From positions 992,001-1,056,000 of the forward strand of contig NZ_LIQG01000026.1 of assembly GCF_001418015.1 (NCBI RefSeq): a DNA stretch of 64,000 nt. Reading direction: 5' to 3'. A program made the position numbers and the translations under genes. The stretch is from Lacinutrix mariniflava. GTDB taxonomy: Bacteria; Bacteroidota; Bacteroidia; Flavobacteriales; Flavobacteriaceae. The notes under the pieces are model-generated. The model worked only from the letters and a program-made list of their open reading frames with translations. It searched no databases and was not told where the DNA came from. Of this stretch, positions 1 through 64,000 are shown piece after piece; position 1 is the first letter of the stretch; each line of letters opens with the position of its first letter.

Positions 1-420
1 GAAAATGCAATGTCGGAAACTACAGAGACTTATGTAGATAAGTTTTGGGAGTTAATCGATATTCTTTTAAATACCATTCTATTTGTATTAATAGGAATGG
101 AAATGTTAGTGCTTACATTTAAGATGGAGTATTTAATGGCTGGCTTAATTGCGATACCTTTAGTATTAGTGTGCAGATACCTATCATTGTTAGTGCCTAT
201 AAAGTTCTTTGAGAAGAAATTAAACTTTGTTCCCAAGACAAATTTAATAATGACTTGGGGAGGATTACGTGGTGGAATTTCTATTGCATTGGCCTTAGGT
301 TTAACGCAAGCTATGGAACGTGATTTGTTTTTAGTGATTACGTATGTCGTTGTTGTTTTTTCTATAGTATTTCAAGGATTGACAGTAGGTAAACTTATTA
401 AAAAATTAGAGGTTAAATAA
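1..420 (+). CDS. Cation:proton antiporter, C-terminal fragment (CPA1/NhaP type)
   Basis: This is the end of an inner-membrane Na+(K+)/H+ antiporter. The frame is open to base 1, so the true start lies outside the window and the ATG at base 10 is internal. What remains is about 139 residues with three or four hydrophobic segments and the motif WGGLRGGISIALAL, typical of the last transmembrane helices of CPA1 antiporters. The short cytoplasmic tail ends in a lysine-rich stretch, so this is not one of the forms with a long regulatory tail. xdhC begins 5 bases after the stop and may be co-transcribed. The family is clear. The ion transported cannot be told from this fragment. Confidence 0.85.
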   Translation, partial: ENAMSETTETYVDKFWELIDILLNTILFVLIGMEMLVLTFKMEYLMAGLIAIPLVLVCRYLSLLVPIKFFEKKLNFVPKTNLIMTWGGLRGGISIALALGLTQAMERDLFLVITYVVVVFSIVFQGLTVGKLIKKLEVK

Positions 421-425
421 TCTTT

Positions 426-1208
426 ATGCAAAACTGGATTACACTTTTAGCTGAATTTAAAAAACAACAAATACCTGTTGCGTTTATAACTGTAACCAAA
501 TGTTTAGGGTCAACACCTTGCGTTATTGGTTCCAGAATGCTAGTAACTAAAGACAAGGTTATTCATGGAACAATAGGAGGAGGAAAACTAGAATTTAAAG
601 CTATAGATGAAGCTATTATCGCATTGCAAGAAAATAAAATTATAGAATCTAGTTACACTTTAGGGCCAGAGTTCGAACAATGTTGTGGCGGAAAAGTAGA
701 ATTTATAATAGAACCTATGAATCAATTACCAGAATTATTTTTATTTGGAGCAGGACATATTGGTGTTGAAATTTCTAAATTATTAGTAGATACGCCTTTT
801 AAAGTGAATGTTATTGACTCTCGTGAAGGCTGGTTTTCTAATTTAGAATTAGACGAAAGTATTACTACGCATCAAACAACAGAAACGGATTTTGAAACAT
901 TTAAAGAGGTTGTTAATTGGGGAAGCAATAGTTATGTTTTAGTGTTGACACACAATCATGCTATCGATTTTGATATTATAACAATGGCTTTGCAAAATGA
1001 AACCAAATTTCTAGGATTAATAGGAAGTAAAACAAAAAAAGTAAGGTTTAATAACATGCTTATTAAAGAGATGAATATTCCTGAAGGGATGACTAATGTC
1101 GTTTGCCCAATAGGATTAGACATTGGAGGAGATACACCAAAAGAAATAGCCATTAGCGTAGTTGCGCAATTGCTACAAGTACACTACTTGTCTGTAAATA
1201 AAGAATAA
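426..1208 (+). CDS. xdhC: XdhC-family molybdenum cofactor insertion protein
   Basis: XdhC proteins bind molybdenum cofactor, promote its sulfuration and hand it to xanthine dehydrogenase. At 260 residues this is of usual length. The N-terminal XdhC/CoxI domain carries the GTIGGGKLEF motif and a CC pair in EQCCGGKVEF. The C-terminal Rossmann domain carries FLFGAGHIGVEI (GxGxxG) and ends with the conserved CPIGLDIGGDTPKEIAISV block. Its client is almost certainly XdhAB, encoded on the opposite strand 2.2 kb away. Gene 1254-2261 follows 45 bases later on the same strand, so the accessory gene appears to be expressed separately from the enzyme subunits. Confidence 0.9.
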   Translation: MQNWITLLAEFKKQQIPVAFITVTKCLGSTPCVIGSRMLVTKDKVIHGTIGGGKLEFKAIDEAIIALQENKIIESSYTLGPEFEQCCGGKVEFIIEPMNQLPELFLFGAGHIGVEISKLLVDTPFKVNVIDSREGWFSNLELDESITTHQTTETDFETFKEVVNWGSNSYVLVLTHNHAIDFDIITMALQNETKFLGLIGSKTKKVRFNNMLIKEMNIPEGMTNVVCPIGLDIGGDTPKEIAISVVAQLLQVHYLSVNKE

Positions 1209-1253
1209 AAATAGCAGCTGTCGCTAAAGAGTATAGCGAAGAATCTTTGTCTT

Positions 1254-2261
1254 ATGAAAAGCAATAAATCCATTATAGATAAACTAACTGCACTTTGGGC
1301 TTTAAATGAGTCTGGTTTAGGAGGTTTTTTGCATGTGTTTAACTCACCTTTTACAGGTTTAATTGTTGGAGGACTATCCATATTACTTATTAGTTTAATT
1401 GCGTTTTATGCCGAAAACAAATGGCAAACACTTTTAAAAGCTTTGGTAATTGTCTTGATTATAAAAATGGCAGTGAGTCCATATTCGCCATTTGGAGCCT
1501 ATGTAGCGGTGAGTTTTCAAGCTGTTTTAGGTGCGCTTTTATTTTCTAATTTCTCATGGAAAGGTCTAACAATAATGGTTTTAGGAATGGTGACATTTCT
1601 AGAATCGGCACTTCAAAAATTATTAATTTTAACAATTGTTTATGGCACCAATCTTTGGGAGGCTATTGATATTTATGGAGCATGGGTTCAAAAGAAATTA
1701 AATTTTTTATCCGAGACATCTACAACATCCTTTATAGTAACAACCTACCTTTTGGTTTATGGAATCTGTGGGATTTTAGCAGGGATTTTTATAAAAAACA
1801 CCATTAAAATTATTTCAAATAAAACTGAAACTGATTTTTATCTCAACCTTGAAAAGAGCGAAGCCGATATTAAAAATAAAAAAGTTTCTTTTAAAACAAA
1901 AATTATTTGGGTTTGGCTAATAACGGTTGCGGTTATTGTTTTAGCATTTTCGATATTTGGTGGACCTCTTTTTGGATGGCAAAAGGCTATTTATATTGTA
2001 TTACGAAGCTTCTTAATTTTAATGCTTTGGTATTTAATTATAGGCCCGTTTTTATTAAAAGTAATACGAAAATACTTGCATAAAAAAGAATCTAAATACC
2101 AGGAGGACATTACAAATGCCATGGATTTATTTCCTTATTTCCGACAGATAATTTTATTTACATGGAATGAAACTAGGCCTTTAAAAGGTTATGTAAGATT
2201 TCAATACTTTATTGCGAATAGCATTTCTAATTGTATTCATTTTAAAACGCCTTCGGAATGA
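1254..2261 (+). CDS. Polytopic membrane protein of unknown function (possible transporter component)
   Basis: I do not recognise this 335-residue protein with confidence. It shows about five hydrophobic segments in residues 30-195, a charged cytoplasmic-looking stretch (about 195-215), two further transmembrane segments (about 220-270), and a basic C-terminal tail. The segment SPYSPFGAYVAVSFQAVLGALLF resembles the small-residue-rich helices of ECF-transporter substrate-binding (S) components, but the resemblance is weak. The gene overlaps the next one by 4 bases (ATGA), so the two are translationally coupled. Placement between xdhC and an NTPase, beside xanthine dehydrogenase, suggests a role in purine or molybdenum-cofactor metabolism. 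This is inference from context only. Confidence 0.6.
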   Translation: MKSNKSIIDKLTALWALNESGLGGFLHVFNSPFTGLIVGGLSILLISLIAFYAENKWQTLLKALVIVLIIKMAVSPYSPFGAYVAVSFQAVLGALLFSNFSWKGLTIMVLGMVTFLESALQKLLILTIVYGTNLWEAIDIYGAWVQKKLNFLSETSTTSFIVTTYLLVYGICGILAGIFIKNTIKIISNKTETDFYLNLEKSEADIKNKKVSFKTKIIWVWLITVAVIVLAFSIFGGPLFGWQKAIYIVLRSFLILMLWYLIIGPFLLKVIRKYLHKKESKYQEDITNAMDLFPYFRQIILFTWNETRPLKGYVRFQYFIANSISNCIHFKTPSE

Positions 2262-2743
2262 TTTATATTCTTACAGGAAACATTCGTACAGGGAAAACAA
2301 CAGCTTTGTTAAATTGGTCCAATGCTCGAAACGATGTCGATGGTTTATTATGTCCAGATAATGAAGCGGGAAAACGCTATTTTCTGAAAGTTAAAACGAA
2401 AGAAGAATTTGAGTTTGAAGTTGAAACTGAAATTGAAGCAATCCTTAAAATAGGAAACTTTAAATTTTTACAATCTGCTTTTAAAAAAGCAAATGATTAT
2501 TTACTTTTAATTGCTTCAGAAACTCAAAACCTTTACGTAATTATAGATGAACTCGGAAAATTAGAATTAAAAAATGAAGGTTTACATCGTGCTGCTGAAA
2601 AAATAATTCCGGAATATGAATTCAATAAAAGCGAACATATCATTTTGGTAGTTCGTGATTATTTATTGGAAGCTGTTTTGATAAAGTATGACATCTCTCA
2701 ATATGTGATTCTGAAAAAAGAAGATTTAGGATTATTAAAGTAA
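2258..2743 (+). CDS. THEP1-like P-loop nucleoside-triphosphatase
   Basis: This is a 161-residue P-loop NTPase. Walker A is GNIRTGKTT at residues 7-15, and Walker B is VIIDELGKLEL near residues 95-105. This is the arrangement of the THEP1/NTPase_1 family, whose members hydrolyse several NTPs and whose cellular role is poorly known. It begins inside the end of the preceding membrane-protein gene (ATGA overlap), which implies stoichiometric expression and perhaps a complex in which the NTPase drives or gates the membrane protein. The purine-catabolic context agrees with a nucleotide- or cofactor-related task. The family call is firm, the role is not. Confidence 0.75.
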   Translation: MIYILTGNIRTGKTTALLNWSNARNDVDGLLCPDNEAGKRYFLKVKTKEEFEFEVETEIEAILKIGNFKFLQSAFKKANDYLLLIASETQNLYVIIDELGKLELKNEGLHRAAEKIIPEYEFNKSEHIILVVRDYLLEAVLIKYDISQYVILKKEDLGLLK

Positions 2744-2780
2744 TTTGGCATGCCACATCACAGAGTAACATTTGTAATTG

Positions 2781-2822
2781 TATTATGCTTTAGCTGAAAA
2801 TAGTTTCACCTAAAGCATAATA
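2781..2822. terminator. Inverted repeat between convergent genes, possible bidirectional terminator
   Basis: A 13-bp perfect inverted repeat (2781-2793 and 2810-2822, arms TATTATGCTTTAG / CTAAAGCATAATA, 16-nt loop) lies between the plus-strand NTPase gene and the convergent minus-strand gene, and overlaps the last codons of the latter. There is no T-tract and the stem is AT-rich, so terminator activity is only likely, not certain. Confidence 0.4.
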
Positions 2823-3164
2823 AATTGCCATAATAGCTGAGTATACAGCGCTTCCGAGAAATCGCCATTTAAGCTTAAATCGATTTTGAATAACATAGTT
2901 TGCTAAAAACGAAATAGGGATGTTTACCAAGAACGACCAGAAAGCAATCTCTATAAGATTAAAGCCAATAGCCTCAAATTGTCCTGAAAATAGTTTAATA
3001 AACAATAAATGTCGTGCTACCCATAACGGATTAAAATAGGCTATTGCTAAACCTGTTTTTGTTAATACAGCTCGTGCTCCTTTTAAAAACTGTGTCTTTT
3101 TTACAATCCAATCAAAATAGTTAGGGATCTCGAACGCATAAAAAGTGGCGCCAATAAATGCCAT
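2790..3164 (-). CDS. Mpv17/PMP22-like membrane protein, N-terminus uncertain
   Basis: The 124-residue frame from the first ATG is hydrophobic, with about four membrane segments. Its C-terminal part (WSFLVNIPISFLANYVIQNR, then about 20 hydrophobic residues) resembles the C-terminal signature of the Mpv17/PMP22 family of small channel-like proteins. The frame stays open upstream to 3281 and this extension also looks coding: it reads ALIYSAGDTTAALI, where Mpv17 proteins have a conserved GD. However, the extension has no ATG, GTG or TTG before an in-frame TAA at 3282-3284. A palindromic repeat (3291-3367) starts just beyond. The gene has therefore either lost its start or uses an unusual one. The family assignment rests on remembered similarity and is moderate. 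Confidence 0.5.
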   Translation of the reverse strand: MAFIGATFYAFEIPNYFDWIVKKTQFLKGARAVLTKTGLAIAYFNPLWVARHLLFIKLFSGQFEAIGFNLIEIAFWSFLVNIPISFLANYVIQNRFKLKWRFLGSAVYSAIMAIYYALGETIFS

Positions 3165-3290
3165 GCCCAGTAAGCGATGCCATGAAAATTCGTCAACTAT
3201 TAAAGCTGCTGTTGTATCTCCAGCACTATAAATAAGTGCTCCTTTAAGGATGTTTTGTATTTTGTAATGTAGTGCGATAGCTTATTTTAT

Positions 3291-3367
3291 TATCCTGCAA
3301 GGTTTCAAAAACCTTGTAGGTATTTATTTTTTTATCCCTACAAGGTCAAAAAATGACCTCGCAGGAT
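3291..3367. repeat. Palindromic intergenic repeat, CCTGCAAGGTTT family (copy A)
   Basis: Outer arms TATCCTGCAAGGT and its near-complement at 3354-3367 enclose two inner arms, CCTTGTAGG and CCTACAAGG, so the element can fold as a nested double hairpin. Related sequences lie at 21361-21414 and 26806-26837, always between genes. It lies 17 bases beyond the stop of xdhB and abuts the broken-looking N-terminus of the Mpv17-like gene. Confidence 0.7.
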
Positions 3368-3383
3368 ATTTACAATTATATGT

Positions 3384-5717
3384 TTAGTTTTTATACAAGC
3401 CCATCAACACTTTTTCTGGCGTCATTGGTGCATGAAACTCTAGGGCATGGTTAGGATTAAACGCTTTAATAGCGTTCTGAAGTGCAAAATAAGCACCAAT
3501 GCCATACATTAAAGGCGGTTCGCCAACAGCTTTAGATTTTAAAATAGCCATGTCATTGCCTTCGGTTTCTACAGGAATTACTTCTACCGTTTTAGGAACG
3601 GAAAATATATCAGGAATCTTGTAAGTAGACAAAGCGTTAGATAATAATTTGCCTTCTTTATTATACGCAATTTCTTCCATCGTCATCCATCCAATACCTT
3701 GTATTAACGCACCTTCCACTTGTCCTAAGTCAATACCTTCACTCATACTTTTCCCATAATCGTGTACAATTTTTACAGAGTCAAATTCGTAAGTGCCACG
3801 AGTACAATCTATGGTTACAGTTGTAATTGCTGTGCCATAAACGTGGTAGGCAAAAGGATGTCCTTTTTCTTTTGTTTTATCAAAGTGAATTTCTGGTGTT
3901 GCGTAATGCGCGTTTTCGGTTAAAGCCACACGTTTTAACATGGCAGAACTGATGAGGTTTGTCCACGATAATTCGGATTTGTTTCCGTTTACAAAAACAG
4001 CTTCTTCTTTTAAAGTAATACTGTCTTTGGATACTTGTAAATCTTCCGAAGCTACTATTTTTAAGCGTTCTAAAAGCGAATGACAAGCCATTAAGGTTGC
4101 TTTTCCGTTTAAATCTGCGGTCGAACTGGCAGCAGATGGTGAGGTGTTTGCAACTCTGGTTGTATTGGTGGTTTCTATTTTAATTTTTTCAATGGAAACA
4201 GAAAACACATCGGCAGCAATTTGCATCATTTTCGTGTTTACACCTTGTCCCATTTCTACAGCAGCCGTACTAATTCCGATGCTTCCGTCTAAATAGATAT
4301 GCACCAAAGCACGTGCATGATTCATAGGTGTATTGGTAAACGAAATACCAAAGGTAATTGGCATAAAAGACAAACCTTTTTTAAATGCTTTGTTGTTTTT
4401 ATTAAAGTCTGTAACGTCTTGCTCTAAAGCATCACTATTAAATATGGTTTTAGCAGAATTCCAGGTGTTTTTGGCTTCTACTTTTTTTGCTATTTGTCCG
4501 TAAGAAAACGTGTCGTTTTCCTCTAGTAAATTGATTTCCTGAATTTGTCTTGCGCTCACACCAATTTTAGAAGCTGCTTTTGCAATAGCCGATTCTATAA
4601 CAAACATGCCTTGTGGTCCACCAAAACCTCTAAAGGCTGTATTTGGTGGTAAATTGGTTTTACAACTTAATACTTTGGTTGTTACGTTTGGTACAAAATA
4701 GCTATTGGTAGCATGAAACAGTGTGCGCTCTGCAATTGCAGGAGATAAATCTGCTGCAGCTCCAGAATTTTGTAAAAACTCGGTTTGATACGCTAGAATT
4801 TTTAGGTCTTTAGATAAGCCAATTTTATACGTGCTTTCATAAGGATGACGTTTTCCTGTCATGCGTAAATCGTCATGACGATTCAATATTAATTTTACCG
4901 ATTGATTTAAATGGTAAGTCGCTAAAGCTGCCATTACCGCCCATGGTGTTGCTTGGTCTTCTTTCCCTCCAAAACCTCCGCCAAGTCGCATAACATCTAC
5001 TTCAATTTTGTGCATTGCAACACCCAAAACTTGAGCAATTGTTTTCTGTACAGAAGTTGGGCCTTGTGTGGATGATGTTACTTTTATATTACCGTTTTCT
5101 AAAGGTTCGGCATAGGCGCCTTGCGCTTCAATATATAAATGTTCTTGTCCGTTAGAAAAGGTTTCGCCTTCAAAAACATACTCGCAATCTTGGAATGCTT
5201 TTTCGGTGTTACCTAGACTAAAAGATCTTGGTGCATTAATAAAACTACCTTTTGCTTTGGCTTCTTTTGCGGTGGTGATTACTGGTAAATCTTCAATATT
5301 GATTTCTATTAAGCTTCTTGCTTTTCTTGCAATAAATTCCGATTCGGCAACAATTAATGCAATTGGCATGCCCCAGAAATGGACTTCATGTTCAGCAAAT
5401 AAAGGTTCGTCTGGAATAATACCACCAATTTCGTTTTTACCAGGAATATCTTTATAAGTAAAAATACGTTCCACACCTTCCAAAGCTTCTGCTTTAGAAT
5501 AATCGATACTTTTTATTTTTCCGTGGGCTTTTGGTGAATCAAAAACAACACCATGAAAAGTACCTTGTCTAATATTTATATCATCTACATATAAAGACTC
5601 GCCACGCACATGTGTGTAAGAATCTAAGTTTTTAATGCTTCGTTTTAAAGCGATAGAAACAGCGTCCAATTTGGAGTTTAAAACTTTATTTGATTTGTTT
5701 TTATGCATGCTGAACAA
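3384..5717 (-). CDS. xdhB: Xanthine dehydrogenase, molybdopterin-binding subunit
   Basis: This is the large catalytic subunit that oxidises hypoxanthine and xanthine to urate at a Mo-pterin centre. The 777 residues cover both halves of the xanthine oxidase/aldehyde oxidase molybdopterin domain. Visible landmarks are LGGGFGGKEDQATPWA (pterin-binding glycine loop), PPNTAFRGFGGPQGMF (the block with the active-site arginine), VEMGQGVNTKMMQIAA, and near the C-terminus KAVGEPPLMYGIGAYFA with the conserved glutamate after VG. It begins inside the last 17 bases of xdhA, so the pair is translationally coupled in the order xdhA-xdhB. XdhC on the other strand probably loads its cofactor. Confidence 0.93.
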   Translation of the reverse strand: MFSMHKNKSNKVLNSKLDAVSIALKRSIKNLDSYTHVRGESLYVDDINIRQGTFHGVVFDSPKAHGKIKSIDYSKAEALEGVERIFTYKDIPGKNEIGGIIPDEPLFAEHEVHFWGMPIALIVAESEFIARKARSLIEINIEDLPVITTAKEAKAKGSFINAPRSFSLGNTEKAFQDCEYVFEGETFSNGQEHLYIEAQGAYAEPLENGNIKVTSSTQGPTSVQKTIAQVLGVAMHKIEVDVMRLGGGFGGKEDQATPWAVMAALATYHLNQSVKLILNRHDDLRMTGKRHPYESTYKIGLSKDLKILAYQTEFLQNSGAAADLSPAIAERTLFHATNSYFVPNVTTKVLSCKTNLPPNTAFRGFGGPQGMFVIESAIAKAASKIGVSARQIQEINLLEENDTFSYGQIAKKVEAKNTWNSAKTIFNSDALEQDVTDFNKNNKAFKKGLSFMPITFGISFTNTPMNHARALVHIYLDGSIGISTAAVEMGQGVNTKMMQIAADVFSVSIEKIKIETTNTTRVANTSPSAASSTADLNGKATLMACHSLLERLKIVASEDLQVSKDSITLKEEAVFVNGNKSELSWTNLISSAMLKRVALTENAHYATPEIHFDKTKEKGHPFAYHVYGTAITTVTIDCTRGTYEFDSVKIVHDYGKSMSEGIDLGQVEGALIQGIGWMTMEEIAYNKEGKLLSNALSTYKIPDIFSVPKTVEVIPVETEGNDMAILKSKAVGEPPLMYGIGAYFALQNAIKAFNPNHALEFHAPMTPEKVLMGLYKN

Positions 5718-7110
5718 AATCGTTTAAGGTGAAATTATTTGGAAACAATGTCGTGAAATGTGCGAAAAATAATTGTCTTGCTAGTAAGCGTTTGTAATCG
5801 CTAGTACCACGAACATCACTAATTGGAGCAATTTCTTTTTGAAGCATGGCGTTAGCTTCCAATATCGTTTCTGTATTCAATTGTTTTCCTTTTAAGAAAG
5901 CTGAAGTATCATGTAGATATTTAGGGATTGCCGCAACGCCTCCAATAGATACATTAGCTTCTGTAATAGTCTCGTTTTCTACTGAAAGATGTATAGCAGA
6001 ATTCACGCTCGCAATATCGAGATGTGTTCGCTTGCAAACTTTTTCAAAATTGAAAAAAGAATGTTTTGCTGGTAATTTGAAGCTGATTGCTTTTAAAAGT
6101 TCACTTTCATTTAAATCAAAAGTTTTATAACCTTGATAAAAGTCTTTAAGTAGAATGGTGCGTTCTTTTTCTTCGGAATTTATTATCGTAATTTCACTAT
6201 TAAGAGCTAAAAAGAAAATGGTCATGTCGCCAATTGGTGATGCATTAACAAGGTTACCACCTAAAGAGGCCATGTTTCTAATTTGCTCTGAAGACACCAG
6301 TTTTAAATGTGTTCTTAAGTTTGGTAAAAGACTATTTAGTTTTTTATGATTCCATAAATCTGAAACCGTAATGTTTGTGCCAATTGTGCACTTTCCATTT
6401 TCAATAGAAATACCTTTCAGATAGTCTTTTTCTGCAATAAGATGGACCGTTCTGTCGGCTAAATTATCTGCTTGCTGTACGTATAAATCCGTTCCGCCAG
6501 AAACATATTTCCCTTTAGGCTGATTTAAATCTTTAGTTTCTAAATCTTTTAATCGTTCTGGAATACCTTCAAAATAATCAGGAATAAATTCATTTTCAAT
6601 TAACCATTTGAAAGTATTTTTTTCTTGATTCTCTAATTTTTTAACCACTTGGTGTGCTGCTTTTTCAATGGCTTTGTAACCTGTGCATCTGCAAATGTTT
6701 CCGCTAATGGCATCTATTGCATTACTGTAGTTGTTTTCAGAATTTGACAACGCAAAACCTGTTAAAGCAACCACAAAACCTGGAGTGCAAAATCCGCATT
6801 GTGTTGCGTAATTTGCTTTCATGGCTTGTTGGGCTGCGGTTAATTTGTTTTTTAAATTTGTGCCTTCAACTGTTACAATGTGCTTGCCGTGCGCATTTCC
6901 TAAAGGAGAAATGCATGAAGTAATACTTTGGTATTCCATAGTATTATTGGTTAAAGTGCCAACTAAAACTGTGCAAGCACCACAATCACCTTCACGACAG
7001 CCAATTTTGGTTCCTGTAAGGCGTTGTTGGTAACGAACAAAATCCAATAAGGTTATTCCAGAATGTTCTGGAGTTTTAATGGTTTTGTTATTTAAGATGA
7101 AGGTTATCAT
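5701..7110 (-). CDS. xdhA: Xanthine dehydrogenase, iron-sulfur and FAD subunit
   Basis: This subunit passes electrons from the Mo centre through two [2Fe-2S] clusters to FAD and NAD+. Of its 469 residues, 1-80 form the plant-type ferredoxin domain with Cys38, Cys43, Cys46 and Cys66. Residues 90-150 form the second cluster domain with Cys105, Cys108, Cys140 and Cys142 (CGFC...CRC). The rest is the FAD domain, with YVSGGTDLYV and LGGNLVNASPIGD as flavin-binding loops. The Fe-S/FAD fusion plus a separate Mo subunit is the bacterial two-subunit form. The upstream gap holds a dispersed repeat, then guaD, whose product makes xanthine. Confidence 0.93.
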   Translation of the reverse strand: MITFILNNKTIKTPEHSGITLLDFVRYQQRLTGTKIGCREGDCGACTVLVGTLTNNTMEYQSITSCISPLGNAHGKHIVTVEGTNLKNKLTAAQQAMKANYATQCGFCTPGFVVALTGFALSNSENNYSNAIDAISGNICRCTGYKAIEKAAHQVVKKLENQEKNTFKWLIENEFIPDYFEGIPERLKDLETKDLNQPKGKYVSGGTDLYVQQADNLADRTVHLIAEKDYLKGISIENGKCTIGTNITVSDLWNHKKLNSLLPNLRTHLKLVSSEQIRNMASLGGNLVNASPIGDMTIFFLALNSEITIINSEEKERTILLKDFYQGYKTFDLNESELLKAISFKLPAKHSFFNFEKVCKRTHLDIASVNSAIHLSVENETITEANVSIGGVAAIPKYLHDTSAFLKGKQLNTETILEANAMLQKEIAPISDVRGTSDYKRLLARQLFFAHFTTLFPNNFTLNDFVQHA

Positions 7111-7168
7111 GTGTTTAAAATCGTTCTCAATAGTTCTGTTAATCTGTGAGCCAAAAACTTAATTTATC

Positions 7169-7274
7169 GTCACTTCGAGTGAAATTCTTTTTTTTAGAAT
7201 TTTGTATCGAGAAGCTTTTAAGTACAAAGGTTCTCGATACATATATAGCTCACTTAAAACACTCGAACAGACGT
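7169..7274. repeat. Dispersed palindromic intergenic element (copy 1)
   Basis: This roughly 105-bp element lies between xdhA and guaD. It begins GTCACTTCGAGTGAAATTC and contains two facing TATCGAGAA/TTCTCGATA arms. Its reverse complement matches 32822-32918, upstream of argH, closely over most of its length, including the run of T/A that separates the outer and inner arms. It has no coding capacity and looks like a REP- or MITE-type element. Confidence 0.7.
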
Positions 7275-7284
7275 AATCTATAAT

Positions 7285-7758
7285 TTAATACTCCGTTTTA
7301 TCCATTTTTTTAGTCCATTCTTGGAATGGCTCTAAGGCAATCTCACGCGCTAGTTGCTCAAAAGGAATGCTTCTTTCAGAATAAGGTAATGGAATTTCTT
7401 TGTAAATAAATTCATCATCAAAACCAATATTTGCAGCATCGACTTGGTTACTTCCGTAATAGACTTTATCTGGTCTAGCCCAATAAATAGCGCCTAAACA
7501 CATAGGGCAAGGTTCGCAAGAAGTGTAAATTTCACAACCATCTAGTTGAAATGAATCTAAGTTTTTACAAGCATCTCTAATAGCTGTAACTTCTGCATGT
7601 GCAGTTGGGTCGTTAGTAGAGGTTACTTTGTTATTTCCGCGTCCTACAATTTTTCCATCTTTTACTACAACGCAACCAAACGGTCCTCCTTCGTTGTTAT
7701 TCATTCCTTTTAAAGCTGCGTTTACAGCTTCTTTCATGAATTCATCTTTGTTTATCAT
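7285..7758 (-). CDS. guaD: Guanine deaminase (cytidine-deaminase fold)
   Basis: This enzyme hydrolyses guanine to xanthine and ammonia in the cytoplasm. The 157 residues match the short Bacillus-type guanine deaminase. The zinc site is visible as HAE (His54, Glu56 as proton shuttle) and CEPCPMC (Cys84, Cys87), in the arrangement of the CDA superfamily. Its product is the substrate of XdhAB encoded just downstream on the same strand, so guaD-xdhA-xdhB forms a guanine-to-urate route. A tRNA adenosine deaminase (TadA) is the main alternative, but the purine-catabolic neighbourhood and the C-terminal tail favour guanine deaminase. Confidence 0.88.
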   Translation of the reverse strand: MINKDEFMKEAVNAALKGMNNNEGGPFGCVVVKDGKIVGRGNNKVTSTNDPTAHAEVTAIRDACKNLDSFQLDGCEIYTSCEPCPMCLGAIYWARPDKVYYGSNQVDAANIGFDDEFIYKEIPLPYSERSIPFEQLAREIALEPFQEWTKKMDKTEY

Positions 7759-7810
7759 ATATAATAATTGTTTGTTTTTTTTAATTGTATTTTAATAAAG
7801 GTATTAAATT

Positions 7811-7839
7811 CAAAAATAAGAAGGTCAAAGAAAATCAAA
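7811..7839 (-). promoter_or_regulatory. Candidate Bacteroidota promoter of guaD
   Basis: Reading the minus strand, TTTG (7836-7839), a 17-base spacer and TATTTTTG (7811-7818) fit the Bacteroidota -33 TTTG / -7 TAnnTTTG pattern. Transcription would start near 7804, about 45 bases before the guaD ATG. This is a pattern match only. Confidence 0.4.
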
Positions 7840-7865
7840 GAGATTTATTTAAACTATTTCTGAAA

Positions 7866-10178
7866 TTAGAAAGGGTAACCAATAGCAAAGTTTAAAATAG
7901 GTTCGTCTACTTTAAAATCGAAACGCTCACCTTCAGGTAAATCAGGATCATGAAAAGGTGCTGCCAAGTCGAAACGAATAACAAAACCTTGAACATCGAC
8001 ACGCAAACCAAGACCAGCTCCCATTCCTAATTCACTTAAAAAATTACTTGAGAATTTTCCACCTTCTAAAGTAGGATTCTCTTCAGAATTCCAAATATTT
8101 CCAGCATCTGCAAAAACAGCACCTTTAAAATACCCGAAAATAGGAAAGCGATATTCTATATTGGCTTCTAGCTTTATGTTTCCTGTTTGATCAAAAAAGG
8201 TACCGTCATCACTGCCTAATTCATTATAAGTACCTGGTCCAAGTGAACGAATTTTAAAAGCACGAACACTGTATGGTCCACCAGAATAGTATTGTTTTGT
8301 AAACGGAATGACATCTGAATTTCCATAAGCCAATCCATATCCAGCAAATAGGCGAGTTGCTATTTTTTGGTCTTTACCAAAATTATAATGATAGCGTAAA
8401 TCTATATCTGCTTTGGCATATTGAGCATATTCTAAACCTAAAAATTGTTTAGGCTGTCCTGGTTCTCCTTCCTGTCCTAATAATCCAATTGAATTTCCTG
8501 CGATATCGAATGTTGCGTTAGCATAAAATTGATGTTTTTTATTAGTATCTATTAATTCGTTATACGTAAAAGAATAGGTGAGACCAGAAATAAACTGCTG
8601 GTCGAAACTGCGTTTTAAAAACGGATTATCGGTTAGTATTTGCTCAAATTCCTCGGTAGTATTGGAAAGTCTGGTGTAGTTAACAGAAATAGGATTAAGA
8701 GTATGTGTTACATAGCGATTGGCATCCCAAACATAACCAAAAGATGCATTTGCAGATAGTAAGGTGTATAATTGACTTCGGTTTAAGTAATCGAAGCCTA
8801 ATGATGTTTTTGTTTTTGGAATAGAATATTTAAAATAATTACTGCTAATTTTAATAGGGAATAATACACGCGGAAAGATGACTTCTCCTTTTAGTCCCAA
8901 TTCTAAACTACTCAATCCTGATTGGTTGCCACTAGCAATTTGGGTTTCGTATCCAACGTTTGTACTAATGTTTAGTGTTTCTCCGCCTTCAAATAAATTA
9001 CGGTTACTATAGGTTAAAACTAGTGCTGGACCAGCAAAGTTGTTAGATTTGGTAACTGCTTGTAATTCTGCGCGAATAGCACGTTTATTTAATGGCGATA
9101 AGTAGATATTTGCATCTAGAATGCCAAAACCATCTGTTGCTACAGAATCGGTTTCTTTATATTGAATGTTTACAAATTTATAGGCACCAATGGTAGACAG
9201 ACGTCTCGCTGTGTTTTTAGATGTCTCTGGATTATATAATTGTCCTTCTGCTAAAGTAATAAATGGGTCTAAACGATCTGTGCGAAAGAATTTTGGATCC
9301 TGAATATAGGATTTTTCATTAAAACGCTCACTATCATATATTTTAGAGTCTTTTGGTAATTCGTAATTTGGATAGATGTTTACTTTTCCTAAGCGATAAG
9401 GAATAATTGCTTTATCTGGAACATCTTTTTTTAGTTTCAAAAACAAATCAATACGCTTATTGTCATACTGGTTGCTATCGGCTTCAAAAATTAAAAATTC
9501 TGGATTAAAATTATAATATCCTTTTTTCTTTAAAATAACATCTAAGCGTTGACGCTCTAATTTCATACTTTCCAAATCGAAGCGAATACCTGTTTTAAAA
9601 TTTGAATTGTCAACACTATTTTTAAGCTCTTCGTATAAAGGAGATGGTATTGAATCTACTTTATAGTTTTCAATCTTGTAAGATGTAGGCACAGTTACTG
9701 TATAGGTAATAGTGGCTTCTTTGTTGTCTTCGTCTTCAGTAAATTCTGAAGTTGCTCGACTGTAAAAGAAACCATTGTTTTCTAGTTTGTTAACCAAAAC
9801 ATCTTCTACCTCGTAAGGCTTAACATCGCTTTGGTATACAGGCTTTTCTCCAAACTGTTTATAAAGCCATTTATTAATAAAGCCAGGTTTTTCTTTTTGT
9901 ACTTTGTAATAATAATGCAAGCCAGGACGCATGCCTAAAAACTTGGAATTAGGTTGTGGAGTTAATGTGGCTTCTAAAACAGGTTTTAAATCCTGCGGAT
10001 TTTTAACCAAACTATCTGCTTTAATTTTTACTTCTGCACCTGTAAATAGAAACTCGCCTTCTGGAATGAATTTTTTTACGGCACAAGATTGTATTAAAAA
10101 AAGAACAACCAAAAGTACTGAAATACTTTTGAAGTCCTTCAAATTTAAAACCGTTTTATATACTGAAATTTTAATCAC
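7866..10178 (-). CDS. tamA: TamA/BamA-family outer-membrane assembly protein (lipoprotein type)
   Basis: This is an Omp85-superfamily protein expected to act with TamB in inserting or transporting outer-membrane components. Of its 770 residues, 1-32 form a signal peptide with lipobox LIQSC (Cys32), so the mature N-terminus should be lipidated, as in many Bacteroidota homologues. POTRA-like repeats follow (about 100-360), then a beta-barrel domain (about 370-770) with alternating hydrophobic strands, an SVRAF motif, and a terminal phenylalanine suited to the beta-signal. The start is GTG, overlapping the tamB stop by one base (TAGTG), so translation is coupled. That overlap decides the start. 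Confidence 0.85.
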   Translation of the reverse strand: MIKISVYKTVLNLKDFKSISVLLVVLFLIQSCAVKKFIPEGEFLFTGAEVKIKADSLVKNPQDLKPVLEATLTPQPNSKFLGMRPGLHYYYKVQKEKPGFINKWLYKQFGEKPVYQSDVKPYEVEDVLVNKLENNGFFYSRATSEFTEDEDNKEATITYTVTVPTSYKIENYKVDSIPSPLYEELKNSVDNSNFKTGIRFDLESMKLERQRLDVILKKKGYYNFNPEFLIFEADSNQYDNKRIDLFLKLKKDVPDKAIIPYRLGKVNIYPNYELPKDSKIYDSERFNEKSYIQDPKFFRTDRLDPFITLAEGQLYNPETSKNTARRLSTIGAYKFVNIQYKETDSVATDGFGILDANIYLSPLNKRAIRAELQAVTKSNNFAGPALVLTYSNRNLFEGGETLNISTNVGYETQIASGNQSGLSSLELGLKGEVIFPRVLFPIKISSNYFKYSIPKTKTSLGFDYLNRSQLYTLLSANASFGYVWDANRYVTHTLNPISVNYTRLSNTTEEFEQILTDNPFLKRSFDQQFISGLTYSFTYNELIDTNKKHQFYANATFDIAGNSIGLLGQEGEPGQPKQFLGLEYAQYAKADIDLRYHYNFGKDQKIATRLFAGYGLAYGNSDVIPFTKQYYSGGPYSVRAFKIRSLGPGTYNELGSDDGTFFDQTGNIKLEANIEYRFPIFGYFKGAVFADAGNIWNSEENPTLEGGKFSSNFLSELGMGAGLGLRVDVQGFVIRFDLAAPFHDPDLPEGERFDFKVDEPILNFAIGYPF

Positions 10179-13100
10179 TAGTTTTCTTTTATTTCTTCTT
10201 GTTTAGGATCAATCTCTTCCTCGTCTTTAAGTTTTTGTTCCTTTTTTAAACGTTCTTTTTCTAACTTTTCATCTTTAGTTTCATTGTACAATATGGCGTC
10301 CCAAAGTTCATTAAATTTATTGAATTCTTGAGTAAAGATAAGGCCGATTCCACTAACAATGGTTTGTCCGTCTATTACGTTTTCAAATTCATTCCTTCGG
10401 AAACCTTTAAGCTTGTACCTCCCGTTTTTTGTCAATAAATATTCTAAACTCACATTGCCAATTAGTGGCGAAGATTCACCTGTAGAACTACTACCTTGTA
10501 TGTCTACTTCGCTACCAACTCTAACCACTAAACGATCGTCGAATAGGCGTTTTTGTGCTGCTACATTTAATTGTGTTCTGTCTTGCGGTGCAGTACCTTG
10601 GTAGTCTGTGTAACTGTCTAGTCCAAAGTCAAGTTCGAATCCAGAATTACCCAATAGTTTGTTAGAAAACACGTTTAATTGATCTGATACGGCATCGTTT
10701 AAATTATCTCTAGCAACCGTTGCAAAACCACCAGAACTACCATCGCTACCAGATTCTGGATAAAAGCGGTTTAAAACTAGTAACGAGAATACTTGCCTAT
10801 TTAATTCACCTTCTTGTTGGTTTACTTGTTGTACACGACTATAAACTTGTCCGCCAATGGCACCTTGGTCATTTTCTGGCATGTCTAATTTAAATGAAAT
10901 TTTGGGAGACAGTAATTCGCCATCAATATTTAGGTAGACATAAAAAGGGAGGACTTGTCTGTATTTGCTTTTTGTAGACTCATCTGCGCCAGAAAGTTGT
11001 GAGGCCATTAAAGAGGAGGCAGATGCTTTTATATCGTAAATAGCGCGAACATCTAATGTTGCATCAAATGGATCGCCAGACCAACTAACTTTACTACCAC
11101 GTGCTAACTCAAATTTTCGGTTTACTATATTGTAGAGGTTCATTTCATACAATCCAGCATCAACATTATAGGTGCCCACAAGATTCATTCGTCCATTTGG
11201 TTTCATGGTAAAATCGAAATCACCACGACCAGAAACCTTAAAATAATCGCCAGTATCTTCGTCTATAATTATGGTAACAGTTGCTTTCTTACCAACTTTT
11301 AAAAAGGTCTTAATATCGAAACCTTTTATGGTTGCAGTTTGCTCTTCGGTTTGGGTTAAAATGGCATCGGGATTTTCACGGTTAACGAACACTACAACGC
11401 CATCACGTTTTTCGACATTTACAGTTGCTGAAGGCATAACGTAAGTAACATCTGTATTCGAGCCAACCGTTACATTTGCATTTAGTTTTGGAATTTGTAA
11501 ATCTCCGGTTAGTTTACCGTCCGCATCAAAACTTGCGGTACCGTAAAGGAAATCGTTATCGTCTTTTGAGGCATTTATAAACTGAAAATCTTTTGCTTTT
11601 AAATCTAAATTAAAAGTAGGATTGATAAATTTTTCTGTGCCAATATCTCCCGAAATAACTAAACTATTGTTGTCTTTGTCTTTTATGGTGAAATTAGATA
11701 ATTTGAAACCTTCATTGTTAACAGAAAGCGCTTCGTTTTCTAAGGTGAAAGCAGCATTAAACATCGCGACATTAAAAGCTGCATTATTAAAGTTTAGATT
11801 CCCTTCGTATTTAGGTTCTGCAGAAGTTCCGTTTAACGTGAATTTTCCAGAGAAATTACCATTGGAGTCTTTTAAATAACCTTGAGAGAATTTTTCAAGA
11901 GCCATCATTTTAAATTCGTTAATATCTAAGCGAAAATCTAGATTAGCACCATTTTTATTAGCATCATAATCACCAATTAAATCGAAATCTATATCACCTC
12001 CTTTAAGCGTGGAGTTAAAAGCGTAACTGTTACCGCCAAGAGATCTTCCTGTAATTGCTAGTTTTCCTAAATTAGCTTTTAAGACTTCTAATTGGCTCAC
12101 TTCAACATCTGCTAAAATACCAGTGTCTTTAAATGGATCTTCTAAAATAAAGTCGCCGTTTATTATTCCGGATGCTAAGGTTTTTTCAGTGTTAAAATAA
12201 CTTAAAAAATCACCTAGATTAAAGCTTTTAAAATCTAACGCAACGTGTTCTTTAGTGATATTTCGTAAATTATCTGTAAGCGCTACAGATTGATTATTGT
12301 TACTAATCACGAAGTCTTTAAATTCTAAATGATCTTGCGTATAGATGACTTCGTTAGTAGTAGGAATCATCCAAGGTTCTTGATTAAAAGTTAGGTCTTC
12401 TGGTAGTACATGAAACTTTAGTTCATCTCTATCTCCAGTAATTCGGGAGACTACATTTATTAATTTTTCGGCCGCGTTGTATGCTGTCATTGTCAACAAC
12501 ATTTCGTTGTTTTTCTGGTCTCCAGAAATCCTTGTGCGTTGTATGTCTATTGGGCCTGCTTTAAAGGCTTTAAAACCAAAATCGAAATTTAAATCGGTTT
12601 TGTTAGTGTTCATTTTAAAGGCTAAGCTATCTAATTCATAACCACTATAATTAATGTGTGGTGCAGTAATATCTGCTGTTAACTTACGTTCTGCTTGCTT
12701 AAAATCGACATCTATAGAAATGGTGTCTAGATCTTTTACATTAACCAAGAGTACATCATTTAATAACGGAGATTGAGCAATGTGGCCTTTTAGTTGCAGA
12801 TTTACATGTTTTACAATGGTATCAATGGTTTCAGTATTTCGATAAAAATAACTATTTATATGCTTTTGTAAGGCACTTGCAAAAGTTTGCGGCTGTGTAT
12901 TAGATTGTAAATCTAGATCCACCAATTTGTTTTGAAACTTTATCGAAGTTGTATCTTTTCTTACAAAACCAGAAGCATCAATACTACCTAATAAATAGGT
13001 TTTGTTATCGTAAATAACGACACCATCTTCGATGTTAGCATCAAATTTATATTTTTCGGTATTACCTTTAAAATTAGCTTTTAATTTTAGTCCAGTTCTA

Positions 13101-15268
13101 ATGTCTCTTGTTATAATTCCTAAGCCTTGTAGGTTTGCACCAATTATGTCTAAATTAATTTTTGCTTCTGGCGCAATAGAATCCAAAACTACTAACGCAT
13201 CTAAATCTAAATTAAGATTTTCATCTTTGTACTTGGATAGTATTTTTCCTTTTCCGTCCTTAATGTTTCCGTTTAATTTAAGATCTTTAATTGCATATTT
13301 GTTATAATCAAAGCTTGAAATTATAGCTTCAATATTAGCATCTAAAGTGTTTATGGTTTTTCCTTTTCCGTTGGTGTCTATAGTTAAGGTTAGGTTTCCT
13401 AAGGTTTCATTTTGAAGTAACTCGCTTAAGTTGTAATCTTCAATTTTAACTTTGGCGTCAAAAGTAATTGTATCTGTATTTTTAAACGTCCCATCCACAG
13501 TTGCGATACCTTGCGATGTTGTAATTTTAGATTGAGTTGTAATATTGTCTAATTTGCCTTTTATGTTTCCTGTAATTTGAATATTCTGTGGCAGCGATAC
13601 ACCTAATTCTTTTTCATTTAGAAACTGAGTTAGATCTGATTTAATAGTTTTAGCAGAGAAATCAGGAATATTTAACTGCAATTTATCGGGATTAGTAGCG
13701 TTTAAAATGTTTCCGTTTGCCGAAATTCTTGTACTATTTCCCCAATTAATAAAAGCATTTTGTAAATTAATATTGGCTAAATATCCATTTGCAGCAATAG
13801 TTCCTTTGATAGGTCTTTTGCTGAGAATTTTTAGATATTCGTTAGTTTTTAGCTCTGGCTGAAATTTAAAAACCTCCTTTAAGTCTACATTGAAATTTGG
13901 CAGATTTAAATTTATTTTTGAGTGCTCTGGTTTTTCTATTAGTGATACGAGTGAATTGTAATCCAGATTTATGTTTCCGCTTAAAGCATTATTATTAAGC
14001 TTGAAATTTAAATTATCAATATTTAGTTTTTTATCAGTAATACTGAAATTGAGAGCTAAGTTTTTTAGGTTGAAACCAGAAACCTCATTGAAGTTGAAGG
14101 TGTCAATATTCAATCCGCCTTTTTTATCTTCTAAGAATATTGAATGTCCTTTTAAGTTAAGGTTGTTAAAAACCAAAGCGTTAGGATTAAACTTATTTTT
14201 ATTCGCTTTTGCATTGCCAAGAAAATAACTTATGTTGTTGTTTTCTAGATTAATTTCGTCTAGAGATACACGTAGATCTGGCCATTCAAAGACCTTAATG
14301 TCTTGCTTAATGTCGTCTGCAATTTCCTTAGTTTTGTTAGTTATGGCATTGTCTTCCGTTTCGGTGTATATTGTAATGACTGAGTTTTTTAAGTCTAAGG
14401 TGTTTATTTCAATAGTATTATCTATTAGATTCGCTACTGGAATTTCCGTATATAAATTAGCGATTTCTATGTTTGCCGCAATTCTATCGGCTTGCGATTT
14501 GTAATTAGCAAAGACGTTTGTTAATTTTAATTTTTCAGCAGATAACTTTGGTAGCGCTGTAGATTCCGCGTTAGGATCGACAGGCACATATGTTTGGGAA
14601 AATTTAATTCTAGCGTTAGATAATTCAATTTCAGAAGCATTAAAATTCATAGCTTCTATGTCAACTTGTTTCATGTCTAATTGAAGAGCACCTATATCAA
14701 ATCTACTATCTATTCCTGTAATTGCATCATTATAAATAATGTCAAAATCTTTAAAGTTAAGATCGCCTAAAACAATATTTAAAGGTTGAGTAGATGTGGT
14801 GTCTACAGTAGTATTTTGTTCGGAAACAAAAGCATCAATTAAAAACTGAAAGTTAAAGCCACTAATAGAGTCTTTTCTAATAATATTAGCGCGTAAACCG
14901 TCCCAGTCTAAAGCATCTACACCAAGACTTTTGCCTTGAATCATAGACCATAAAGGCACATTTGCTTCTAGAGATTTAGAATAGACCAATGTATCTCCAG
15001 ATTTGTCTTCAAGATATAGTCCATCAAGTTTAATGTCGCCATCGAAAGTTATAAACAGCTTTTCGATTTCAACTATAGTATTCGTTTTATCAGAGACGTA
15101 AGCAGTTGCTTTATTAACTATAAAATCTTGACCAAAAGGACTTCGGATAAAAAGGATAATCAAAAATAATAACACAAAAATGGTCAAAAGCGTTTTTCCA
15201 ATAATTTTTAGAATACGATACTTTTTATTGGTCTTAGTTGCTTTGTTATCAGTTGTTGAGGCTTTCAA
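10178..15268 (-). CDS. tamB: Translocation and assembly module protein TamB (AsmA-like, DUF490)
   Basis: This 1696-residue protein is anchored in the inner membrane by a single N-terminal helix (about residues 23-43, LLTIFVLLFLIILFI) and otherwise predicted to be periplasmic and rich in beta-strand. It fits the long groove proteins of the AsmA/TamB/VPS13-like class that bridge inner and outer membranes and are thought to move phospholipid. The C-terminal 400 residues (VGTYNVDAGLYEMNLYN, then VYSRVQQVNQQEGELNRQ) are the conserved TamB/DUF490 domain. The tail is highly charged (K/E-rich). It is the first gene of a two-gene operon with tamA and overlaps it by one base. No nearby gene suggests a specific client. 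Confidence 0.88.
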   Translation of the reverse strand: MKASTTDNKATKTNKKYRILKIIGKTLLTIFVLLFLIILFIRSPFGQDFIVNKATAYVSDKTNTIVEIEKLFITFDGDIKLDGLYLEDKSGDTLVYSKSLEANVPLWSMIQGKSLGVDALDWDGLRANIIRKDSISGFNFQFLIDAFVSEQNTTVDTTSTQPLNIVLGDLNFKDFDIIYNDAITGIDSRFDIGALQLDMKQVDIEAMNFNASEIELSNARIKFSQTYVPVDPNAESTALPKLSAEKLKLTNVFANYKSQADRIAANIEIANLYTEIPVANLIDNTIEINTLDLKNSVITIYTETEDNAITNKTKEIADDIKQDIKVFEWPDLRVSLDEINLENNNISYFLGNAKANKNKFNPNALVFNNLNLKGHSIFLEDKKGGLNIDTFNFNEVSGFNLKNLALNFSITDKKLNIDNLNFKLNNNALSGNINLDYNSLVSLIEKPEHSKINLNLPNFNVDLKEVFKFQPELKTNEYLKILSKRPIKGTIAANGYLANINLQNAFINWGNSTRISANGNILNATNPDKLQLNIPDFSAKTIKSDLTQFLNEKELGVSLPQNIQITGNIKGKLDNITTQSKITTSQGIATVDGTFKNTDTITFDAKVKIEDYNLSELLQNETLGNLTLTIDTNGKGKTINTLDANIEAIISSFDYNKYAIKDLKLNGNIKDGKGKILSKYKDENLNLDLDALVVLDSIAPEAKINLDIIGANLQGLGIITRDIRTGLKLKANFKGNTEKYKFDANIEDGVVIYDNKTYLLGSIDASGFVRKDTTSIKFQNKLVDLDLQSNTQPQTFASALQKHINSYFYRNTETIDTIVKHVNLQLKGHIAQSPLLNDVLLVNVKDLDTISIDVDFKQAERKLTADITAPHINYSGYELDSLAFKMNTNKTDLNFDFGFKAFKAGPIDIQRTRISGDQKNNEMLLTMTAYNAAEKLINVVSRITGDRDELKFHVLPEDLTFNQEPWMIPTTNEVIYTQDHLEFKDFVISNNNQSVALTDNLRNITKEHVALDFKSFNLGDFLSYFNTEKTLASGIINGDFILEDPFKDTGILADVEVSQLEVLKANLGKLAITGRSLGGNSYAFNSTLKGGDIDFDLIGDYDANKNGANLDFRLDINEFKMMALEKFSQGYLKDSNGNFSGKFTLNGTSAEPKYEGNLNFNNAAFNVAMFNAAFTLENEALSVNNEGFKLSNFTIKDKDNNSLVISGDIGTEKFINPTFNLDLKAKDFQFINASKDDNDFLYGTASFDADGKLTGDLQIPKLNANVTVGSNTDVTYVMPSATVNVEKRDGVVVFVNRENPDAILTQTEEQTATIKGFDIKTFLKVGKKATVTIIIDEDTGDYFKVSGRGDFDFTMKPNGRMNLVGTYNVDAGLYEMNLYNIVNRKFELARGSKVSWSGDPFDATLDVRAIYDIKASASSLMASQLSGADESTKSKYRQVLPFYVYLNIDGELLSPKISFKLDMPENDQGAIGGQVYSRVQQVNQQEGELNRQVFSLLVLNRFYPESGSDGSSGGFATVARDNLNDAVSDQLNVFSNKLLGNSGFELDFGLDSYTDYQGTAPQDRTQLNVAAQKRLFDDRLVVRVGSEVDIQGSSSTGESSPLIGNVSLEYLLTKNGRYKLKGFRRNEFENVIDGQTIVSGIGLIFTQEFNKFNELWDAILYNETKDEKLEKERLKKEQKLKDEEEIDPKQEEIKEN

Positions 15269-15289
15269 TTTTTAGTTTTAATTAATTTA

Positions 15290-15297
15290 CAAATTTA
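15290..15297 (-). promoter_or_regulatory. Possible -7 element for tamB
   Basis: On the minus strand TAAATTTG matches TAnnTTTG and lies about 22 bases before the tamB ATG. I see no convincing -33 TTTG at the right distance, so this is weak. Confidence 0.25.
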
Positions 15298-15466
15298 TAG
15301 TATAATAATTATAGATACGTGCTCTATAAATATATTAAATGTAAAGTTTTGTTAAATATCGAGGCTCTTTTGTGTGGGATTGAATTCTGATGTCTTAAAT
15401 GAAAATTGAAAACGTTTTTTAAGAATTTAATTGTACCAAAGATAACGCTTCGGTTGTTTTTTGAGG

Positions 15467-15517
15467 ATGTGTGCCTGTTTAGTAGTAATCGATCAAATAA
15501 ATATATCTTCGTGCTAG
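15467..15517 (+). CDS. Candidate ilv leader peptide (MCACLVVIDQINISSC)
   Basis: This is a 16-residue frame, ATG to TAG, with GAGG just before the ATG. Six of its 16 codons specify Leu, Val or Ile, including four in a row (LVVI), echoing the LVVI runs in enterobacterial ilv leaders. The stop is 263 bases before the ilvD ATG, nearly the same spacing as between the arginine-rich leader and its cluster further along. If real, ribosome stalling at LVVI under branched-chain starvation would control ilv transcription or translation. Chance occurrence is possible for so short a frame. Confidence 0.4.
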   Translation: MCACLVVIDQINISSC

Positions 15518-15780
15518 ACGGTAAAAGTTAGATATTAGCGACCAAAAAGAGTGAGTTTTTATTCTTTTTCAAAAGAGATGTTTTCTTTCAATATAAAACT
15601 GGAAGAATATTAGTTAATTGTCAAAAAAATAGCAGGATTGAACATCATACATTTTTGTATCTAAACATCTAATTTTCAGTAATTTAGATAGTTGTGTGTG
15701 ATTTTGAGTTTAGCTTGATTTCAATTACCGTTAAAGTGATAGAAAAACAAACAAGTACTTTAGATTTAGCAAATAAAATT

Positions 15781-17460
15781 ATGAGTCAATTAAATAAACA
15801 TAGTAGTAGATTAACGCAAGACGAATCTCAACCAGCATCACAAGCAATGCTATATGCAGTAGGTCTTACAGATGAAGACATGCAGAAAGCGCAAATTGGT
15901 ATTGCAAGTACGGGTTACGATGGTAATCCTTGTAATATGCATTTAAATGGATTAGCAGGAGAGGTGAAAATAGAATGTAAAATTGCAGGCTTAGTTGGTT
16001 TGGGATTTAATACTATTGGTGTTTCAGACGGTATTTCTATGGGTACTTCAGGTATGAATTATTCATTAGCATCAAGAGATATTATAGCAGATTCTATTGA
16101 AACTGTAATGAATGCACAAAGTTACGATGGATTAATATCTGTAGTTGGTTGTGATAAAAATATGCCAGGAGCAGTAATTGCTATGTTGCGTTTAAATCGT
16201 CCATCAATTATGATGTATGGTGGTACCATTGCTTCTGGGAATTATAAAGGTAGAAAACTAAACATAGTATCAGCATTTGAAGCTTTAGGACAAAAAGTAG
16301 CTGGTGAAATTGAGGAAGAAGAATATAGAGAAATTATAAAAAGAGCCATTCCAGGAGCTGGAGCTTGTGGTGGTATGTATACCGCAAATACTATGGCTTC
16401 TGCTATTGAATGTATGGGTTTTGCTTTGCCTTATAATTCTTCTATTCCTGCAGAAAATCCTAATAAACTTTCAGAATCAGAAAGAACTGCAATAGCAATT
16501 AAAAACTTATTAGAATTAGATTTAAAACCTTTAGATATTATTTCTAAAAAATCTTTAGAAAACGCAATTGCTATTGTAAATGCATTAGGTGGTTCTACCA
16601 ATGCAGTATTGCACTTTTTAGCTATTGCACATGCAGCAGATATCGAGTTTACTTTAGAAGATTTTCAAAAAGTTAGTGATAGAACACCTTTAATAGCAGA
16701 TTTAAAACCTTCGGGAAAATACTTGATGGAAGATGTTCATAGTGTTGGAGGTACTCCAGCAATCATGAAATATTTATTAGATAATGGCTATTTACATGGT
16801 GATTGTTTAACTGTTACGGGAAAAACATTAGCAGAGAATTTGGCAGATGTTGAAGCTATGGAGTTTGAAGATCAAGATGTTATTTATCCAAAAGATAAGG
16901 CATTAAAATCGTCAGGAAATATTCAAATTATATACGGAAACCTTGCAGAGGAAGGTGCTGTAGCAAAAATTTCTGGAAATGAAGGATTGCTTTTTGAAGG
17001 AAAAGCAGTGGTTTATGACGGAGAGCAAGCAGCAAATACAGGTATCTCTAACGGAGAAGTAGAGCGTGGTGATGTTGTTGTTATTAGATATGTAGGTCCG
17101 AAAGGAGGTCCAGGAATGCCAGAAATGTTAAAGCCAACCTCTTTAATTATGGGAGCCGGTTTAGGTAAATCTGTAGCTTTAATTACCGATGGTCGCTTTT
17201 CGGGAGGAACTCACGGATTTGTTGTAGGGCACATTACGCCAGAAGCACAATCTGGAGGAGCTATAGGAGTATTAGAAACTGGTGATATAATTAGAATTAG
17301 TGCAGAAGACAACTCGATAAACGTTTTAATTTCTGAAGAAGAATTAGCAGAAAGAAAAGCAAAATGGGTTGCACCGCCATTAAAACATAATAAAGGAATT
17401 TTATATAAATACGCAAAAATGGTAGCGTCTGCGTCTAAAGGATGTATTACCGACGAATAA
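15781..17460 (+). CDS. ilvD: Dihydroxy-acid dehydratase
   Basis: IlvD dehydrates 2,3-dihydroxy-isovalerate and -methylvalerate to the 2-keto acids in valine, leucine and isoleucine synthesis. I start it at the ATG at 15781 because [20 protein letters not shown] is the usual N-terminus of the family. The frame is open back to a GTG at 15694, but that part has no family resemblance. The product is 559 residues, of standard length. Iron-sulfur ligands are Cys51 (GNPCNMH), Cys124 (GCDKNMPG) and Cys196 ([12 protein letters not shown]), the set expected for the cluster. It is the first gene of ilvD-ilvB-ilvN-ilvC-ilvA. Confidence 0.95.
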
Positions 17461-17497
17461 ATATCTCTTTACAGAGAAATTAAAGTAAATGTAAGCC

Positions 17498-17542
17498 TGA
17501 GTAATCCTGTGCTGAGCACAGTCTAAGTATAGAAGGATCTCA
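17498..17542. repeat. Small palindromic element between ilvD and ilvB
   Basis: Outer arms TGAGTAATCCT and AGGATCTCA enclose a hairpin CTGTGC-TGA-GCACAG (17507-17521). The type is common between flavobacterial genes. It may be a processing or partial termination site inside the operon, but has no T-tract. Confidence 0.45.
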
Positions 17543-17576
17543 ATTAAAGAAATATAATAATCCTAACAAGATTAAT

Positions 17577-19310
17577 ATGGATACAAAAACAATAAAAAAA
17601 GAACCTAAAAACACTCAGAAAACAGAACGTATTTCTGGTAGTGAAGCCGTAATTAGATGCTTATTAGCGGAAGGTGTCGATATTCTTTATGGATATCCAG
17701 GAGGTGCAATAATGCCAGTTTACGACGAGCTTTATAAGTATCAAGATAAAATTCATCACGTTTTAACACGTCATGAACAAGGTGCTACACATTCTGCACA
17801 AGGTTACGCAAGAATTTCTGGAAAAGTTGGTGTTGCAATTGCAACCTCTGGACCAGGAGCAACTAACTTAATTACAGGAATTGCAGATGCACAAATAGAT
17901 TCTACGCCAATGGTGTGTATTACAGGTCAAGTGGCTTCTCATTTATTAGGTAGTGATGCCTTTCAGGAAACTGATATTGTTGGCATTTCAACTCCAGTAA
18001 CAAAATGGAATTGTCAGGTTACTAAAGCTTCTCAGATTCCAGAAATGATGGCTAAAGCATTTTATATAGCTAGAAGTGGGCGTCCAGGACCTGTTTTAAT
18101 TGATATTACTAAAGATGCTCAGTTTGAAGAATTCGATTTTAAATATGAAAAATGTAAAGGCGTAAGGAGTTATATTCCTATTCCAAAACTAAATCATAGT
18201 TCAGTTGAAGCTGCAGCAAAACTAATTAATGCTGCTAAGAAACCAATGATAGTTTGGGGACAAGGTGTTATTTTAGGTGAAGCAGAAGCTGAATTTAAGG
18301 CAGTGGTAGAAAAAGCAGGAATTCCTTCTGCTTGGACCATTTTAGGTGCTTCAGCAATACCAACAGCTCACCCTTTAAATATTGGTATGGTTGGCATGCA
18401 TGGTAATTATGCTCCAAATGTATTAACTAATGAATGCGATGTTTTAATTGCTATTGGTATGCGATTTGACGATCGTGTTACAGGAAATCTAGCAACTTAT
18501 GCAAAGCAGGCAAAAGTGATTCATTTTGATATTGATCCAGCAGAAATAGATAAAAATGTAAAAACAGATGTGGCTGTTATAGGAGATTCTAAAGAAAGTT
18601 TAACTGCACTATTACCGCTTTTAGATGAGAATACGCATACGGAATGGCATCAGAAATTTAAAGATTTATATGCTATTGAATATGAAAAAGTGATTAAAAA
18701 TGATTTGCATCCTACAAAAGAAGGATTGACAATGGCTGAGGTTTTAAACGAAATTAATATTCAAACAAAAGGTGATGCAGCAATTGTAACAGATGTTGGT
18801 CAGCACCAAATGATAGCGTGTCGATATGCTAAATTTAATAAAACCCGAAGTAATATTACATCTGGTGGATTAGGGACAATGGGCTTTGGTTTGCCTGCTG
18901 CGATTGGAGCAAAAATGGCAGCTCCAGAGCGTGAGGTTATTTCAATTTCAGGAGATGGTGGTTATCAAATGACTATTCAAGAATTAGGTACTATTTTTCA
19001 GCAAAAAGTACCAGTTAAAATCGTGGTTTTAAATAATGAGTTTTTAGGTATGGTGCGTCAATGGCAAGAGATGTTTTTCGACAGACGTTACGCATCTACC
19101 GAAATGACAAATCCAGACTTTGTAGCTATTGCAAAAGGTTATTTTATAGATGCTCAAAAAGTAACAAAACGTGAAGAGTTAAAGGACGCGGTAGAAAAAA
19201 TGATAAACACAGATGGTCCTTATTTTTTAGAGGTTTGTGTAGAAAAAGAAGGTAAGGTGTTCCCAATGATACCAACAGGAGCGAGTGTTTCAGATATAAG
19301 ATTAGAATAG
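17577..19310 (+). CDS. ilvB: Acetolactate synthase, large (catalytic) subunit
   Basis: This ThDP enzyme condenses pyruvate with pyruvate or 2-ketobutyrate, the first common step of branched-chain synthesis. It has 577 residues. The catalytic glutamate that activates ThDP is Glu67 in LTRHEQGATHSAQGYA. The ThDP/Mg motif GDGGYQM...VVLNN is near residues 460-490, and the central domain is FAD-binding type (GMRFDDRVTGNL). A lysine-rich N-terminal extension of about 18 residues precedes the conserved SGSEAVI. The regulatory subunit gene follows after 2 bases, so the two are probably translationally coupled. Confidence 0.95.
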   Translation: MDTKTIKKEPKNTQKTERISGSEAVIRCLLAEGVDILYGYPGGAIMPVYDELYKYQDKIHHVLTRHEQGATHSAQGYARISGKVGVAIATSGPGATNLITGIADAQIDSTPMVCITGQVASHLLGSDAFQETDIVGISTPVTKWNCQVTKASQIPEMMAKAFYIARSGRPGPVLIDITKDAQFEEFDFKYEKCKGVRSYIPIPKLNHSSVEAAAKLINAAKKPMIVWGQGVILGEAEAEFKAVVEKAGIPSAWTILGASAIPTAHPLNIGMVGMHGNYAPNVLTNECDVLIAIGMRFDDRVTGNLATYAKQAKVIHFDIDPAEIDKNVKTDVAVIGDSKESLTALLPLLDENTHTEWHQKFKDLYAIEYEKVIKNDLHPTKEGLTMAEVLNEINIQTKGDAAIVTDVGQHQMIACRYAKFNKTRSNITSGGLGTMGFGLPAAIGAKMAAPEREVISISGDGGYQMTIQELGTIFQQKVPVKIVVLNNEFLGMVRQWQEMFFDRRYASTEMTNPDFVAIAKGYFIDAQKVTKREELKDAVEKMINTDGPYFLEVCVEKEGKVFPMIPTGASVSDIRLE

Positions 19311-19312
19311 TT

Positions 19313-19840
19313 ATGAGCGAAAATAAATTATTTACAGTTTCTATTTATACCGAAAATAATATAGGATTATTAAATAGAATTTCAGCTATATTTCAAAGAA
19401 GGCATATCAATATTGAAAGTATAAATTCATCTATTTCAGAAATTGAAAATGTTACCAAATGGATAATGGTAGTTGAGCTTCCTGAGGATCAAATGAAAAA
19501 AATAATTGGTCAAATTGAAAAGCAAATAGAAGTTATTAAAGCATTTTATCACACTGAAGATGAGACAATTTATCAGGAGTCATGCATTTTTAAAATGAAA
19601 TCGGATTTGTTGTTTGATGAACGTCAAATTCAAAATATAATTAAGGAGAGTAATTCTAGAATTGTGACAGTTAACAAAGAGTTTTTTGTTATTGAAAAAT
19701 CTGGAAGAAAAGAAGAAATAGATTTATTACATAAAGAATTAATTGTTTTTGGGATTATGCAATTTACCAGATCCGGACGAATTGCAGTAACTAAAGAGCC
19801 AATGGAAATATCAAAAATGCTATCAGCATTCAATCAATAA
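19313..19840 (+). CDS. ilvN: Acetolactate synthase, small (regulatory) subunit
   Basis: This 175-residue partner of IlvB confers valine sensitivity and raises activity. An N-terminal ACT domain is clear ([20 protein letters not shown], then [10 protein letters not shown]). A second, divergent ACT-like half follows ([20 protein letters not shown], then [17 protein letters not shown]). This two-domain length matches IlvN/IlvH of other bacteria. It sits between ilvB (2-base gap) and ilvC (10-base gap). Confidence 0.92.
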
Positions 19841-19850
19841 AAATAACACA

Positions 19851-21329
19851 ATGTCAAATTATTTCAACACATTACCATTAAGATTACAATTAGAACAATT
19901 AGGAAAATGTCGTTTCATGGATGCTTCAGAGTTTGAAGATGGTGTGAGCGCATTAAAAGGAAAGAAAATCGTAATCGTAGGTTGTGGTGCTCAAGGTTTA
20001 AATCAAGGATTAAACATGAGAGATTCTGGTTTAGACATTTCTTATGCGTTACGTCAAGCAGCAATCGACCAAAAAAGAGATTCTTTTAATAATGCAACGT
20101 CAAATAACTTTACAGTTGGTACTTACGATGCGTTAATACCTTCTGCAGATTTGGTTTTAAATTTAACGCCAGATAAGCAACATACAGCTGTAGTTAATGC
20201 TATTGTGCCATTAATGAAAAAAGGAGCGACCTTAAGTTATTCTCATGGTTTTAATATTGTTGAAGAAGGAACGCAAGTTCGTGAAGATTTAACGGTAATT
20301 ATGGTAGCGCCTAAGTGTCCAGGTAGTGAAGTTCGTGAAGAATACAAACGTGGATTTGGTGTGCCAACATTAATTGCTGTGCATCCAGAAAATGATCCAG
20401 AAGGAAAAGGTTGGGCGCAAGCTAAAGCCTATGCCGTAGCAACTGGAGGTGACAAAGCAGGTGTTTTAGAATCTTCTTTTATTGCTGAGGTAAAAAGTGA
20501 TTTAATGGGAGAGCAAACTATTTTATGTGGTTTGTTACAAACAGGAGCAATTTTATCTTACGATAAAATGGTTGAAGAAGGTATTGAGCCGGGTTATGCT
20601 GCAAAATTAATTCAATATGGTTGGGAAACAACTACTGAAGCTTTAAAGCATGGTGGTATTACAAATATGATGGATCGTTTATCGAATCCAGCAAAAATAA
20701 AAGCATACCAATTATCTGAAGAATTAAAAGATATCATGCGTCCACTTTTCGAAAAGCATATGGATGATATTATCTCTGGTCATTTTTCTAAAACAATGAT
20801 GGAAGATTGGGCAAATGATGATGTTAACTTATTAAAATGGAGAGCTGCAACAGGAGAAACTGCATTTGAAAAAACAGAGTTAACTACAGAGGCTATTTCT
20901 GAACAAGACTATTTCGATCATGGTGTGTTATTAGTTGCTTTTGTAAAGTCAGGTGTAGAATTAGCTTTTGAATCTATGATTAGTGCAGGTATCGTTGAAG
21001 ATTCAGCTTACTATGAATCTTTACATGAATTACCATTAATAGCAAATACAATTGCAAGAAAGAAATTGTTTGAAATGAATAGAGTTATTTCGGATACAGC
21101 AGAATATGGTTGTTATTTATTCGATCATGCTTGTAAGCCATTATTAACAGATTTCATGAAAACTGTAAAAACAGATATTATTGGTAAATCGTTTTCTGCA
21201 TCAAATGCAGTAGATAATATTGAATTAATTGCTGTTAACGATGCGATTAGAAATCATCCAATCGAAGCTGTTGGTCAACGTTTAAGAGCTGCAATGACAG
21301 CGATGAAGACAGTAAAAACAGACGCTTAA
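19851..21329 (+). CDS. ilvC: Ketol-acid reductoisomerase, long (class II) form
   Basis: IlvC isomerises and reduces acetolactate or acetohydroxybutyrate with NADPH and Mg2+. At 492 residues it is the class II form, with a duplicated knotted C-terminal domain, found in enterobacteria and Bacteroidota, rather than the 330-residue class I form. The Rossmann motif [20 protein letters not shown] is near residue 40. The following loop ([12 protein letters not shown]) is arginine/lysine-rich, consistent with NADPH preference. Metal-binding acidic residues lie in [10 protein letters not shown]. The gene is followed by a palindromic repeat before ilvA. Confidence 0.95.
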
Positions 21330-21360
21330 ATTAAGGTTTTGTTTTAAGAAAAATATAAAC

Positions 21361-21414
21361 TATCCTGCAAGGTTTAAAACTGAATCTGTTTTAGTTTTAA
21401 AAACCTTGCAAGTG
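21361..21414. repeat. Palindromic intergenic repeat, CCTGCAAGGTTT family (copy B)
   Basis: It begins TATCCTGCAAGGTTTAAAAC and ends with AAAACCTTGCAAG. The arms GCAAGGTTT/AAACCTTGC extend through AAAACT/AGTTTT, giving a long imperfect hairpin between ilvC and ilvA. It is related to copies at 3291 and 26806. Confidence 0.65.
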
Positions 21415-21455
21415 TTTTTAATAAGAAAAATATTCTCATTTTATGGGAAGCTAAT

Positions 21456-22724
21456 ATGAAAGAAACCACGACAATATATAGACCAACAATAGAAGCTATC
21501 GAAGCTGCTGCAGAAAGATTAAAAGGTATTGCAACTGTAACGCCTTTAGTTAAAAACGCACGTTATTCTAAAACATTTGGCGCTAATATTTTCTTTAAAA
21601 GAGAAGATTTACAAGAAGTTCGTTCTTATAAAATTCGTGGATCTTATAATAAAATTTCTACATTAACGGAGTCTCAAATAGAAAATGAGATTGTTTGTGC
21701 GAGTGCAGGTAATCATGCACAAGGTGTTGCTATTTCATGTAAATTATTAAAAATTAAAGGCACGATTTTTATGCCTTCACCAACGCCTAGTCAGAAAATA
21801 GAACAGGTAAAAATGTTTGGCGAGGACTATGTAGAAGTTGTTTTAGTTGGTGATACATTCGATGATGCTTACCATGAGGCAATGAAACAGTGCGAAGCAT
21901 TAAATAAAACGTTCATTCATCCATTTAACGATGAGAAGGTAATAGAAGGTCAGGCAACTGTTGGTTTAGAAATTATAGATCAGGCCATAGAATTACCTAT
22001 TCACTATGTTTTTGTGCCAGTTGGAGGAGGAGGTCTTGCTTCAGGATTGTCTTCAGTTTTTAAAATTTTATCACCTCAAACAAAAATAATTAGTGTAGAA
22101 CCAAAAGGAGCAGCTGCTATGCTAACTTCTATACGTAATAATAAAAATACAGCGTTAGAAACCATAGATAGTTTTGTTGATGGCGCAGCAGTTAAACGTG
22201 TTGGAGATTTAAATTTTGCAATTTGTAAAGAAACGTTACATCGCGTAGTTACTGTAGACGAAGGTAAGATTTGCCAGACTATTTTAGAGTTATATAATAG
22301 AGAAGCTATTGTTGTAGAACCAGCAGGAGCATTAAGTATTTCTGCTTTAGAGCAATTTTCAGAAGAAATTAAAGGTAAAAATGTGGTTTGCGTTATTAGT
22401 GGTAGTAATAATGATATTACACGTACTGCGGAAATTAAAGAGCGTGCCTTGTTATATGCAAATTTAAAACATTACTTCATTGTTAAATTTCCACAAAGAA
22501 CAGGAGCTTTAAGAGAATTTGTGGTCGATATTTTAGGACCTACAGATGATATTACCCATTTTGAATACACAAAAAAGGCAAATCGTGAAAATGATGTTGC
22601 CGTCGTTGGTTTAGAATTAAAATCACCTGATGATTTAGAGCCTTTAATCACGAAAATGAAGCTTCATAATTTTTATGGAGATTACTTAAACGATAAACCC
22701 GATTTATTTCAATTCTTAGTTTAA
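21456..22724 (+). CDS. ilvA: Threonine ammonia-lyase (threonine dehydratase)
   Basis: This PLP enzyme makes 2-ketobutyrate from threonine, the entry to isoleucine. It has 422 residues. The PLP lysine is Lys59 in EVRSYKIRG, and the phosphate-binding glycine loop is VPVGGGGLASG. Residues about 335-420 form one ACT-like regulatory domain (FIVKFPQRTGALREFVVDIL), so it is the single-regulatory-domain form and should be less complex in feedback control than the two-domain E. coli enzyme. Its position in the ilv operon favours a biosynthetic rather than catabolic role. Confidence 0.93.
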   Translation: MKETTTIYRPTIEAIEAAAERLKGIATVTPLVKNARYSKTFGANIFFKREDLQEVRSYKIRGSYNKISTLTESQIENEIVCASAGNHAQGVAISCKLLKIKGTIFMPSPTPSQKIEQVKMFGEDYVEVVLVGDTFDDAYHEAMKQCEALNKTFIHPFNDEKVIEGQATVGLEIIDQAIELPIHYVFVPVGGGGLASGLSSVFKILSPQTKIISVEPKGAAAMLTSIRNNKNTALETIDSFVDGAAVKRVGDLNFAICKETLHRVVTVDEGKICQTILELYNREAIVVEPAGALSISALEQFSEEIKGKNVVCVISGSNNDITRTAEIKERALLYANLKHYFIVKFPQRTGALREFVVDILGPTDDITHFEYTKKANRENDVAVVGLELKSPDDLEPLITKMKLHNFYGDYLNDKPDLFQFLV

Positions 22725-22736
22725 AAAAAATATATT

Positions 22737-24314
22737 ATGAATATTCCTGAACAGTATCAAATCAAAAACATATTAAACCAACAAACGTATTTAGTTGGAG
22801 GAGAATTGAAATCTTGGGAAGGAGAAACTTCTAAAGTGTATTCTACAATTTCTTCAACAACAGATTATAAGCCTACACTTCTTGGTAGTATTCCAACTTT
22901 AGGAGAAAAAGAAGCTTTAGAAGCACTTGATGCTGCTTGCGTAGCATATAATAAAGGACAAGGTGTATGGCCAACTATGAAAGTGGTAGATCGTATTACT
23001 TGTATGGAAAAGTTTGTAGAGCAAATGAAGACCAAGCGAGAGGAAATAGTAAAACTCTTGATGTGGGAAATTGGTAAAAATTTGCCAGATTCTCAAAAAG
23101 AATTTGATAGAACAGTTGAGTATATTTATGATACTATCGAAGATTATAAACAAATGGATCGCGACAGTGCTAAATTTGAAAAGAATGCAGGCGTAAATGC
23201 ACATATTCGTCGTGGACCTTTAGGTGTTGTTCTCTGTTTAGGACCTTACAATTATCCTTTAAATGAAACTTTTGCACTGCTTATTCCTGCTTTAATTATG
23301 GGTAATACAGCCGTTTTTAAACCAGCAAAACATGGTGTTTTGTTAATCTCACCTTTGTTAGAAGCTTTTAGAAGTAGTTTTCCAAAAGGAGTTGTGAACA
23401 TTATCTACGGAAGAGGACGAACAGTTGCGGCTCCAATTATGCAATCTGGTAAAGTAGATGTTTTAGCTTTAATTGGTAATAGTAAGTCTGCAAATGCATT
23501 ACAAAGTCAGCATCCTAAAAGTAATAGATTGCGTTCTGTTTTAGGTTTAGAAGCTAAAAATCCAGCAATAGTATTAAAAGACGCAGATTTAGATTTAGCA
23601 ATAGACGAGTGTATTGCAGGTTCTACTTCTTTTAATGGACAACGTTGTACAGCGCTAAAAGTGCTATATGTTCATCAAGATATTATAGAAGAATTTAATA
23701 AGCGTTTTTCTGCAAAAGTAGATGCGCTTAAATTTGGGAATCCATGGGAAGATGGTGCTAAATTAACGCCATTGCCAGAGCCAGATAAACCAGCTTATAT
23801 TCAAGAATTAATTGACGATGCTACTGCAAAAGGAGCACGTGTTATTAATGCAAAAGGAGGAGAGACGACTGAGAACTATATTTTTCCGGCAGTATTATAT
23901 CCTGTTTCTAAAGATATGCGAGTATTTCAAGAAGAGCAATTTGGGCCCGTTATCCCAATTGTCCCTTTTAATGATATTGAAGAGCCTTTAGATGATATGG
24001 CTGCTTCAAATTACGGACAACAAGTAAGTTTATTTGGGCAAGATGTTAAAACTCTAGCGCCATTAATAGATACTTTGGTAAACTTAGTGTGTCGTGTAAA
24101 CTTAAATAGTTCTTGCCAACGTGGACCAGATGTATATCCTTTTACAGGTCGTAAAGATTCTGCTGTTGCAACATTAAGTGTGCATGATGCCTTACGTTCT
24201 TTTTCAATTAGAACTTTTGTAGCCTCTAAAGACAATGATTATAATAATGCCATTTTAAAGGAATTATTAGAGTCTAGAGCTTCTAATTTTGTGAGTACTG
24301 ATTATATTTTATAA
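22737..24314 (+). CDS. gapN: NADP-dependent glyceraldehyde-3-phosphate dehydrogenase (GapN-type aldehyde dehydrogenase)
   Basis: This is an aldehyde dehydrogenase superfamily member of 525 residues. It resembles non-phosphorylating GapN, which oxidises glyceraldehyde-3-phosphate straight to 3-phosphoglycerate with NADP+. Visible landmarks are [11 protein letters not shown] (cofactor domain), catalytic Glu272 in LGLEAKNPA, catalytic Cys304 in [10 protein letters not shown], and [10 protein letters not shown] near the end. It starts 12 bases after ilvA, so it looks co-transcribed with the branched-chain genes. One reading is that it supplies NADPH for IlvC and glutamate synthase. The exact aldehyde substrate is inferred from family resemblance. 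Confidence 0.82.
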
Positions 24315-24371
24315 TTTAAACACCTTATAGATGAGATATTTACAATTATAAAGTTGATTATTTGCAAATTC

Positions 24372-24399
24372 ATAATTCTCGTTTAAAAATGAGAATTAT
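24372..24399 (+). terminator. Hairpin after gapN, possible end of the ilv operon
   Basis: A perfect 9-bp inverted repeat ATAATTCTC / GAGAATTAT with a 10-base loop lies about 60 bases after gapN. There is no T-tract, so it may be a 3'-end stabiliser rather than an intrinsic terminator. Confidence 0.35.
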
Positions 24400-24469
24400 A
24401 TGTTATTAGTTTAATTTTAATATGTAGTTTAGTACTATGTTAATTCAGAAAAATAAAATAGAAAGACCC

Positions 24470-24502
24470 ATGAGTTTGCCAACGCGCAGACGACGTCGCT
24501 AA
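24470..24502 (+). CDS. Arginine-rich leader peptide (MSLPTRRRRR)
   Basis: This is a 10-codon frame ending in five consecutive arginine codons (CGC AGA CGA CGT CGC) immediately followed by TAA. It lies 235 bases upstream of the first gene of the arginine cluster, in otherwise AT-rich sequence where CG-containing codons are rare. The form matches classical amino-acid attenuation leaders (runs of the regulated amino acid in a short frame ahead of its operon), with arginine as the sensed residue. A ribosome starved of charged Arg-tRNA would stall on codons 6-10 and alter folding of the RNA between 24503 and 24737. Function is inferred, the coding run is directly visible. Confidence 0.75.
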   Translation: MSLPTRRRRR

Positions 24503-24589
24503 TGCTAACACTTTAAGTTAATTAGTTAATCTATTTTTATTTTTTTTACATTGAACAATCCAAAACAAATATCTCCCTTTTTAAACACA

Positions 24590-24655
24590 GTTATTGAAAT
24601 CAATAACCGACCAAGTGTACGCCGATTTTTTACACGTCGCCCTTAGGGTGTACTT
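24590..24655 (+). promoter_or_regulatory. Candidate attenuator structures between the Arg leader and the arginine cluster
   Basis: There are two foldable elements. The first is a perfect hairpin GTTATTG-AAAT-CAATAAC at 24590-24607. The second is a stem between AAGTGTAC (24613-24620) and GTGTACTT (24648-24655), 8 pairs including two G-U, enclosing a T-run and CACGTCGCCC. The CGTCG at 24635-24639 in that enclosed part is complementary to CGACG within the leader's arginine codons (24491-24495), so pairing could switch with ribosome position. No other gene or promoter is clear in the 423-base gap 24315-24737. Confidence 0.4.
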
Positions 24656-24737
24656 ATATCTATAGAACTAAGGTGAGTCCGGTTCTGCTTTCAAACAAAA
24701 CAAATTCATTACATTTTTAAATTAAAAACCAATTACA

Positions 24738-25364
24738 ATGGAAATTGTTATTGCTAATAAATCGCATAGTATTTACGCAGACATTATTTGCGAAACTATT
24801 GCTGATGCTGCTCAAGTTAGAGGAACTGGAATTGCTAAACGTAAGCCAGAATATGTCATTACCAAAATGGAGAATGGCAATGCTGTTATTGCTTTAGATG
24901 ACGATAAGTTTGCTGGATTTTGTTATATAGAACAATGGAGTCACGGAAAGTTTGTAGCTAATTCGGGTTTAATTGTACATCCAGATTTTAGAAATTTAGG
25001 TTTAGCAAAAAAAATCAAAAAAAGAATATTCGAGCATTCTAGAACCAAGTTTCCAAATGCTAAAGTGTTTAGTATTACTACAGGTTTAGCGGTTATGAAA
25101 ATGAATAGTGATTTAGGTTATAAACCGGTTACGTTTTCAGAATTAACTAAAGATCAAACTTTTTGGAATGGTTGTCAAACCTGTAAGAATTTCGATGTTT
25201 TAACGCGAACAGAACAAGCAATGTGTTTATGTACAGGAATGTTATATGATCCTTTAAAAAAGGTAGAAGCTAAGTCTGAAACGAAAGAGCATGATAAAAA
25301 AGTGTGGACAAGATTAAAAAACATCAAACAAACATTATTTCTTAAAAAAGAAAATAAAAAATGA
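24738..25364 (+). CDS. GNAT-family acyltransferase heading the arginine cluster (probable N-acylglutamate synthase)
   Basis: This is a 208-residue GNAT protein, with acyl-CoA-binding region around LIVHPDFRNLGLAKKIKK (the usual R/Q-x-x-G-x-G/A loop is modified) at residues about 79-96. As the first gene of the arginine cluster, and with no other argA or argJ in the window, it is the natural candidate for acylating glutamate, the first step. After the fold comes an unusual cysteine set CQTC-x13-CLC (about residues 150-170) that could bind zinc or a cluster, and then a lysine-rich tail. The stop codon overlaps the first ATG of the 59-bp tandem units. The acyl donor (acetyl- or succinyl-CoA) is not decided by the sequence. 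Confidence 0.7.
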   Translation: MEIVIANKSHSIYADIICETIADAAQVRGTGIAKRKPEYVITKMENGNAVIALDDDKFAGFCYIEQWSHGKFVANSGLIVHPDFRNLGLAKKIKKRIFEHSRTKFPNAKVFSITTGLAVMKMNSDLGYKPVTFSELTKDQTFWNGCQTCKNFDVLTRTEQAMCLCTGMLYDPLKKVEAKSETKEHDKKVWTRLKNIKQTLFLKKENKK

Positions 25365-25596
25365 TGCGAGCATTCTAATGCGAACACATTTTGCAATTGA
25401 AAAAAAATAAAGGAGAAAAATGAACCGAGCATTCTAATGCGAACACATTTTACAATTGAAAAAAAATAAAGGAGAAAAATGAACCGAGCATTCTAATGCG
25501 AACACATTTTACAATTGAAAAAAAATAAAGGAGAAAAATGAACCGAGCATTCTAATGCGAACACATTTTACAATTGAAAAAAAATAAAGGAGAAAA
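25361..25596 (+). repeat. Four 59-bp tandem units, each with Shine-Dalgarno and two micro-ORFs, ending at the argG start
   Basis: ATG codons recur at 25361, 25420, 25479, 25538 and finally 25597 (argG), always 59 bases apart. Units 2-4 are identical and unit 1 differs at a few positions. Each unit has ATG-AAC-CGA-GCA-TTC-TAA (MNRAF; MMRAF in unit 1). This overlaps by one base (TAATG) a second frame, MRTHFTIEKK (MRTHFAIEKK in unit 1). Then come TAA and AGGAGAAAA before the next ATG. The last AAAGGAG serves argG. Because 59 is not a multiple of three, units are not one long frame. The arrangement would allow stepwise re-initiation from the GNAT stop (TGATG overlap) to argG, and copy number could change by slippage. 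Confidence 0.9.
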
Positions 25597-26775
25597 ATGA
25601 ATAAAAAACTAGTTATAGCATATAGTGGAGGTTTAGATACTTCTTATTGCGCAGTAAGTTTATCAAAAGAATACGATGTACACGCAGTAAGTGTAAATAC
25701 AGGAGGTTTTACAACAGAAGAAATTAAACATATAGAAAGTAATGCCTATAAAATGGGTGTTTCTACTTATAAAAATATAGATGCTATCGCTACTTTTTAT
25801 AATAAAGTAGTAAAGTATTTAATATTTGGGAACGTATTAAAAAATAGTACGTATCCATTGTCTGTAAGTGCAGAGCGTATTATTCAAGCTATAGAAATTA
25901 TTGAATACGCCAAAAGTATTGATGCAGAATATATAGCACATGGCAGTACAGGTGCAGGAAATGATCAAGTGCGTTTTGATATGATTTTTCAAACGTTGGC
26001 TCCAGGGATTAAAATTATCACGCCAATTAGAGATGGAAAGTTAACAAGAGAACAAGAAATAGAATATTTAAAATCTGAAGGTGTAGATATGCCTTGGGAA
26101 AAATCTAAATACTCTGTAAACAAAGGACTTTGGGGAACTAGTGTTGGTGGTGTAGAAACTTTAAAATCTGAAAAACCTTTACCTAGCGAAGCCTATCCTT
26201 CTCAATTAGAAAAAGAAGGAGAAGAAAAAGTAACATTAACTTTTAAAAACGGAGAGTTTGTTGCTTTTAATGGAGAAGAAAACACACCAGAAGTAAATAT
26301 TGAAAACTTAAATAATATAGCTTCAGCATATGCCATTGGTAGAGATATACATGTTGGAGATACTATTGTAGGTACAAAAGGAAGAGTTGGTTTTGAAGCT
26401 GCTGCTGCTTTAATTACAGTAAAAGCACATCATTTATTAGAAAAGCATACGCTTACAAAATGGCAATTACAGCACAAAGAGTATTTGTCTAGTTTTTACG
26501 GTATGCATTTACACGAAGGTCAGTATTTAGATCCTGTAATGAGAGATACAGAAGCTTTCTTACAAAGTTCTCAAAAAATGGTTTCGGGTAATGTTGTGGT
26601 TACTTTAAAACCGTATCACTTTTCTCTAGATGGTATTGTGTCTGATCACGATTTAATGTCTAGCGTATTTAGTACTTATGGTGAAGAAAATAAAGCTTGG
26701 ACAGCAGATGATGCTAAAGGTTTTATTAAAATTATAGGAAATCAAAATAAAATATACAGACAAGTAAATAATTAA
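25597..26775 (+). CDS. argG: Argininosuccinate synthase
   Basis: ArgG joins citrulline and aspartate using ATP. It has 392 residues. The ATP-pyrophosphatase loop AYSGGLDTSYC is at residues 7-17, and STGAGNDQVRFD and SKYSVNKGLWG are further family blocks. The start at 25597 is fixed by a strong AAAGGAG five bases upstream, unusual for this genome, which is the last of four repeated copies in the tandem array. It is followed by palindromic repeats before argC. Confidence 0.95.
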   Translation: MNKKLVIAYSGGLDTSYCAVSLSKEYDVHAVSVNTGGFTTEEIKHIESNAYKMGVSTYKNIDAIATFYNKVVKYLIFGNVLKNSTYPLSVSAERIIQAIEIIEYAKSIDAEYIAHGSTGAGNDQVRFDMIFQTLAPGIKIITPIRDGKLTREQEIEYLKSEGVDMPWEKSKYSVNKGLWGTSVGGVETLKSEKPLPSEAYPSQLEKEGEEKVTLTFKNGEFVAFNGEENTPEVNIENLNNIASAYAIGRDIHVGDTIVGTKGRVGFEAAAALITVKAHHLLEKHTLTKWQLQHKEYLSSFYGMHLHEGQYLDPVMRDTEAFLQSSQKMVSGNVVVTLKPYHFSLDGIVSDHDLMSSVFSTYGEENKAWTADDAKGFIKIIGNQNKIYRQVNN

Positions 26776-26805
26776 AATAGACCTAGCAGGCCTAAAAAAT
26801 CACTT

Positions 26806-26837
26806 TATCCTGCAAGGTTTCAAAAACCTTATAGGTT
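26806..26837. repeat. Palindromic intergenic repeat, CCTGCAAGGTTT family (copy C)
   Basis: TATCCTGCAAGGTTTCAAAA followed by ACCTTATAGG lies between argG and argC. It shares its first 20 bases exactly with copy A at 3291. Shorter than the other copies. Confidence 0.6.
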
Positions 26838-26868
26838 TAAAACTTAAAGTTAGGTTTAATTAATAAGA

Positions 26869-26886
26869 TTCCCACTTGCGTGGGAA
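26869..26886. repeat. Short perfect palindrome before argC
   Basis: TTCCCACTTGCGTGGGAA forms a 7-bp stem (TTCCCAC/GTGGGAA) with loop TTGC, ending 7 bases before the argC ATG. It could shape translation of argC. A decayed relative may lie before ilvA at 21431-21445. Confidence 0.5.
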
Positions 26887-26892
26887 ATAGAT

Positions 26893-27876
26893 ATGAAAAA
26901 TTTAGAAATAGGAATCATTGGAGGAGCAGGTTATACTGCAGGAGAGCTAATTAGGTTATTGCTTAATCATAATAAAGTGAATCTTAATTTTGTGTACAGT
27001 ACTTCTAATGCTGGAAATAAAGTGTATAAAGTACATCAAGATTTAGTAGGTTCTACAGAGTTGTTATTCTCAAGTGAGATAAATAAAGAAGTAGATGTGT
27101 TATTTTTATGCTTAGGTCATGGAAATTCTAAAGCTTTTTTAGAAAAGAATACGTTTTCTAAGGATACTAAAATTATTGATTTAAGTAATGATTTTAGATT
27201 ACTTGCAGATAAAAATTTCGAAGGAAAAGAATTTGTTTATGGATTACCTGAATTAGATAAAGAAGCTATTAAAACAGCTAAATACATTGCAAATCCTGGT
27301 TGTTTTGCAACAGCATTACAATTAGCAATCTTGCCTTTAGCAGCAAATGGTTTATTAACTAATGATGTGCATATAAATGCAGTTACTGGTGCAACTGGAG
27401 CAGGAACATCATTGTCTGCAACAACACATTTTACTTGGAGAGATAATAACTTCTCGCATTACAAAGCATTTAATCATCAACATTTAGGAGAGATTAACCA
27501 AACTGTAAACCAGTTACAGACTAACTTTAATTCCGAAATTAATTTTATGCCAAATAGAGGTGATTTTTCTAGAGGAATTTTTGCTACTGCGTATACAAAA
27601 TTTGAAGGCTCACTTGAGGAAGCAAATGCCCTTTATAAAGGATATTATAAAGATGCTGTATTTACTAGTGTTTCTGATGAAAGCATATTTTTAAAACAAG
27701 TAGTAAATACTAACAAATGTATTATTAGTCTTGAAAAACATGGAGACAAATTACTAATTACAAGTACAATAGATAATCTATTAAAAGGTGCTTCTGGAGC
27801 AGCAGTTCAAAACATGAATTTAATGTATGGTTTTGAAGAGTCTGAAGGCTTAAAATTAAAAGCTAGTTATTTTTAG
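26893..27876 (+). CDS. argC: N-acyl-gamma-glutamyl-phosphate reductase
   Basis: ArgC reduces N-acetyl- (or N-succinyl-) glutamyl phosphate to the semialdehyde with NADPH. It has 327 residues. The Rossmann loop GIIGGAGYTAGELIRLL is at the N-terminus, and the catalytic cysteine is Cys137 in IANPGCFATALQL. The following NHQHLGEI segment contains the conserved histidine. It belongs to the arg operon. Whether the acyl group is acetyl or succinyl is not visible here. Confidence 0.93.
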   Translation: MKNLEIGIIGGAGYTAGELIRLLLNHNKVNLNFVYSTSNAGNKVYKVHQDLVGSTELLFSSEINKEVDVLFLCLGHGNSKAFLEKNTFSKDTKIIDLSNDFRLLADKNFEGKEFVYGLPELDKEAIKTAKYIANPGCFATALQLAILPLAANGLLTNDVHINAVTGATGAGTSLSATTHFTWRDNNFSHYKAFNHQHLGEINQTVNQLQTNFNSEINFMPNRGDFSRGIFATAYTKFEGSLEEANALYKGYYKDAVFTSVSDESIFLKQVVNTNKCIISLEKHGDKLLITSTIDNLLKGASGAAVQNMNLMYGFEESEGLKLKASYF

Positions 27877-27891
27877 AAGTTAAGCTGTGCT

Positions 27892-27996
27892 GCGTTAGTG
27901 ATTGCAGTGGCATCCTTTTTATTTGTCTCTTCGAGCGCAGTCGAGAAGTTGTCAAATAAAAAGATATAACGGAAATCGCGACCCTTGTGGTAACGC
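27892..27996. repeat. Dispersed intergenic element between argC and proC
   Basis: Outer arms GCGTTA (27892-27897) and TAACGC (27991-27996), and inner arms CTTTTTATTTG (27915-27925) and CAAATAAAAAG (27953-27963), enclose TCTCTTCGAGCGCAGTCGAG, a motif recurring at 29976. It looks like a flavobacterial palindromic element; it has no credible reading frame. Confidence 0.55.
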
Positions 27997-28044
27997 CAAA
28001 AAAAATAAATAATAAAAAAGATAACCGCTTTCGCGGTCACTACG

Positions 28045-28845
28045 ATGAAAATAGCAATAATAGGAACAGGAAACTTAGGGAAGTCTATTGCAAAAGGTTT
28101 AATAAATAACAATGCGATTACAACCTTATACTTAACCAAAAGAAATTTAGAAGAGATTCAAGATTTTGAGGGTTATAAGAACGTGTATTTAACAACAGAT
28201 AATATTGAAGCTGTAAAGCAATCAGACATTCTTATTTTTGCAGTTCAGCCAGAGCATTTTGAAACTATTTTAAATGATATAAAAGCGGAATTAACAGAAA
28301 AGCATGTGATAATTTCTACAGTAACTGGTTTTTTAATTCCTAAAATTGAAGCTATAGTTGGAATAGATAAATTTATTATTCGTGCGATGCCTAATACAGC
28401 AATTGCCGTTGGTAAATCGATGACGTGTTTATGTAGTAACGAACGAGGTAAAAAACGTGTTAAAATTGCTGAAGCTATTTTTAATCGCTTAGGACATTCT
28501 ATAAATATTCCAGAAAACCAAATGCAAGCTGCAACAGTGGTTTGTGCAAGTGGTGTTGCTTTTTGGATGCGTTTAATTAGAGCAACAACACAAGCTGCTA
28601 TTCAGTTAGGTTTTGATGCTAAAGAAGCACAAGAATTAGCAATGTATACTAGTGAAGGCGCTGCGAGCTTATTAATAGAAAACGGAAACCACCCAGAAGA
28701 AGAAATAGATCGTGTAACAACACCAAAAGGATGTACTATTGAAGGTTTAAACGAAATGGAACATAAAGGTTTGAGTTCGTCTTTAATTCAAGGTATGATT
28801 ACATCTTTCAATAAAATTAACAGTATTAAAGAAGACCAAATATGA
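28045..28845 (+). CDS. proC: Pyrroline-5-carboxylate reductase (first paralogue)
   Basis: ProC reduces pyrroline-5-carboxylate to proline. It has 266 residues. The NAD(P)-binding loop is IIGTGNLGKSIAKGL. The central RAMPNTAIAVGKSMTC is the family signature, and the C-terminal half (ATVVCASGVAFWMRLIRA, then GCTIEGLNEMEHKGLSSS) forms the active site and dimer. It overlaps argD by 4 bases (ATGA), so it is embedded in the arginine operon. A second, closely similar copy lies at 34270. Its presence here links arginine and proline synthesis through glutamate semialdehyde or ornithine. A related reductase activity on an arginine intermediate cannot be excluded. Confidence 0.9.
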   Translation: MKIAIIGTGNLGKSIAKGLINNNAITTLYLTKRNLEEIQDFEGYKNVYLTTDNIEAVKQSDILIFAVQPEHFETILNDIKAELTEKHVIISTVTGFLIPKIEAIVGIDKFIIRAMPNTAIAVGKSMTCLCSNERGKKRVKIAEAIFNRLGHSINIPENQMQAATVVCASGVAFWMRLIRATTQAAIQLGFDAKEAQELAMYTSEGAASLLIENGNHPEEEIDRVTTPKGCTIEGLNEMEHKGLSSSLIQGMITSFNKINSIKEDQI

Positions 28846-29972
28846 GTTTATTTAACGTATATCCATTATTCGATATCACACCTGTAAGAGCAGAAGATGT
28901 TTATGTTTATGATGAAAATAACACCAAGTTTTTAGATTTATATGGTGGTCATGCTGTAATTTCTATTGGTCATTCGCATCCTAAATATGTAAAAAATATT
29001 AGCGATCAAGTGGCTAAATTAGGGTTTTATAGTAATTCTATTCAGAATCCTTTACAAGTAGAATTAGCCACTAAACTTGGTGAATTATCAGGCTGTAAAG
29101 AGTATCAATTATTTTTATGTAACTCTGGAGCAGAAGCCAATGAAAACGCATTAAAACTAGCGTCTTTTCATAATGGAAAGAAAAAAGTTGTAGCTTTTAA
29201 AAATGGATTCCATGGTCGTACATCTGCAGCAGTAGCAGCTACAGATAATCCTAAAATAATTGCACCAATTAATGCGCAACAAGAAGTAGAAATCTTAGAA
29301 TTAGGTGACTTAGAATCTTTAGAAAAAGCATTAGCTAAAAACGATGTTTGTGCTGTAATTATTGAGTGTATTCAAGGCGTTGGAGGATTAGATGAAAGTA
29401 CAACAGCATTTTATAAAGGCATTGAAACGTTGTGTAAAAAATATAATACTTGTTTTATTGCAGATGAAGTACAATCTGGTTTTGGTAGAACTGGAGATTT
29501 TTTCGCTTTTCAAAAACATAATGTCACTCCAGATATTATTCCTATTGCAAAAGGCATGGGAAATGGATTTCCAATTGGAGGTATTTTAATTCATCCAGAG
29601 ATTAAAGCTTCTTTTGGTTTATTAGGTACAACCTTTGGAGGAAACCATTTAGCATGTGTAGCATCTTCAACTGTTTTAGAAGTTATAGAAGAGCAGGATT
29701 TAATGCAAAATGCAAAAGCCATTTCTGAATATTTTATTGCTAAAGCAAATGAAATTTCAGCAATAAAAAATATAAAAGGACGTGGTTTAATGTTAGGCTT
29801 GGAATTCGATTTCCCAATTGCAGACCTTCGTAAAGCGTTAATTTTTACACATAAAATATTTACAGGAAGTGCTAAGAATCCTAAGTTGTTAAGAATTCTT
29901 CCGCCTTTAACTATTAAAAAAGAACATGTCGATTTGTTTTTTGAAGCTTTAAAACAAGAGATAAAATTATAA
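28842..29972 (+). CDS. argD: Acetylornithine/succinylornithine aminotransferase
   Basis: ArgD is a class III PLP aminotransferase making N-acylornithine from the semialdehyde, with glutamate as amino donor. It has 376 residues. NSGAEANENALKLA (phosphate cup), FIADEVQSGFGRTG (PLP-ring aspartate) and IPIAKGMGNGFPIGG (Schiff-base lysine) are visible. It starts inside proC (ATGA overlap). Members of this family often act on both acetyl- and succinyl-ornithine. Confidence 0.93.
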   Translation: MSLFNVYPLFDITPVRAEDVYVYDENNTKFLDLYGGHAVISIGHSHPKYVKNISDQVAKLGFYSNSIQNPLQVELATKLGELSGCKEYQLFLCNSGAEANENALKLASFHNGKKKVVAFKNGFHGRTSAAVAATDNPKIIAPINAQQEVEILELGDLESLEKALAKNDVCAVIIECIQGVGGLDESTTAFYKGIETLCKKYNTCFIADEVQSGFGRTGDFFAFQKHNVTPDIIPIAKGMGNGFPIGGILIHPEIKASFGLLGTTFGGNHLACVASSTVLEVIEEQDLMQNAKAISEYFIAKANEISAIKNIKGRGLMLGLEFDFPIADLRKALIFTHKIFTGSAKNPKLLRILPPLTIKKEHVDLFFEALKQEIKL

Positions 29973-29975
29973 AAA

Positions 29976-30031
29976 CCTCTCGACTGCGCTCGAGGAGACA
30001 AATGTTTGTCTGGTCCAGCGTAGTCGAGACC
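29976..30031. repeat. Small palindromic repeats with CTCGACTGCGCTCGAG motif
   Basis: CCTCTCGACTGCGCTCGAGG, followed at 30014-30031 by a relative (CCAGCGTAGTCGAGACC), fills most of the gap between argD and argF. Similar motifs occur in the element at 27892. Confidence 0.5.
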
Positions 30032-30043
30032 TATTTATTTATC

Positions 30044-30979
30044 ATGAAAAAATACACCAACATAAAAGATATATCAAATCTTAAAGAAACTATAAAGGAC
30101 GCTATTTTGTTAAAAAATGATCCTTATGAGTTTTCAGAGTTAGGAAAGAACAAAACCTTAGTCATGCTGTTTTTTAATTCTAGTTTGCGTACACGATTAA
30201 GTACAGAAAAAGCAGCGAAAAACTTAGGCATGGATGTCATGATTTTAAATGTTAATGATGCTTGGAACTTAGAGTTTGAAGATGGAACAATTATGAATGT
30301 TGATACTTCTGAGCATATCAAAGAAGCTGCACAGGTAATATCGCAATATGCAGATGTTATTGCAGTAAGAGCGTTTCCTGGTTTAGTAGACAAAGAAAAA
30401 GATCAAGCAGAATTTATAATGAATAGCTTTGTAAAGTACGCAACTGCACCATTGGTTAATATGGAAAGCGCAACTGCGCATCCATTACAAGCATTAACAG
30501 ATGCTATTACTATTTCAGAATTATCTAATAAAGCGAAACCAAAAGTCGTGTTGTCTTGGGCGCCACATCCAAAAGCTTTGCCTCATGCAGTCGCTAATTC
30601 GTTTGTAGAAATGATGCAAAATATGGATGTAGATTTAACTGTTACACATCCTGAAGGTTATGAGTTAAGTACAGAAATCACGAAAAATACACCAATAAAT
30701 CACAACCAAGAAGCCGCTTTAAAAGATGCTGATTTTGTGTATGTTAAAAATTGGAGTAGTTATAATGATTACGGAAAAATTTTAAGTCAAGATAAAGACT
30801 GGATGATGACTAGCGAGAAGTTAGATAACGCAAAATTTATGCATTGTTTACCAGTAAGACGTAATGTTGTAGTTGAAGATGCTGTTTTAGATGGTGATAA
30901 TTCGGTAGTAATACAACAAGCAAACAACAGAACATTTGCAGCACAGATTGTGCTAAAGCAAATTTTAGAGAACCTATAA
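30044..30979 (+). CDS. argF': N-acetyl/N-succinyl-ornithine carbamoyltransferase
   Basis: This transcarbamylase of 311 residues transfers carbamoyl phosphate to an N-acylated ornithine. I start it at the ATG at 30044 (MKKYTNIKD). A longer frame begins at 30002 but runs through a palindromic repeat. The carbamoyl-phosphate site reads FFNSSLRTRLST rather than the STRT of classical OTCases, and HPLQALTD and FMHCLPVRR are conserved. Overall it resembles the N-succinylornithine transcarbamylase of Bacteroides fragilis more than ordinary ArgF. By my alignment from memory, the residue that discriminates succinyl from acetyl substrates is Ser89 here. The acyl group needs a proper alignment. Confidence 0.85.
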   Translation: MKKYTNIKDISNLKETIKDAILLKNDPYEFSELGKNKTLVMLFFNSSLRTRLSTEKAAKNLGMDVMILNVNDAWNLEFEDGTIMNVDTSEHIKEAAQVISQYADVIAVRAFPGLVDKEKDQAEFIMNSFVKYATAPLVNMESATAHPLQALTDAITISELSNKAKPKVVLSWAPHPKALPHAVANSFVEMMQNMDVDLTVTHPEGYELSTEITKNTPINHNQEAALKDADFVYVKNWSSYNDYGKILSQDKDWMMTSEKLDNAKFMHCLPVRRNVVVEDAVLDGDNSVVIQQANNRTFAAQIVLKQILENL

Positions 30980-30981
30980 TT

Positions 30982-31758
30982 ATGAAAACACTAAAAATCA
31001 TAAAAATAGGAGGAAACATTATAGATAATGTTAGTGCTTTACAACAATTCTTAAAAGCCTTTGCAACTATAGATTCTCCTAAAATATTAGTTCATGGAGG
31101 TGGAAAATTAGCGACAAAACTAGCACAGCAAATGCAAGTTGAAGTTAATATGGTAGATGGAAGACGTGTAACAGATCAAGAGACGTTAGATATTATTACT
31201 ATGGTATACGCTGGAAAAATTAATAAAAATATTGTTGCGCAATTACAAGCGAATAGGTGTAATGCTATTGGTTTTTCAGGAGCAGATGGAAATACAATAG
31301 TTTCAAATTTAAGACCTTCAAAACCTATCGATTATGGTTTTGCTGGAGATGTAAAACAAGTAAATACAGAAGTCTTAGAAATACTTTTAAATAATAATGT
31401 GGCACCTGTTTTTTGTGCTATAACTCACGACGAAAAAGGTCAGTTGTTAAATACAAATGCAGATACTATCGCTTCAGAATTAGCAATCGGTTTTGCTTCT
31501 ACTTATAAAACAGAATTATATTATTGTTTCGAAAAAAATGGTGTTTTAGAAAATGTCGATAATGACGATTCTGTAATCGAAAATATCAATACAGAAAGCT
31601 ATAAAACACTAAAAGAAGAGAAAATAATTTTTGAAGGTATGCTTCCAAAATTAGACAACTGTTTTCATGCCATAAATCATCACGTTAGTAGAGTTTGTAT
31701 TGGGAAATCAAGCATGCTTTTTAATACAAATAGTAAACACACAACCATTACAAAATGA
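30982..31758 (+). CDS. argB: N-acylglutamate kinase
   Basis: ArgB is an amino-acid kinase family member of 258 residues that phosphorylates N-acetyl- or N-succinyl-glutamate. The N-terminal KIGGNII (ATP-phosphate lysine and glycine loop), VHGGGKLATKLA, and the ADTIASELAIGF block near residue 165 fit the family. It starts 2 bases after argF' and overlaps the deacylase gene by 4 bases, so it is tightly coupled on both sides. It is short at the N-terminus, without the helix typical of arginine-inhibited hexameric forms, so feedback inhibition by arginine is less likely. That last point is inference. Confidence 0.92.
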   Translation: MKTLKIIKIGGNIIDNVSALQQFLKAFATIDSPKILVHGGGKLATKLAQQMQVEVNMVDGRRVTDQETLDIITMVYAGKINKNIVAQLQANRCNAIGFSGADGNTIVSNLRPSKPIDYGFAGDVKQVNTEVLEILLNNNVAPVFCAITHDEKGQLLNTNADTIASELAIGFASTYKTELYYCFEKNGVLENVDNDDSVIENINTESYKTLKEEKIIFEGMLPKLDNCFHAINHHVSRVCIGKSSMLFNTNSKHTTITK

Positions 31759-32816
31759 TAGAAAAATTAACAACAAGGGCAATTGCTTTATTAAAGCAGC
31801 TTATAGAAACGCAGTCTTTTTCTTCAGAAGAAGGTCCAACAGCAGCACATATCGAACAATGGTTTGTAGAACAAGATGTTCCTTTTAATCGTACACGACA
31901 TAATGTTTGGGCAACAAACAACCATTTTGACGAGAGCAAACAAACATTATTATTAAACTCGCATCACGATACTGTAAAACCTAATAATGGTTATACTAAA
32001 GATCCATTTAAAGCCATTGTTGAAGATGGAAAATTATATGGTTTAGGAAGTAATGATGCAGGAGGATGCTTAGTGAGTTTGTTAGCGACTTTTGCGTATT
32101 TCTATAACAAAAAAGGCTTAAATTATAATATTGTTATTGTCGCTTCAGCGGAAGAAGAAAGCAGTGGAGATAACGGTTTAAATAGTATGTTAAGTGTTAT
32201 TCCAAAAGTAGATGTTGCTATTGTTGGAGAACCAACATTAATGAATTTGGCAGTAGCCGAAAAAGGTTTGGTTGTTTTTGATGCAGTAGTAAAAGGAACA
32301 CCAAGTCATGCTGCACATCCTAATAACGATAATGCTATTTATAAGAGCATTCCAGTTTTAGAATGGTTTAAAAACTACACATTCGATAAAAAATCTGAAG
32401 CTTTAGGTGAAGTAAAATTAACTGTTACACAAATTAATGCAGGAAAGCAGCATAATGCAGTGCCTGCTGATGTTAAAATGGTTGTAGATGTTCGTGTAAA
32501 CGACAAATACTCAAATCAAGATATTGTAGATATTTTACAAAAGGAAGCACCTTGTGATAGTATTACTCCAAGAAGTATAAAATTAAATTCATCGTCAATT
32601 CCAATCGATCATCCATTGGTAATTGCAGGAGTAGAGATTGGAAGAAGTACTTATGGTTCTCCAACGCTTTCAGATCAAGCAGTACTAAGTTGTCCGTCTT
32701 TAAAATTAGGACCAGGAGATAGTACAAGATCACATTCTGCAGATGAGTTTATTTACCTTAATGAAATAGAAGAAGGGATTAAGATTTATATAGAATTACT
32801 GGAAAAAGTGCTTTAA
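31755..32816 (+). CDS. argE: M20-family N-acylornithine or N-acylcitrulline deacylase
   Basis: This zinc-dependent amidohydrolase of 353 residues removes the acyl group late in arginine synthesis. Metal ligands appear in LLNSHHDTVKP (His-x-Asp), GSNDAGGC, and AEEESSGDNG (catalytic Glu plus metal Glu), followed by VGEPT. If the pathway runs through N-acylcitrulline, as the ArgF' type implies, the natural substrate would be N-acetyl- or N-succinyl-citrulline rather than ornithine. Its start overlaps argB (ATGA). Confidence 0.88.
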   Translation: MIEKLTTRAIALLKQLIETQSFSSEEGPTAAHIEQWFVEQDVPFNRTRHNVWATNNHFDESKQTLLLNSHHDTVKPNNGYTKDPFKAIVEDGKLYGLGSNDAGGCLVSLLATFAYFYNKKGLNYNIVIVASAEEESSGDNGLNSMLSVIPKVDVAIVGEPTLMNLAVAEKGLVVFDAVVKGTPSHAAHPNNDNAIYKSIPVLEWFKNYTFDKKSEALGEVKLTVTQINAGKQHNAVPADVKMVVDVRVNDKYSNQDIVDILQKEAPCDSITPRSIKLNSSSIPIDHPLVIAGVEIGRSTYGSPTLSDQAVLSCPSLKLGPGDSTRSHSADEFIYLNEIEEGIKIYIELLEKVL

Positions 32817-32821
32817 AATTT

Positions 32822-32918
32822 ACGTCAGTTCGAGTGATTCGACGAAGGAGAATAGTATCGAGAACTTTTAAAAACTTCTCGATACAAAATTCTAAAAAAG
32901 AATTTCACTCGAAGTGAC
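32822..32918. repeat. Dispersed palindromic intergenic element (copy 2)
   Basis: This is the reverse-orientation partner of 7169-7274, lying between argE and argH. The stretch from CTTCTCGATACAAAATTC to the end (CACTCGAAGTGAC) matches the reverse complement of copy 1 almost base for base. It also contains inner arms TATCGAGAAC / CTTCTCGATA. Confidence 0.7.
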
Positions 32919-32943
32919 AAAGATCAAATTAAAAAAGAAAACT

Positions 32944-34218
32944 ATGAAACTCTGGGACAAAGGAATAAGTATCGATAAAAAAATAGAACAATTTACTGTT
33001 GGTAACGATAGAGAAATTGATTTACATATTGCAAAGTACGATGTGCAAGCATCTTTAGCGCATGCTATCATGTTAGAATCTATAGGTATAATTTCTTCGG
33101 AAGAATTATTGCAATTAAAAACAGGATTAAATGCAATTGCTAAAACCATAGAAAACGGAACGTTTGTTATTGAAGCTTCTTTTGAAGATGTACATTCTAA
33201 AATGGAATATGAACTAACAAAAACATTAGGTGATGTTGGAAAAAAAATTCACACAGCACGTTCAAGAAACGATCAAGTTTTAGTTGCGCTTCAATTATAT
33301 TACAAAGAGAACTTAAAAGAAATTAACGATAAAACGAAGACGTTTTTCGATACACTTTTAGGCTTAGCCGAAACACATAAAAACGCTTTACTTCCTGGTT
33401 ATACACATTTACAAGTGGCAATGCCATCTTCGTTTGGTTTATGGTTTTCTGCCTATGCTGAGGTTTTAATTGATGATGTTTACTTGTTAAATGCAGCTAT
33501 AAAAACAGTAGATCAAAATCCGTTAGGTTCTGCAGCTGGTTATGGAAGTTCTTTTCCTATCGATAGAGAATTAACAACCAAAGAACTGGGTTTTTCAACT
33601 TTAAAATATAATGTTGTTGCTGCGCAAATGAGCAGAGGAAAAAGCGAACGTACTATTGCTTTAGCTTTAGGAAGTGTTTGTAATACATTAGCGCGTTTTG
33701 CAATGGATATTTGTGTGTATAATAGTCAGAATTTTGGCTTTATAGCATTCCCAGACGAATTAACTACAGGAAGCAGTATTATGCCTCATAAAAAAAATCC
33801 AGATGTATTTGAGCTTATTAGAGGAAAAGCAAATAAAATACAAGCCTTACATACCGAAATGGTTTTAATAACTAATAATTTGCCAAGTGGTTACCACAGA
33901 GATTTTCAGTTATTAAAAGAAAACATAATTGCAGCAATAGAAGATGTGAAAGATTTATTAGACATCTTTAATTATGCAATACAACAAGTTATTGTAAAGC
34001 ACGTAGATTTAAACGATGCTAAATACCAATACTTATTTACTGTAGATAATATAAATACATTAGTAGTCGATGGTATGCCTTTTAGAGAAGCGTATCAAAA
34101 AATTGGAGGCGAAGTAGAAAATGGAACATATAAACCAGATACATCAAAACAACATACGCATGTTGGTAGTATTGGTAATTTGTGTTTAAAGAATATTAGT
34201 GATAAGTATCCTAAATAG
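32944..34218 (+). CDS. argH: Argininosuccinate lyase
   Basis: ArgH splits argininosuccinate to arginine and fumarate. It has 424 residues from the ATG at 32944 (MKLWDKGISIDKKIEQFTVG, the normal family N-terminus). A GTG at 32914 is in frame but lies partly in the upstream repeat. The fumarase/aspartase signature GSSIMPHKKNPDVFE, with the catalytic serine loop, is near residues 280-295, and TARSRNDQV is near 100. A second proC follows 51 bases later. Confidence 0.95.
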   Translation: MKLWDKGISIDKKIEQFTVGNDREIDLHIAKYDVQASLAHAIMLESIGIISSEELLQLKTGLNAIAKTIENGTFVIEASFEDVHSKMEYELTKTLGDVGKKIHTARSRNDQVLVALQLYYKENLKEINDKTKTFFDTLLGLAETHKNALLPGYTHLQVAMPSSFGLWFSAYAEVLIDDVYLLNAAIKTVDQNPLGSAAGYGSSFPIDRELTTKELGFSTLKYNVVAAQMSRGKSERTIALALGSVCNTLARFAMDICVYNSQNFGFIAFPDELTTGSSIMPHKKNPDVFELIRGKANKIQALHTEMVLITNNLPSGYHRDFQLLKENIIAAIEDVKDLLDIFNYAIQQVIVKHVDLNDAKYQYLFTVDNINTLVVDGMPFREAYQKIGGEVENGTYKPDTSKQHTHVGSIGNLCLKNISDKYPK

Positions 34219-34269
34219 AACTTGTCTTAGGTTTTGAGTAATAGTATATTAATTTATAAAATTTAAATA

Positions 34270-35067
34270 ATGAAAATAGCAATTATAGGAGTTGGTAACC
34301 TTGGGTTATCTATCGCAAAAGGATTATTAGCAAGTGATATTACAACATCGTTATACTTAACAAAGCGTCATATTAACGAATTAGAAGGTTTAAAATCTGA
34401 TAAAAAAGTCATTATTACTAGTGATAATGGAGAGGCAATTTCAAATTCAGACATTATTATATTCGCTGTTCAACCTAATCATTTAGGTGCTGTATTGCGT
34501 AAAAATCAACAATTTATTACGCAAAAACATACTTTGATATCTACTATTACGGGTTTTTCAATTGAAAAAATTGAAGCTATTATTGGTAATGAATACTCTG
34601 TAATTAGAGCTATGCCAAATACTGCAATTGCAGTTGGTAAATCTATGACTTGTATTTGTAGCAACGAAAAAGCACAATTAAAATTAAATACTGCTAGAAA
34701 AATATTTGATCTTTTAGGAACTACTTTAGTAATACCTGAAAAACAAATGCAAGCAGCGACAGTGGTTTGTGCAAGTGGAGTAGCCTTTTGGATGCGTTTA
34801 ATTAGAGCAACAACACAAGCGGCAATACAACTTGGTTTTGATGCTAAAGAAGCGCAGTTGTTAGCAATGCATACTGCAGAAGGTGCAGCAGGTTTGTTGA
34901 TTGCTACAGGTAATCATCCAGAAGAAGAAATAGATAAAGTAACAACGCCAAGAGGTTGTACTATTGAAGGTTTAAATGAAATGGAACACCAAGGTTTAAG
35001 CTCATCTTTAATTCAAGGTATGATTGCTTCTTTTGGTAAGATTGATGGGATTAAGGATAGAACTTAA
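34270..35067 (+). CDS. proC: Pyrroline-5-carboxylate reductase (second paralogue)
   Basis: This is a 265-residue ProC closely related to the one at 28045. The two share long near-identical stretches in the C-terminal half (ATVVCASGVAFWMRLIRA, and TIEGLNEMEH-GLSSSLIQG), while the N-terminal Rossmann halves have diverged more. The NAD(P) loop is IIGVGNLGLSIAKGL. It ends the arginine cluster and is followed by a good terminator. Having two copies at either side of argD-argH suggests local duplication with possible specialisation, for example different cofactors or growth conditions. Confidence 0.9.
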   Translation: MKIAIIGVGNLGLSIAKGLLASDITTSLYLTKRHINELEGLKSDKKVIITSDNGEAISNSDIIIFAVQPNHLGAVLRKNQQFITQKHTLISTITGFSIEKIEAIIGNEYSVIRAMPNTAIAVGKSMTCICSNEKAQLKLNTARKIFDLLGTTLVIPEKQMQAATVVCASGVAFWMRLIRATTQAAIQLGFDAKEAQLLAMHTAEGAAGLLIATGNHPEEEIDKVTTPRGCTIEGLNEMEHQGLSSSLIQGMIASFGKIDGIKDRT

Positions 35068-35090
35068 AACTACTGAAGCACTTTATAATA

Positions 35091-35119
35091 AAAAAAGCAC
35101 CTTTCTCAAGGTGCTTTTT
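35091..35119 (+). terminator. Intrinsic terminator of the arginine cluster
   Basis: The hairpin GCACCTT-TCTC-AAGGTGC is preceded by an A-run and followed by TTTTT, so it could work in both directions. It lies 24 bases after proC and 88 bases before the end of the convergent gltD. Confidence 0.85.
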
Positions 35120-35206
35120 CAGTACTATAGACTAATAAAATAATTGTAGATAGTCCTAAGTGAATATTATAAAATTAATATTCGTATAATTTGGGTGTAA
35201 AAATAA

Positions 35207-36673
35207 TTAAGCTCTAGGTAAATCACTATCATCCTTTAAAGGCAAGTGAGATTCTCCCATTAAACACTTGTCTATATGATGTGCTGCTTGTCTTCCTTCA
35301 GAAATTGCCCAAACAATTAAAGATTGTCCGCGACGCATATCTCCAGCAACAAATACACCGGGAACATTAGTTTTGTAATCTTTAGTTGAAGCTTCAATAT
35401 TGGTTCTAAAATCCATGTTTAAACCAAACTGATCAGCTAAAGTTTTTTCAGCGCCTGTAAAACCAAGTGCGAGTAATGCTAAATCGCATTCCCAAGTTTT
35501 TTCAGTATTTGGTACCTCGTTTAATTGAGGTCTTTCTCCAGGTTTAAAAATCCATTCTACTTCAACGGTTTTTAAGCCTATTAAATTTCCGTTTTTGTCT
35601 CCTAAAAATTCTTTAGTCGATACGCTGAAAAAACGTTCTACACCTTCTTGGTGAGATGATGTTGTTTTTAGCTTCATTGGCCAATACGGCCAAGGTTGAT
35701 GTGCTGGACGACCTTCTGATGGTTTACTTAAAATCTCAAAGTTAGTTACAGATGTTGCGCCGTGACGATTAGAAGTTCCAATACAATCACTTCCTGTGTC
35801 TCCACCACCAATTACGATGACGTTTTTCTTTTCTGCAGAAATCACATCTTTAAATTCTACTAAACCATCAACATATTGATTGTTTAGTTTTAAAAAGTCC
35901 ATGGCTTGTGTAACACCTTTTAAGTCTGATCCTGGTATTGGAATGCTTCTTCTTACAGTTGCTCCACCACATAGAACTACAGCATCAAAATCGTCTTTAA
36001 GTTTGTTTGCGTCAACATTTACGCCAACATGTGCATTGGTTGTAAATGTAATGCCTTCTTCTTCTAAAACAGCAACACGTCTATCAATCACGTTTTTTTC
36101 CATTTTAAAATCTGGAATACCGTAACGTAGTAAGCCGCCTACTTTTTCGTCGCGTTCAAAAACAGTTACGTTATGTCCTGCACGATTTAATTGTTGTGCA
36201 GCTGCTAGGCCAGAAGGTCCAGAGCCAATAACTGCTACTGTTTTATCTGTTCTTATTTGTGGAGGATTTGCTGTAATCCAACCTTCGTTAAAAGCAGTTT
36301 CAACGATGTTTTTTTCAATATTTTCTATTGTTACCGGATCTTCGTTAATACCTAGTACGCAGGCTTCTTCGCAAGGTGCTGGGCATAAACGACCTGTGAA
36401 TTCTGGGAAATTATTTGTTCTATGTAAAATCTCGGCAGCTTCTTTCCATTTTCCTTTAAAAACTTTGTCGTTAAAATCTGGAATAAAATTTCCAAGTGGG
36501 CAACCACTATGGCAAAACGGAATACCGCAATCCATGCAACGTGCGCCTTGATCTTTCAATTTCTCTTCTTTTAAAGGAATTGTAAATTCTTTATAATTTT
36601 CAATACGCTTTTCTGGCGCAGTGTAACTTTCGTCTTGGCGCTTATACTCTAAAAATCCTGTTGTCTTTCCCAT
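35207..36673 (-). CDS. gltD: Glutamate synthase (NADPH), small subunit
   Basis: GltD takes electrons from NADPH and passes them to GltB. It has 488 residues. The N-terminal iron-sulfur cysteines are in CMDCGIPFCHSGCPLG and CPAPCEEACVLG. FAD-binding GSGPSGLAAAQQL and NADPH-binding GGGDTGSDCIGTS follow, and the C-terminal FAD contact is GVFVAGDMRRGQSLIVWAI. It follows gltB by 3 bases and is certainly co-transcribed. Confidence 0.95.
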   Translation of the reverse strand: MGKTTGFLEYKRQDESYTAPEKRIENYKEFTIPLKEEKLKDQGARCMDCGIPFCHSGCPLGNFIPDFNDKVFKGKWKEAAEILHRTNNFPEFTGRLCPAPCEEACVLGINEDPVTIENIEKNIVETAFNEGWITANPPQIRTDKTVAVIGSGPSGLAAAQQLNRAGHNVTVFERDEKVGGLLRYGIPDFKMEKNVIDRRVAVLEEEGITFTTNAHVGVNVDANKLKDDFDAVVLCGGATVRRSIPIPGSDLKGVTQAMDFLKLNNQYVDGLVEFKDVISAEKKNVIVIGGGDTGSDCIGTSNRHGATSVTNFEILSKPSEGRPAHQPWPYWPMKLKTTSSHQEGVERFFSVSTKEFLGDKNGNLIGLKTVEVEWIFKPGERPQLNEVPNTEKTWECDLALLALGFTGAEKTLADQFGLNMDFRTNIEASTKDYKTNVPGVFVAGDMRRGQSLIVWAISEGRQAAHHIDKCLMGESHLPLKDDSDLPRA

Positions 36674-36676
36674 AAT

Positions 36677-39600
36677 CTAAGCTGTTTCTAATTGTTCTTG
36701 TTCTAACCTTACTAAGGCTTTTCTGTATTCTTCTGGTAATACTTTTTTAAACATTGGAAGATATGATTTCCAGTTATCTAAAATACGTCTTGCTAATGGA
36801 CTTCCAGTAGCTTGAAAATGATTGTCTATAAGTTGTTGTAACTGTAATTCGTCATCTATGTTATTTATTGGATCGATATTTAAATCTTCTGCATTACAGT
36901 TTTGTGTAAACGTACCATCTTCATCTAGTACATAGGCGATTCCTCCACTCATTCCTGCTCCAAAATTTCGTCCTACTGCTCCAAGAACAACAGCTATTCC
37001 GCCAGTCATATACTCACAACCATGATCTCCAATACCTTCTACAACTGCTATTGCTCCAGAGTTTCTAACACAAAAGCGTTCTCCTGCTTTTCCATTAATA
37101 TAAACTTCACCAGATGTTGCACCATATAAAGTTACGTTTCCAGTAATGATATTATCTTCTGGCACTATTGTACATTTTGCTGGTACTTTAATAATTAATT
37201 TAGCTCCAGATAAACCTTTTCCTAAATAATCGTTTGTATTTCCATGTACTGTGAAGGATAATCCTTTTGTAGCAAATGCTCCAAAACTTTGTCCAGCAGA
37301 ACCGGTAAAATCAATATTAATAGTATCGTCTGGTAAGCCTTCTGCTCCATAAATTTTAGAAATCTCGTTACTTACAACGGCTCCAACGGCTCTATCGATA
37401 TTGGTGATAGGCATTTCTAAGTGTGTTTTCTGTCTTCTAAATAAAGCTTGATGTGCTTGTTTTATAATCTTGAAATCTAAATGTACATTTAGGTTATGAT
37501 CTTGACAGTATGTGTTGTATAATTTAACATCGTCTGCTACTTCTACTTTGTGTAAAATTGGAGATAAATCTATACCTGAAGATTTGTAATGCTCTATTGC
37601 TTTATTTCTGTTTAATTTTTGAGATTGTCCAACCATTTCATTAATGGTTCTAAACCCAAGTTTAGCCATAATCTCACGTAGTTCTTGTGCTACAAAATAC
37701 ATGTAGTTAACAACGTGTTCTGGTTTTCCTTTAAACTTTTTACGTAAATCAGGATTTTGAGTTGCGATACCTACTGGACATGTATTTAAATGACACACAC
37801 GCATCATAATACATCCAGAAGCTACTAGTGGTGCAGTTGCGAAACCAAATTCTTCTGCTCCTAATAAACAGGCGATTGCGACATCTCTACCAGTTTTTAA
37901 TTGTCCATCACACTCTAAAACAATTCTGTTTCTTAGATCATTCATTACTAAAGTTTGTTGTGCTTCAGCAATTCCTAATTCCCAAGGTAAACCGCAATGT
38001 TTTTGTGATGTTAAAGGTGTGGCACCTGTTCCTCCATCAAAACCAGCGACTAAAATAACATCTGCTTTCGCTTTAGCAACTCCTGCAGCAACTGTACCTA
38101 CACCAATTTCTGAGACTAATTTAACATTAACTCTAGCAGTTCTATTTGCCGATTTTACATCGTAAATTAATTGAGATAAATCTTCAATAGAGTAAATATC
38201 GTGATGTGGTGGTGGCGAAATTAAGCCTACATAAGGTGTAGAGTTTCTTGTTTTTGCAATTTCTTTATTAACCTTTGGTCCAGGTAATTGTCCGCCTTCA
38301 CCAGGTTTTGCACCTTGTGCAATTTTTATTTGAATTTCGCTTGCGCTTGTTAAGTAGTTTGATGTTACACCAAAACGACCTGAAGCGACTTGCTTAATGG
38401 CAGAGTTTTTCCAATCACCTTGCGAGCTTTTGTAAAAACGTTCTTGATCTTCTCCACCTTCACCAGAATTAGATTTACCTCCAATTCTATTCATGGCAAC
38501 AGCTAAATTTTCGTGGGCTTCTTTACTAATAGACCCATAAGACATGGCTCCTGTTTTAAAACGTTTTACAATTTCTGTCCAAGGTTCTACTTCTTCTAAA
38601 GGGATAGGATCGAATTGATCGAATTCAAATAAACCTCTAATAGTCATTAATTGTTCAGATTGATCATTAACTAAATCTGAATATTCTTTGAATGTAGACG
38701 CTTTGTTTGTGCGTACAGATTCTTGAAGTTTTGCAACCGTTAATGGATTAAACATGTGCTTTTCTTGTCCACGTCTCCATCTGTATTCTCCACCAATTTC
38801 TAGGTCGATATTGGCTTCGTTTGCTTGAAATGCTTTTTTATGGCGCTTTGCAATTTCTTTTTCAATTTCTCTTAAACCAATACCTTGTATACGTGTTGGA
38901 GTATTTGGAAAATACTTTTCTACTGTTGTGGTGTTAATTCCAATACACTCGAATAATTGCGAACCACGATAAGAATTTAATGTTGAAATTCCGATTTTGT
39001 TCATCACTTTTAAAATACCTTTTCCTACTGCTTTATTGTAGTTTTTAATAGCTGCTAAGTATTCTAAATCCGTAAGGTCTAAATTGTCTATTTGTTTTTG
39101 TACAATTTCATTTACTATATAAGGATTTACAGCACTTGCACCATAACCAAATAATAAGGCAAAGTGGTGTACTTCTCTAGGTTCTGCAGATTCAATAATT
39201 AAACTAATTCTTGAACGTTTTTCTAATTTGTGTAATGCATGGTTTAAGTAAGAACATGCTAGTAATGCTGGAATTGGCGCATGATTTTTATCTACATATC
39301 TATCTGATAGGATAATAATATTTGCACCACCATCAATAGCTTTTGATGCTTTAGTAACTAAACCTTCAAGTGCAACTTCTAATTGGTTTAATCCGCGATT
39401 TACTTCATATAACATTGAAATAGATTCAACCTTAAAATCAGGATTGGTATCGTAATCTCTAATCTTATCTAAATCGTGTTTTGAAATAACTGGATTTTGT
39501 ATTTTTAGTTTCTTGCAATGGTCTGCATTAATGTCGAATATATTAACATCACTTCCTAAAGTTAAACTAATATCTGTAACTAATTCTTCACGAATACCAT

Positions 39601-41176
39601 CTAATGGTGGATTGGTAACTTGTGCGAATATTTGTTTAAAGTAGTTGTAAATTAATTGCGGACGCTCAGATAAAATAGCAATTGGTGTATCTGTTCCCAT
39701 AGATCCAATAGGTTCTTTACCTAATTGTGCCATTGGGCGAATAATTGTATTTAAATCTTCTTCTGTATAACCAAAAACAACTTCACGTTTTTTTAATTCA
39801 ATTTCATCGTAATCAATATGTCCTTTTTTTGCTTCTAGGTCTTTTAGATGAATTAAGTTTTCATCTAACCATTTGCGGTAAGGATGTTTAGAAGCTATTT
39901 CTTCTTTTATTTCTTCGTCGTTAACAATTCGGCCTTCGTTCATGTCTACCAAAAACATTTTCCCTGGCTCTAAACGACCATGGTATTCAATGTTTTCAGG
40001 TTTAATATCTACAACTCCGGTTTCCGAAGACATAATTACATTTCCTTTTTTCGTTACCGTATAACGCGAAGGACGTAAACCATTTCTATCTAAAACGGCT
40101 CCAATAAAATTACCATCTGTAAAAGGTATAGAAGCTGGTCCATCCCATGGTTCCATTAAGCATGAATTGAATTCGTAAAATGCTTTTTTAGCGTCAGACA
40201 TGTTCGGGTTTTTTTCCCAAGCTTCTGGAACAAGCATCATCATAGCTTCAGGAAGTGAGCGACCTGTCATTAATAATAATTCAACAACCATATCTAAAGT
40301 TGCAGAATCTGACTTTCCTTTTAAAATAGTTGGTATTATTTTTTTAATATCATCACCAAATAATGGGCTTTCCATGATTTCTTCACGAGAAAGCATTCTA
40401 GAAGCATTACCTCTTACTGTGTTTATTTCTCCATTATGACAGATGTATCTAAAAGGCTGTGCTAAATCCCAAGTAGGGAATGTGTTAGTAGAAAAACGTT
40501 GGTGTACCAATGCTAATCTAGTATCTAAAGCAGAATTAAATAGATCTAAATAGTACTCGTTTATATGTTCAGGCATTAATAAGCCCTTAAATATTATGAT
40601 TTTAGTTGAAAGACTTGGAAGGTAAAAGAACTTAGATTCAGATAATTTAGAACCATATATAGTATGTTCTGAAATTTTTCTGGCAGCGAATAATTTTATA
40701 TTGAACTCCCTGTCTGTTTGCTTATCGTTAGCTTTTCCTATGAAAATTTGCTTAACAAAAGGCTCTGTAACTTTAGCTACTTTACCTAATACTTTACTAT
40801 TAACAGGTACATCTCTCCAGCCAATAAGTTTAAGGCCTTGATTTTCGATTTCTTTTTCGAAAATATCTATACAATATTGACGTTGATTTTCCTTTTTAGG
40901 AAGAAACACATTACTAACAGCATATTCTCCAGATTCGGGTAAGTCGAATTCACAAAAAATCTTAAAAAATTTGTGTGGAATATCGATTAAAATACCTGCA
41001 CCATCACCAGTAACACCATCGGAACTTACTGCGCCGCGATGTTCTAGTTTTACTAGGATTTCTAACGCTTTATGAATAATATCATTCGAGCGTTTTCCTG
41101 TTAAACTACATATAAATCCAGCGCCACAATTATCGTGTTCAAATTCTGGTAAATAAAGTCCTTGTTTCTTCAACAT
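36677..41176 (-). CDS. gltB: Glutamate synthase (NADPH), large subunit
   Basis: GltB converts glutamine and 2-oxoglutarate to two glutamates. Of its 1499 residues, the first 16 are a propeptide, after which Cys17 ([10 protein letters not shown]) becomes the N-terminal nucleophile of the glutaminase domain. The FMN-binding synthase domain (about 820-1200) contains the [3Fe-4S] cysteines in [15 protein letters not shown], and the C-terminal GXGXG beta-helix follows ([12 protein letters not shown], then [11 protein letters not shown]). It is the first gene of gltB-gltD, divergent from the porin-glnK-amt operon. The shared 440-base region is a natural site for nitrogen control. Confidence 0.96.
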
Positions 41177-41616
41177 AATTCAGAAAATTTAAAGGTTTTT
41201 ACACCTTATTACATCTGTAATATAGATGCTATTTTTTGATTAAAAAAAAGAAGGAAACACTTTTCCGATATCGATAATTAACGATGGACTTAATGAAAAT
41301 TCTACAATTTTATAGTCATATAATGAATATAAGCTAATGTTAATAATTTATTAATAGAATGTTAAATGTTGCGAAAACGTTTGCGGTGAATACGTTGTGT
41401 TGAAAATAACGCATATAATTTGTAAAATTTTTGATAATTCTTAAAAGTGTAATTGCTGAATTGTCAAAAAAAGATAAAAAAATAATTCAACCCTAAAAAT
41501 TCAAGGGTGTAAACGCATAAATTCATAAAAATTGTTTTTAAACCCATCATTTTGATAGGGTGTAATTACATTTTACATAGATTTGATTTCTATAATCATT
41601 AAAAAACAAGTTTATT
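41177..41616. promoter_or_regulatory. 440-base divergent promoter region of gltB and the porin-glnK-amt operon
   Basis: The region is very AT-rich and contains no gene that I can support. On the plus strand TAGATTTG at 41578-41585 fits the -7 TAnnTTTG element, with a TTTG at 41551-41554 (23-base spacer, longer than usual), placing a start near 41592 ahead of the porin ATG at 41617. No equally good element is seen for gltB. Confidence 0.45.
41490..41565 (+). promoter_or_regulatory. Paired ACCC-N11/12-GGGTGTAA elements, possible operator
   Basis: ACCCTAAAAATTCAAGGGT, then GTAA (41490-41512), and ACCCATCATTTTGATAGGGT, then GTAA (41542-41565), are two imperfect palindromes about 52 bases apart, close to five helical turns. 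They lie directly upstream of, and overlap, the suspected -33 region of the nitrogen operon. The binding protein is unknown. Confidence 0.4.
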
Positions 41617-42603
41617 ATGAAAAAAATTACGCTAATATTTGTGTTGTTAGTAGCATCAATCGGTTTTGCTCAAGATGCAGAGGAAGCACCTAAAAAGAAA
41701 TTTTCTTACGAAGGAAGTGTAGATGCTTATTATAGAACGAATTTAACTGCCACAGATACTATTGCTCAATCGCCTGCTTCATTCGCTAATCAAACAGGAT
41801 TTGCATTAGGAATGGCAAATTTCATAGGTTCTTATGAATCTGGAAAAGTAGGAGCTGTTGCTGATTTGGTTTTTGGACCAAGAGGAGATCAAGCTGTGGG
41901 TTCAGATGTGCTTTATGTAAATCAACTTTATGCATATTGGAATGTGTCTGAAAAAACGACATTAACTTTTGGACGTTTTAATACTTTCTTAGGGTATGAA
42001 GTTATTTCTCCTGTAGGAAATTTTAATTACAGTACTTCTTATTTGTTTGCAAGTGGACCATTTTCTCATGTTGGACTAAAAGCAGATTTTGCATTGTCTG
42101 AAGATTTTTCACTTATGGTATCTGCAATGAACGCTACGGATACAAATAATAATACAACAGGAGATTATGCCTTTGGAGCGCAATTAGGTTATTCAGATCA
42201 ATACTTGAATGTGTATTATGATTCTGGAGTTGTTTTAGGTCTTGAAATAGATTTTACTGGTGGTTTTGATGTTTCTGATGACATGTTTTTAGGAATTAAT
42301 GCTGCGTATCAAGATAATGATGGTGCTGGTTTTTATGGTGCTGCACTATATCCTCAGTATACTTTAAGTGATGATTTTTCTCTTGGATTAAGAGGTGAGT
42401 ATTTTGCTATGCACGGTGAAGGTGATGATTTGCCAAGTGTTTTCGATGTAACGCTTACAGGTAGTTATACTGTAGATGATTTAACAATTAAGCCAGAAGT
42501 TCGTTTCGATTCTTGGTCTGATAATACTCCATTTTACGATAACGATGGTTTGCCAACAGAAAGTTTAGCATCTTTTCTAGTTGCTGCTATATATAAATTT
42601 TAA
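41617..42603 (+). CDS. Outer-membrane beta-barrel porin (OmpL/BBP2-like)
   Basis: A signal peptide (MKKITLIFVLLVASIGFA, cleavage before QDAEE) is followed by a 310-residue barrel of alternating aromatic and polar strands ending in AAIYKF. The terminal phenylalanine is the expected outer-membrane signal. It resembles the putative beta-barrel porin-2 family often found beside ammonium transporters in Bacteroidota. First in an operon with glnK and amt, it may admit ammonium or small nitrogen compounds through the outer membrane. Substrate is inferred from position. Confidence 0.8.
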   Translation: MKKITLIFVLLVASIGFAQDAEEAPKKKFSYEGSVDAYYRTNLTATDTIAQSPASFANQTGFALGMANFIGSYESGKVGAVADLVFGPRGDQAVGSDVLYVNQLYAYWNVSEKTTLTFGRFNTFLGYEVISPVGNFNYSTSYLFASGPFSHVGLKADFALSEDFSLMVSAMNATDTNNNTTGDYAFGAQLGYSDQYLNVYYDSGVVLGLEIDFTGGFDVSDDMFLGINAAYQDNDGAGFYGAALYPQYTLSDDFSLGLRGEYFAMHGEGDDLPSVFDVTLTGSYTVDDLTIKPEVRFDSWSDNTPFYDNDGLPTESLASFLVAAIYKF

Positions 42604-42615
42604 CTAAAACTAATT

Positions 42616-42954
42616 ATGAAAAAAGTTGAAGCAATTATCAGAAAATCTAAATTTTCTGCAGTAAAAGAAGCACTTCACGAAGTAGGTGTTAATTTTTTCT
42701 CTTATTGGGATGTTACTGGATTAGGTAATGAAAAAGAAGGTCATGTTTATAGAGGTGTATCTTATAGTACAAGCGATATTCAAAGACGCTATTTGTCTAT
42801 AGTAGTTAACGATGATTTTGAAGCGGTTACTATAAAAGCCATTTTAGAATCAGGCTCAACTGGAGATGTTGGAGATGGTAAGATTTTCGTCTCTCAAATA
42901 GATGATGTTTACAGAATAAGAACAGGAGAAAAAGGAGGAAACACTTTAAAATAA
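42616..42954 (+). CDS. glnK: P-II family nitrogen regulator (GlnK-type)
   Basis: P-II proteins read ATP/ADP and 2-oxoglutarate and plug the ammonium channel. It has the standard 112 residues. GDGKIFVSQIDDVYRIRTGE carries the nucleotide-binding signature. The T-loop reads EGHVYRGVSYSTSDIQRRY. Tyr50 aligns with the uridylylated Tyr51 of E. coli, but the residues around it are unlike the usual AEYxVDFLPK, so modification or partner contacts may differ. It lies 5 bases before amt, the classic glnK-amt pair, and acts on that transporter. Confidence 0.93.
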   Translation: MKKVEAIIRKSKFSAVKEALHEVGVNFFSYWDVTGLGNEKEGHVYRGVSYSTSDIQRRYLSIVVNDDFEAVTIKAILESGSTGDVGDGKIFVSQIDDVYRIRTGEKGGNTLK

Positions 42955-42959
42955 AAAAC

Positions 42960-44261
42960 ATGGAATTAATGACAAATAATGTATGGATGATGATCTGTAC
43001 AGCGCTAGTTTTCTTTATGCACTTAGGTTTTGCACTTTTAGAAATAGGATTAACTAGGCAAAAGAATACAATTAATATTTTATTTAAAAATATATTTATT
43101 ATCACAGTTGGTTTATTATTATACTGTTTAGTAGGGTTTAACCTTATGTATCCAGGTTTTGAAGCTGGTGATATGGGAGTCTTAGGATTTGCAGGATTTG
43201 GATTAGATGCTCCACTTACAGCAGCAGGAGGTTTAGATTTAACTTATAATGGAGGTTATACGTATTGGACGGATTTCTTATTTCAAGGTATGTTTGCAGC
43301 AACAGCAGCAACTATAGTTTCTGGAGCTGTTGCAGAACGTATGAAAATTGGACCATTTATGTTGTTTACTGTAATCTATGTTGGGTTAATTTATCCAATT
43401 GCGGGCTCATGGAAATGGGGAGGCGGATTTTTAGATGGATTAGGTTTTTATGACTTTGCCGGATCTACATTAGTGCATTCAGTTGGTGGATGGGCAGCTT
43501 TAGTTGCAGTTTGTTTATTAGGTGCAAGAATTGGAAAATATAAAGATGGAAAACCTCAAGCTATTCCAGGACATAATATTCCTTTAGCTACTGCTGGAGT
43601 TTTAATATTATGGTTAGGATGGTTTGGATTTAATGGAGGATCTGTATTGTCTGCAGATCCAGAATTAACATCTTTAGTATTGGTTACAACATGTTTAGCA
43701 GCAGCAGCTGGTGGTGTTGTGTCTGCAATCGCCTCTACTGTTATGTATAAAAACTTAGATTTAACTATGTTTTTAAACGGTATTCTTGGTGGATTAGTTG
43801 GTATTACTGCAGGAGCAGATGTTATGTCTCCAACAAGCGCGATTGTAATAGGAGCAATAGCAGGTGTGTTAATTGTATTTGCAGTTGCCTTTATAGATAA
43901 ATTAAAATTAGATGATCCAGTGGGAGCAATTGCTGTACACTTGGTTTGTGGTATTTGGGGAACGTTGGCAGTAGGAATTTTTGGTTTTAGTGCTGTAACT
44001 GATGATGCTGGAGCATTTTTAAATGCGAATGGAGATGTTGTTGCTACTGTGTCTGAAGCTGCAAATAGTTTGTCATTCTTACCGCAGTTATACGGAGTGT
44101 TAGCTTATGCAGCAATTTGTATTGTATCTTCATTCTTAATTATTTTTACAATGAAGAAAGTAGTTGGAATACGTGTTTCTGAAAAAGAAGAATTAGAAGG
44201 TCTTGATGCTCATGAACATGGTATGGATGCTTATCCAGACTTTAGATTGAATGAACATTAA
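42960..44261 (+). CDS. amt: Ammonium transporter
   Basis: Amt conducts ammonium through the inner membrane. It has 433 residues with about 11 membrane segments and no obvious signal peptide. The signature region DFAGSTLVHSVGGWAALVA contains the first pore histidine, and GAIAVHLVCGIWGTLAVGIF the second, so the twin-His pore is intact. The C-terminal cytoplasmic tail (VVGIRVSEKEELEGLDAHEH), which couples to GlnK, is present. It ends the operon and is followed by a strong terminator. Confidence 0.95.
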   Translation: MELMTNNVWMMICTALVFFMHLGFALLEIGLTRQKNTINILFKNIFIITVGLLLYCLVGFNLMYPGFEAGDMGVLGFAGFGLDAPLTAAGGLDLTYNGGYTYWTDFLFQGMFAATAATIVSGAVAERMKIGPFMLFTVIYVGLIYPIAGSWKWGGGFLDGLGFYDFAGSTLVHSVGGWAALVAVCLLGARIGKYKDGKPQAIPGHNIPLATAGVLILWLGWFGFNGGSVLSADPELTSLVLVTTCLAAAAGGVVSAIASTVMYKNLDLTMFLNGILGGLVGITAGADVMSPTSAIVIGAIAGVLIVFAVAFIDKLKLDDPVGAIAVHLVCGIWGTLAVGIFGFSAVTDDAGAFLNANGDVVATVSEAANSLSFLPQLYGVLAYAAICIVSSFLIIFTMKKVVGIRVSEKEELEGLDAHEHGMDAYPDFRLNEH

Positions 44262-44284
44262 AAAATAGTTAGTTTTATTGGTAA

Positions 44285-44320
44285 AGTCTCGAAGTGTACA
44301 GCTTCGAGGCTTTTTTTTTT
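44285..44320 (+). terminator. Intrinsic terminator of the porin-glnK-amt operon
   Basis: AGTCTCGAAG-TGTACA-GCTTCGAGGCT forms a strong stem and is followed by a run of ten T, 24 bases after amt. Confidence 0.9.
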
Positions 44321-44528
44321 ATTTAAAACATTCTTAAATTTAAATAGTAAAGAAGTGCATTTCGTTTTTTTTAAGGCTATTGCGCCTCTTTGTTAGGGAT
44401 AGTTTTATAAGATTTGGGCAGTTCGTTTGCTTTAGCATATAATGGTAAGCTCAATTTTAAGGAGTAGTTTACCATGTTTGAAATGTATTTCTGTTGTATT
44501 TATAATCAATAACGGCTATTGTGAGCAT

Positions 44529-44566
44529 AAAAACCCTCGAAATATTAATATTTTGAGGGTTTTTAT
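44529..44566 (-). terminator. Intrinsic terminator of the leu-ppc operon
   Basis: AAAAACCCTCGAAATATT and its partner ATTTTGAGGGTTTTT form a long stem with A-run and T-run on either side, just beyond the ppc stop. It can function in both directions. Confidence 0.85.
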
Positions 44567-44586
44567 TTTAAATTAATAGTTGGTGA

Positions 44587-47166
44587 TTAAGCCGAATTAC
44601 GACTAGCATTAATATTGCCAAATAATGAGCGTGTTACTAGTTTTTCGTAGATAGCAATTTGTGCATCATCTCTAACTTCAGCTTTTTCTAGTTCTTGAAT
44701 TTTCTTTAAAGCATATTGTTGTATTGTTAATAATGGTAAAACAATAGATTCTCTAACAGCAATAGATGCACTTCCTGCAGGTTCTTCTTGCATAAGCTCT
44801 GTGTAGCCTGTAAGTTTTAGAAGTAAACGTTTTGAAGTTTTATATTCTTCATAAATAACATTCCAGAAACCACCATATTCTTCATCATCACTCATGTATT
44901 TTGTTAAATCAAAAAATGATTTAGATAAAGACATCATGCTATTTTCAATCAATGTTTTGAAGAAATCAGACGTTTTAAATAAATGCTGAACTTTCTCGAA
45001 CGTATTAGTGTCTTCATAATGTTTAAGTGCGGTTCCAACACCAAAAAATCCTGGTACGTTTTGCTTTAATTGGCTCCAAGAACCAACAAAAGGTATTGCT
45101 CTTAAATCTTCAAATACTAAGCCTTCTGCTTTACCGCGTTTAGATGGGCGACTTCCAATATTTGTTTTGGCATAATATTTTAAAGTACTCATATGTTCTA
45201 AGTACGAAATGAATTTAGGATGTGCCTTAAAAGCAGAATACGCTTTATAGCTACGTTCAGATAAATCTGTCATCACGTCTCTGTTTTCAGGAAGCATGCT
45301 TAAATCTTTATCGCTTAAACTATTATAGATACCAGAACTAATTAGCTGCTCTAAGTTGTACTGAGACGAATCTAAGGTTCCAAAATTAGAAGAAATCGTT
45401 TGCCCTTGTATTGTTAATTGTACTTCTTTGTCTTCAATGGTTGGTCCAAGAGAGGCGTAGAAGTTATGTGTTTTTCCTCCGCCACGAGCTGGAGGTCCGC
45501 CACGACCATCAAAGAAAATAACAGTAATACCGTATTGTCTTGAAATTGTAGTTAAGTTTTCTTTTGCTTTGTAGATTGCCCAGTTGGCCATTAAATAACC
45601 ACCGTCTTTTGTTCCGTCACTAAAACCAAGCATAATAGTTTGCTTATTTCCTCTAGATTTTAAATGTGCAGCGTATTCAGGGTTAGTGTATAGCTCTTCC
45701 ATAACTTGAGGCGCATTTTCTAAATCGGTAATCGTTTCGAATAAAGGTCCAACATCAACAGTTAATTTATCTTGAAAAGCGACTAGCTTTAACATTGCAA
45801 ACAACTGCATAACATGTAAAGTGGTTTGGTTGTTACTTATAATATAACGGTTAGCGGCAACTTCACCATTTGTAGTTTGAATGGTTTTTATAGCCTTCAT
45901 TGTGTTTAAAGCCTTTAAGGTTTCTTCGTCTTTAATTAAAGATAAATCAACACTGCCTTCGACTTTAGATAAAATTTCAACTTGTTCCTTTTCAGATAAA
46001 TCTTGATAGTTTTTCGGGAATATAGTGCTACCACTTTCAATCAAAGTGTTTACCATATCGTTAAAAAATTGTTCATGTTTTCTGCTATCTTGACGAATAT
46101 CAAGATTGGCAAAATGAAAGCCAAATAAATGAACTTTATTCAATAAGCTATTCACTTCATTTACATAAAGTGACTGATGCTTTTCTATAATAATTTCTTT
46201 TATTTCTTTTAATTCTGAAGTAAAAGAAACTAAAGTTAAGTTTGATTCCTGATTAGTGATCATTTTATAAAGCTTTTGCTCTAAAGTTGATACACGATCT
46301 TCAACACCTTGAAAAGATAATTTTCTTTTTAAACCTCTTACATCGCGATAGTAGTTTTTAATAACAGTTTCGCGTAATCTATTGGCAACTTTTAGAGTTA
46401 TTTCTGGAGTTACAAATGGATTTCCATCTCTATCTCCTCCTGGCCAAAAGCCAATGTTTATAATGTCGTTATCTATGTGTTCTCCATCAAAAATATTTTG
46501 TTGGATGTAATCGTAAATAGATCCAAAAGATTTATAAAATACATTTTCCAAATACCATATTAAACTCACAGCCTCATCATAAGGCGTTGGTTTTTCATGT
46601 TTAAAAAATGGTGTTTTACCTAATTGTGCTAATAAATCATTTATTCTAAGCAAATCGTTTTCACGAATAGCTTCGGTTAAATCTGTAATAATACCTAAAA
46701 CAGAGCCTGGGTAAAATTGTGTTGGATGCGCTGTTAAAACAATACGCACTTTAAACTCTTCTAAATAAGTTTTAAGTGTTTCTAGCTTATTTTCGGCAGT
46801 TACACTTTCTTTTAAACTACGCAAGGTTCCAATACCATCCATGTTATTAACTAATGGAAAAGCAGCATCTTCAATAGCATCAAATAATACAACTTGACGT
46901 TCTATGTATTGAATAAATTTAAATAATAAATTAGTCTGACTCTCGTGAGAGCGGCTAGATTGGTATTTTTTAAAAAACGTTTCAACAATAGCTGTTGGAT
47001 TGTCTTGCTTGGCAAAACCTTTCTCGCAAGTTTCGTGAAAAAGAGGTAAAAGCGCACCAGTTTTTGTTATCGCATCGAAAGGAAGCGTCATAAATATACT
47101 GTTGTATATTTGATACTTCGATAATACATTTTGATTAAATCGCGTAAGTTTAGGTTGTACAGGCAT
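44587..47166 (-). CDS. ppc: Phosphoenolpyruvate carboxylase
   Basis: Ppc carboxylates PEP to oxaloacetate, refilling the TCA cycle for amino-acid synthesis. It has 859 residues, near the usual 880. The catalytic His block is VLTAHPTQFYPGS near residue 147, and the glycine/arginine loop is FFDGRGGPPARGGGKTHNF near residues 550-570. The ATG overlaps the leuB stop by one base (TAATG), so translation is coupled to leuB, and I accept this start over the internal ATG 25 codons later. Placement at the end of a leucine operon is unusual. Confidence 0.93.
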   Translation of the reverse strand: MPVQPKLTRFNQNVLSKYQIYNSIFMTLPFDAITKTGALLPLFHETCEKGFAKQDNPTAIVETFFKKYQSSRSHESQTNLLFKFIQYIERQVVLFDAIEDAAFPLVNNMDGIGTLRSLKESVTAENKLETLKTYLEEFKVRIVLTAHPTQFYPGSVLGIITDLTEAIRENDLLRINDLLAQLGKTPFFKHEKPTPYDEAVSLIWYLENVFYKSFGSIYDYIQQNIFDGEHIDNDIINIGFWPGGDRDGNPFVTPEITLKVANRLRETVIKNYYRDVRGLKRKLSFQGVEDRVSTLEQKLYKMITNQESNLTLVSFTSELKEIKEIIIEKHQSLYVNEVNSLLNKVHLFGFHFANLDIRQDSRKHEQFFNDMVNTLIESGSTIFPKNYQDLSEKEQVEILSKVEGSVDLSLIKDEETLKALNTMKAIKTIQTTNGEVAANRYIISNNQTTLHVMQLFAMLKLVAFQDKLTVDVGPLFETITDLENAPQVMEELYTNPEYAAHLKSRGNKQTIMLGFSDGTKDGGYLMANWAIYKAKENLTTISRQYGITVIFFDGRGGPPARGGGKTHNFYASLGPTIEDKEVQLTIQGQTISSNFGTLDSSQYNLEQLISSGIYNSLSDKDLSMLPENRDVMTDLSERSYKAYSAFKAHPKFISYLEHMSTLKYYAKTNIGSRPSKRGKAEGLVFEDLRAIPFVGSWSQLKQNVPGFFGVGTALKHYEDTNTFEKVQHLFKTSDFFKTLIENSMMSLSKSFFDLTKYMSDDEEYGGFWNVIYEEYKTSKRLLLKLTGYTELMQEEPAGSASIAVRESIVLPLLTIQQYALKKIQELEKAEVRDDAQIAIYEKLVTRSLFGNINASRNSA

Positions 47167-48284
47167 TAAATGATAGTGGATTGTCCTAAGTGGATGTTTG
47201 TAAAATTAAGGTTTGAGTCGTTTGGATTGCTGATAAAATCGGCAATAAAATCCCCAACCTTTGAAGTTGAAACGTTATCGTAAATAGTATTTAAATCTGG
47301 TGTTGTAACGTTTAATTTTAGAGATTTATCTACGGCTTCTTTTATTAAATCTGCTTCTTCGTGTAAATCAAAATGTTCTAATAGCATCGCAGCACTTAAA
47401 ATAGAAGCTACAGGATTGGCAATACCTTTTCCAGTTGCTTGCGGGTACGATCCATGAATAGGTTCGAACATTGCATATTTATCTCCAACCGAGGCTGAAG
47501 CTAATAATCCAATAGAACCACCAATAACGCTAGCTTCGTCGCTAATTACGTCTCCAAATAAATTTTCGGTTAAAATAACGTCAAACTGTTTTGGATTTAA
47601 AATCATTTGCATAGCTGCATTATCAACAAACAAGAAATCTAAAGTTACATCTGGATATTGTGTCGCTAATTCGGTAACAACTTTTCTCCATAAACGAGAA
47701 GTTTCTAAAACATTAGCCTTGTCCACCAATGTTATTTTTTTACTTCTGCTTTGAGCAGCTTTGAATGCTAAATGTGCAATACGTTCAATTTCATAGCGGG
47801 AATACTCGCATAAATCTGAAGCAGTATCTCCATCTTCGCTTAGTTTCTTTTCGCCAAAATAGATGCCACCTGTTAATTCTCTGTAAATACTAATATCTGT
47901 ACCCTCAATAATCTCTCTTTTTAGAGGTGATTTATCAAGTAAAGTGTCGTATGCTTTTACAGGTCTAACATTTGCATATAGACCCAATTCTTTTCTAAGT
48001 TTAAGTAAGCCTTGTTCTGGTCTTATTTTCGCACTTGGATCGTTATCGTATTTTGGATGACCAATAGCTCCAAACAAGATAGCATCACTCGTTTTACATA
48101 GCTCCAAAGTAGAGTCTGGTAAGGGATTGTTTTGTTCGTCTATGGCCACTGCGCCAACCGATGCTTCCTTGAATAAAAACGTATGGTCAAATTCTAAAGC
48201 AATCGCTTTTAAAACTTTAATAGCTTGTTTGGTCACCTCTGGACCAATGCCATCACCTGGTAAAACAGCAATATTTAATTTCAT
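47166..48284 (-). CDS. leuB: 3-isopropylmalate dehydrogenase
   Basis: LeuB oxidatively decarboxylates 3-isopropylmalate with NAD+. It has 372 residues. The N-terminus IAVLPGDGIGPEVTKQAI, the substrate arginines in REIIEGTDISIYRELTGGIY, the LVDKANVL lysine and the signature NLFGDVISDEASVIGGSIGL are all present. A 179-base gap separates it from leuD upstream, longer than elsewhere in the operon, with no frame of its own and possibly a second promoter. It is coupled to ppc by TAATG. Confidence 0.95.
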   Translation of the reverse strand: MKLNIAVLPGDGIGPEVTKQAIKVLKAIALEFDHTFLFKEASVGAVAIDEQNNPLPDSTLELCKTSDAILFGAIGHPKYDNDPSAKIRPEQGLLKLRKELGLYANVRPVKAYDTLLDKSPLKREIIEGTDISIYRELTGGIYFGEKKLSEDGDTASDLCEYSRYEIERIAHLAFKAAQSRSKKITLVDKANVLETSRLWRKVVTELATQYPDVTLDFLFVDNAAMQMILNPKQFDVILTENLFGDVISDEASVIGGSIGLLASASVGDKYAMFEPIHGSYPQATGKGIANPVASILSAAMLLEHFDLHEEADLIKEAVDKSLKLNVTTPDLNTIYDNVSTSKVGDFIADFISNPNDSNLNFTNIHLGQSTII

Positions 48285-48463
48285 CTCAAATTTATTTTTT
48301 CGTTCCCATGTAAAAGGAAATTTATTATTATATTTTTTCGCGTCTCCTAGTGGTTGTGCTTTTCTTGCCCTTTATTTAAGGCATTTAAAAGTGTCTTCAG
48401 CTTGGAAATAGCACGATTCCTATTTGTTAAATAAGAATTAATAGGTAACCCTTAGTGTGCTAA

Positions 48464-49051
48464 CTAGTCAACTGCATTTTCAAATGCTTCAATTGTTTTC
48501 TTTTTGCTAAGTAGGTAATCGATATCGTCGTAACCATTAATCATACATGTTTTTTTGTATGGATCAATGTTAAAATTCTCAAAACGTTTGCTGCTACTAA
48601 TGCTAATTTGTTGTTCGTGTAAATTTACTTTTATCTTTACGTTTGGATCTGCATTAACCTCAGATATTAAATGCTTTAAATATGCCTTCGAAACTTGAAC
48701 AGGTAGTAGGCCGTTGTTTAGGGCGTTACCTTTAAAAATATCAGCAAAAAAACTAGATACAATTACTTTAAAGCCATACCCAACTAAAGCCCAGGCAGCG
48801 TGTTCACGACTAGATCCACAGCCAAAATTATCTCCAGCAACTAATATGCTCCCGGAGTAATCTGTGTTATTTAATGAGAATTTAGAGTTTTCAGATCCAT
48901 CTTTATTATAACGCCAATCTCTAAAAACGTTATCTCCAAAACCTTTTTTATCTGTCGCTTTTAAAAAACGCGCAGGAATAATTTGGTCTGTATCTACATT
49001 CGCAATATCTAACGGTATTGCTCTTGAGGTTAATGTTGTAAATTTTTCCAT
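48464..49051 (-). CDS. leuD: 3-isopropylmalate dehydratase, small subunit
   Basis: LeuD forms the swivel domain of isopropylmalate isomerase with LeuC. It has 195 residues. [15 protein letters not shown] and [19 protein letters not shown] are the standard substrate-recognition loops. It begins one base after leuC. Length matches the bacterial two-subunit form. Confidence 0.94.
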
Positions 49052-49052
49052 G

Positions 49053-50453
49053 TTATGCGAATTCTAGTGTTTCAATATTTTCTGTGACATCTATTATTTT
49101 TCCAGCAATTGCTGTTGCAGCCGCTACTAATGGGCTTGCTAAAATGGTTCTAGAACCTTGGCCTTGTCTGCCTTCAAAATTTCTATTCGAGGTCGATACA
49201 CAGTATTCGCCTTGCGGAATTTTATCGTCGTTCATTGCTAAACATGCAGAGCAACCAGGTTGTCTTAATTCAAATCCAGCTGCATCAAAAATATCTTTTA
49301 AGCCTTCAGTTATAATTTGTGTTTCAACTTGTTTACTACCAGGAACCAGCCATGCAGTTACATTGTCTGCTTTCTGTTTTCCTTTTATATACTTAGCTGC
49401 AACTCTAAAATCTTCAATTCTAGAATTGGTACAACTACCAATAAATACGTAGTTTATTTGTTTGTTGATTAAGCTTTCTCCAGCTTCAAAATTCATGTAT
49501 TCTAAAGACTTTACAAATGAAGCGTCTTTGTTATTTGGGATGTTTTCCGATATTTTAATTCCCATACCTGGATTTGTTCCATAGGTAATCATGGGTTCTA
49601 TATCTTCTGCATCAAAAGCGTATTCTTTATCGAAAATAGCACCTTCGTCTGTTGGTAATGTTTTCCAGTAAGCTGCTTTTTTATCGAAATCATCTCCTTT
49701 TGGTGCGTATTCACGTCCTTTAACATAATCGAAAGTGGTTTGGTCTGGAGCAATCATGCCACCACGAGCTCCCATTTCAATACTCATATTACAAACAGTC
49801 ATTCGGCCTTCCATGGTCATGTTCTCAAAAACATCTCCTGCATATTCGCAAAAATATCCAGTACCAGAATTGGTGCCTAGTTTCGAGATAATATAAAGAA
49901 TAACATCTTTAGGTAATACGCCATTTTTAAGTTTGCCATTAACAGTTACTCGTAAGCTTTTTGGTTTTGTAAGCAATAAACATTGGCTTGCAAAAACCTG
50001 TGCTACTTGGCTAGTTCCAATACCAAATGCAATAGTGCCAAAAGCACCGTGTGTCGAGGTGTGGCTGTCGCCACAAACCATTGTCATCCCTGGTTGTGTA
50101 AACCCTAGCTCTGGAGCCATGACATGTACAATGCCATTGTATTTATGACCTAGTTCGTATAGTGTAATATTATTTTTTTTACAGTTTGTAGATAGTTGCT
50201 CTAATTGATTTCTAGACTGTAAATCTTTAATTGGTAAATGCTGATTTTCTGTTGGTGTGTTGTGATCTGCAGTGGCTACAATTTGATTTGGTCTAAAAAC
50301 AGCAATTCCGCGATCTTCTAATTCATTAAAAGCTTGCGGACTTGTTACTTCGTGTATTAAGTGTTTGTCTATATAAAGTATCTGTGGACCGTTTTCTATA
50401 CTATCGACCACGTGCGCATCCCAAACTTTATCAAATAATGTTTTTTTACTCAT
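49053..50453 (-). CDS. leuC: 3-isopropylmalate dehydratase, large subunit
   Basis: This is the aconitase-family catalytic subunit of 466 residues. The [4Fe-4S] cysteines are in [16 protein letters not shown] and [10 protein letters not shown], and the substrate loops [20 protein letters not shown] are intact. It works with LeuD, encoded one base downstream, to convert 2- to 3-isopropylmalate. Confidence 0.95.
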
Positions 50454-50484
50454 ATTTTGTTATTTCTGCCTAAGCAGGAATTTA

Positions 50485-51660
50485 TTATGCAGAGATAATT
50501 TCTCTGTACATGTTGCTAGTTTCTATAATTTGATGAATATCTTCATCTTCTACCTGCTTCTTTTTATCTGCAAAGTTTAAAAATTTTGCATAAACATCGT
50601 CTAGTTGTAGTTTGGTTAATTCGTAACCCACATTTTTAGCTCTATAAGCTAAAGCAGCACGACCACTTCTTGCTGTTAAAACAATAGCAGATTCTGTTAC
50701 GCCAACATCTTTAGGGTTTATAATTTCGTAAGTTTCTCGATTTTTAATGACGCCATCTTGGTGAATTCCTGAACTGTGAGCAAAAGCATTGGCGCCAACA
50801 ATAGCTTTGTTGGGTTGTGTGTAAATGCCCATACTGTCTGAAACCAATTGGCTCATTCCGTAAAGCATTTCAGTTTTAATATTTGTATCTAAGTTAAGGT
50901 AGGGATGTTGTTTTAAAACCATAACTACTTCTTCTAAAGCTGTGTTTCCAGCACGCTCTCCAATACCATTTATAGTACACTCTATTTGTCTAGCTCCATT
51001 TATTACACCTTCAATAGAATTTGCAGTAGCTAAACCTAAATCGTTATGGCAATGGCAAGATAGAATTGCTTTTTCAATACCTTTTACATTTTCTTTTAGA
51101 TACTTGATTTTTGCACCATATTCGCTAGGTAAACAGTAGCCAGTTGTATCTGGAATATTTAATACTGTTGCTCCGGCTCTTATTGCTGCTTCGCAAACTC
51201 TAGCAAGGTATTCGTTTTCTGTACGTCCTGCATCTTCAGCATAAAATTCTACATCTTCAACAAAAGACTTGGCGTATTTAACGGCTTCAAAAGCACGCTC
51301 GATAATGGTTTCTCTATTCGATTTGAACTTATGAATAATATGAGAGTCTGAAGTCCCAATACCTGTATGTATTCTTGGCTTTTTAGCATGTTTTAATGCT
51401 TCCGAAGCTACTTTTATATCATTTTCAACAGCTCGTGTTAGTCCACAAACCGTTGCATTTTTTACTATTTTTGAAATAGCTTCAACAGATTTAAAATCAC
51501 CTGGACTTGAGACGGGAAAACCAGCTTCAATAACATCCACTCCTAATAAATCTAATTGCGCTGCGATGACTACTTTTTGTTCTGTATTTAATTTACAACC
51601 TGGAACTTGTTCTCCATCACGAAGCGTTGTATCGAAAATTTGTATGTTATTATTTGACAT
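50485..51660 (-). CDS. leuA: 2-isopropylmalate synthase, short form
   Basis: LeuA condenses acetyl-CoA with 2-ketoisovalerate, the committed step to leucine. [16 protein letters not shown] gives the metal and substrate residues, and [13 protein letters not shown] the second metal site. At 391 residues it has the catalytic barrel and a short helical region but lacks the roughly 120-residue C-terminal leucine-binding domain of E. coli-type LeuA. Direct feedback inhibition by leucine is therefore not expected, and control would have to be at expression. Homocitrate or citramalate synthase are alternatives, but leuCDB downstream settles the role. Confidence 0.9.
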
Positions 51661-51808
51661 TTAAGAGAGTTTTATTTTTCTATTGAAATACTAATTTATA
51701 CTTTGGTTATTCGTTACTAGCAATCACTATTTAAAGTGTTACGATGTTCAATCTTTAAAATAGAACATAAAATACTAGTAATCAATTACTTAAATAATTT
51801 ATTAGTTG

Positions 51809-53350
51809 ATGACTAAAGACCAAAAAGATAATTTATTCGCCTTAGTTAAATCGTTAAACAAGTCCGAAAAACGACAATTTAAATTGTATGTTGGTCGATT
51901 GGGTGTGAATTCGGATTCTAAATTTTTAAACTTATTTACAGTTTTAGATAAGCTTAAACATTACGATGAGGTTTCGATATTAAAGTCCACTCAAATAAAA
52001 AAACAGCAATTAGCTAATGTAAAAGCCCATTTATATAAGCAGATTCTTATTAGTTTAAAGCTAAATCCATCGCATCAAAATATTAGATTGCAAATAAGAG
52101 AACAGTTAGATTTTGCTTCAATATTATACCATAAAGGACTCTATAAGCAAAGTTTGAAAATTTTAGATAAAGCAAAAGATGTTGCTATTACAAATGAAGA
52201 AAAGAATCTTGCCTTCGAAATTGTAGAATTAGAAAAAATTATTGAAGCGCAATATATAACTAGGAGTATAAGTACAAGAGCCGATGAGTTAACTATACAG
52301 GCAAAAGAGTTAAGCGAGTTAAATGTAATTACTAGTAAATTATCTAATCTATCGCTTCAGTTATATGGTATAATATTAAAAACAGGTTATGTAAAAAACG
52401 AGAGAGAAAGCAATGAAGTAACCAAATACTTTAATGATAGATTGCCGAAATTTAAGATTTCTAAGGTTGGTTTTAGGGAGAAACTGTGGTTTTATCAAGC
52501 TCATTTGTGGTACAGTTTTTTAATGCAAGATTTTTTACACTGCTATAAATACGCATCCAAATGGGTCGATTTGTTTTATCAGTATCCGGATATGGTGAAT
52601 TTAAATCCTGTGTTTTTTCTAAAAGGTAATAACTACTTGTTAGAATCTATTTTCTTTGTTAATAACAAGCCAAAATTTATAGAGGCATTTTCAAATTTAC
52701 AATCTAGGATCAAGGATTCTAGTTTTCCAAAAGATGAAAATGTGCAGTCTTTAACTTTTTTATATCTTAATTTTCATGATATTAATAAACATTTTATAGA
52801 TGGGAGTTTTCAAGATGGTTTGTCATTAATACCTAAAATAGAAGCAGATTTAGTTGAGTTCGATAATAGAGTAGACGAGCATCATAAAATGATATTTTAT
52901 TATAAGTTTGCCAGCTTGCATTTTGGAGTCGGTAATAATAAAGAATGTATACGGTATTTAGATAAAATTATTTCTAATAAATCGCTTTCGATGCGAGAAG
53001 ATTTGTTGTGTTTTTCTAGAGTATTAAATTTGGTAGCGCACTACGAAGCAGGATTAGACTATCATTTAGATACTTTACTAAGAAGTACATACAAGTTTTT
53101 AATTAAAATGAATGACCTCCACGAAGTCCAAAAGGAGATGATAAAATTTATTAAAGGCTTGCAAGATATTTATCCGCAAGATTTAAAAAATGCTTTTAGA
53201 ACTTTACGAGATACTTTAAAAACATACGAAGGCCATCCATATGAGCGTCGTGCCTTTTTGTATTTAGATATTATTTCTTGGCTTGAAAGTAAAATCGAGG
53301 ACAAGCCTGTAAGTGATATTATTAGACAAAAATATTTAGAGAAAATATAG
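51809..53350 (+). CDS. Hypothetical helical protein, Bacteroidota type
   Basis: I do not recognise a named family. The 513-residue product is almost entirely predicted helical and rich in Leu, Lys and aromatic residues. Units such as ASILYHKGLYKQSLKILDKA and FASLHFGVGNNKECIRYLDK recall tetratricopeptide repeats, suggesting a superhelical scaffold. There is no signal peptide or membrane segment, so it should be cytoplasmic. I chose the ATG at 51809 rather than the TTG one codon earlier. It is divergent from leuA, with only about 150 bases between, so the two may share a regulatory region. Confidence 0.6.
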   Translation: MTKDQKDNLFALVKSLNKSEKRQFKLYVGRLGVNSDSKFLNLFTVLDKLKHYDEVSILKSTQIKKQQLANVKAHLYKQILISLKLNPSHQNIRLQIREQLDFASILYHKGLYKQSLKILDKAKDVAITNEEKNLAFEIVELEKIIEAQYITRSISTRADELTIQAKELSELNVITSKLSNLSLQLYGIILKTGYVKNERESNEVTKYFNDRLPKFKISKVGFREKLWFYQAHLWYSFLMQDFLHCYKYASKWVDLFYQYPDMVNLNPVFFLKGNNYLLESIFFVNNKPKFIEAFSNLQSRIKDSSFPKDENVQSLTFLYLNFHDINKHFIDGSFQDGLSLIPKIEADLVEFDNRVDEHHKMIFYYKFASLHFGVGNNKECIRYLDKIISNKSLSMREDLLCFSRVLNLVAHYEAGLDYHLDTLLRSTYKFLIKMNDLHEVQKEMIKFIKGLQDIYPQDLKNAFRTLRDTLKTYEGHPYERRAFLYLDIISWLESKIEDKPVSDIIRQKYLEKI

Positions 53351-53588
53351 TGTAATAAAAATACGCGACTTGAATTATTAGATTTTGAAACCATGGAGAT
53401 GGTTATTGGTCTCTTTTAATTTAGGTGCTCATTATATTGTTTTTCTTCTTTTTTTTATGAGAACCCTATATAGTTAACTGATAATCAACATTGGTTTGCC
53501 TTGTTTTGATTTTTTATATCCTTTATTTTTTTTAGTTTAAAAGTAAAAGGTGTATTTTTAAGCGTCCCAGCTTAACCAACACCATTGT

Positions 53589-56500
53589 ATGAATGCATAT
53601 ACTATAGTAGTCGTGGAGTTCTTACTCATATCTTCTAGTATTCTTTTATTGTTTAAACTTCGAAATTTATTAGGGCTAGCACCTCTTTATCTCTTTTTGG
53701 GAGCAGAACGGTATTTGCAGGCGCTTTCGGGGACAAGGATAAGCTTTACTCTCTTTCAAGAAATTACAATTTATCCAGTATCTGTTGTTATATTTAGCTC
53801 TCTTTTATTTGCTGTTTTATTAATCTATATTAAAGAAGGAGCCTCTAGTGCCAGGGCTCTTATTTTAGGTGTTATTATCTCAAACCTTCTTTTGTCTGCA
53901 TTGTTTGGTATTGCGAATGCGCAAAATTTAGATGCTGTAGAGTCTTCGTTTGCTTTTTTAATAAACGATAAATATTTTATTACTGGTACTATCTTGTTGC
54001 TGCTAGATTTTCTATGGTTGGTTGTAATTTATCAATTTTTAATTTCAAAAATTAGTAAGCGATACTTCTTTTTTACACTCTTTATTTCATTACTACTGGT
54101 TTTTATTTCTGATACAATTATTTTTAATATAACACTTTACTATGGCTCTGCAGATTTTGGTAATTTGCTAGTTGGTGATTTTATAAGTAAAGTTTTTTCA
54201 GCTCTGGTGTTTTCTTCCATTTTATACGTCTACGTTAAATATATAGATAATAAGAAGAGTGATAGCTCTTTTATAGCGAGTCAAGAACGAGATGTTTTTT
54301 CAATATTTAGATATGAAAAAAAATACTTAAAGGTAAAGGCAGAGAAAAAGCAATTAAAGGAGGAATTAGCCTCTCAATTAGAAACCTCTTTAAATAGTAT
54401 TTCGGATGGTTTTATTTCTTTAGATACGAACTGGTGTTACACTTATGTAAATAAAAAAGCAGCAGAAATTTTAGGAAGATCGCCAGAAAGTTTAATAGGG
54501 AAGAATATTTGGACGGAGTTTCCAGAAGGTGTAGGCCTTCCTTTTTATCATAAATATTATGAAGCAGTCGAAACTAGAGAAACCATTTATTTTGAAGATT
54601 ATTACGAGCCTTTAGATATGTGGTTTGAGAACAGGGTGTACGCTTTACCAGAAGGCTTGACTATTTATTTTACAGACATTACCGAAAAGAAAAAAACAGA
54701 TGATAAGAATCAAATGTTGCTTTCTTTAATAGAAACAAGTGGTGATTTTGTTGGACTGGCAACATTAGAGGGTAAGCCTATTTATTTAAATGCTAATGGT
54801 AGAAAGCTAATTGGTTTAAATGTTAACGAAGATTTGCCAGGTTTTATAGCTGATGTTTTTCCTGAGGAATACCAAGAGAAGATTGTTAATGAGCACATGC
54901 CTAATATTTTTAAAAAGAATAAATGGAGTGGAGAGGTCGAATTTAGAAACTTAAAAACAAGTGATTTAATACCTATAGAAATGGCTGGTTTCTTGATAAA
55001 AGATAAAACAACAAATAAGCCTATTGCCTTGGGTATTGTTGCTTCAAATATTACAAAACGTAAAGAAGCAGAAGAGAGATTAGTAAAAAGTGAGAAATTA
55101 TTTAAAGGATTAACATCTAAGGCTCCAGTTGGAATATATCAAACGGATACAGAGGGTTCGTGTAATTATGTAAATCAAAGATGGTCTAATTATGCAGGAA
55201 TATCTTTTGAGGAGGCAATGGGTTATGGTTGGGCTACAGCTGTTCATCCAGATGATGAAGAAAGAATACTTAAAGAGTGGAATAAATACGTTTTATCAGA
55301 TGATAGTGAGCTTGAGACAGAGTTTAGGTTTCTGCGTAAAAAGGATAACACAATATTGTGGGTGACTGTAAAGACTGTAGAAACGTACGATGCACAAAAT
55401 AAATTATATGGCTATATCGGTATGGCTATTGATATTACAGATAGAAAAGAGGCTGAAGAAAAACTAATAAAGAGTGAGGAGTTATTTAAAAGATTATCTT
55501 CTAATGCTCCTGTTGCTATTTTTCAAACAGATAAAGATGGAGCCTGTAATTACGTTAATAATGAATGGATGCAATACTCTGGATTTACTTTCGAGGAGGC
55601 CTCAGGTTTTGGTTGGTCTAATACAATCCATCCAGAAGATAAAGAGAGAGTTCTTAGGGAGTGGGACGCATCTATCGCTTCAGGAATTGAGTTTAAGTTA
55701 GATTGTAGGATTCTTCATAAAAATAAAACAATAACATGGGTTTCTGCTAAAACTGTTGGGTTGTATAATTCTAATCAGGAGTTATATGGCTTTGTGGGAA
55801 TGCTGTTAGATATTACAGAGCGTATAGAGGCTCAAGAGAATTTAATAAAAAGCGAACAATTATTTAGGCGACTGTCATCTAATGCTCCTGTTGGTATCTA
55901 TGAATCAAATAAAGATGGTACTTGTAATTATGTTAATGAAGAGTGGATAAAGTATTCGGGACTAACTTTTAATGAGTCCTTAGGTTTTGGTTGGTCTAAT
56001 GCTGTTCATCCAGGAGACAGAAGTAGAGTTATGGAGGAGTGGGAGCATGCGGTTTCTAGTGGAAGTGAATTAGTTTCTGTATTTAGGTTGTTAAAGAAGA
56101 ACGGTGAAATAAAATGGGTTTCTGCTAAGACAACTAGTCTATATGATTCTGATAGTGAATTATATGGTTATATAGGTACAGTTGTGGATGTTACAGACCG
56201 TAAAGAAGCTGAAGAAAAGTTAATAAACAGTGAGCAATTATTTAGACGATTATCTTCTAACGCACCTGTTGCAATTTTTCAGACAGACAAGAATGGTGTT
56301 TGTAGTTATGTAAATAAAGAATGGATAAAATACTCAGGGATATCTTTTGAAGAGGCAATGGGTTTTGGTTGGTCTAACGCTATACATCCGGAGGATAGAG
56401 ATAGAGTTCTTAAGATATGGGAAAAAGCGATTTCTACAAAAACCGACTACATTACAGATTTAAGGTTCCTTGATAAAAAAGGAAAAACAACATGGCTTTC

Positions 56501-58922
56501 GGCTAAAGCTACTGGCTTGTTAGATGCTAATAATAACTTGTATGGCTACATAGGGACACTTATCGATATTACGGAACGTAGAGAGCATGAGGAGCAAGTT
56601 ATTCAAAACGAAAAGTATTTAAATAATATTATAAATACTATAGGTGATCCTGTTTTTGTAAAGAATGAGCAAAGCGAATTAATCCTTGTAAATGATGCGC
56701 TTTGTTCTATTTTTGGTCTTCCTAGGTCTGCTATTATTGGGAAAACATTAATGGAAAATATTGATCCCGAAGCAAGAGAGCGAGTATTAAATAATGAGAG
56801 AGAATTATTTTTAACAGGTATTGAAAATGTTACGGAGGAATCTGTGAGTTTAAATAAAACAACTAACGTCGTTCAAACTCTCTCTGCAAAAAAAACACGA
56901 TTTATAGATAGTAGTGGTAATAAGTTTTTAATTGGAGTAATAAGAGATCTTACAGAAAGTAAAAAAGTAGAGGAAGAAATAAGGATGGCACATCAACGCC
57001 TTACAACACATTTAAATAATTCACCACTAGCTATTGTTGAATGGAATAAGGATTTTTGTGTTACCAAATGGTCTGCGCAAGCTGAAATTATATTCGGTTG
57101 GAAAGAATCTGAAGCTATAGGAAAACAATTAGTAGATTTAAATTTAGTTTACGAAGAGGATATTCCTGCTACTGATGTTATTTCTAATGAGTTGAGAAGC
57201 GGTAAAGTAAAAAATAACAAGATCATTAATCGTAACAACACCAAAGAAGGAAAAGTTATTTATTGCCAATGGTATAATTCTGTTCTGCAAGCTCCAAATG
57301 GAGAAATAGAAACTGTTTTGTCTTTAATACAAGATGTTACGGAACGTGTTGAATCGGAAAAAAATATAAAAGAAAGTGAAGAGAAATTCTCCAAAGTATT
57401 TCAGTCAGACATAATAGGTTTTTCGATTGTAAATAAAGATCAAGTAAGAATAGAGGTTAATGATGCGATGGCGAAAATGCTAGAATCTACCCGAGAGCAT
57501 TTGATAGGTAAAACATTAGATGAAGCTAAAGTAGATGTTTTAGACGAGGCTTATTATAGTCAGAAAGTGAGATTGTCAGAAAAAGTATTCAAGGATGGCT
57601 TCCTAAGGAACGAATCGGTGAGTAGGACTTTAATAAGTGGAAAGAAAATGGATCTTTTAGTTTCGGTGGAAGCGCTTGATGTTGCAGGAGAGGCACATGC
57701 ACTGTTTGCTGTAATTGATAATACAGATAAGAAAAAAGTAGAAGAGGAGTTAAAAGAAAATGAAGAAAAATTCTCTAAAGCTTTTAATTCCAATGTTACT
57801 GGAAAAGCCATACTTAATAAAGAAAAAGTAATCGTTGAGGTAAACGAAGCATTGGCAAACATTGTTGGATTTAAAAGAGAGGAGATGTTGGGTAATACTG
57901 CAGAGGAAATTGGGTTATTCAATTTTAGCAGTCAAAATAACTTAGAAAATGAAAACAAGCTTTGGAGTGAGTTTAGTGAAAAAGGTTACGTATCAAATAT
58001 TGAATTAAAATACCTAATGCAATCCGGAATAGAGCTTTTTCTGTTAATCTCTTTGCAGTCACTTCAGTTAAATAATAAAGGTCATGTTTTAATTACTGTA
58101 ATCGATATAACTGAAAAGAAAAATAATGAGAGTGAACTAAAAAGATATAGAAACAATCTTGAAGAATTAGTAGAATTAAGAACTTTTGAACTAGAAAAAG
58201 AAAAGGTGAAAGCGCAGTCTGCAGATTTAATGAAATCCGCCTTTTTAGCAAACATGTCTCACGAATTAAGAACGCCTATGAACTCTATTATTGGGTTTAC
58301 GGGTATTCTATTAAAAGAGTTTGCAGGGCCATTAAATACAGAGCAGAAGAAGCAGTTAACTATGGTTAAAAATAGTGGGCAAAACTTGCTAGGGCTAATT
58401 AATGATGTTTTAGATATTTCTAAAATTGAGGCAGGGAAATTAAATGTGTCTATTTCTCCTTTTAATTATTTAACAACATTAAAAAATACTATTGACTTCT
58501 TATTGCCACAAGCCTCTAAAAAAGGACTTGTTATTAGTTCGGAAATAGCTGCAATAGACGTTACTTTAAATAGTGATGAGCGAAGGGTTGAACAAGTATT
58601 GCTAAACCTATTCTCGAATGCTATTAAATTTTCTAGTCAAGGAACTATTGTTGTAAAAGTAGATGTTATCGATAATGTGCTGGTAACGCAAATAATAGAT
58701 CAAGGTATAGGGATTGGTAAAAAAGACCTTAATAGATTGTTCCAGCCTTTTATTCAAGTAGACGATGGTTTAAATAGAAGTCATGAAGGTACAGGTTTGG
58801 GATTAGCAATTTGTAAAAGTTTGATAGAAAAATTAGAAGGGACAATTAGTGTAACAAGTAAATTAAAAAAAGGAAGTAATTTTACCTTTAAATTGCCATT
58901 AGAGCCTATTGAGAAGAAATAG
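53589..58922 (+). CDS. Membrane-anchored multi-PAS sensor histidine kinase
   Basis: This is a 1777-residue sensor kinase. Residues 1-235 contain about seven hydrophobic segments, a membrane sensor or anchor. Ten PAS domains follow: two divergent (about 263-495), four tandem near-identical copies (498-625, 626-751, 752-877, 878-1003), and four more divergent (about 1004-1505). A short coiled coil leads to HisKA, with the phospho-acceptor His1558 in ANMSHELRTPMNS, and an HATPase_c domain with N-box NLFSNAIKFS, G1 DQGIGIG and G2 GTGLGLAI. There is no receiver domain. The next two genes encode receivers, so the phosphoryl group probably passes to them. Signal unknown. Confidence 0.9.
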   Translation: MNAYTIVVVEFLLISSSILLLFKLRNLLGLAPLYLFLGAERYLQALSGTRISFTLFQEITIYPVSVVIFSSLLFAVLLIYIKEGASSARALILGVIISNLLLSALFGIANAQNLDAVESSFAFLINDKYFITGTILLLLDFLWLVVIYQFLISKISKRYFFFTLFISLLLVFISDTIIFNITLYYGSADFGNLLVGDFISKVFSALVFSSILYVYVKYIDNKKSDSSFIASQERDVFSIFRYEKKYLKVKAEKKQLKEELASQLETSLNSISDGFISLDTNWCYTYVNKKAAEILGRSPESLIGKNIWTEFPEGVGLPFYHKYYEAVETRETIYFEDYYEPLDMWFENRVYALPEGLTIYFTDITEKKKTDDKNQMLLSLIETSGDFVGLATLEGKPIYLNANGRKLIGLNVNEDLPGFIADVFPEEYQEKIVNEHMPNIFKKNKWSGEVEFRNLKTSDLIPIEMAGFLIKDKTTNKPIALGIVASNITKRKEAEERLVKSEKLFKGLTSKAPVGIYQTDTEGSCNYVNQRWSNYAGISFEEAMGYGWATAVHPDDEERILKEWNKYVLSDDSELETEFRFLRKKDNTILWVTVKTVETYDAQNKLYGYIGMAIDITDRKEAEEKLIKSEELFKRLSSNAPVAIFQTDKDGACNYVNNEWMQYSGFTFEEASGFGWSNTIHPEDKERVLREWDASIASGIEFKLDCRILHKNKTITWVSAKTVGLYNSNQELYGFVGMLLDITERIEAQENLIKSEQLFRRLSSNAPVGIYESNKDGTCNYVNEEWIKYSGLTFNESLGFGWSNAVHPGDRSRVMEEWEHAVSSGSELVSVFRLLKKNGEIKWVSAKTTSLYDSDSELYGYIGTVVDVTDRKEAEEKLINSEQLFRRLSSNAPVAIFQTDKNGVCSYVNKEWIKYSGISFEEAMGFGWSNAIHPEDRDRVLKIWEKAISTKTDYITDLRFLDKKGKTTWLSAKATGLLDANNNLYGYIGTLIDITERREHEEQVIQNEKYLNNIINTIGDPVFVKNEQSELILVNDALCSIFGLPRSAIIGKTLMENIDPEARERVLNNERELFLTGIENVTEESVSLNKTTNVVQTLSAKKTRFIDSSGNKFLIGVIRDLTESKKVEEEIRMAHQRLTTHLNNSPLAIVEWNKDFCVTKWSAQAEIIFGWKESEAIGKQLVDLNLVYEEDIPATDVISNELRSGKVKNNKIINRNNTKEGKVIYCQWYNSVLQAPNGEIETVLSLIQDVTERVESEKNIKESEEKFSKVFQSDIIGFSIVNKDQVRIEVNDAMAKMLESTREHLIGKTLDEAKVDVLDEAYYSQKVRLSEKVFKDGFLRNESVSRTLISGKKMDLLVSVEALDVAGEAHALFAVIDNTDKKKVEEELKENEEKFSKAFNSNVTGKAILNKEKVIVEVNEALANIVGFKREEMLGNTAEEIGLFNFSSQNNLENENKLWSEFSEKGYVSNIELKYLMQSGIELFLLISLQSLQLNNKGHVLITVIDITEKKNNESELKRYRNNLEELVELRTFELEKEKVKAQSADLMKSAFLANMSHELRTPMNSIIGFTGILLKEFAGPLNTEQKKQLTMVKNSGQNLLGLINDVLDISKIEAGKLNVSISPFNYLTTLKNTIDFLLPQASKKGLVISSEIAAIDVTLNSDERRVEQVLLNLFSNAIKFSSQGTIVVKVDVIDNVLVTQIIDQGIGIGKKDLNRLFQPFIQVDDGLNRSHEGTGLGLAICKSLIEKLEGTISVTSKLKKGSNFTFKLPLEPIEKK

Positions 58923-59008
58923 TTTAGAAAAAGCATAATGTTAAAATGTTTATAGTATTTTAGTGTAGTTAGAGGTTGATTTTCTGTTTGCTAAACACAT
59001 ATAAATTT

Positions 59009-59380
59009 ATGAAGCCAACAATTTTAATAATCGAAGATAACGAGCAGAATATGTATATGCTATCTTACCTGCTTACTAAGAGCAATTATAATGTAATTGA
59101 AGCATTTAATGGGTTAGATGGGTTTAGGTTGGCGCATGAAAATAATCCTGAAATTATTTTAATAGATATACATCTTCCAGATATGAACGGTTATGAAATA
59201 TGCAATAAATTAAGGCACAATGGTCTTCCTAAAGGTACTACAATAATAGCGGTAACATCTTATGCAATGAGTGGGGATAGAGAGAAGGCGATAGAGGCTG
59301 GTGCAAACGGTTATCTAGAAAAACCAATAAATCCAGAAACGTTTGTAAGCGAAATGGAAAATATCATTAAGAAGAAATAA
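59009..59380 (+). CDS. Single-domain response regulator
   Basis: A CheY-like receiver of 123 residues with no output domain. The acidic pocket is Glu9-Asp10, the phospho-acceptor is Asp53 in LIDIHLPDMNG, Thr83 follows, and Lys105 is in EKPINP. I start at ATG 59009 (MKPTILIIEDN); an upstream in-frame ATG at 58976 adds 11 residues without family resemblance. It lies 86 bases after the kinase gene and 2 bases before the next receiver protein, so it may shuttle phosphate between them. Confidence 0.9.
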   Translation: MKPTILIIEDNEQNMYMLSYLLTKSNYNVIEAFNGLDGFRLAHENNPEIILIDIHLPDMNGYEICNKLRHNGLPKGTTIIAVTSYAMSGDREKAIEAGANGYLEKPINPETFVSEMENIIKKK

Positions 59381-59382
59381 AA

Positions 59383-62300
59383 ATGACAAAAAAAACTATT
59401 TTAATAGTAGACGATACTTACGAGAACTTATACTTACTTCGAGTAATACTTGAAGAAGCGGGTTTTAATATTGTTGAGGCTGGAGACGGAAAAGAAGGGT
59501 TAAATAGGTTGTACGAGAACAGTAATGTAGATCTTATTATTTCAGATATTTTAATGCCTGTAATGGATGGGTATTTGTTTTGTCAAGCATGTAAAAAAGA
59601 AAATTTATTTAAAAAAATACCATTTGTTTTTTATACCTCAAATTACACAGAAAAGTTAGACGAAGATTTTGCGTTAAAATTAGGGGCAGCTCAGTTTTTA
59701 AGAAAACCAATCGAGCATGACGAGTTGCTTTCTACTGTAAACGATATTTTAAAAACGGTAAGAACGAAGCCAAAATATAATAAAAAAGTAAGAATCTCTG
59801 AAGATGAAGTTTTGAAGCTTTATAGCGAAAGACTTGTTAATAAGTTAGAACAGAAAAGTTTAGATTTAGGAAGAGAGATTGTAGAGCGTAAAAGAGCAGA
59901 GCAATTATTAATTAATAAAAACGAGATATTAGATTTAATTGCTCTAAATACACCTTTAAATAAGGTTTTTGAGCAATTATTATTAAACTATGAGTCTGTG
60001 CACCCAAGTTATTTTGGTGCTATTAGTTTGGTGGATGAAGAATGTAAGTTTCTCCTTTTGGCATCTGCACCATCATTGCCCAAATCATACAATTTGTCCG
60101 TAGCAGAATTAGTTATCGAAAATAATTCAGGTTCATGTCCTACTGCAGCTTTTACTAAAAAACCTGTAATAGTTAAAGACATAAGTATAGATAAGTTGTG
60201 GGTTAAACATAGAGATATAGCTCTAAGTCATGATTTAAAGTCGTGCTGGTCTATACCAATTTTATCGAAGAGTAATGCTATTCTAGGAACTTTTGCAATT
60301 TACAGTAAGTCTATAAGTACGCCTACTTTAGATGAAGTTCAAGAACTTAATTTTGCTGTAAGTTTGGCGAATATTGCAATAGAAAGGTATAGAATACTTG
60401 CTGAAATTAAAAAGAAAGATGAATCCTATAAGTCCTTAATAGATCAAGCAAGTGATTCTATAGTGTCCTATTCTTTAGATGGAACTATATACGATTTTAA
60501 TAAAGCAGCCTATCAAAATCTAGGGTATACCGAAAAAGAATTTTTAAAATTAAAAATTCAAGATTTTAATATTGGTGATATTGTTCAAGACCCAAATAAT
60601 CTTAAAAAAATACGTAATGGAGAAGCTGTAATTTCTTCCAGGCTATTTAAGTGTAAAGATAAATCTATTATAGATGTAGAGATATCTTCAAAATTACGAA
60701 AGGATGGGAGGATAGTTGCTATTGCTAGAGATATTACAGAGCGAAAAAAAGCAGAAGAAAAACTTAAAGAAAATGAATACTATTTAAGGCAATCTCAAAT
60801 AGTTGGTAACATAGGGTCTTATAACATAGATTTATTAGCAATGACTTGGGAAGGGTCTTTGGTTCTACATACTATTTTGGGAGTAAACCAGTCGTACGAG
60901 AAAACAGTTAAAAACTGGAATGATCGTGTTCATATAGACGAAAGAGAAGCAATACAAAATCATTTTGAATATTGTATTGAAAGTAATACGAGGTTTAATA
61001 AAGAATATAGACTTATAAAACTCGATACTAAAGAAGAGATATGGGTGCACGGTATTGGAGAATTGATTTTTAATAGTCAAGGTACTCCTGTAAGAATGAT
61101 TGGTACTATGCAAGATATTACTAATCGTAAGCATTCAGAAATTAAACTTTTAGAAAGCGAATATAATTTAAGGCAGTCTCAAGTAGTTGGTAATATCGGG
61201 TCTTATGTTATAGACATAAGTACCATGACTTGGGAAGGCTCTGTTGTGTTATTTAATATTTTTGGTATTGATCAAAATGATCAATCTTATTTAAAGACGA
61301 TGGACAGTTGGGAAGAGCGCATGCATCCGGATGACAGAGAAGGAGTATTAGGTTATTTTGAATATTGTGTAGTAAACAATAAAAAATTCAACAAGGAATA
61401 TAGAGTTTTAAAGCTAAAGTCTAATGAGGAGATTTGGGTACATGGTATAGGAGAGTTGCTTTTTGATGCCAAAGGGAATTCTATAAAAATGATTGGAACA
61501 ATACAAGATATTACAGATAGAAAACGATCAGAAATAAAACTTTTAGAAAGTGAGTATAGTTTAAGACAATCTCAAGTGGTTGCAGGTATTGGGTCTTATG
61601 TCGTAGATTTAAAAACTGGTAATTGGGAGAGCTCCACTGTGTTAGATAAAATTTATGGCATAAATGAAACTTACGTAAAAACAAGCAAAAGTTGGAGTGA
61701 CCTTATTTGTCCCAGTCAAAAAGAAAAGACTGAAAACCATTATGAGTATTGTGTTTTAAATAGAAAAAAAATTAACATAGAATACAAAATATTAAAAGCA
61801 GATACTAAAGCAGAGGTTTGGGTACATGCTAATGGAGAGTTGCTTTTCGATGATCATGCAAATCCTGTTAAAATAATTGGAACCACACAGGATATTACAG
61901 AGCGTAAAAATGCAGAAGTAAAACTTCAAGAAAGTGAATATAATTTGAGGCAATCTCAAGCCGTTGCTAGTATAGGGTCTTATACAGTCGACTTGAATAC
62001 GATGACTTGGGAGGGTTCTATGGTGCTGTATGGTATTTTTGGTATAGATGAATCGTATGAGAAATCTGTCGAAAGTTGGGGAGATCTTATTCATCCAGAT
62101 GAAAGAGAGGAGATGCTAGGTTACTTGGCAAATGGAGTAAAGAGTAAGTTTAGATTCAATAAGGCATATAGAGTTTTAAAGTTTAATACCAAAGAAGAAA
62201 TTTGGGTTCATGGTGTAGGAGAGTTGATTTATGATGCCGAAGGAAATGCAGTAAAACTAATTGGTACCATGCAGGATGTTACCAAGAGAAAGCAATCCGA

Positions 62301-64000
62301 AATCAAGCTACAACAAAGTGAGAAATCGCTGTTAATTGCTCAAGAAATCGCAAAAATAGGGAGTTTTAATTTGAGTGTAAAAGAGTTGTTAGGGGAAACC
62401 TCGGTTACTTTTAATCAAATTATTGGTGTAGATAGTGATACCGATGTAGATTTTGATCTTTGGAAAACAATAGTGCATCCTGATGATAGAGCTCTCATTA
62501 AAAAAAATGTATTCGCAAGTCTTGAGCTTAATCAAAAATTTGATTTAGAATATAGAATTATCTCCAAAATAGATAAGCAGTTAAAATGGATTCATGGTTT
62601 GGGTGAAGTGGTTTATGTAGATGGAATTGCTGTAAGTTTCTTCGGTACTATTCAGGATATTACCGAACGTAAAAGTATAGCGTTAGATTTAAAAGTTGCT
62701 AACGAATTTTCTTCAGGCCTTTTGCAGTCAATGAGCGAAGGATTAATTGCTATAAATTTAGAATCAGAAATAATTAGTGTCAATCCGTCGTTTTGTAAAA
62801 TGACAGGTTTTACAGAGGAAGAATTAATAGGAGTTAAGCGTCCATATCCATTTTTGCCACCCGAATTAAAAGAAGCAAACAGTAGGCGATATAAACTGTT
62901 AATAGAAGGGAAGAATGAAAAGAGTTACGAAAACACTTATATGCGTAAAAACGGGATTCGTTTCCCGGTACATGTTTTAATTTCAAGTACTTATGATGAG
63001 AATGGTGTAAAAACGGCAAACTTTGCTACAGTGCAAGATATTACAGAGCGTAAAAAAGCAGAAATAGACTTAAATCTAGCAAAAGAATTTAATGATAAGC
63101 TTGTTATGTCTATGCAAGAAGGCTTGATTATTCTCGATACGTCTGGTAGAATTGTAAAAGTAAACGATTCGTTATGTGCGATTTTAGGGTATTCAGAAGA
63201 AGAACTTATCGGTCTTAATATACCGTATCCATTTGCAAAAGAGGAAGATTACGAGGCAATGTCAAAAATCGATGCAAAAATAGCCAAAGGAGAGGCGCCG
63301 TCATTCCAGTTTGAGTTTATTAGAAAAAATGGAGAAACATTTCTTGCTTCGTTTTTAACAGGAAGTATTAAGGATGATAAAGGAGAGATTATAGCTTTAT
63401 TTGGTACAATGAAAGATGTTTCTGAAGAAGAGCGGGCTAAAACTGTTTTGCAGAATAATGCGAAAAAATCATTAGAGAGAAAAAATGTTATTATCGAATT
63501 GGCAGGTTTAGTTGGGACAGATTATAAAGAAGCCTTAAACGAAATTACGGCACTTTCGGCAAAAACTTTAAATGTTGAAAGAGGAAGTATTTTAAAGTTT
63601 AACAAAGATAATACAGAAATGTTTTGTGAAAAACTATACACGAAAAACAGTGATGATTATCAAAGTGGGCAGGTGTATTCTAAAATAAATAATGACCAGT
63701 TTTTTGATGCTTTAAGTAATAATAAAATAGTAGCAGCCTCAGATGCTGTCAATCATGAGCTTTCTAAAGGTTTTGTAGAAGATTATCTTAAGCCATTAAA
63801 TATAAAATCTAAATTAAGTATTCCAATTCAAGGTATAGATGAGGTGTATGGAATTTTATGTTTTGAAGAAGTTGGTGCTATACATGTTTGGACTACAGAT
63901 GAAGAGGAGTTTGCAACTTCGATTGCTAATTTGGTGTCCTTAATGATTCAGAGTTCAGAAAGAAAATTAGCAGAAAAAGCGTCTATTGTTGCAAACAATC
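59383..64000 (+). CDS. REC-GAF-multi-PAS-GAF signalling protein, 3'-truncated by the window
   Basis: The frame opens at ATG 59383 and has no stop before the window ends, giving at least 1539 residues. Receiver domain 1-120 has Asp55 (SDILMPVMDGY) and Lys108. A GAF-like domain follows at about 183-340 and a PAS at about 345-460. Five similar PAS units start with (L)xESEYxLRQSQ at residues 461, 589, 720, 848 and 976. Two more PAS occupy about 1101-1350 and a second GAF about 1365-1525. Given the design, kinase domains are likely beyond base 64000, which would make this a hybrid kinase receiving phosphate from the gene at 53589. The end is unseen. No membrane segment is visible, so it is cytoplasmic. 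Confidence 0.85.
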   Translation, partial: MTKKTILIVDDTYENLYLLRVILEEAGFNIVEAGDGKEGLNRLYENSNVDLIISDILMPVMDGYLFCQACKKENLFKKIPFVFYTSNYTEKLDEDFALKLGAAQFLRKPIEHDELLSTVNDILKTVRTKPKYNKKVRISEDEVLKLYSERLVNKLEQKSLDLGREIVERKRAEQLLINKNEILDLIALNTPLNKVFEQLLLNYESVHPSYFGAISLVDEECKFLLLASAPSLPKSYNLSVAELVIENNSGSCPTAAFTKKPVIVKDISIDKLWVKHRDIALSHDLKSCWSIPILSKSNAILGTFAIYSKSISTPTLDEVQELNFAVSLANIAIERYRILAEIKKKDESYKSLIDQASDSIVSYSLDGTIYDFNKAAYQNLGYTEKEFLKLKIQDFNIGDIVQDPNNLKKIRNGEAVISSRLFKCKDKSIIDVEISSKLRKDGRIVAIARDITERKKAEEKLKENEYYLRQSQIVGNIGSYNIDLLAMTWEGSLVLHTILGVNQSYEKTVKNWNDRVHIDEREAIQNHFEYCIESNTRFNKEYRLIKLDTKEEIWVHGIGELIFNSQGTPVRMIGTMQDITNRKHSEIKLLESEYNLRQSQVVGNIGSYVIDISTMTWEGSVVLFNIFGIDQNDQSYLKTMDSWEERMHPDDREGVLGYFEYCVVNNKKFNKEYRVLKLKSNEEIWVHGIGELLFDAKGNSIKMIGTIQDITDRKRSEIKLLESEYSLRQSQVVAGIGSYVVDLKTGNWESSTVLDKIYGINETYVKTSKSWSDLICPSQKEKTENHYEYCVLNRKKINIEYKILKADTKAEVWVHANGELLFDDHANPVKIIGTTQDITERKNAEVKLQESEYNLRQSQAVASIGSYTVDLNTMTWEGSMVLYGIFGIDESYEKSVESWGDLIHPDEREEMLGYLANGVKSKFRFNKAYRVLKFNTKEEIWVHGVGELIYDAEGNAVKLIGTMQDVTKRKQSEIKLQQSEKSLLIAQEIAKIGSFNLSVKELLGETSVTFNQIIGVDSDTDVDFDLWKTIVHPDDRALIKKNVFASLELNQKFDLEYRIISKIDKQLKWIHGLGEVVYVDGIAVSFFGTIQDITERKSIALDLKVANEFSSGLLQSMSEGLIAINLESEIISVNPSFCKMTGFTEEELIGVKRPYPFLPPELKEANSRRYKLLIEGKNEKSYENTYMRKNGIRFPVHVLISSTYDENGVKTANFATVQDITERKKAEIDLNLAKEFNDKLVMSMQEGLIILDTSGRIVKVNDSLCAILGYSEEELIGLNIPYPFAKEEDYEAMSKIDAKIAKGEAPSFQFEFIRKNGETFLASFLTGSIKDDKGEIIALFGTMKDVSEEERAKTVLQNNAKKSLERKNVIIELAGLVGTDYKEALNEITALSAKTLNVERGSILKFNKDNTEMFCEKLYTKNSDDYQSGQVYSKINNDQFFDALSNNKIVAASDAVNHELSKGFVEDYLKPLNIKSKLSIPIQGIDEVYGILCFEEVGAIHVWTTDEEEFATSIANLVSLMIQSSERKLAEKASIVANN

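Follow-up and report, generated by a model that had tools for sequence, protein, structure and literature searches.

The window analysed here, a stretch of 64,000 nucleotides from the genome of Lacinutrix mariniflava (3.97 Mb in 32 contigs), contains a plus-strand cluster of arginine and proline synthesis genes. Pfam and NCBIfam assignments place first a GNAT acetyltransferase gene (24738-25364, PF00583), followed by argG, argC, proC, argD, a gene for an argF-like carbamoyltransferase, argB, a gene for an argE-like M20 hydrolase and argH (25597-34218), and finally a second proC-like gene (34270-35067, PF14748 and PF03807). An earlier reading made from the letters only (the sequence-only reading) had described a leader ahead of such a cluster, and these assignments agree with it. 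Among the named loci, the GNAT protein is closest to those of Meridianimaribacter (92%, partial), Oceanihabitans and Olleya (88%), and ArgG to those of Polaribacter and Algibacter (93-94%). Two proC-like pyrroline-5-carboxylate reductase genes are present, one inside the cluster (28045-28845) and one at its end (34270-35067), and a Flavo-1 RNA (RF01705, 50.8 bits) lies between argC and proC at 27879-27987 on the plus strand. Elsewhere in the window, the plus strand holds at 15467-15517 a short frame, MCACLVVIDQINISSC and a stop, which contains a Leu-Val-Val-Ile run and precedes two possible ilvD starts by about 180-265 nt. By eye, a T-rich hairpin-like stretch follows this frame near 15543-15569, and the frame is possibly a branched-chain leader peptide.

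The sequence-only reading had proposed a leader peptide, MSLPTRRRRR, beginning at 24470. Positions 24470-24502 indeed read ATG AGT TTG CCA ACG CGC AGA CGA CGT CGC TAA. A run of five Arg codons and a stop, or even of four, is unique among the six frames of the 64 kb window, and none of 60 resamples drawn from a first-order Markov model of the window contains the run of five with its stop, which upholds the judgement that it is unlikely to be due to chance. The start, in contrast, probably lies further upstream, at ATG 24437 and not at ATG 24470, because the near plus-strand relatives lack the inner ATG and begin their first Arg frame at the position equivalent to ATG 24437 (e.g. MFTIINKNERPTSLLLRRRRR), and because the outer start has a TAnnTTTG-like box beginning 12 nt upstream of it. 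TAnnTTTG is the flavobacterial -7 promoter consensus; the box (TAGTTTAG, 24425-24432, plus strand) agrees with it at 5/6 positions. The resulting frame, ORF1 (MLIQKNKIERPMSLPTRRRRR, 24437-24502, plus strand), has 21 codons with the five Arg codons at its end.

A second leader frame, ORF2 (MNNPKQISPFLNTVIEINNRPSVRRFFTRRP, 24551-24646, plus strand), has a TTG start and ends ...RRFFTRRP, with its TAG stop inside hairpin A (24636-24653, plus strand). The arms of hairpin A are 24636-24642 and 24646-24653; its 5' arm is formed by the last Arg codons and the Pro codon of ORF2, and the stop lies at the loop. Hairpin B (AGAACT-AA-GG-UGAGU-CC-GGUUCU, 24664-24686, plus strand) follows, a bulged structure with a near-invariant AGGUGNGUCC and a covarying stem. 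Together A and B make up the conserved element (24632-24690, plus strand; models R1 and R2), a block that is better conserved in near relatives than ORF1 or ORF2. Within ORF2 lies a further hairpin, P0 (GTTATTG-AAAT-CAATAAC, GTTATTGAAATCAATAAC; 24590-24607, plus strand), which the sequence-only reading had also pointed out.

We compared 110 loci carrying the element (L032-L141, including that of the window), of which 107 were oriented and L052, L088 and L106 were left out. In 105 of the 107 oriented loci the element is followed directly by the GNAT gene, and the distance from GGTG to the projected GNAT start is 57-159 nt (median 65). In the two exceptions, L084 and L100 (genomes G380 and G119), a different gene that looks GNAT-like by eye is found downstream, with argG next in L100; the element therefore seems to stay with the cluster when the first gene is replaced. 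Alignment A4 covers 100 of the 110 loci, and alignments A1-A3 the plus-strand loci only. A loose filter finds an ORF1-like Arg-rich frame some 200 nt upstream of the core in 53 of 100 loci, at least three of which (e.g. L059, L078 and L103) look like chance; another filter finds one in 51 of 100. A TAnnTTTG-like box (at least 5/6) precedes 48 of the 53 ORF1-like starts, beginning 9-20 nt upstream, compared to 19% of control places. Another 38 loci have no ORF1 and an ATG-started ORF2, with such a box before it in 30; nine of the 100 loci fit neither layout. Because the promoter-like boxes stand beside the first leader frames, transcription probably begins next to whichever frame comes first, ORF1 or ORF2.

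Frame statistics argue that ORF2 is read as protein. In A4, the frame that passes through CGN CGN CCN of hairpin A extends upstream without interruption over a median of 38 codons, where the other frames reach 15 and 11. Its stop falls within hairpin A in 90 of 100 loci, the other ten reading past that place. Arg triplets account for 235 of 900 positions in the last nine codons before the core; the other two frames of the same strand have 38 and 26 of 800. Counted back from the core Arg codon, they occupy codons -5, -4 and -1 in 47, 42 and 47 of 100 loci and do not exceed 6% from codon -14 upward. The reverse strand of this stretch shows 112, 212 and 34 Arg-like triplets in its three frames; the 212 are meaningless, since CG is self-complementary and CGN codons produce them. 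CGN serves as the core Arg codon in 98 of 100 loci, with a variable third base, and Arg codons upstream of the core are CGN in 215 of 277 cases (78%) versus 58 of 122 (48%) in 13 genes of the window, a comparison that sets 100 loci from various genomes against the codon use of these 13 genes only. ORF2 is kept more widely than ORF1, and the sequence-only reading had found the first, less widespread part of the leader.

The encoded peptides bear on two further explanations. It is hardly credible that ORF1 and ORF2 specify functional small proteins to which the hairpins are incidental: both are open frames with a start and a stop, but apart from Arg their peptides vary by eye, the hairpins covary and the whole holds a fixed place before one cluster. 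The variability of all residues except Arg instead favours the Arg codons as the sensor. Most ORF2 peptides terminate RRP or RRRP before the stop, as might be expected if this end were a nascent arrest peptide sensing free arginine, comparable to TnaC and the fungal arginine attenuator peptide. We consider such an arrest improbable, since the N-terminal part of ORF2 varies, ten of 100 loci read past the RRP-stop place, and Thr replaces Pro in those loci whose hairpin A has CAC for CCC, so that the residue follows the RNA pairing.

The structure of the element is strongly conserved. In A4, 96.1% of the cells pair in A+B and 84 cells have changed on both sides, compared to a mean of 21.4 in shuffles (none of 500 as high) and at most 20 in slid controls, in an alignment that was fitted to R1 and hence leans towards its structure. 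CCC/GGG of hairpin A is changed to CAC/GTG in eight rows. Hairpin B shows several stem pair types, with the inner GG/CC changed to GA/UC in L088 and L106, and keeps its bulge (mostly 1-3 bases ending in A), the two pairs and a UGNGU loop; its topology resembles that of phage coat-protein operators, which we take as a lead only. AGGUGA within B was set aside as a Shine-Dalgarno site, given that it is some 65 nt upstream of the start and is altered together with its stem in L088 and L106. With a model of hairpin B alone (R3), one strong copy (E 1.7e-6 or better) was found in each of 12 of 39 genomes, always at the element, and we therefore dismissed the idea that B is a general module. The best R3 match away from the element in the 39 genomes reached E 0.015 (G012:C3); three further element copies scored only E 0.06-0.46, probably because R3 was built from the 23-nt form. 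Hairpin B is present in all ten same-genus genomes having the GNAT gene. P0, which is present in the window as the sequence-only reading had it, pairs above shuffles in the 53 ORF1-bearing loci at the same offset (75.2% of cells versus a mean of 54.4% and a maximum of 59.8% in 200 shuffles, the offset having been picked after an earlier look at the loci), and its pairing stays within shuffles in the 47 loci without ORF1.

In silico, hairpin A folds with a median probability of 0.94-0.99 and exceeds 0.5 in 83-97 of 100 loci; in the window's own locus it falls to 0.40 in one folding context, and it is lost, by construction, when a ribosome covers its 5' arm. Hairpin B has a median probability of 0.52 in the long leader, where its competing partners are scattered, and of 0.76-0.87 when ribosome masking extends up to the Arg codons or beyond. 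Over its full 311 nt the leader does not exceed shuffles in stability (z -0.82; 19 of 100 shuffles did as well). A metabolite-binding riboswitch that happens to overlap a reading frame would agree with the strong conservation of A+B, including the near-invariant bulge and loop of B. However, the in-frame clustering of Arg codons upstream of A+B points to a translated frame, hairpin B spans only 23 nt and the element has no Rfam match, which makes a riboswitch a very remote prospect.

Of 397 Flavobacteriaceae genomes, 232 gave exactly one match each to model R1, which was built from 10 loci and used at E<=0.001. These carriers include 204 of the 330 good genomes and represent 150 of 237 genera, and six of the 232 had supplied seed sequences. 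The GNAT gene is present in 266 of the same 397 genomes; comparing the lists by eye, 229 genomes have both, three the element only (G119, G186 and G380) and 37 the GNAT gene only. In a class-wide sample of 395 genomes, searched with stricter filters, all nine R2 matches belong to this family, the window's genome included, and R3 did not get below E 1.66 in 15 genomes from the order's other families. Among named genomes, R2 confirmed 78 of the 80 pattern matches listed (the best 80 of 119), in carriers that include Maribacter, Zobellia, Winogradskyella, Polaribacter, Gelidibacter, Olleya, Cellulophaga baltica and Tenacibaculum ovolyticum. A GNAT match accompanies 75 of these 78 loci; of the other three, two are cut off by the locus end and L166 carries argG but not this GNAT. 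Pattern matches from outside the family, in Pseudomonas (L161) and Saprospiraceae (L223), were discarded, with no R2 score and no GNAT, argG or argC match. Rfam at gathering scores found only Flavo-1 in the window, away from the leader, and no family on the leader itself, Bacteroid-trp (RF01692) included; on 24315-24760 with E up to 5 it returned one match, far below its gathering score. Arg-rich frames are thus kept upstream of the GNAT-arg cluster in relatives, as the comparison suggested by the sequence-only reading would have it, and the sequence evidence indicates that the A+B leader is a real, widespread and family-specific arginine leader RNA.

Thirty of the 37 GNAT-only genomes were searched and 29 new, R1-negative loci were read. 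A script detected an Arg-rich leader frame in 19 of the 29; among the ten others, one (L284) shows such a frame by eye. A B-like loop string occurs in nine of the 29. By eye, A/B is decayed or altered in L271, L272, L276-L278 and L289, and L281 and L283 have an Arg-rich leader with another hairpin (...RRRRCRE before the stop). As A and B are decayed or replaced in these variants while Arg frames are kept, comparison of the loci points to the Arg codons as what stays constant in the leader. L287 and L288, both of genus g146, have the GNAT gene and no Arg-rich frame detectable by script in the preceding 380 nt; this genus may control the cluster in another way. In another family (f15), locus L026 shows by eye, about 98-206 nt before its GNAT match, a frame reading MKQVNIYTPSERPVLTIGIGRFSPLDRFRREPNRQ and a stop beside a promoter-like box, maybe an independent Arg-containing leader outside the Flavobacteriaceae.

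An attenuator of the trp/his type is defined by a leader ORF with codons of the amino acid, a matching operon, a terminator with a U-tract, an exclusive antiterminator and supply-dependent read-through. The first two of these features are found here, as a leader ORF with clustered Arg codons is located directly before the matching operon. We found no intrinsic-terminator-like site in 24300-24800, where the scan expects 0.1 by chance, and over 100 loci hairpin B is followed by about five pyrimidines and then by A-rich sequence. Pairing of the upstream Arg codons with the 3' arm of hairpin A scored a mean of 12.9 versus 12.2 in shuffles over 100 loci (better in 61), near the controls, and was rejected as a family-wide switch; above the shuffles are the window's own locus (17 versus 11.7) and some near relatives, with scores of 15-18 in L033, L036, L045 and L046. 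Pairing of the hairpin B loop with upstream, Arg-codon or downstream RNA was likewise rejected (mean z 0.04, -0.18 and -0.35).

The sequence-only reading had built its switch on two other pairings. The first, between CGTCG in the 5' arm of hairpin A and CGACG within the Arg stretch of ORF1, was dropped because it does not co-vary between genomes: in 84 of 200 swaps between genomes the pairing was as good. As to the second, a stem of 24613-24620 with 24648-24655, both 8-mers are in the sequence and pair in one fold of the window's 77-nt stretch, but relatives keep hairpin A. A switching fold can thus form in silico in the window's own locus, and none of the alternative pairings examined is conserved over the 100 loci. 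What endures of the proposed attenuation leader is a leader with Arg codons that precedes an arginine cluster and recurs in relatives; a terminator and a switch find no support across the family. Classical attenuation by an intrinsic terminator and an antiterminator, for which speak the runs of Arg codons ahead of an arginine operon and, in the window and some near relatives, the pairing above shuffles and the drop of hairpin A to 0.40 in one context, is accordingly unlikely given the missing terminator-like site, the A-rich sequence after B and the near-control pairings.

The lack of an intrinsic-terminator-like site in the leader would suit a Rho-dependent mechanism, in which translation or stalling in the leader shields RNA from Rho or exposes it, with A and B setting the window for Rho. 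There is a precedent in the speF leader, which combines Arg codons and Rho (PMC6386406). On the other hand, only about 60 nt separate hairpin B from the GNAT start, and we regard Rho dependence as possible but rather doubtful; it would be a version of control by a stalling ribosome and not its opposite.

Based on the frames, the Arg clustering, the hairpins, their covariation, the position and the taxonomic spread, we consider it fairly probable that the region is a cis-acting arginine-sensing leader of the arginine cluster, in which ribosome stalling at the Arg codons of ORF1 and ORF2 sets hairpin A. Transcription would start just before ORF1 in the window and in about half of the loci, and just before ORF2 in most others, and ribosomes would translate both frames. 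When charged Arg-tRNA is short, a ribosome would stall at the terminal Arg codons, mostly CGN. Because the last ORF2 codons form the 5' arm of hairpin A and the stop lies at its loop, ribosome position would decide the state of A: a ribosome stalled in these codons would hold A open, and completion and release would let it close. Stalling in the last codons of ORF2 thus plausibly sets hairpin A, whose state, together with the bulged hairpin B, is predicted to set GNAT-arg expression, most likely upwards when Arg is scarce; Rho-dependent termination, RNA decay and translation are candidate routes for this effect.

Since hairpin B lies beyond a ribosome at the ORF2 stop, it is not accounted for by ribosome position alone. 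It lacks a terminator tail, none of the partners examined is conserved, and its reader may therefore be an undescribed factor. We put forward, tentatively and as a possibility well short of our main reading in confidence, that the element is a new Flavobacteriaceae-specific RNA class replacing ArgR, in which Arg frames, often two in tandem, set hairpin A, and hairpin B with its AGGUGNGUCC docks a trans-acting factor (a protein, RNA polymerase or the ribosome) that couples ribosome position to expression without a terminator.

Among known systems, the leader of speF in Salmonella, with its orf34 (DUF2618), has been shown to sense arginine through Arg codons (PMC6386406). It shares with the A+B leader a short ORF with consecutive Arg codons, a reading of arginine by ribosome pausing, which is predicted in our case, a hairpin at or after the ORF stop and a long leader RNA. 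In speF, however, the hairpin lies just downstream of the ORF stop and the controlled gene encodes ornithine decarboxylase in gammaproteobacteria (PMC6386406), whereas the stop of the A+B leader lies inside a hairpin and its putative target is arginine synthesis. The A+B leader further differs in that its Arg codons stand at the ORF end, that an additional, bulged hairpin follows and that there is often another Arg ORF. Comparison of the two indicates a likeness in working and not in descent. Bacteroid-trp RNA (RF01692) is presumably a leader with codons for tryptophan, the amino acid whose synthesis genes follow, that ends in a terminator hairpin. Like the A+B leader it is a Bacteroidota leader RNA, but for tryptophan, and the A+B leader has no Rfam match; it is listed together with the GUCCY-hairpin in PMC2864571. 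The latter is a hairpin motif of Bacteroidetes and Proteobacteria whose name recalls GUCC in hairpin B, but the base after GUCC in B is a purine in the aligned rows, a comparison that goes by the name only. Section 19 of PMC9723704 reports strong indications that amino-acid operons of Flavobacterium psychrophilum, a member of the same family, are preceded by leader-peptide attenuators; it names pheA and hisG elements among the conserved ones and no arginine element. Neither Flavobacteri- nor Bacteroidetes occurs in the main text of PMC8632094. A literature search with subscription papers mostly outside its scope found no description of a Flavobacteriaceae or Bacteroidetes arginine leader.

In textbook accounts, arginine genes are controlled by the ArgR/AhrC repressor, and the sequence-only reading had called an arginine attenuator notable for that reason. 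The ArgR C-terminal domain (PF02863) was found in none of 60 genomes, 37 of the family and 23 of the order, the window's own included, and a control search was positive in 8 of 14 named genomes, among them a Bacteroides. With the domain absent in all 60, an RNA sensor is a natural candidate, and the leader RNA may stand in for the arginine repressor that Flavobacteriaceae appear to lack. A leader present in one copy in 229 of the 266 GNAT-bearing genomes would explain how arginine is sensed where 60 of 60 Flavobacteriales genomes are without the ArgR domain. It would also offer a clean test case for leader-peptide control in the Bacteroidota, a phylum that, to our knowledge, translates without Shine-Dalgarno sites.
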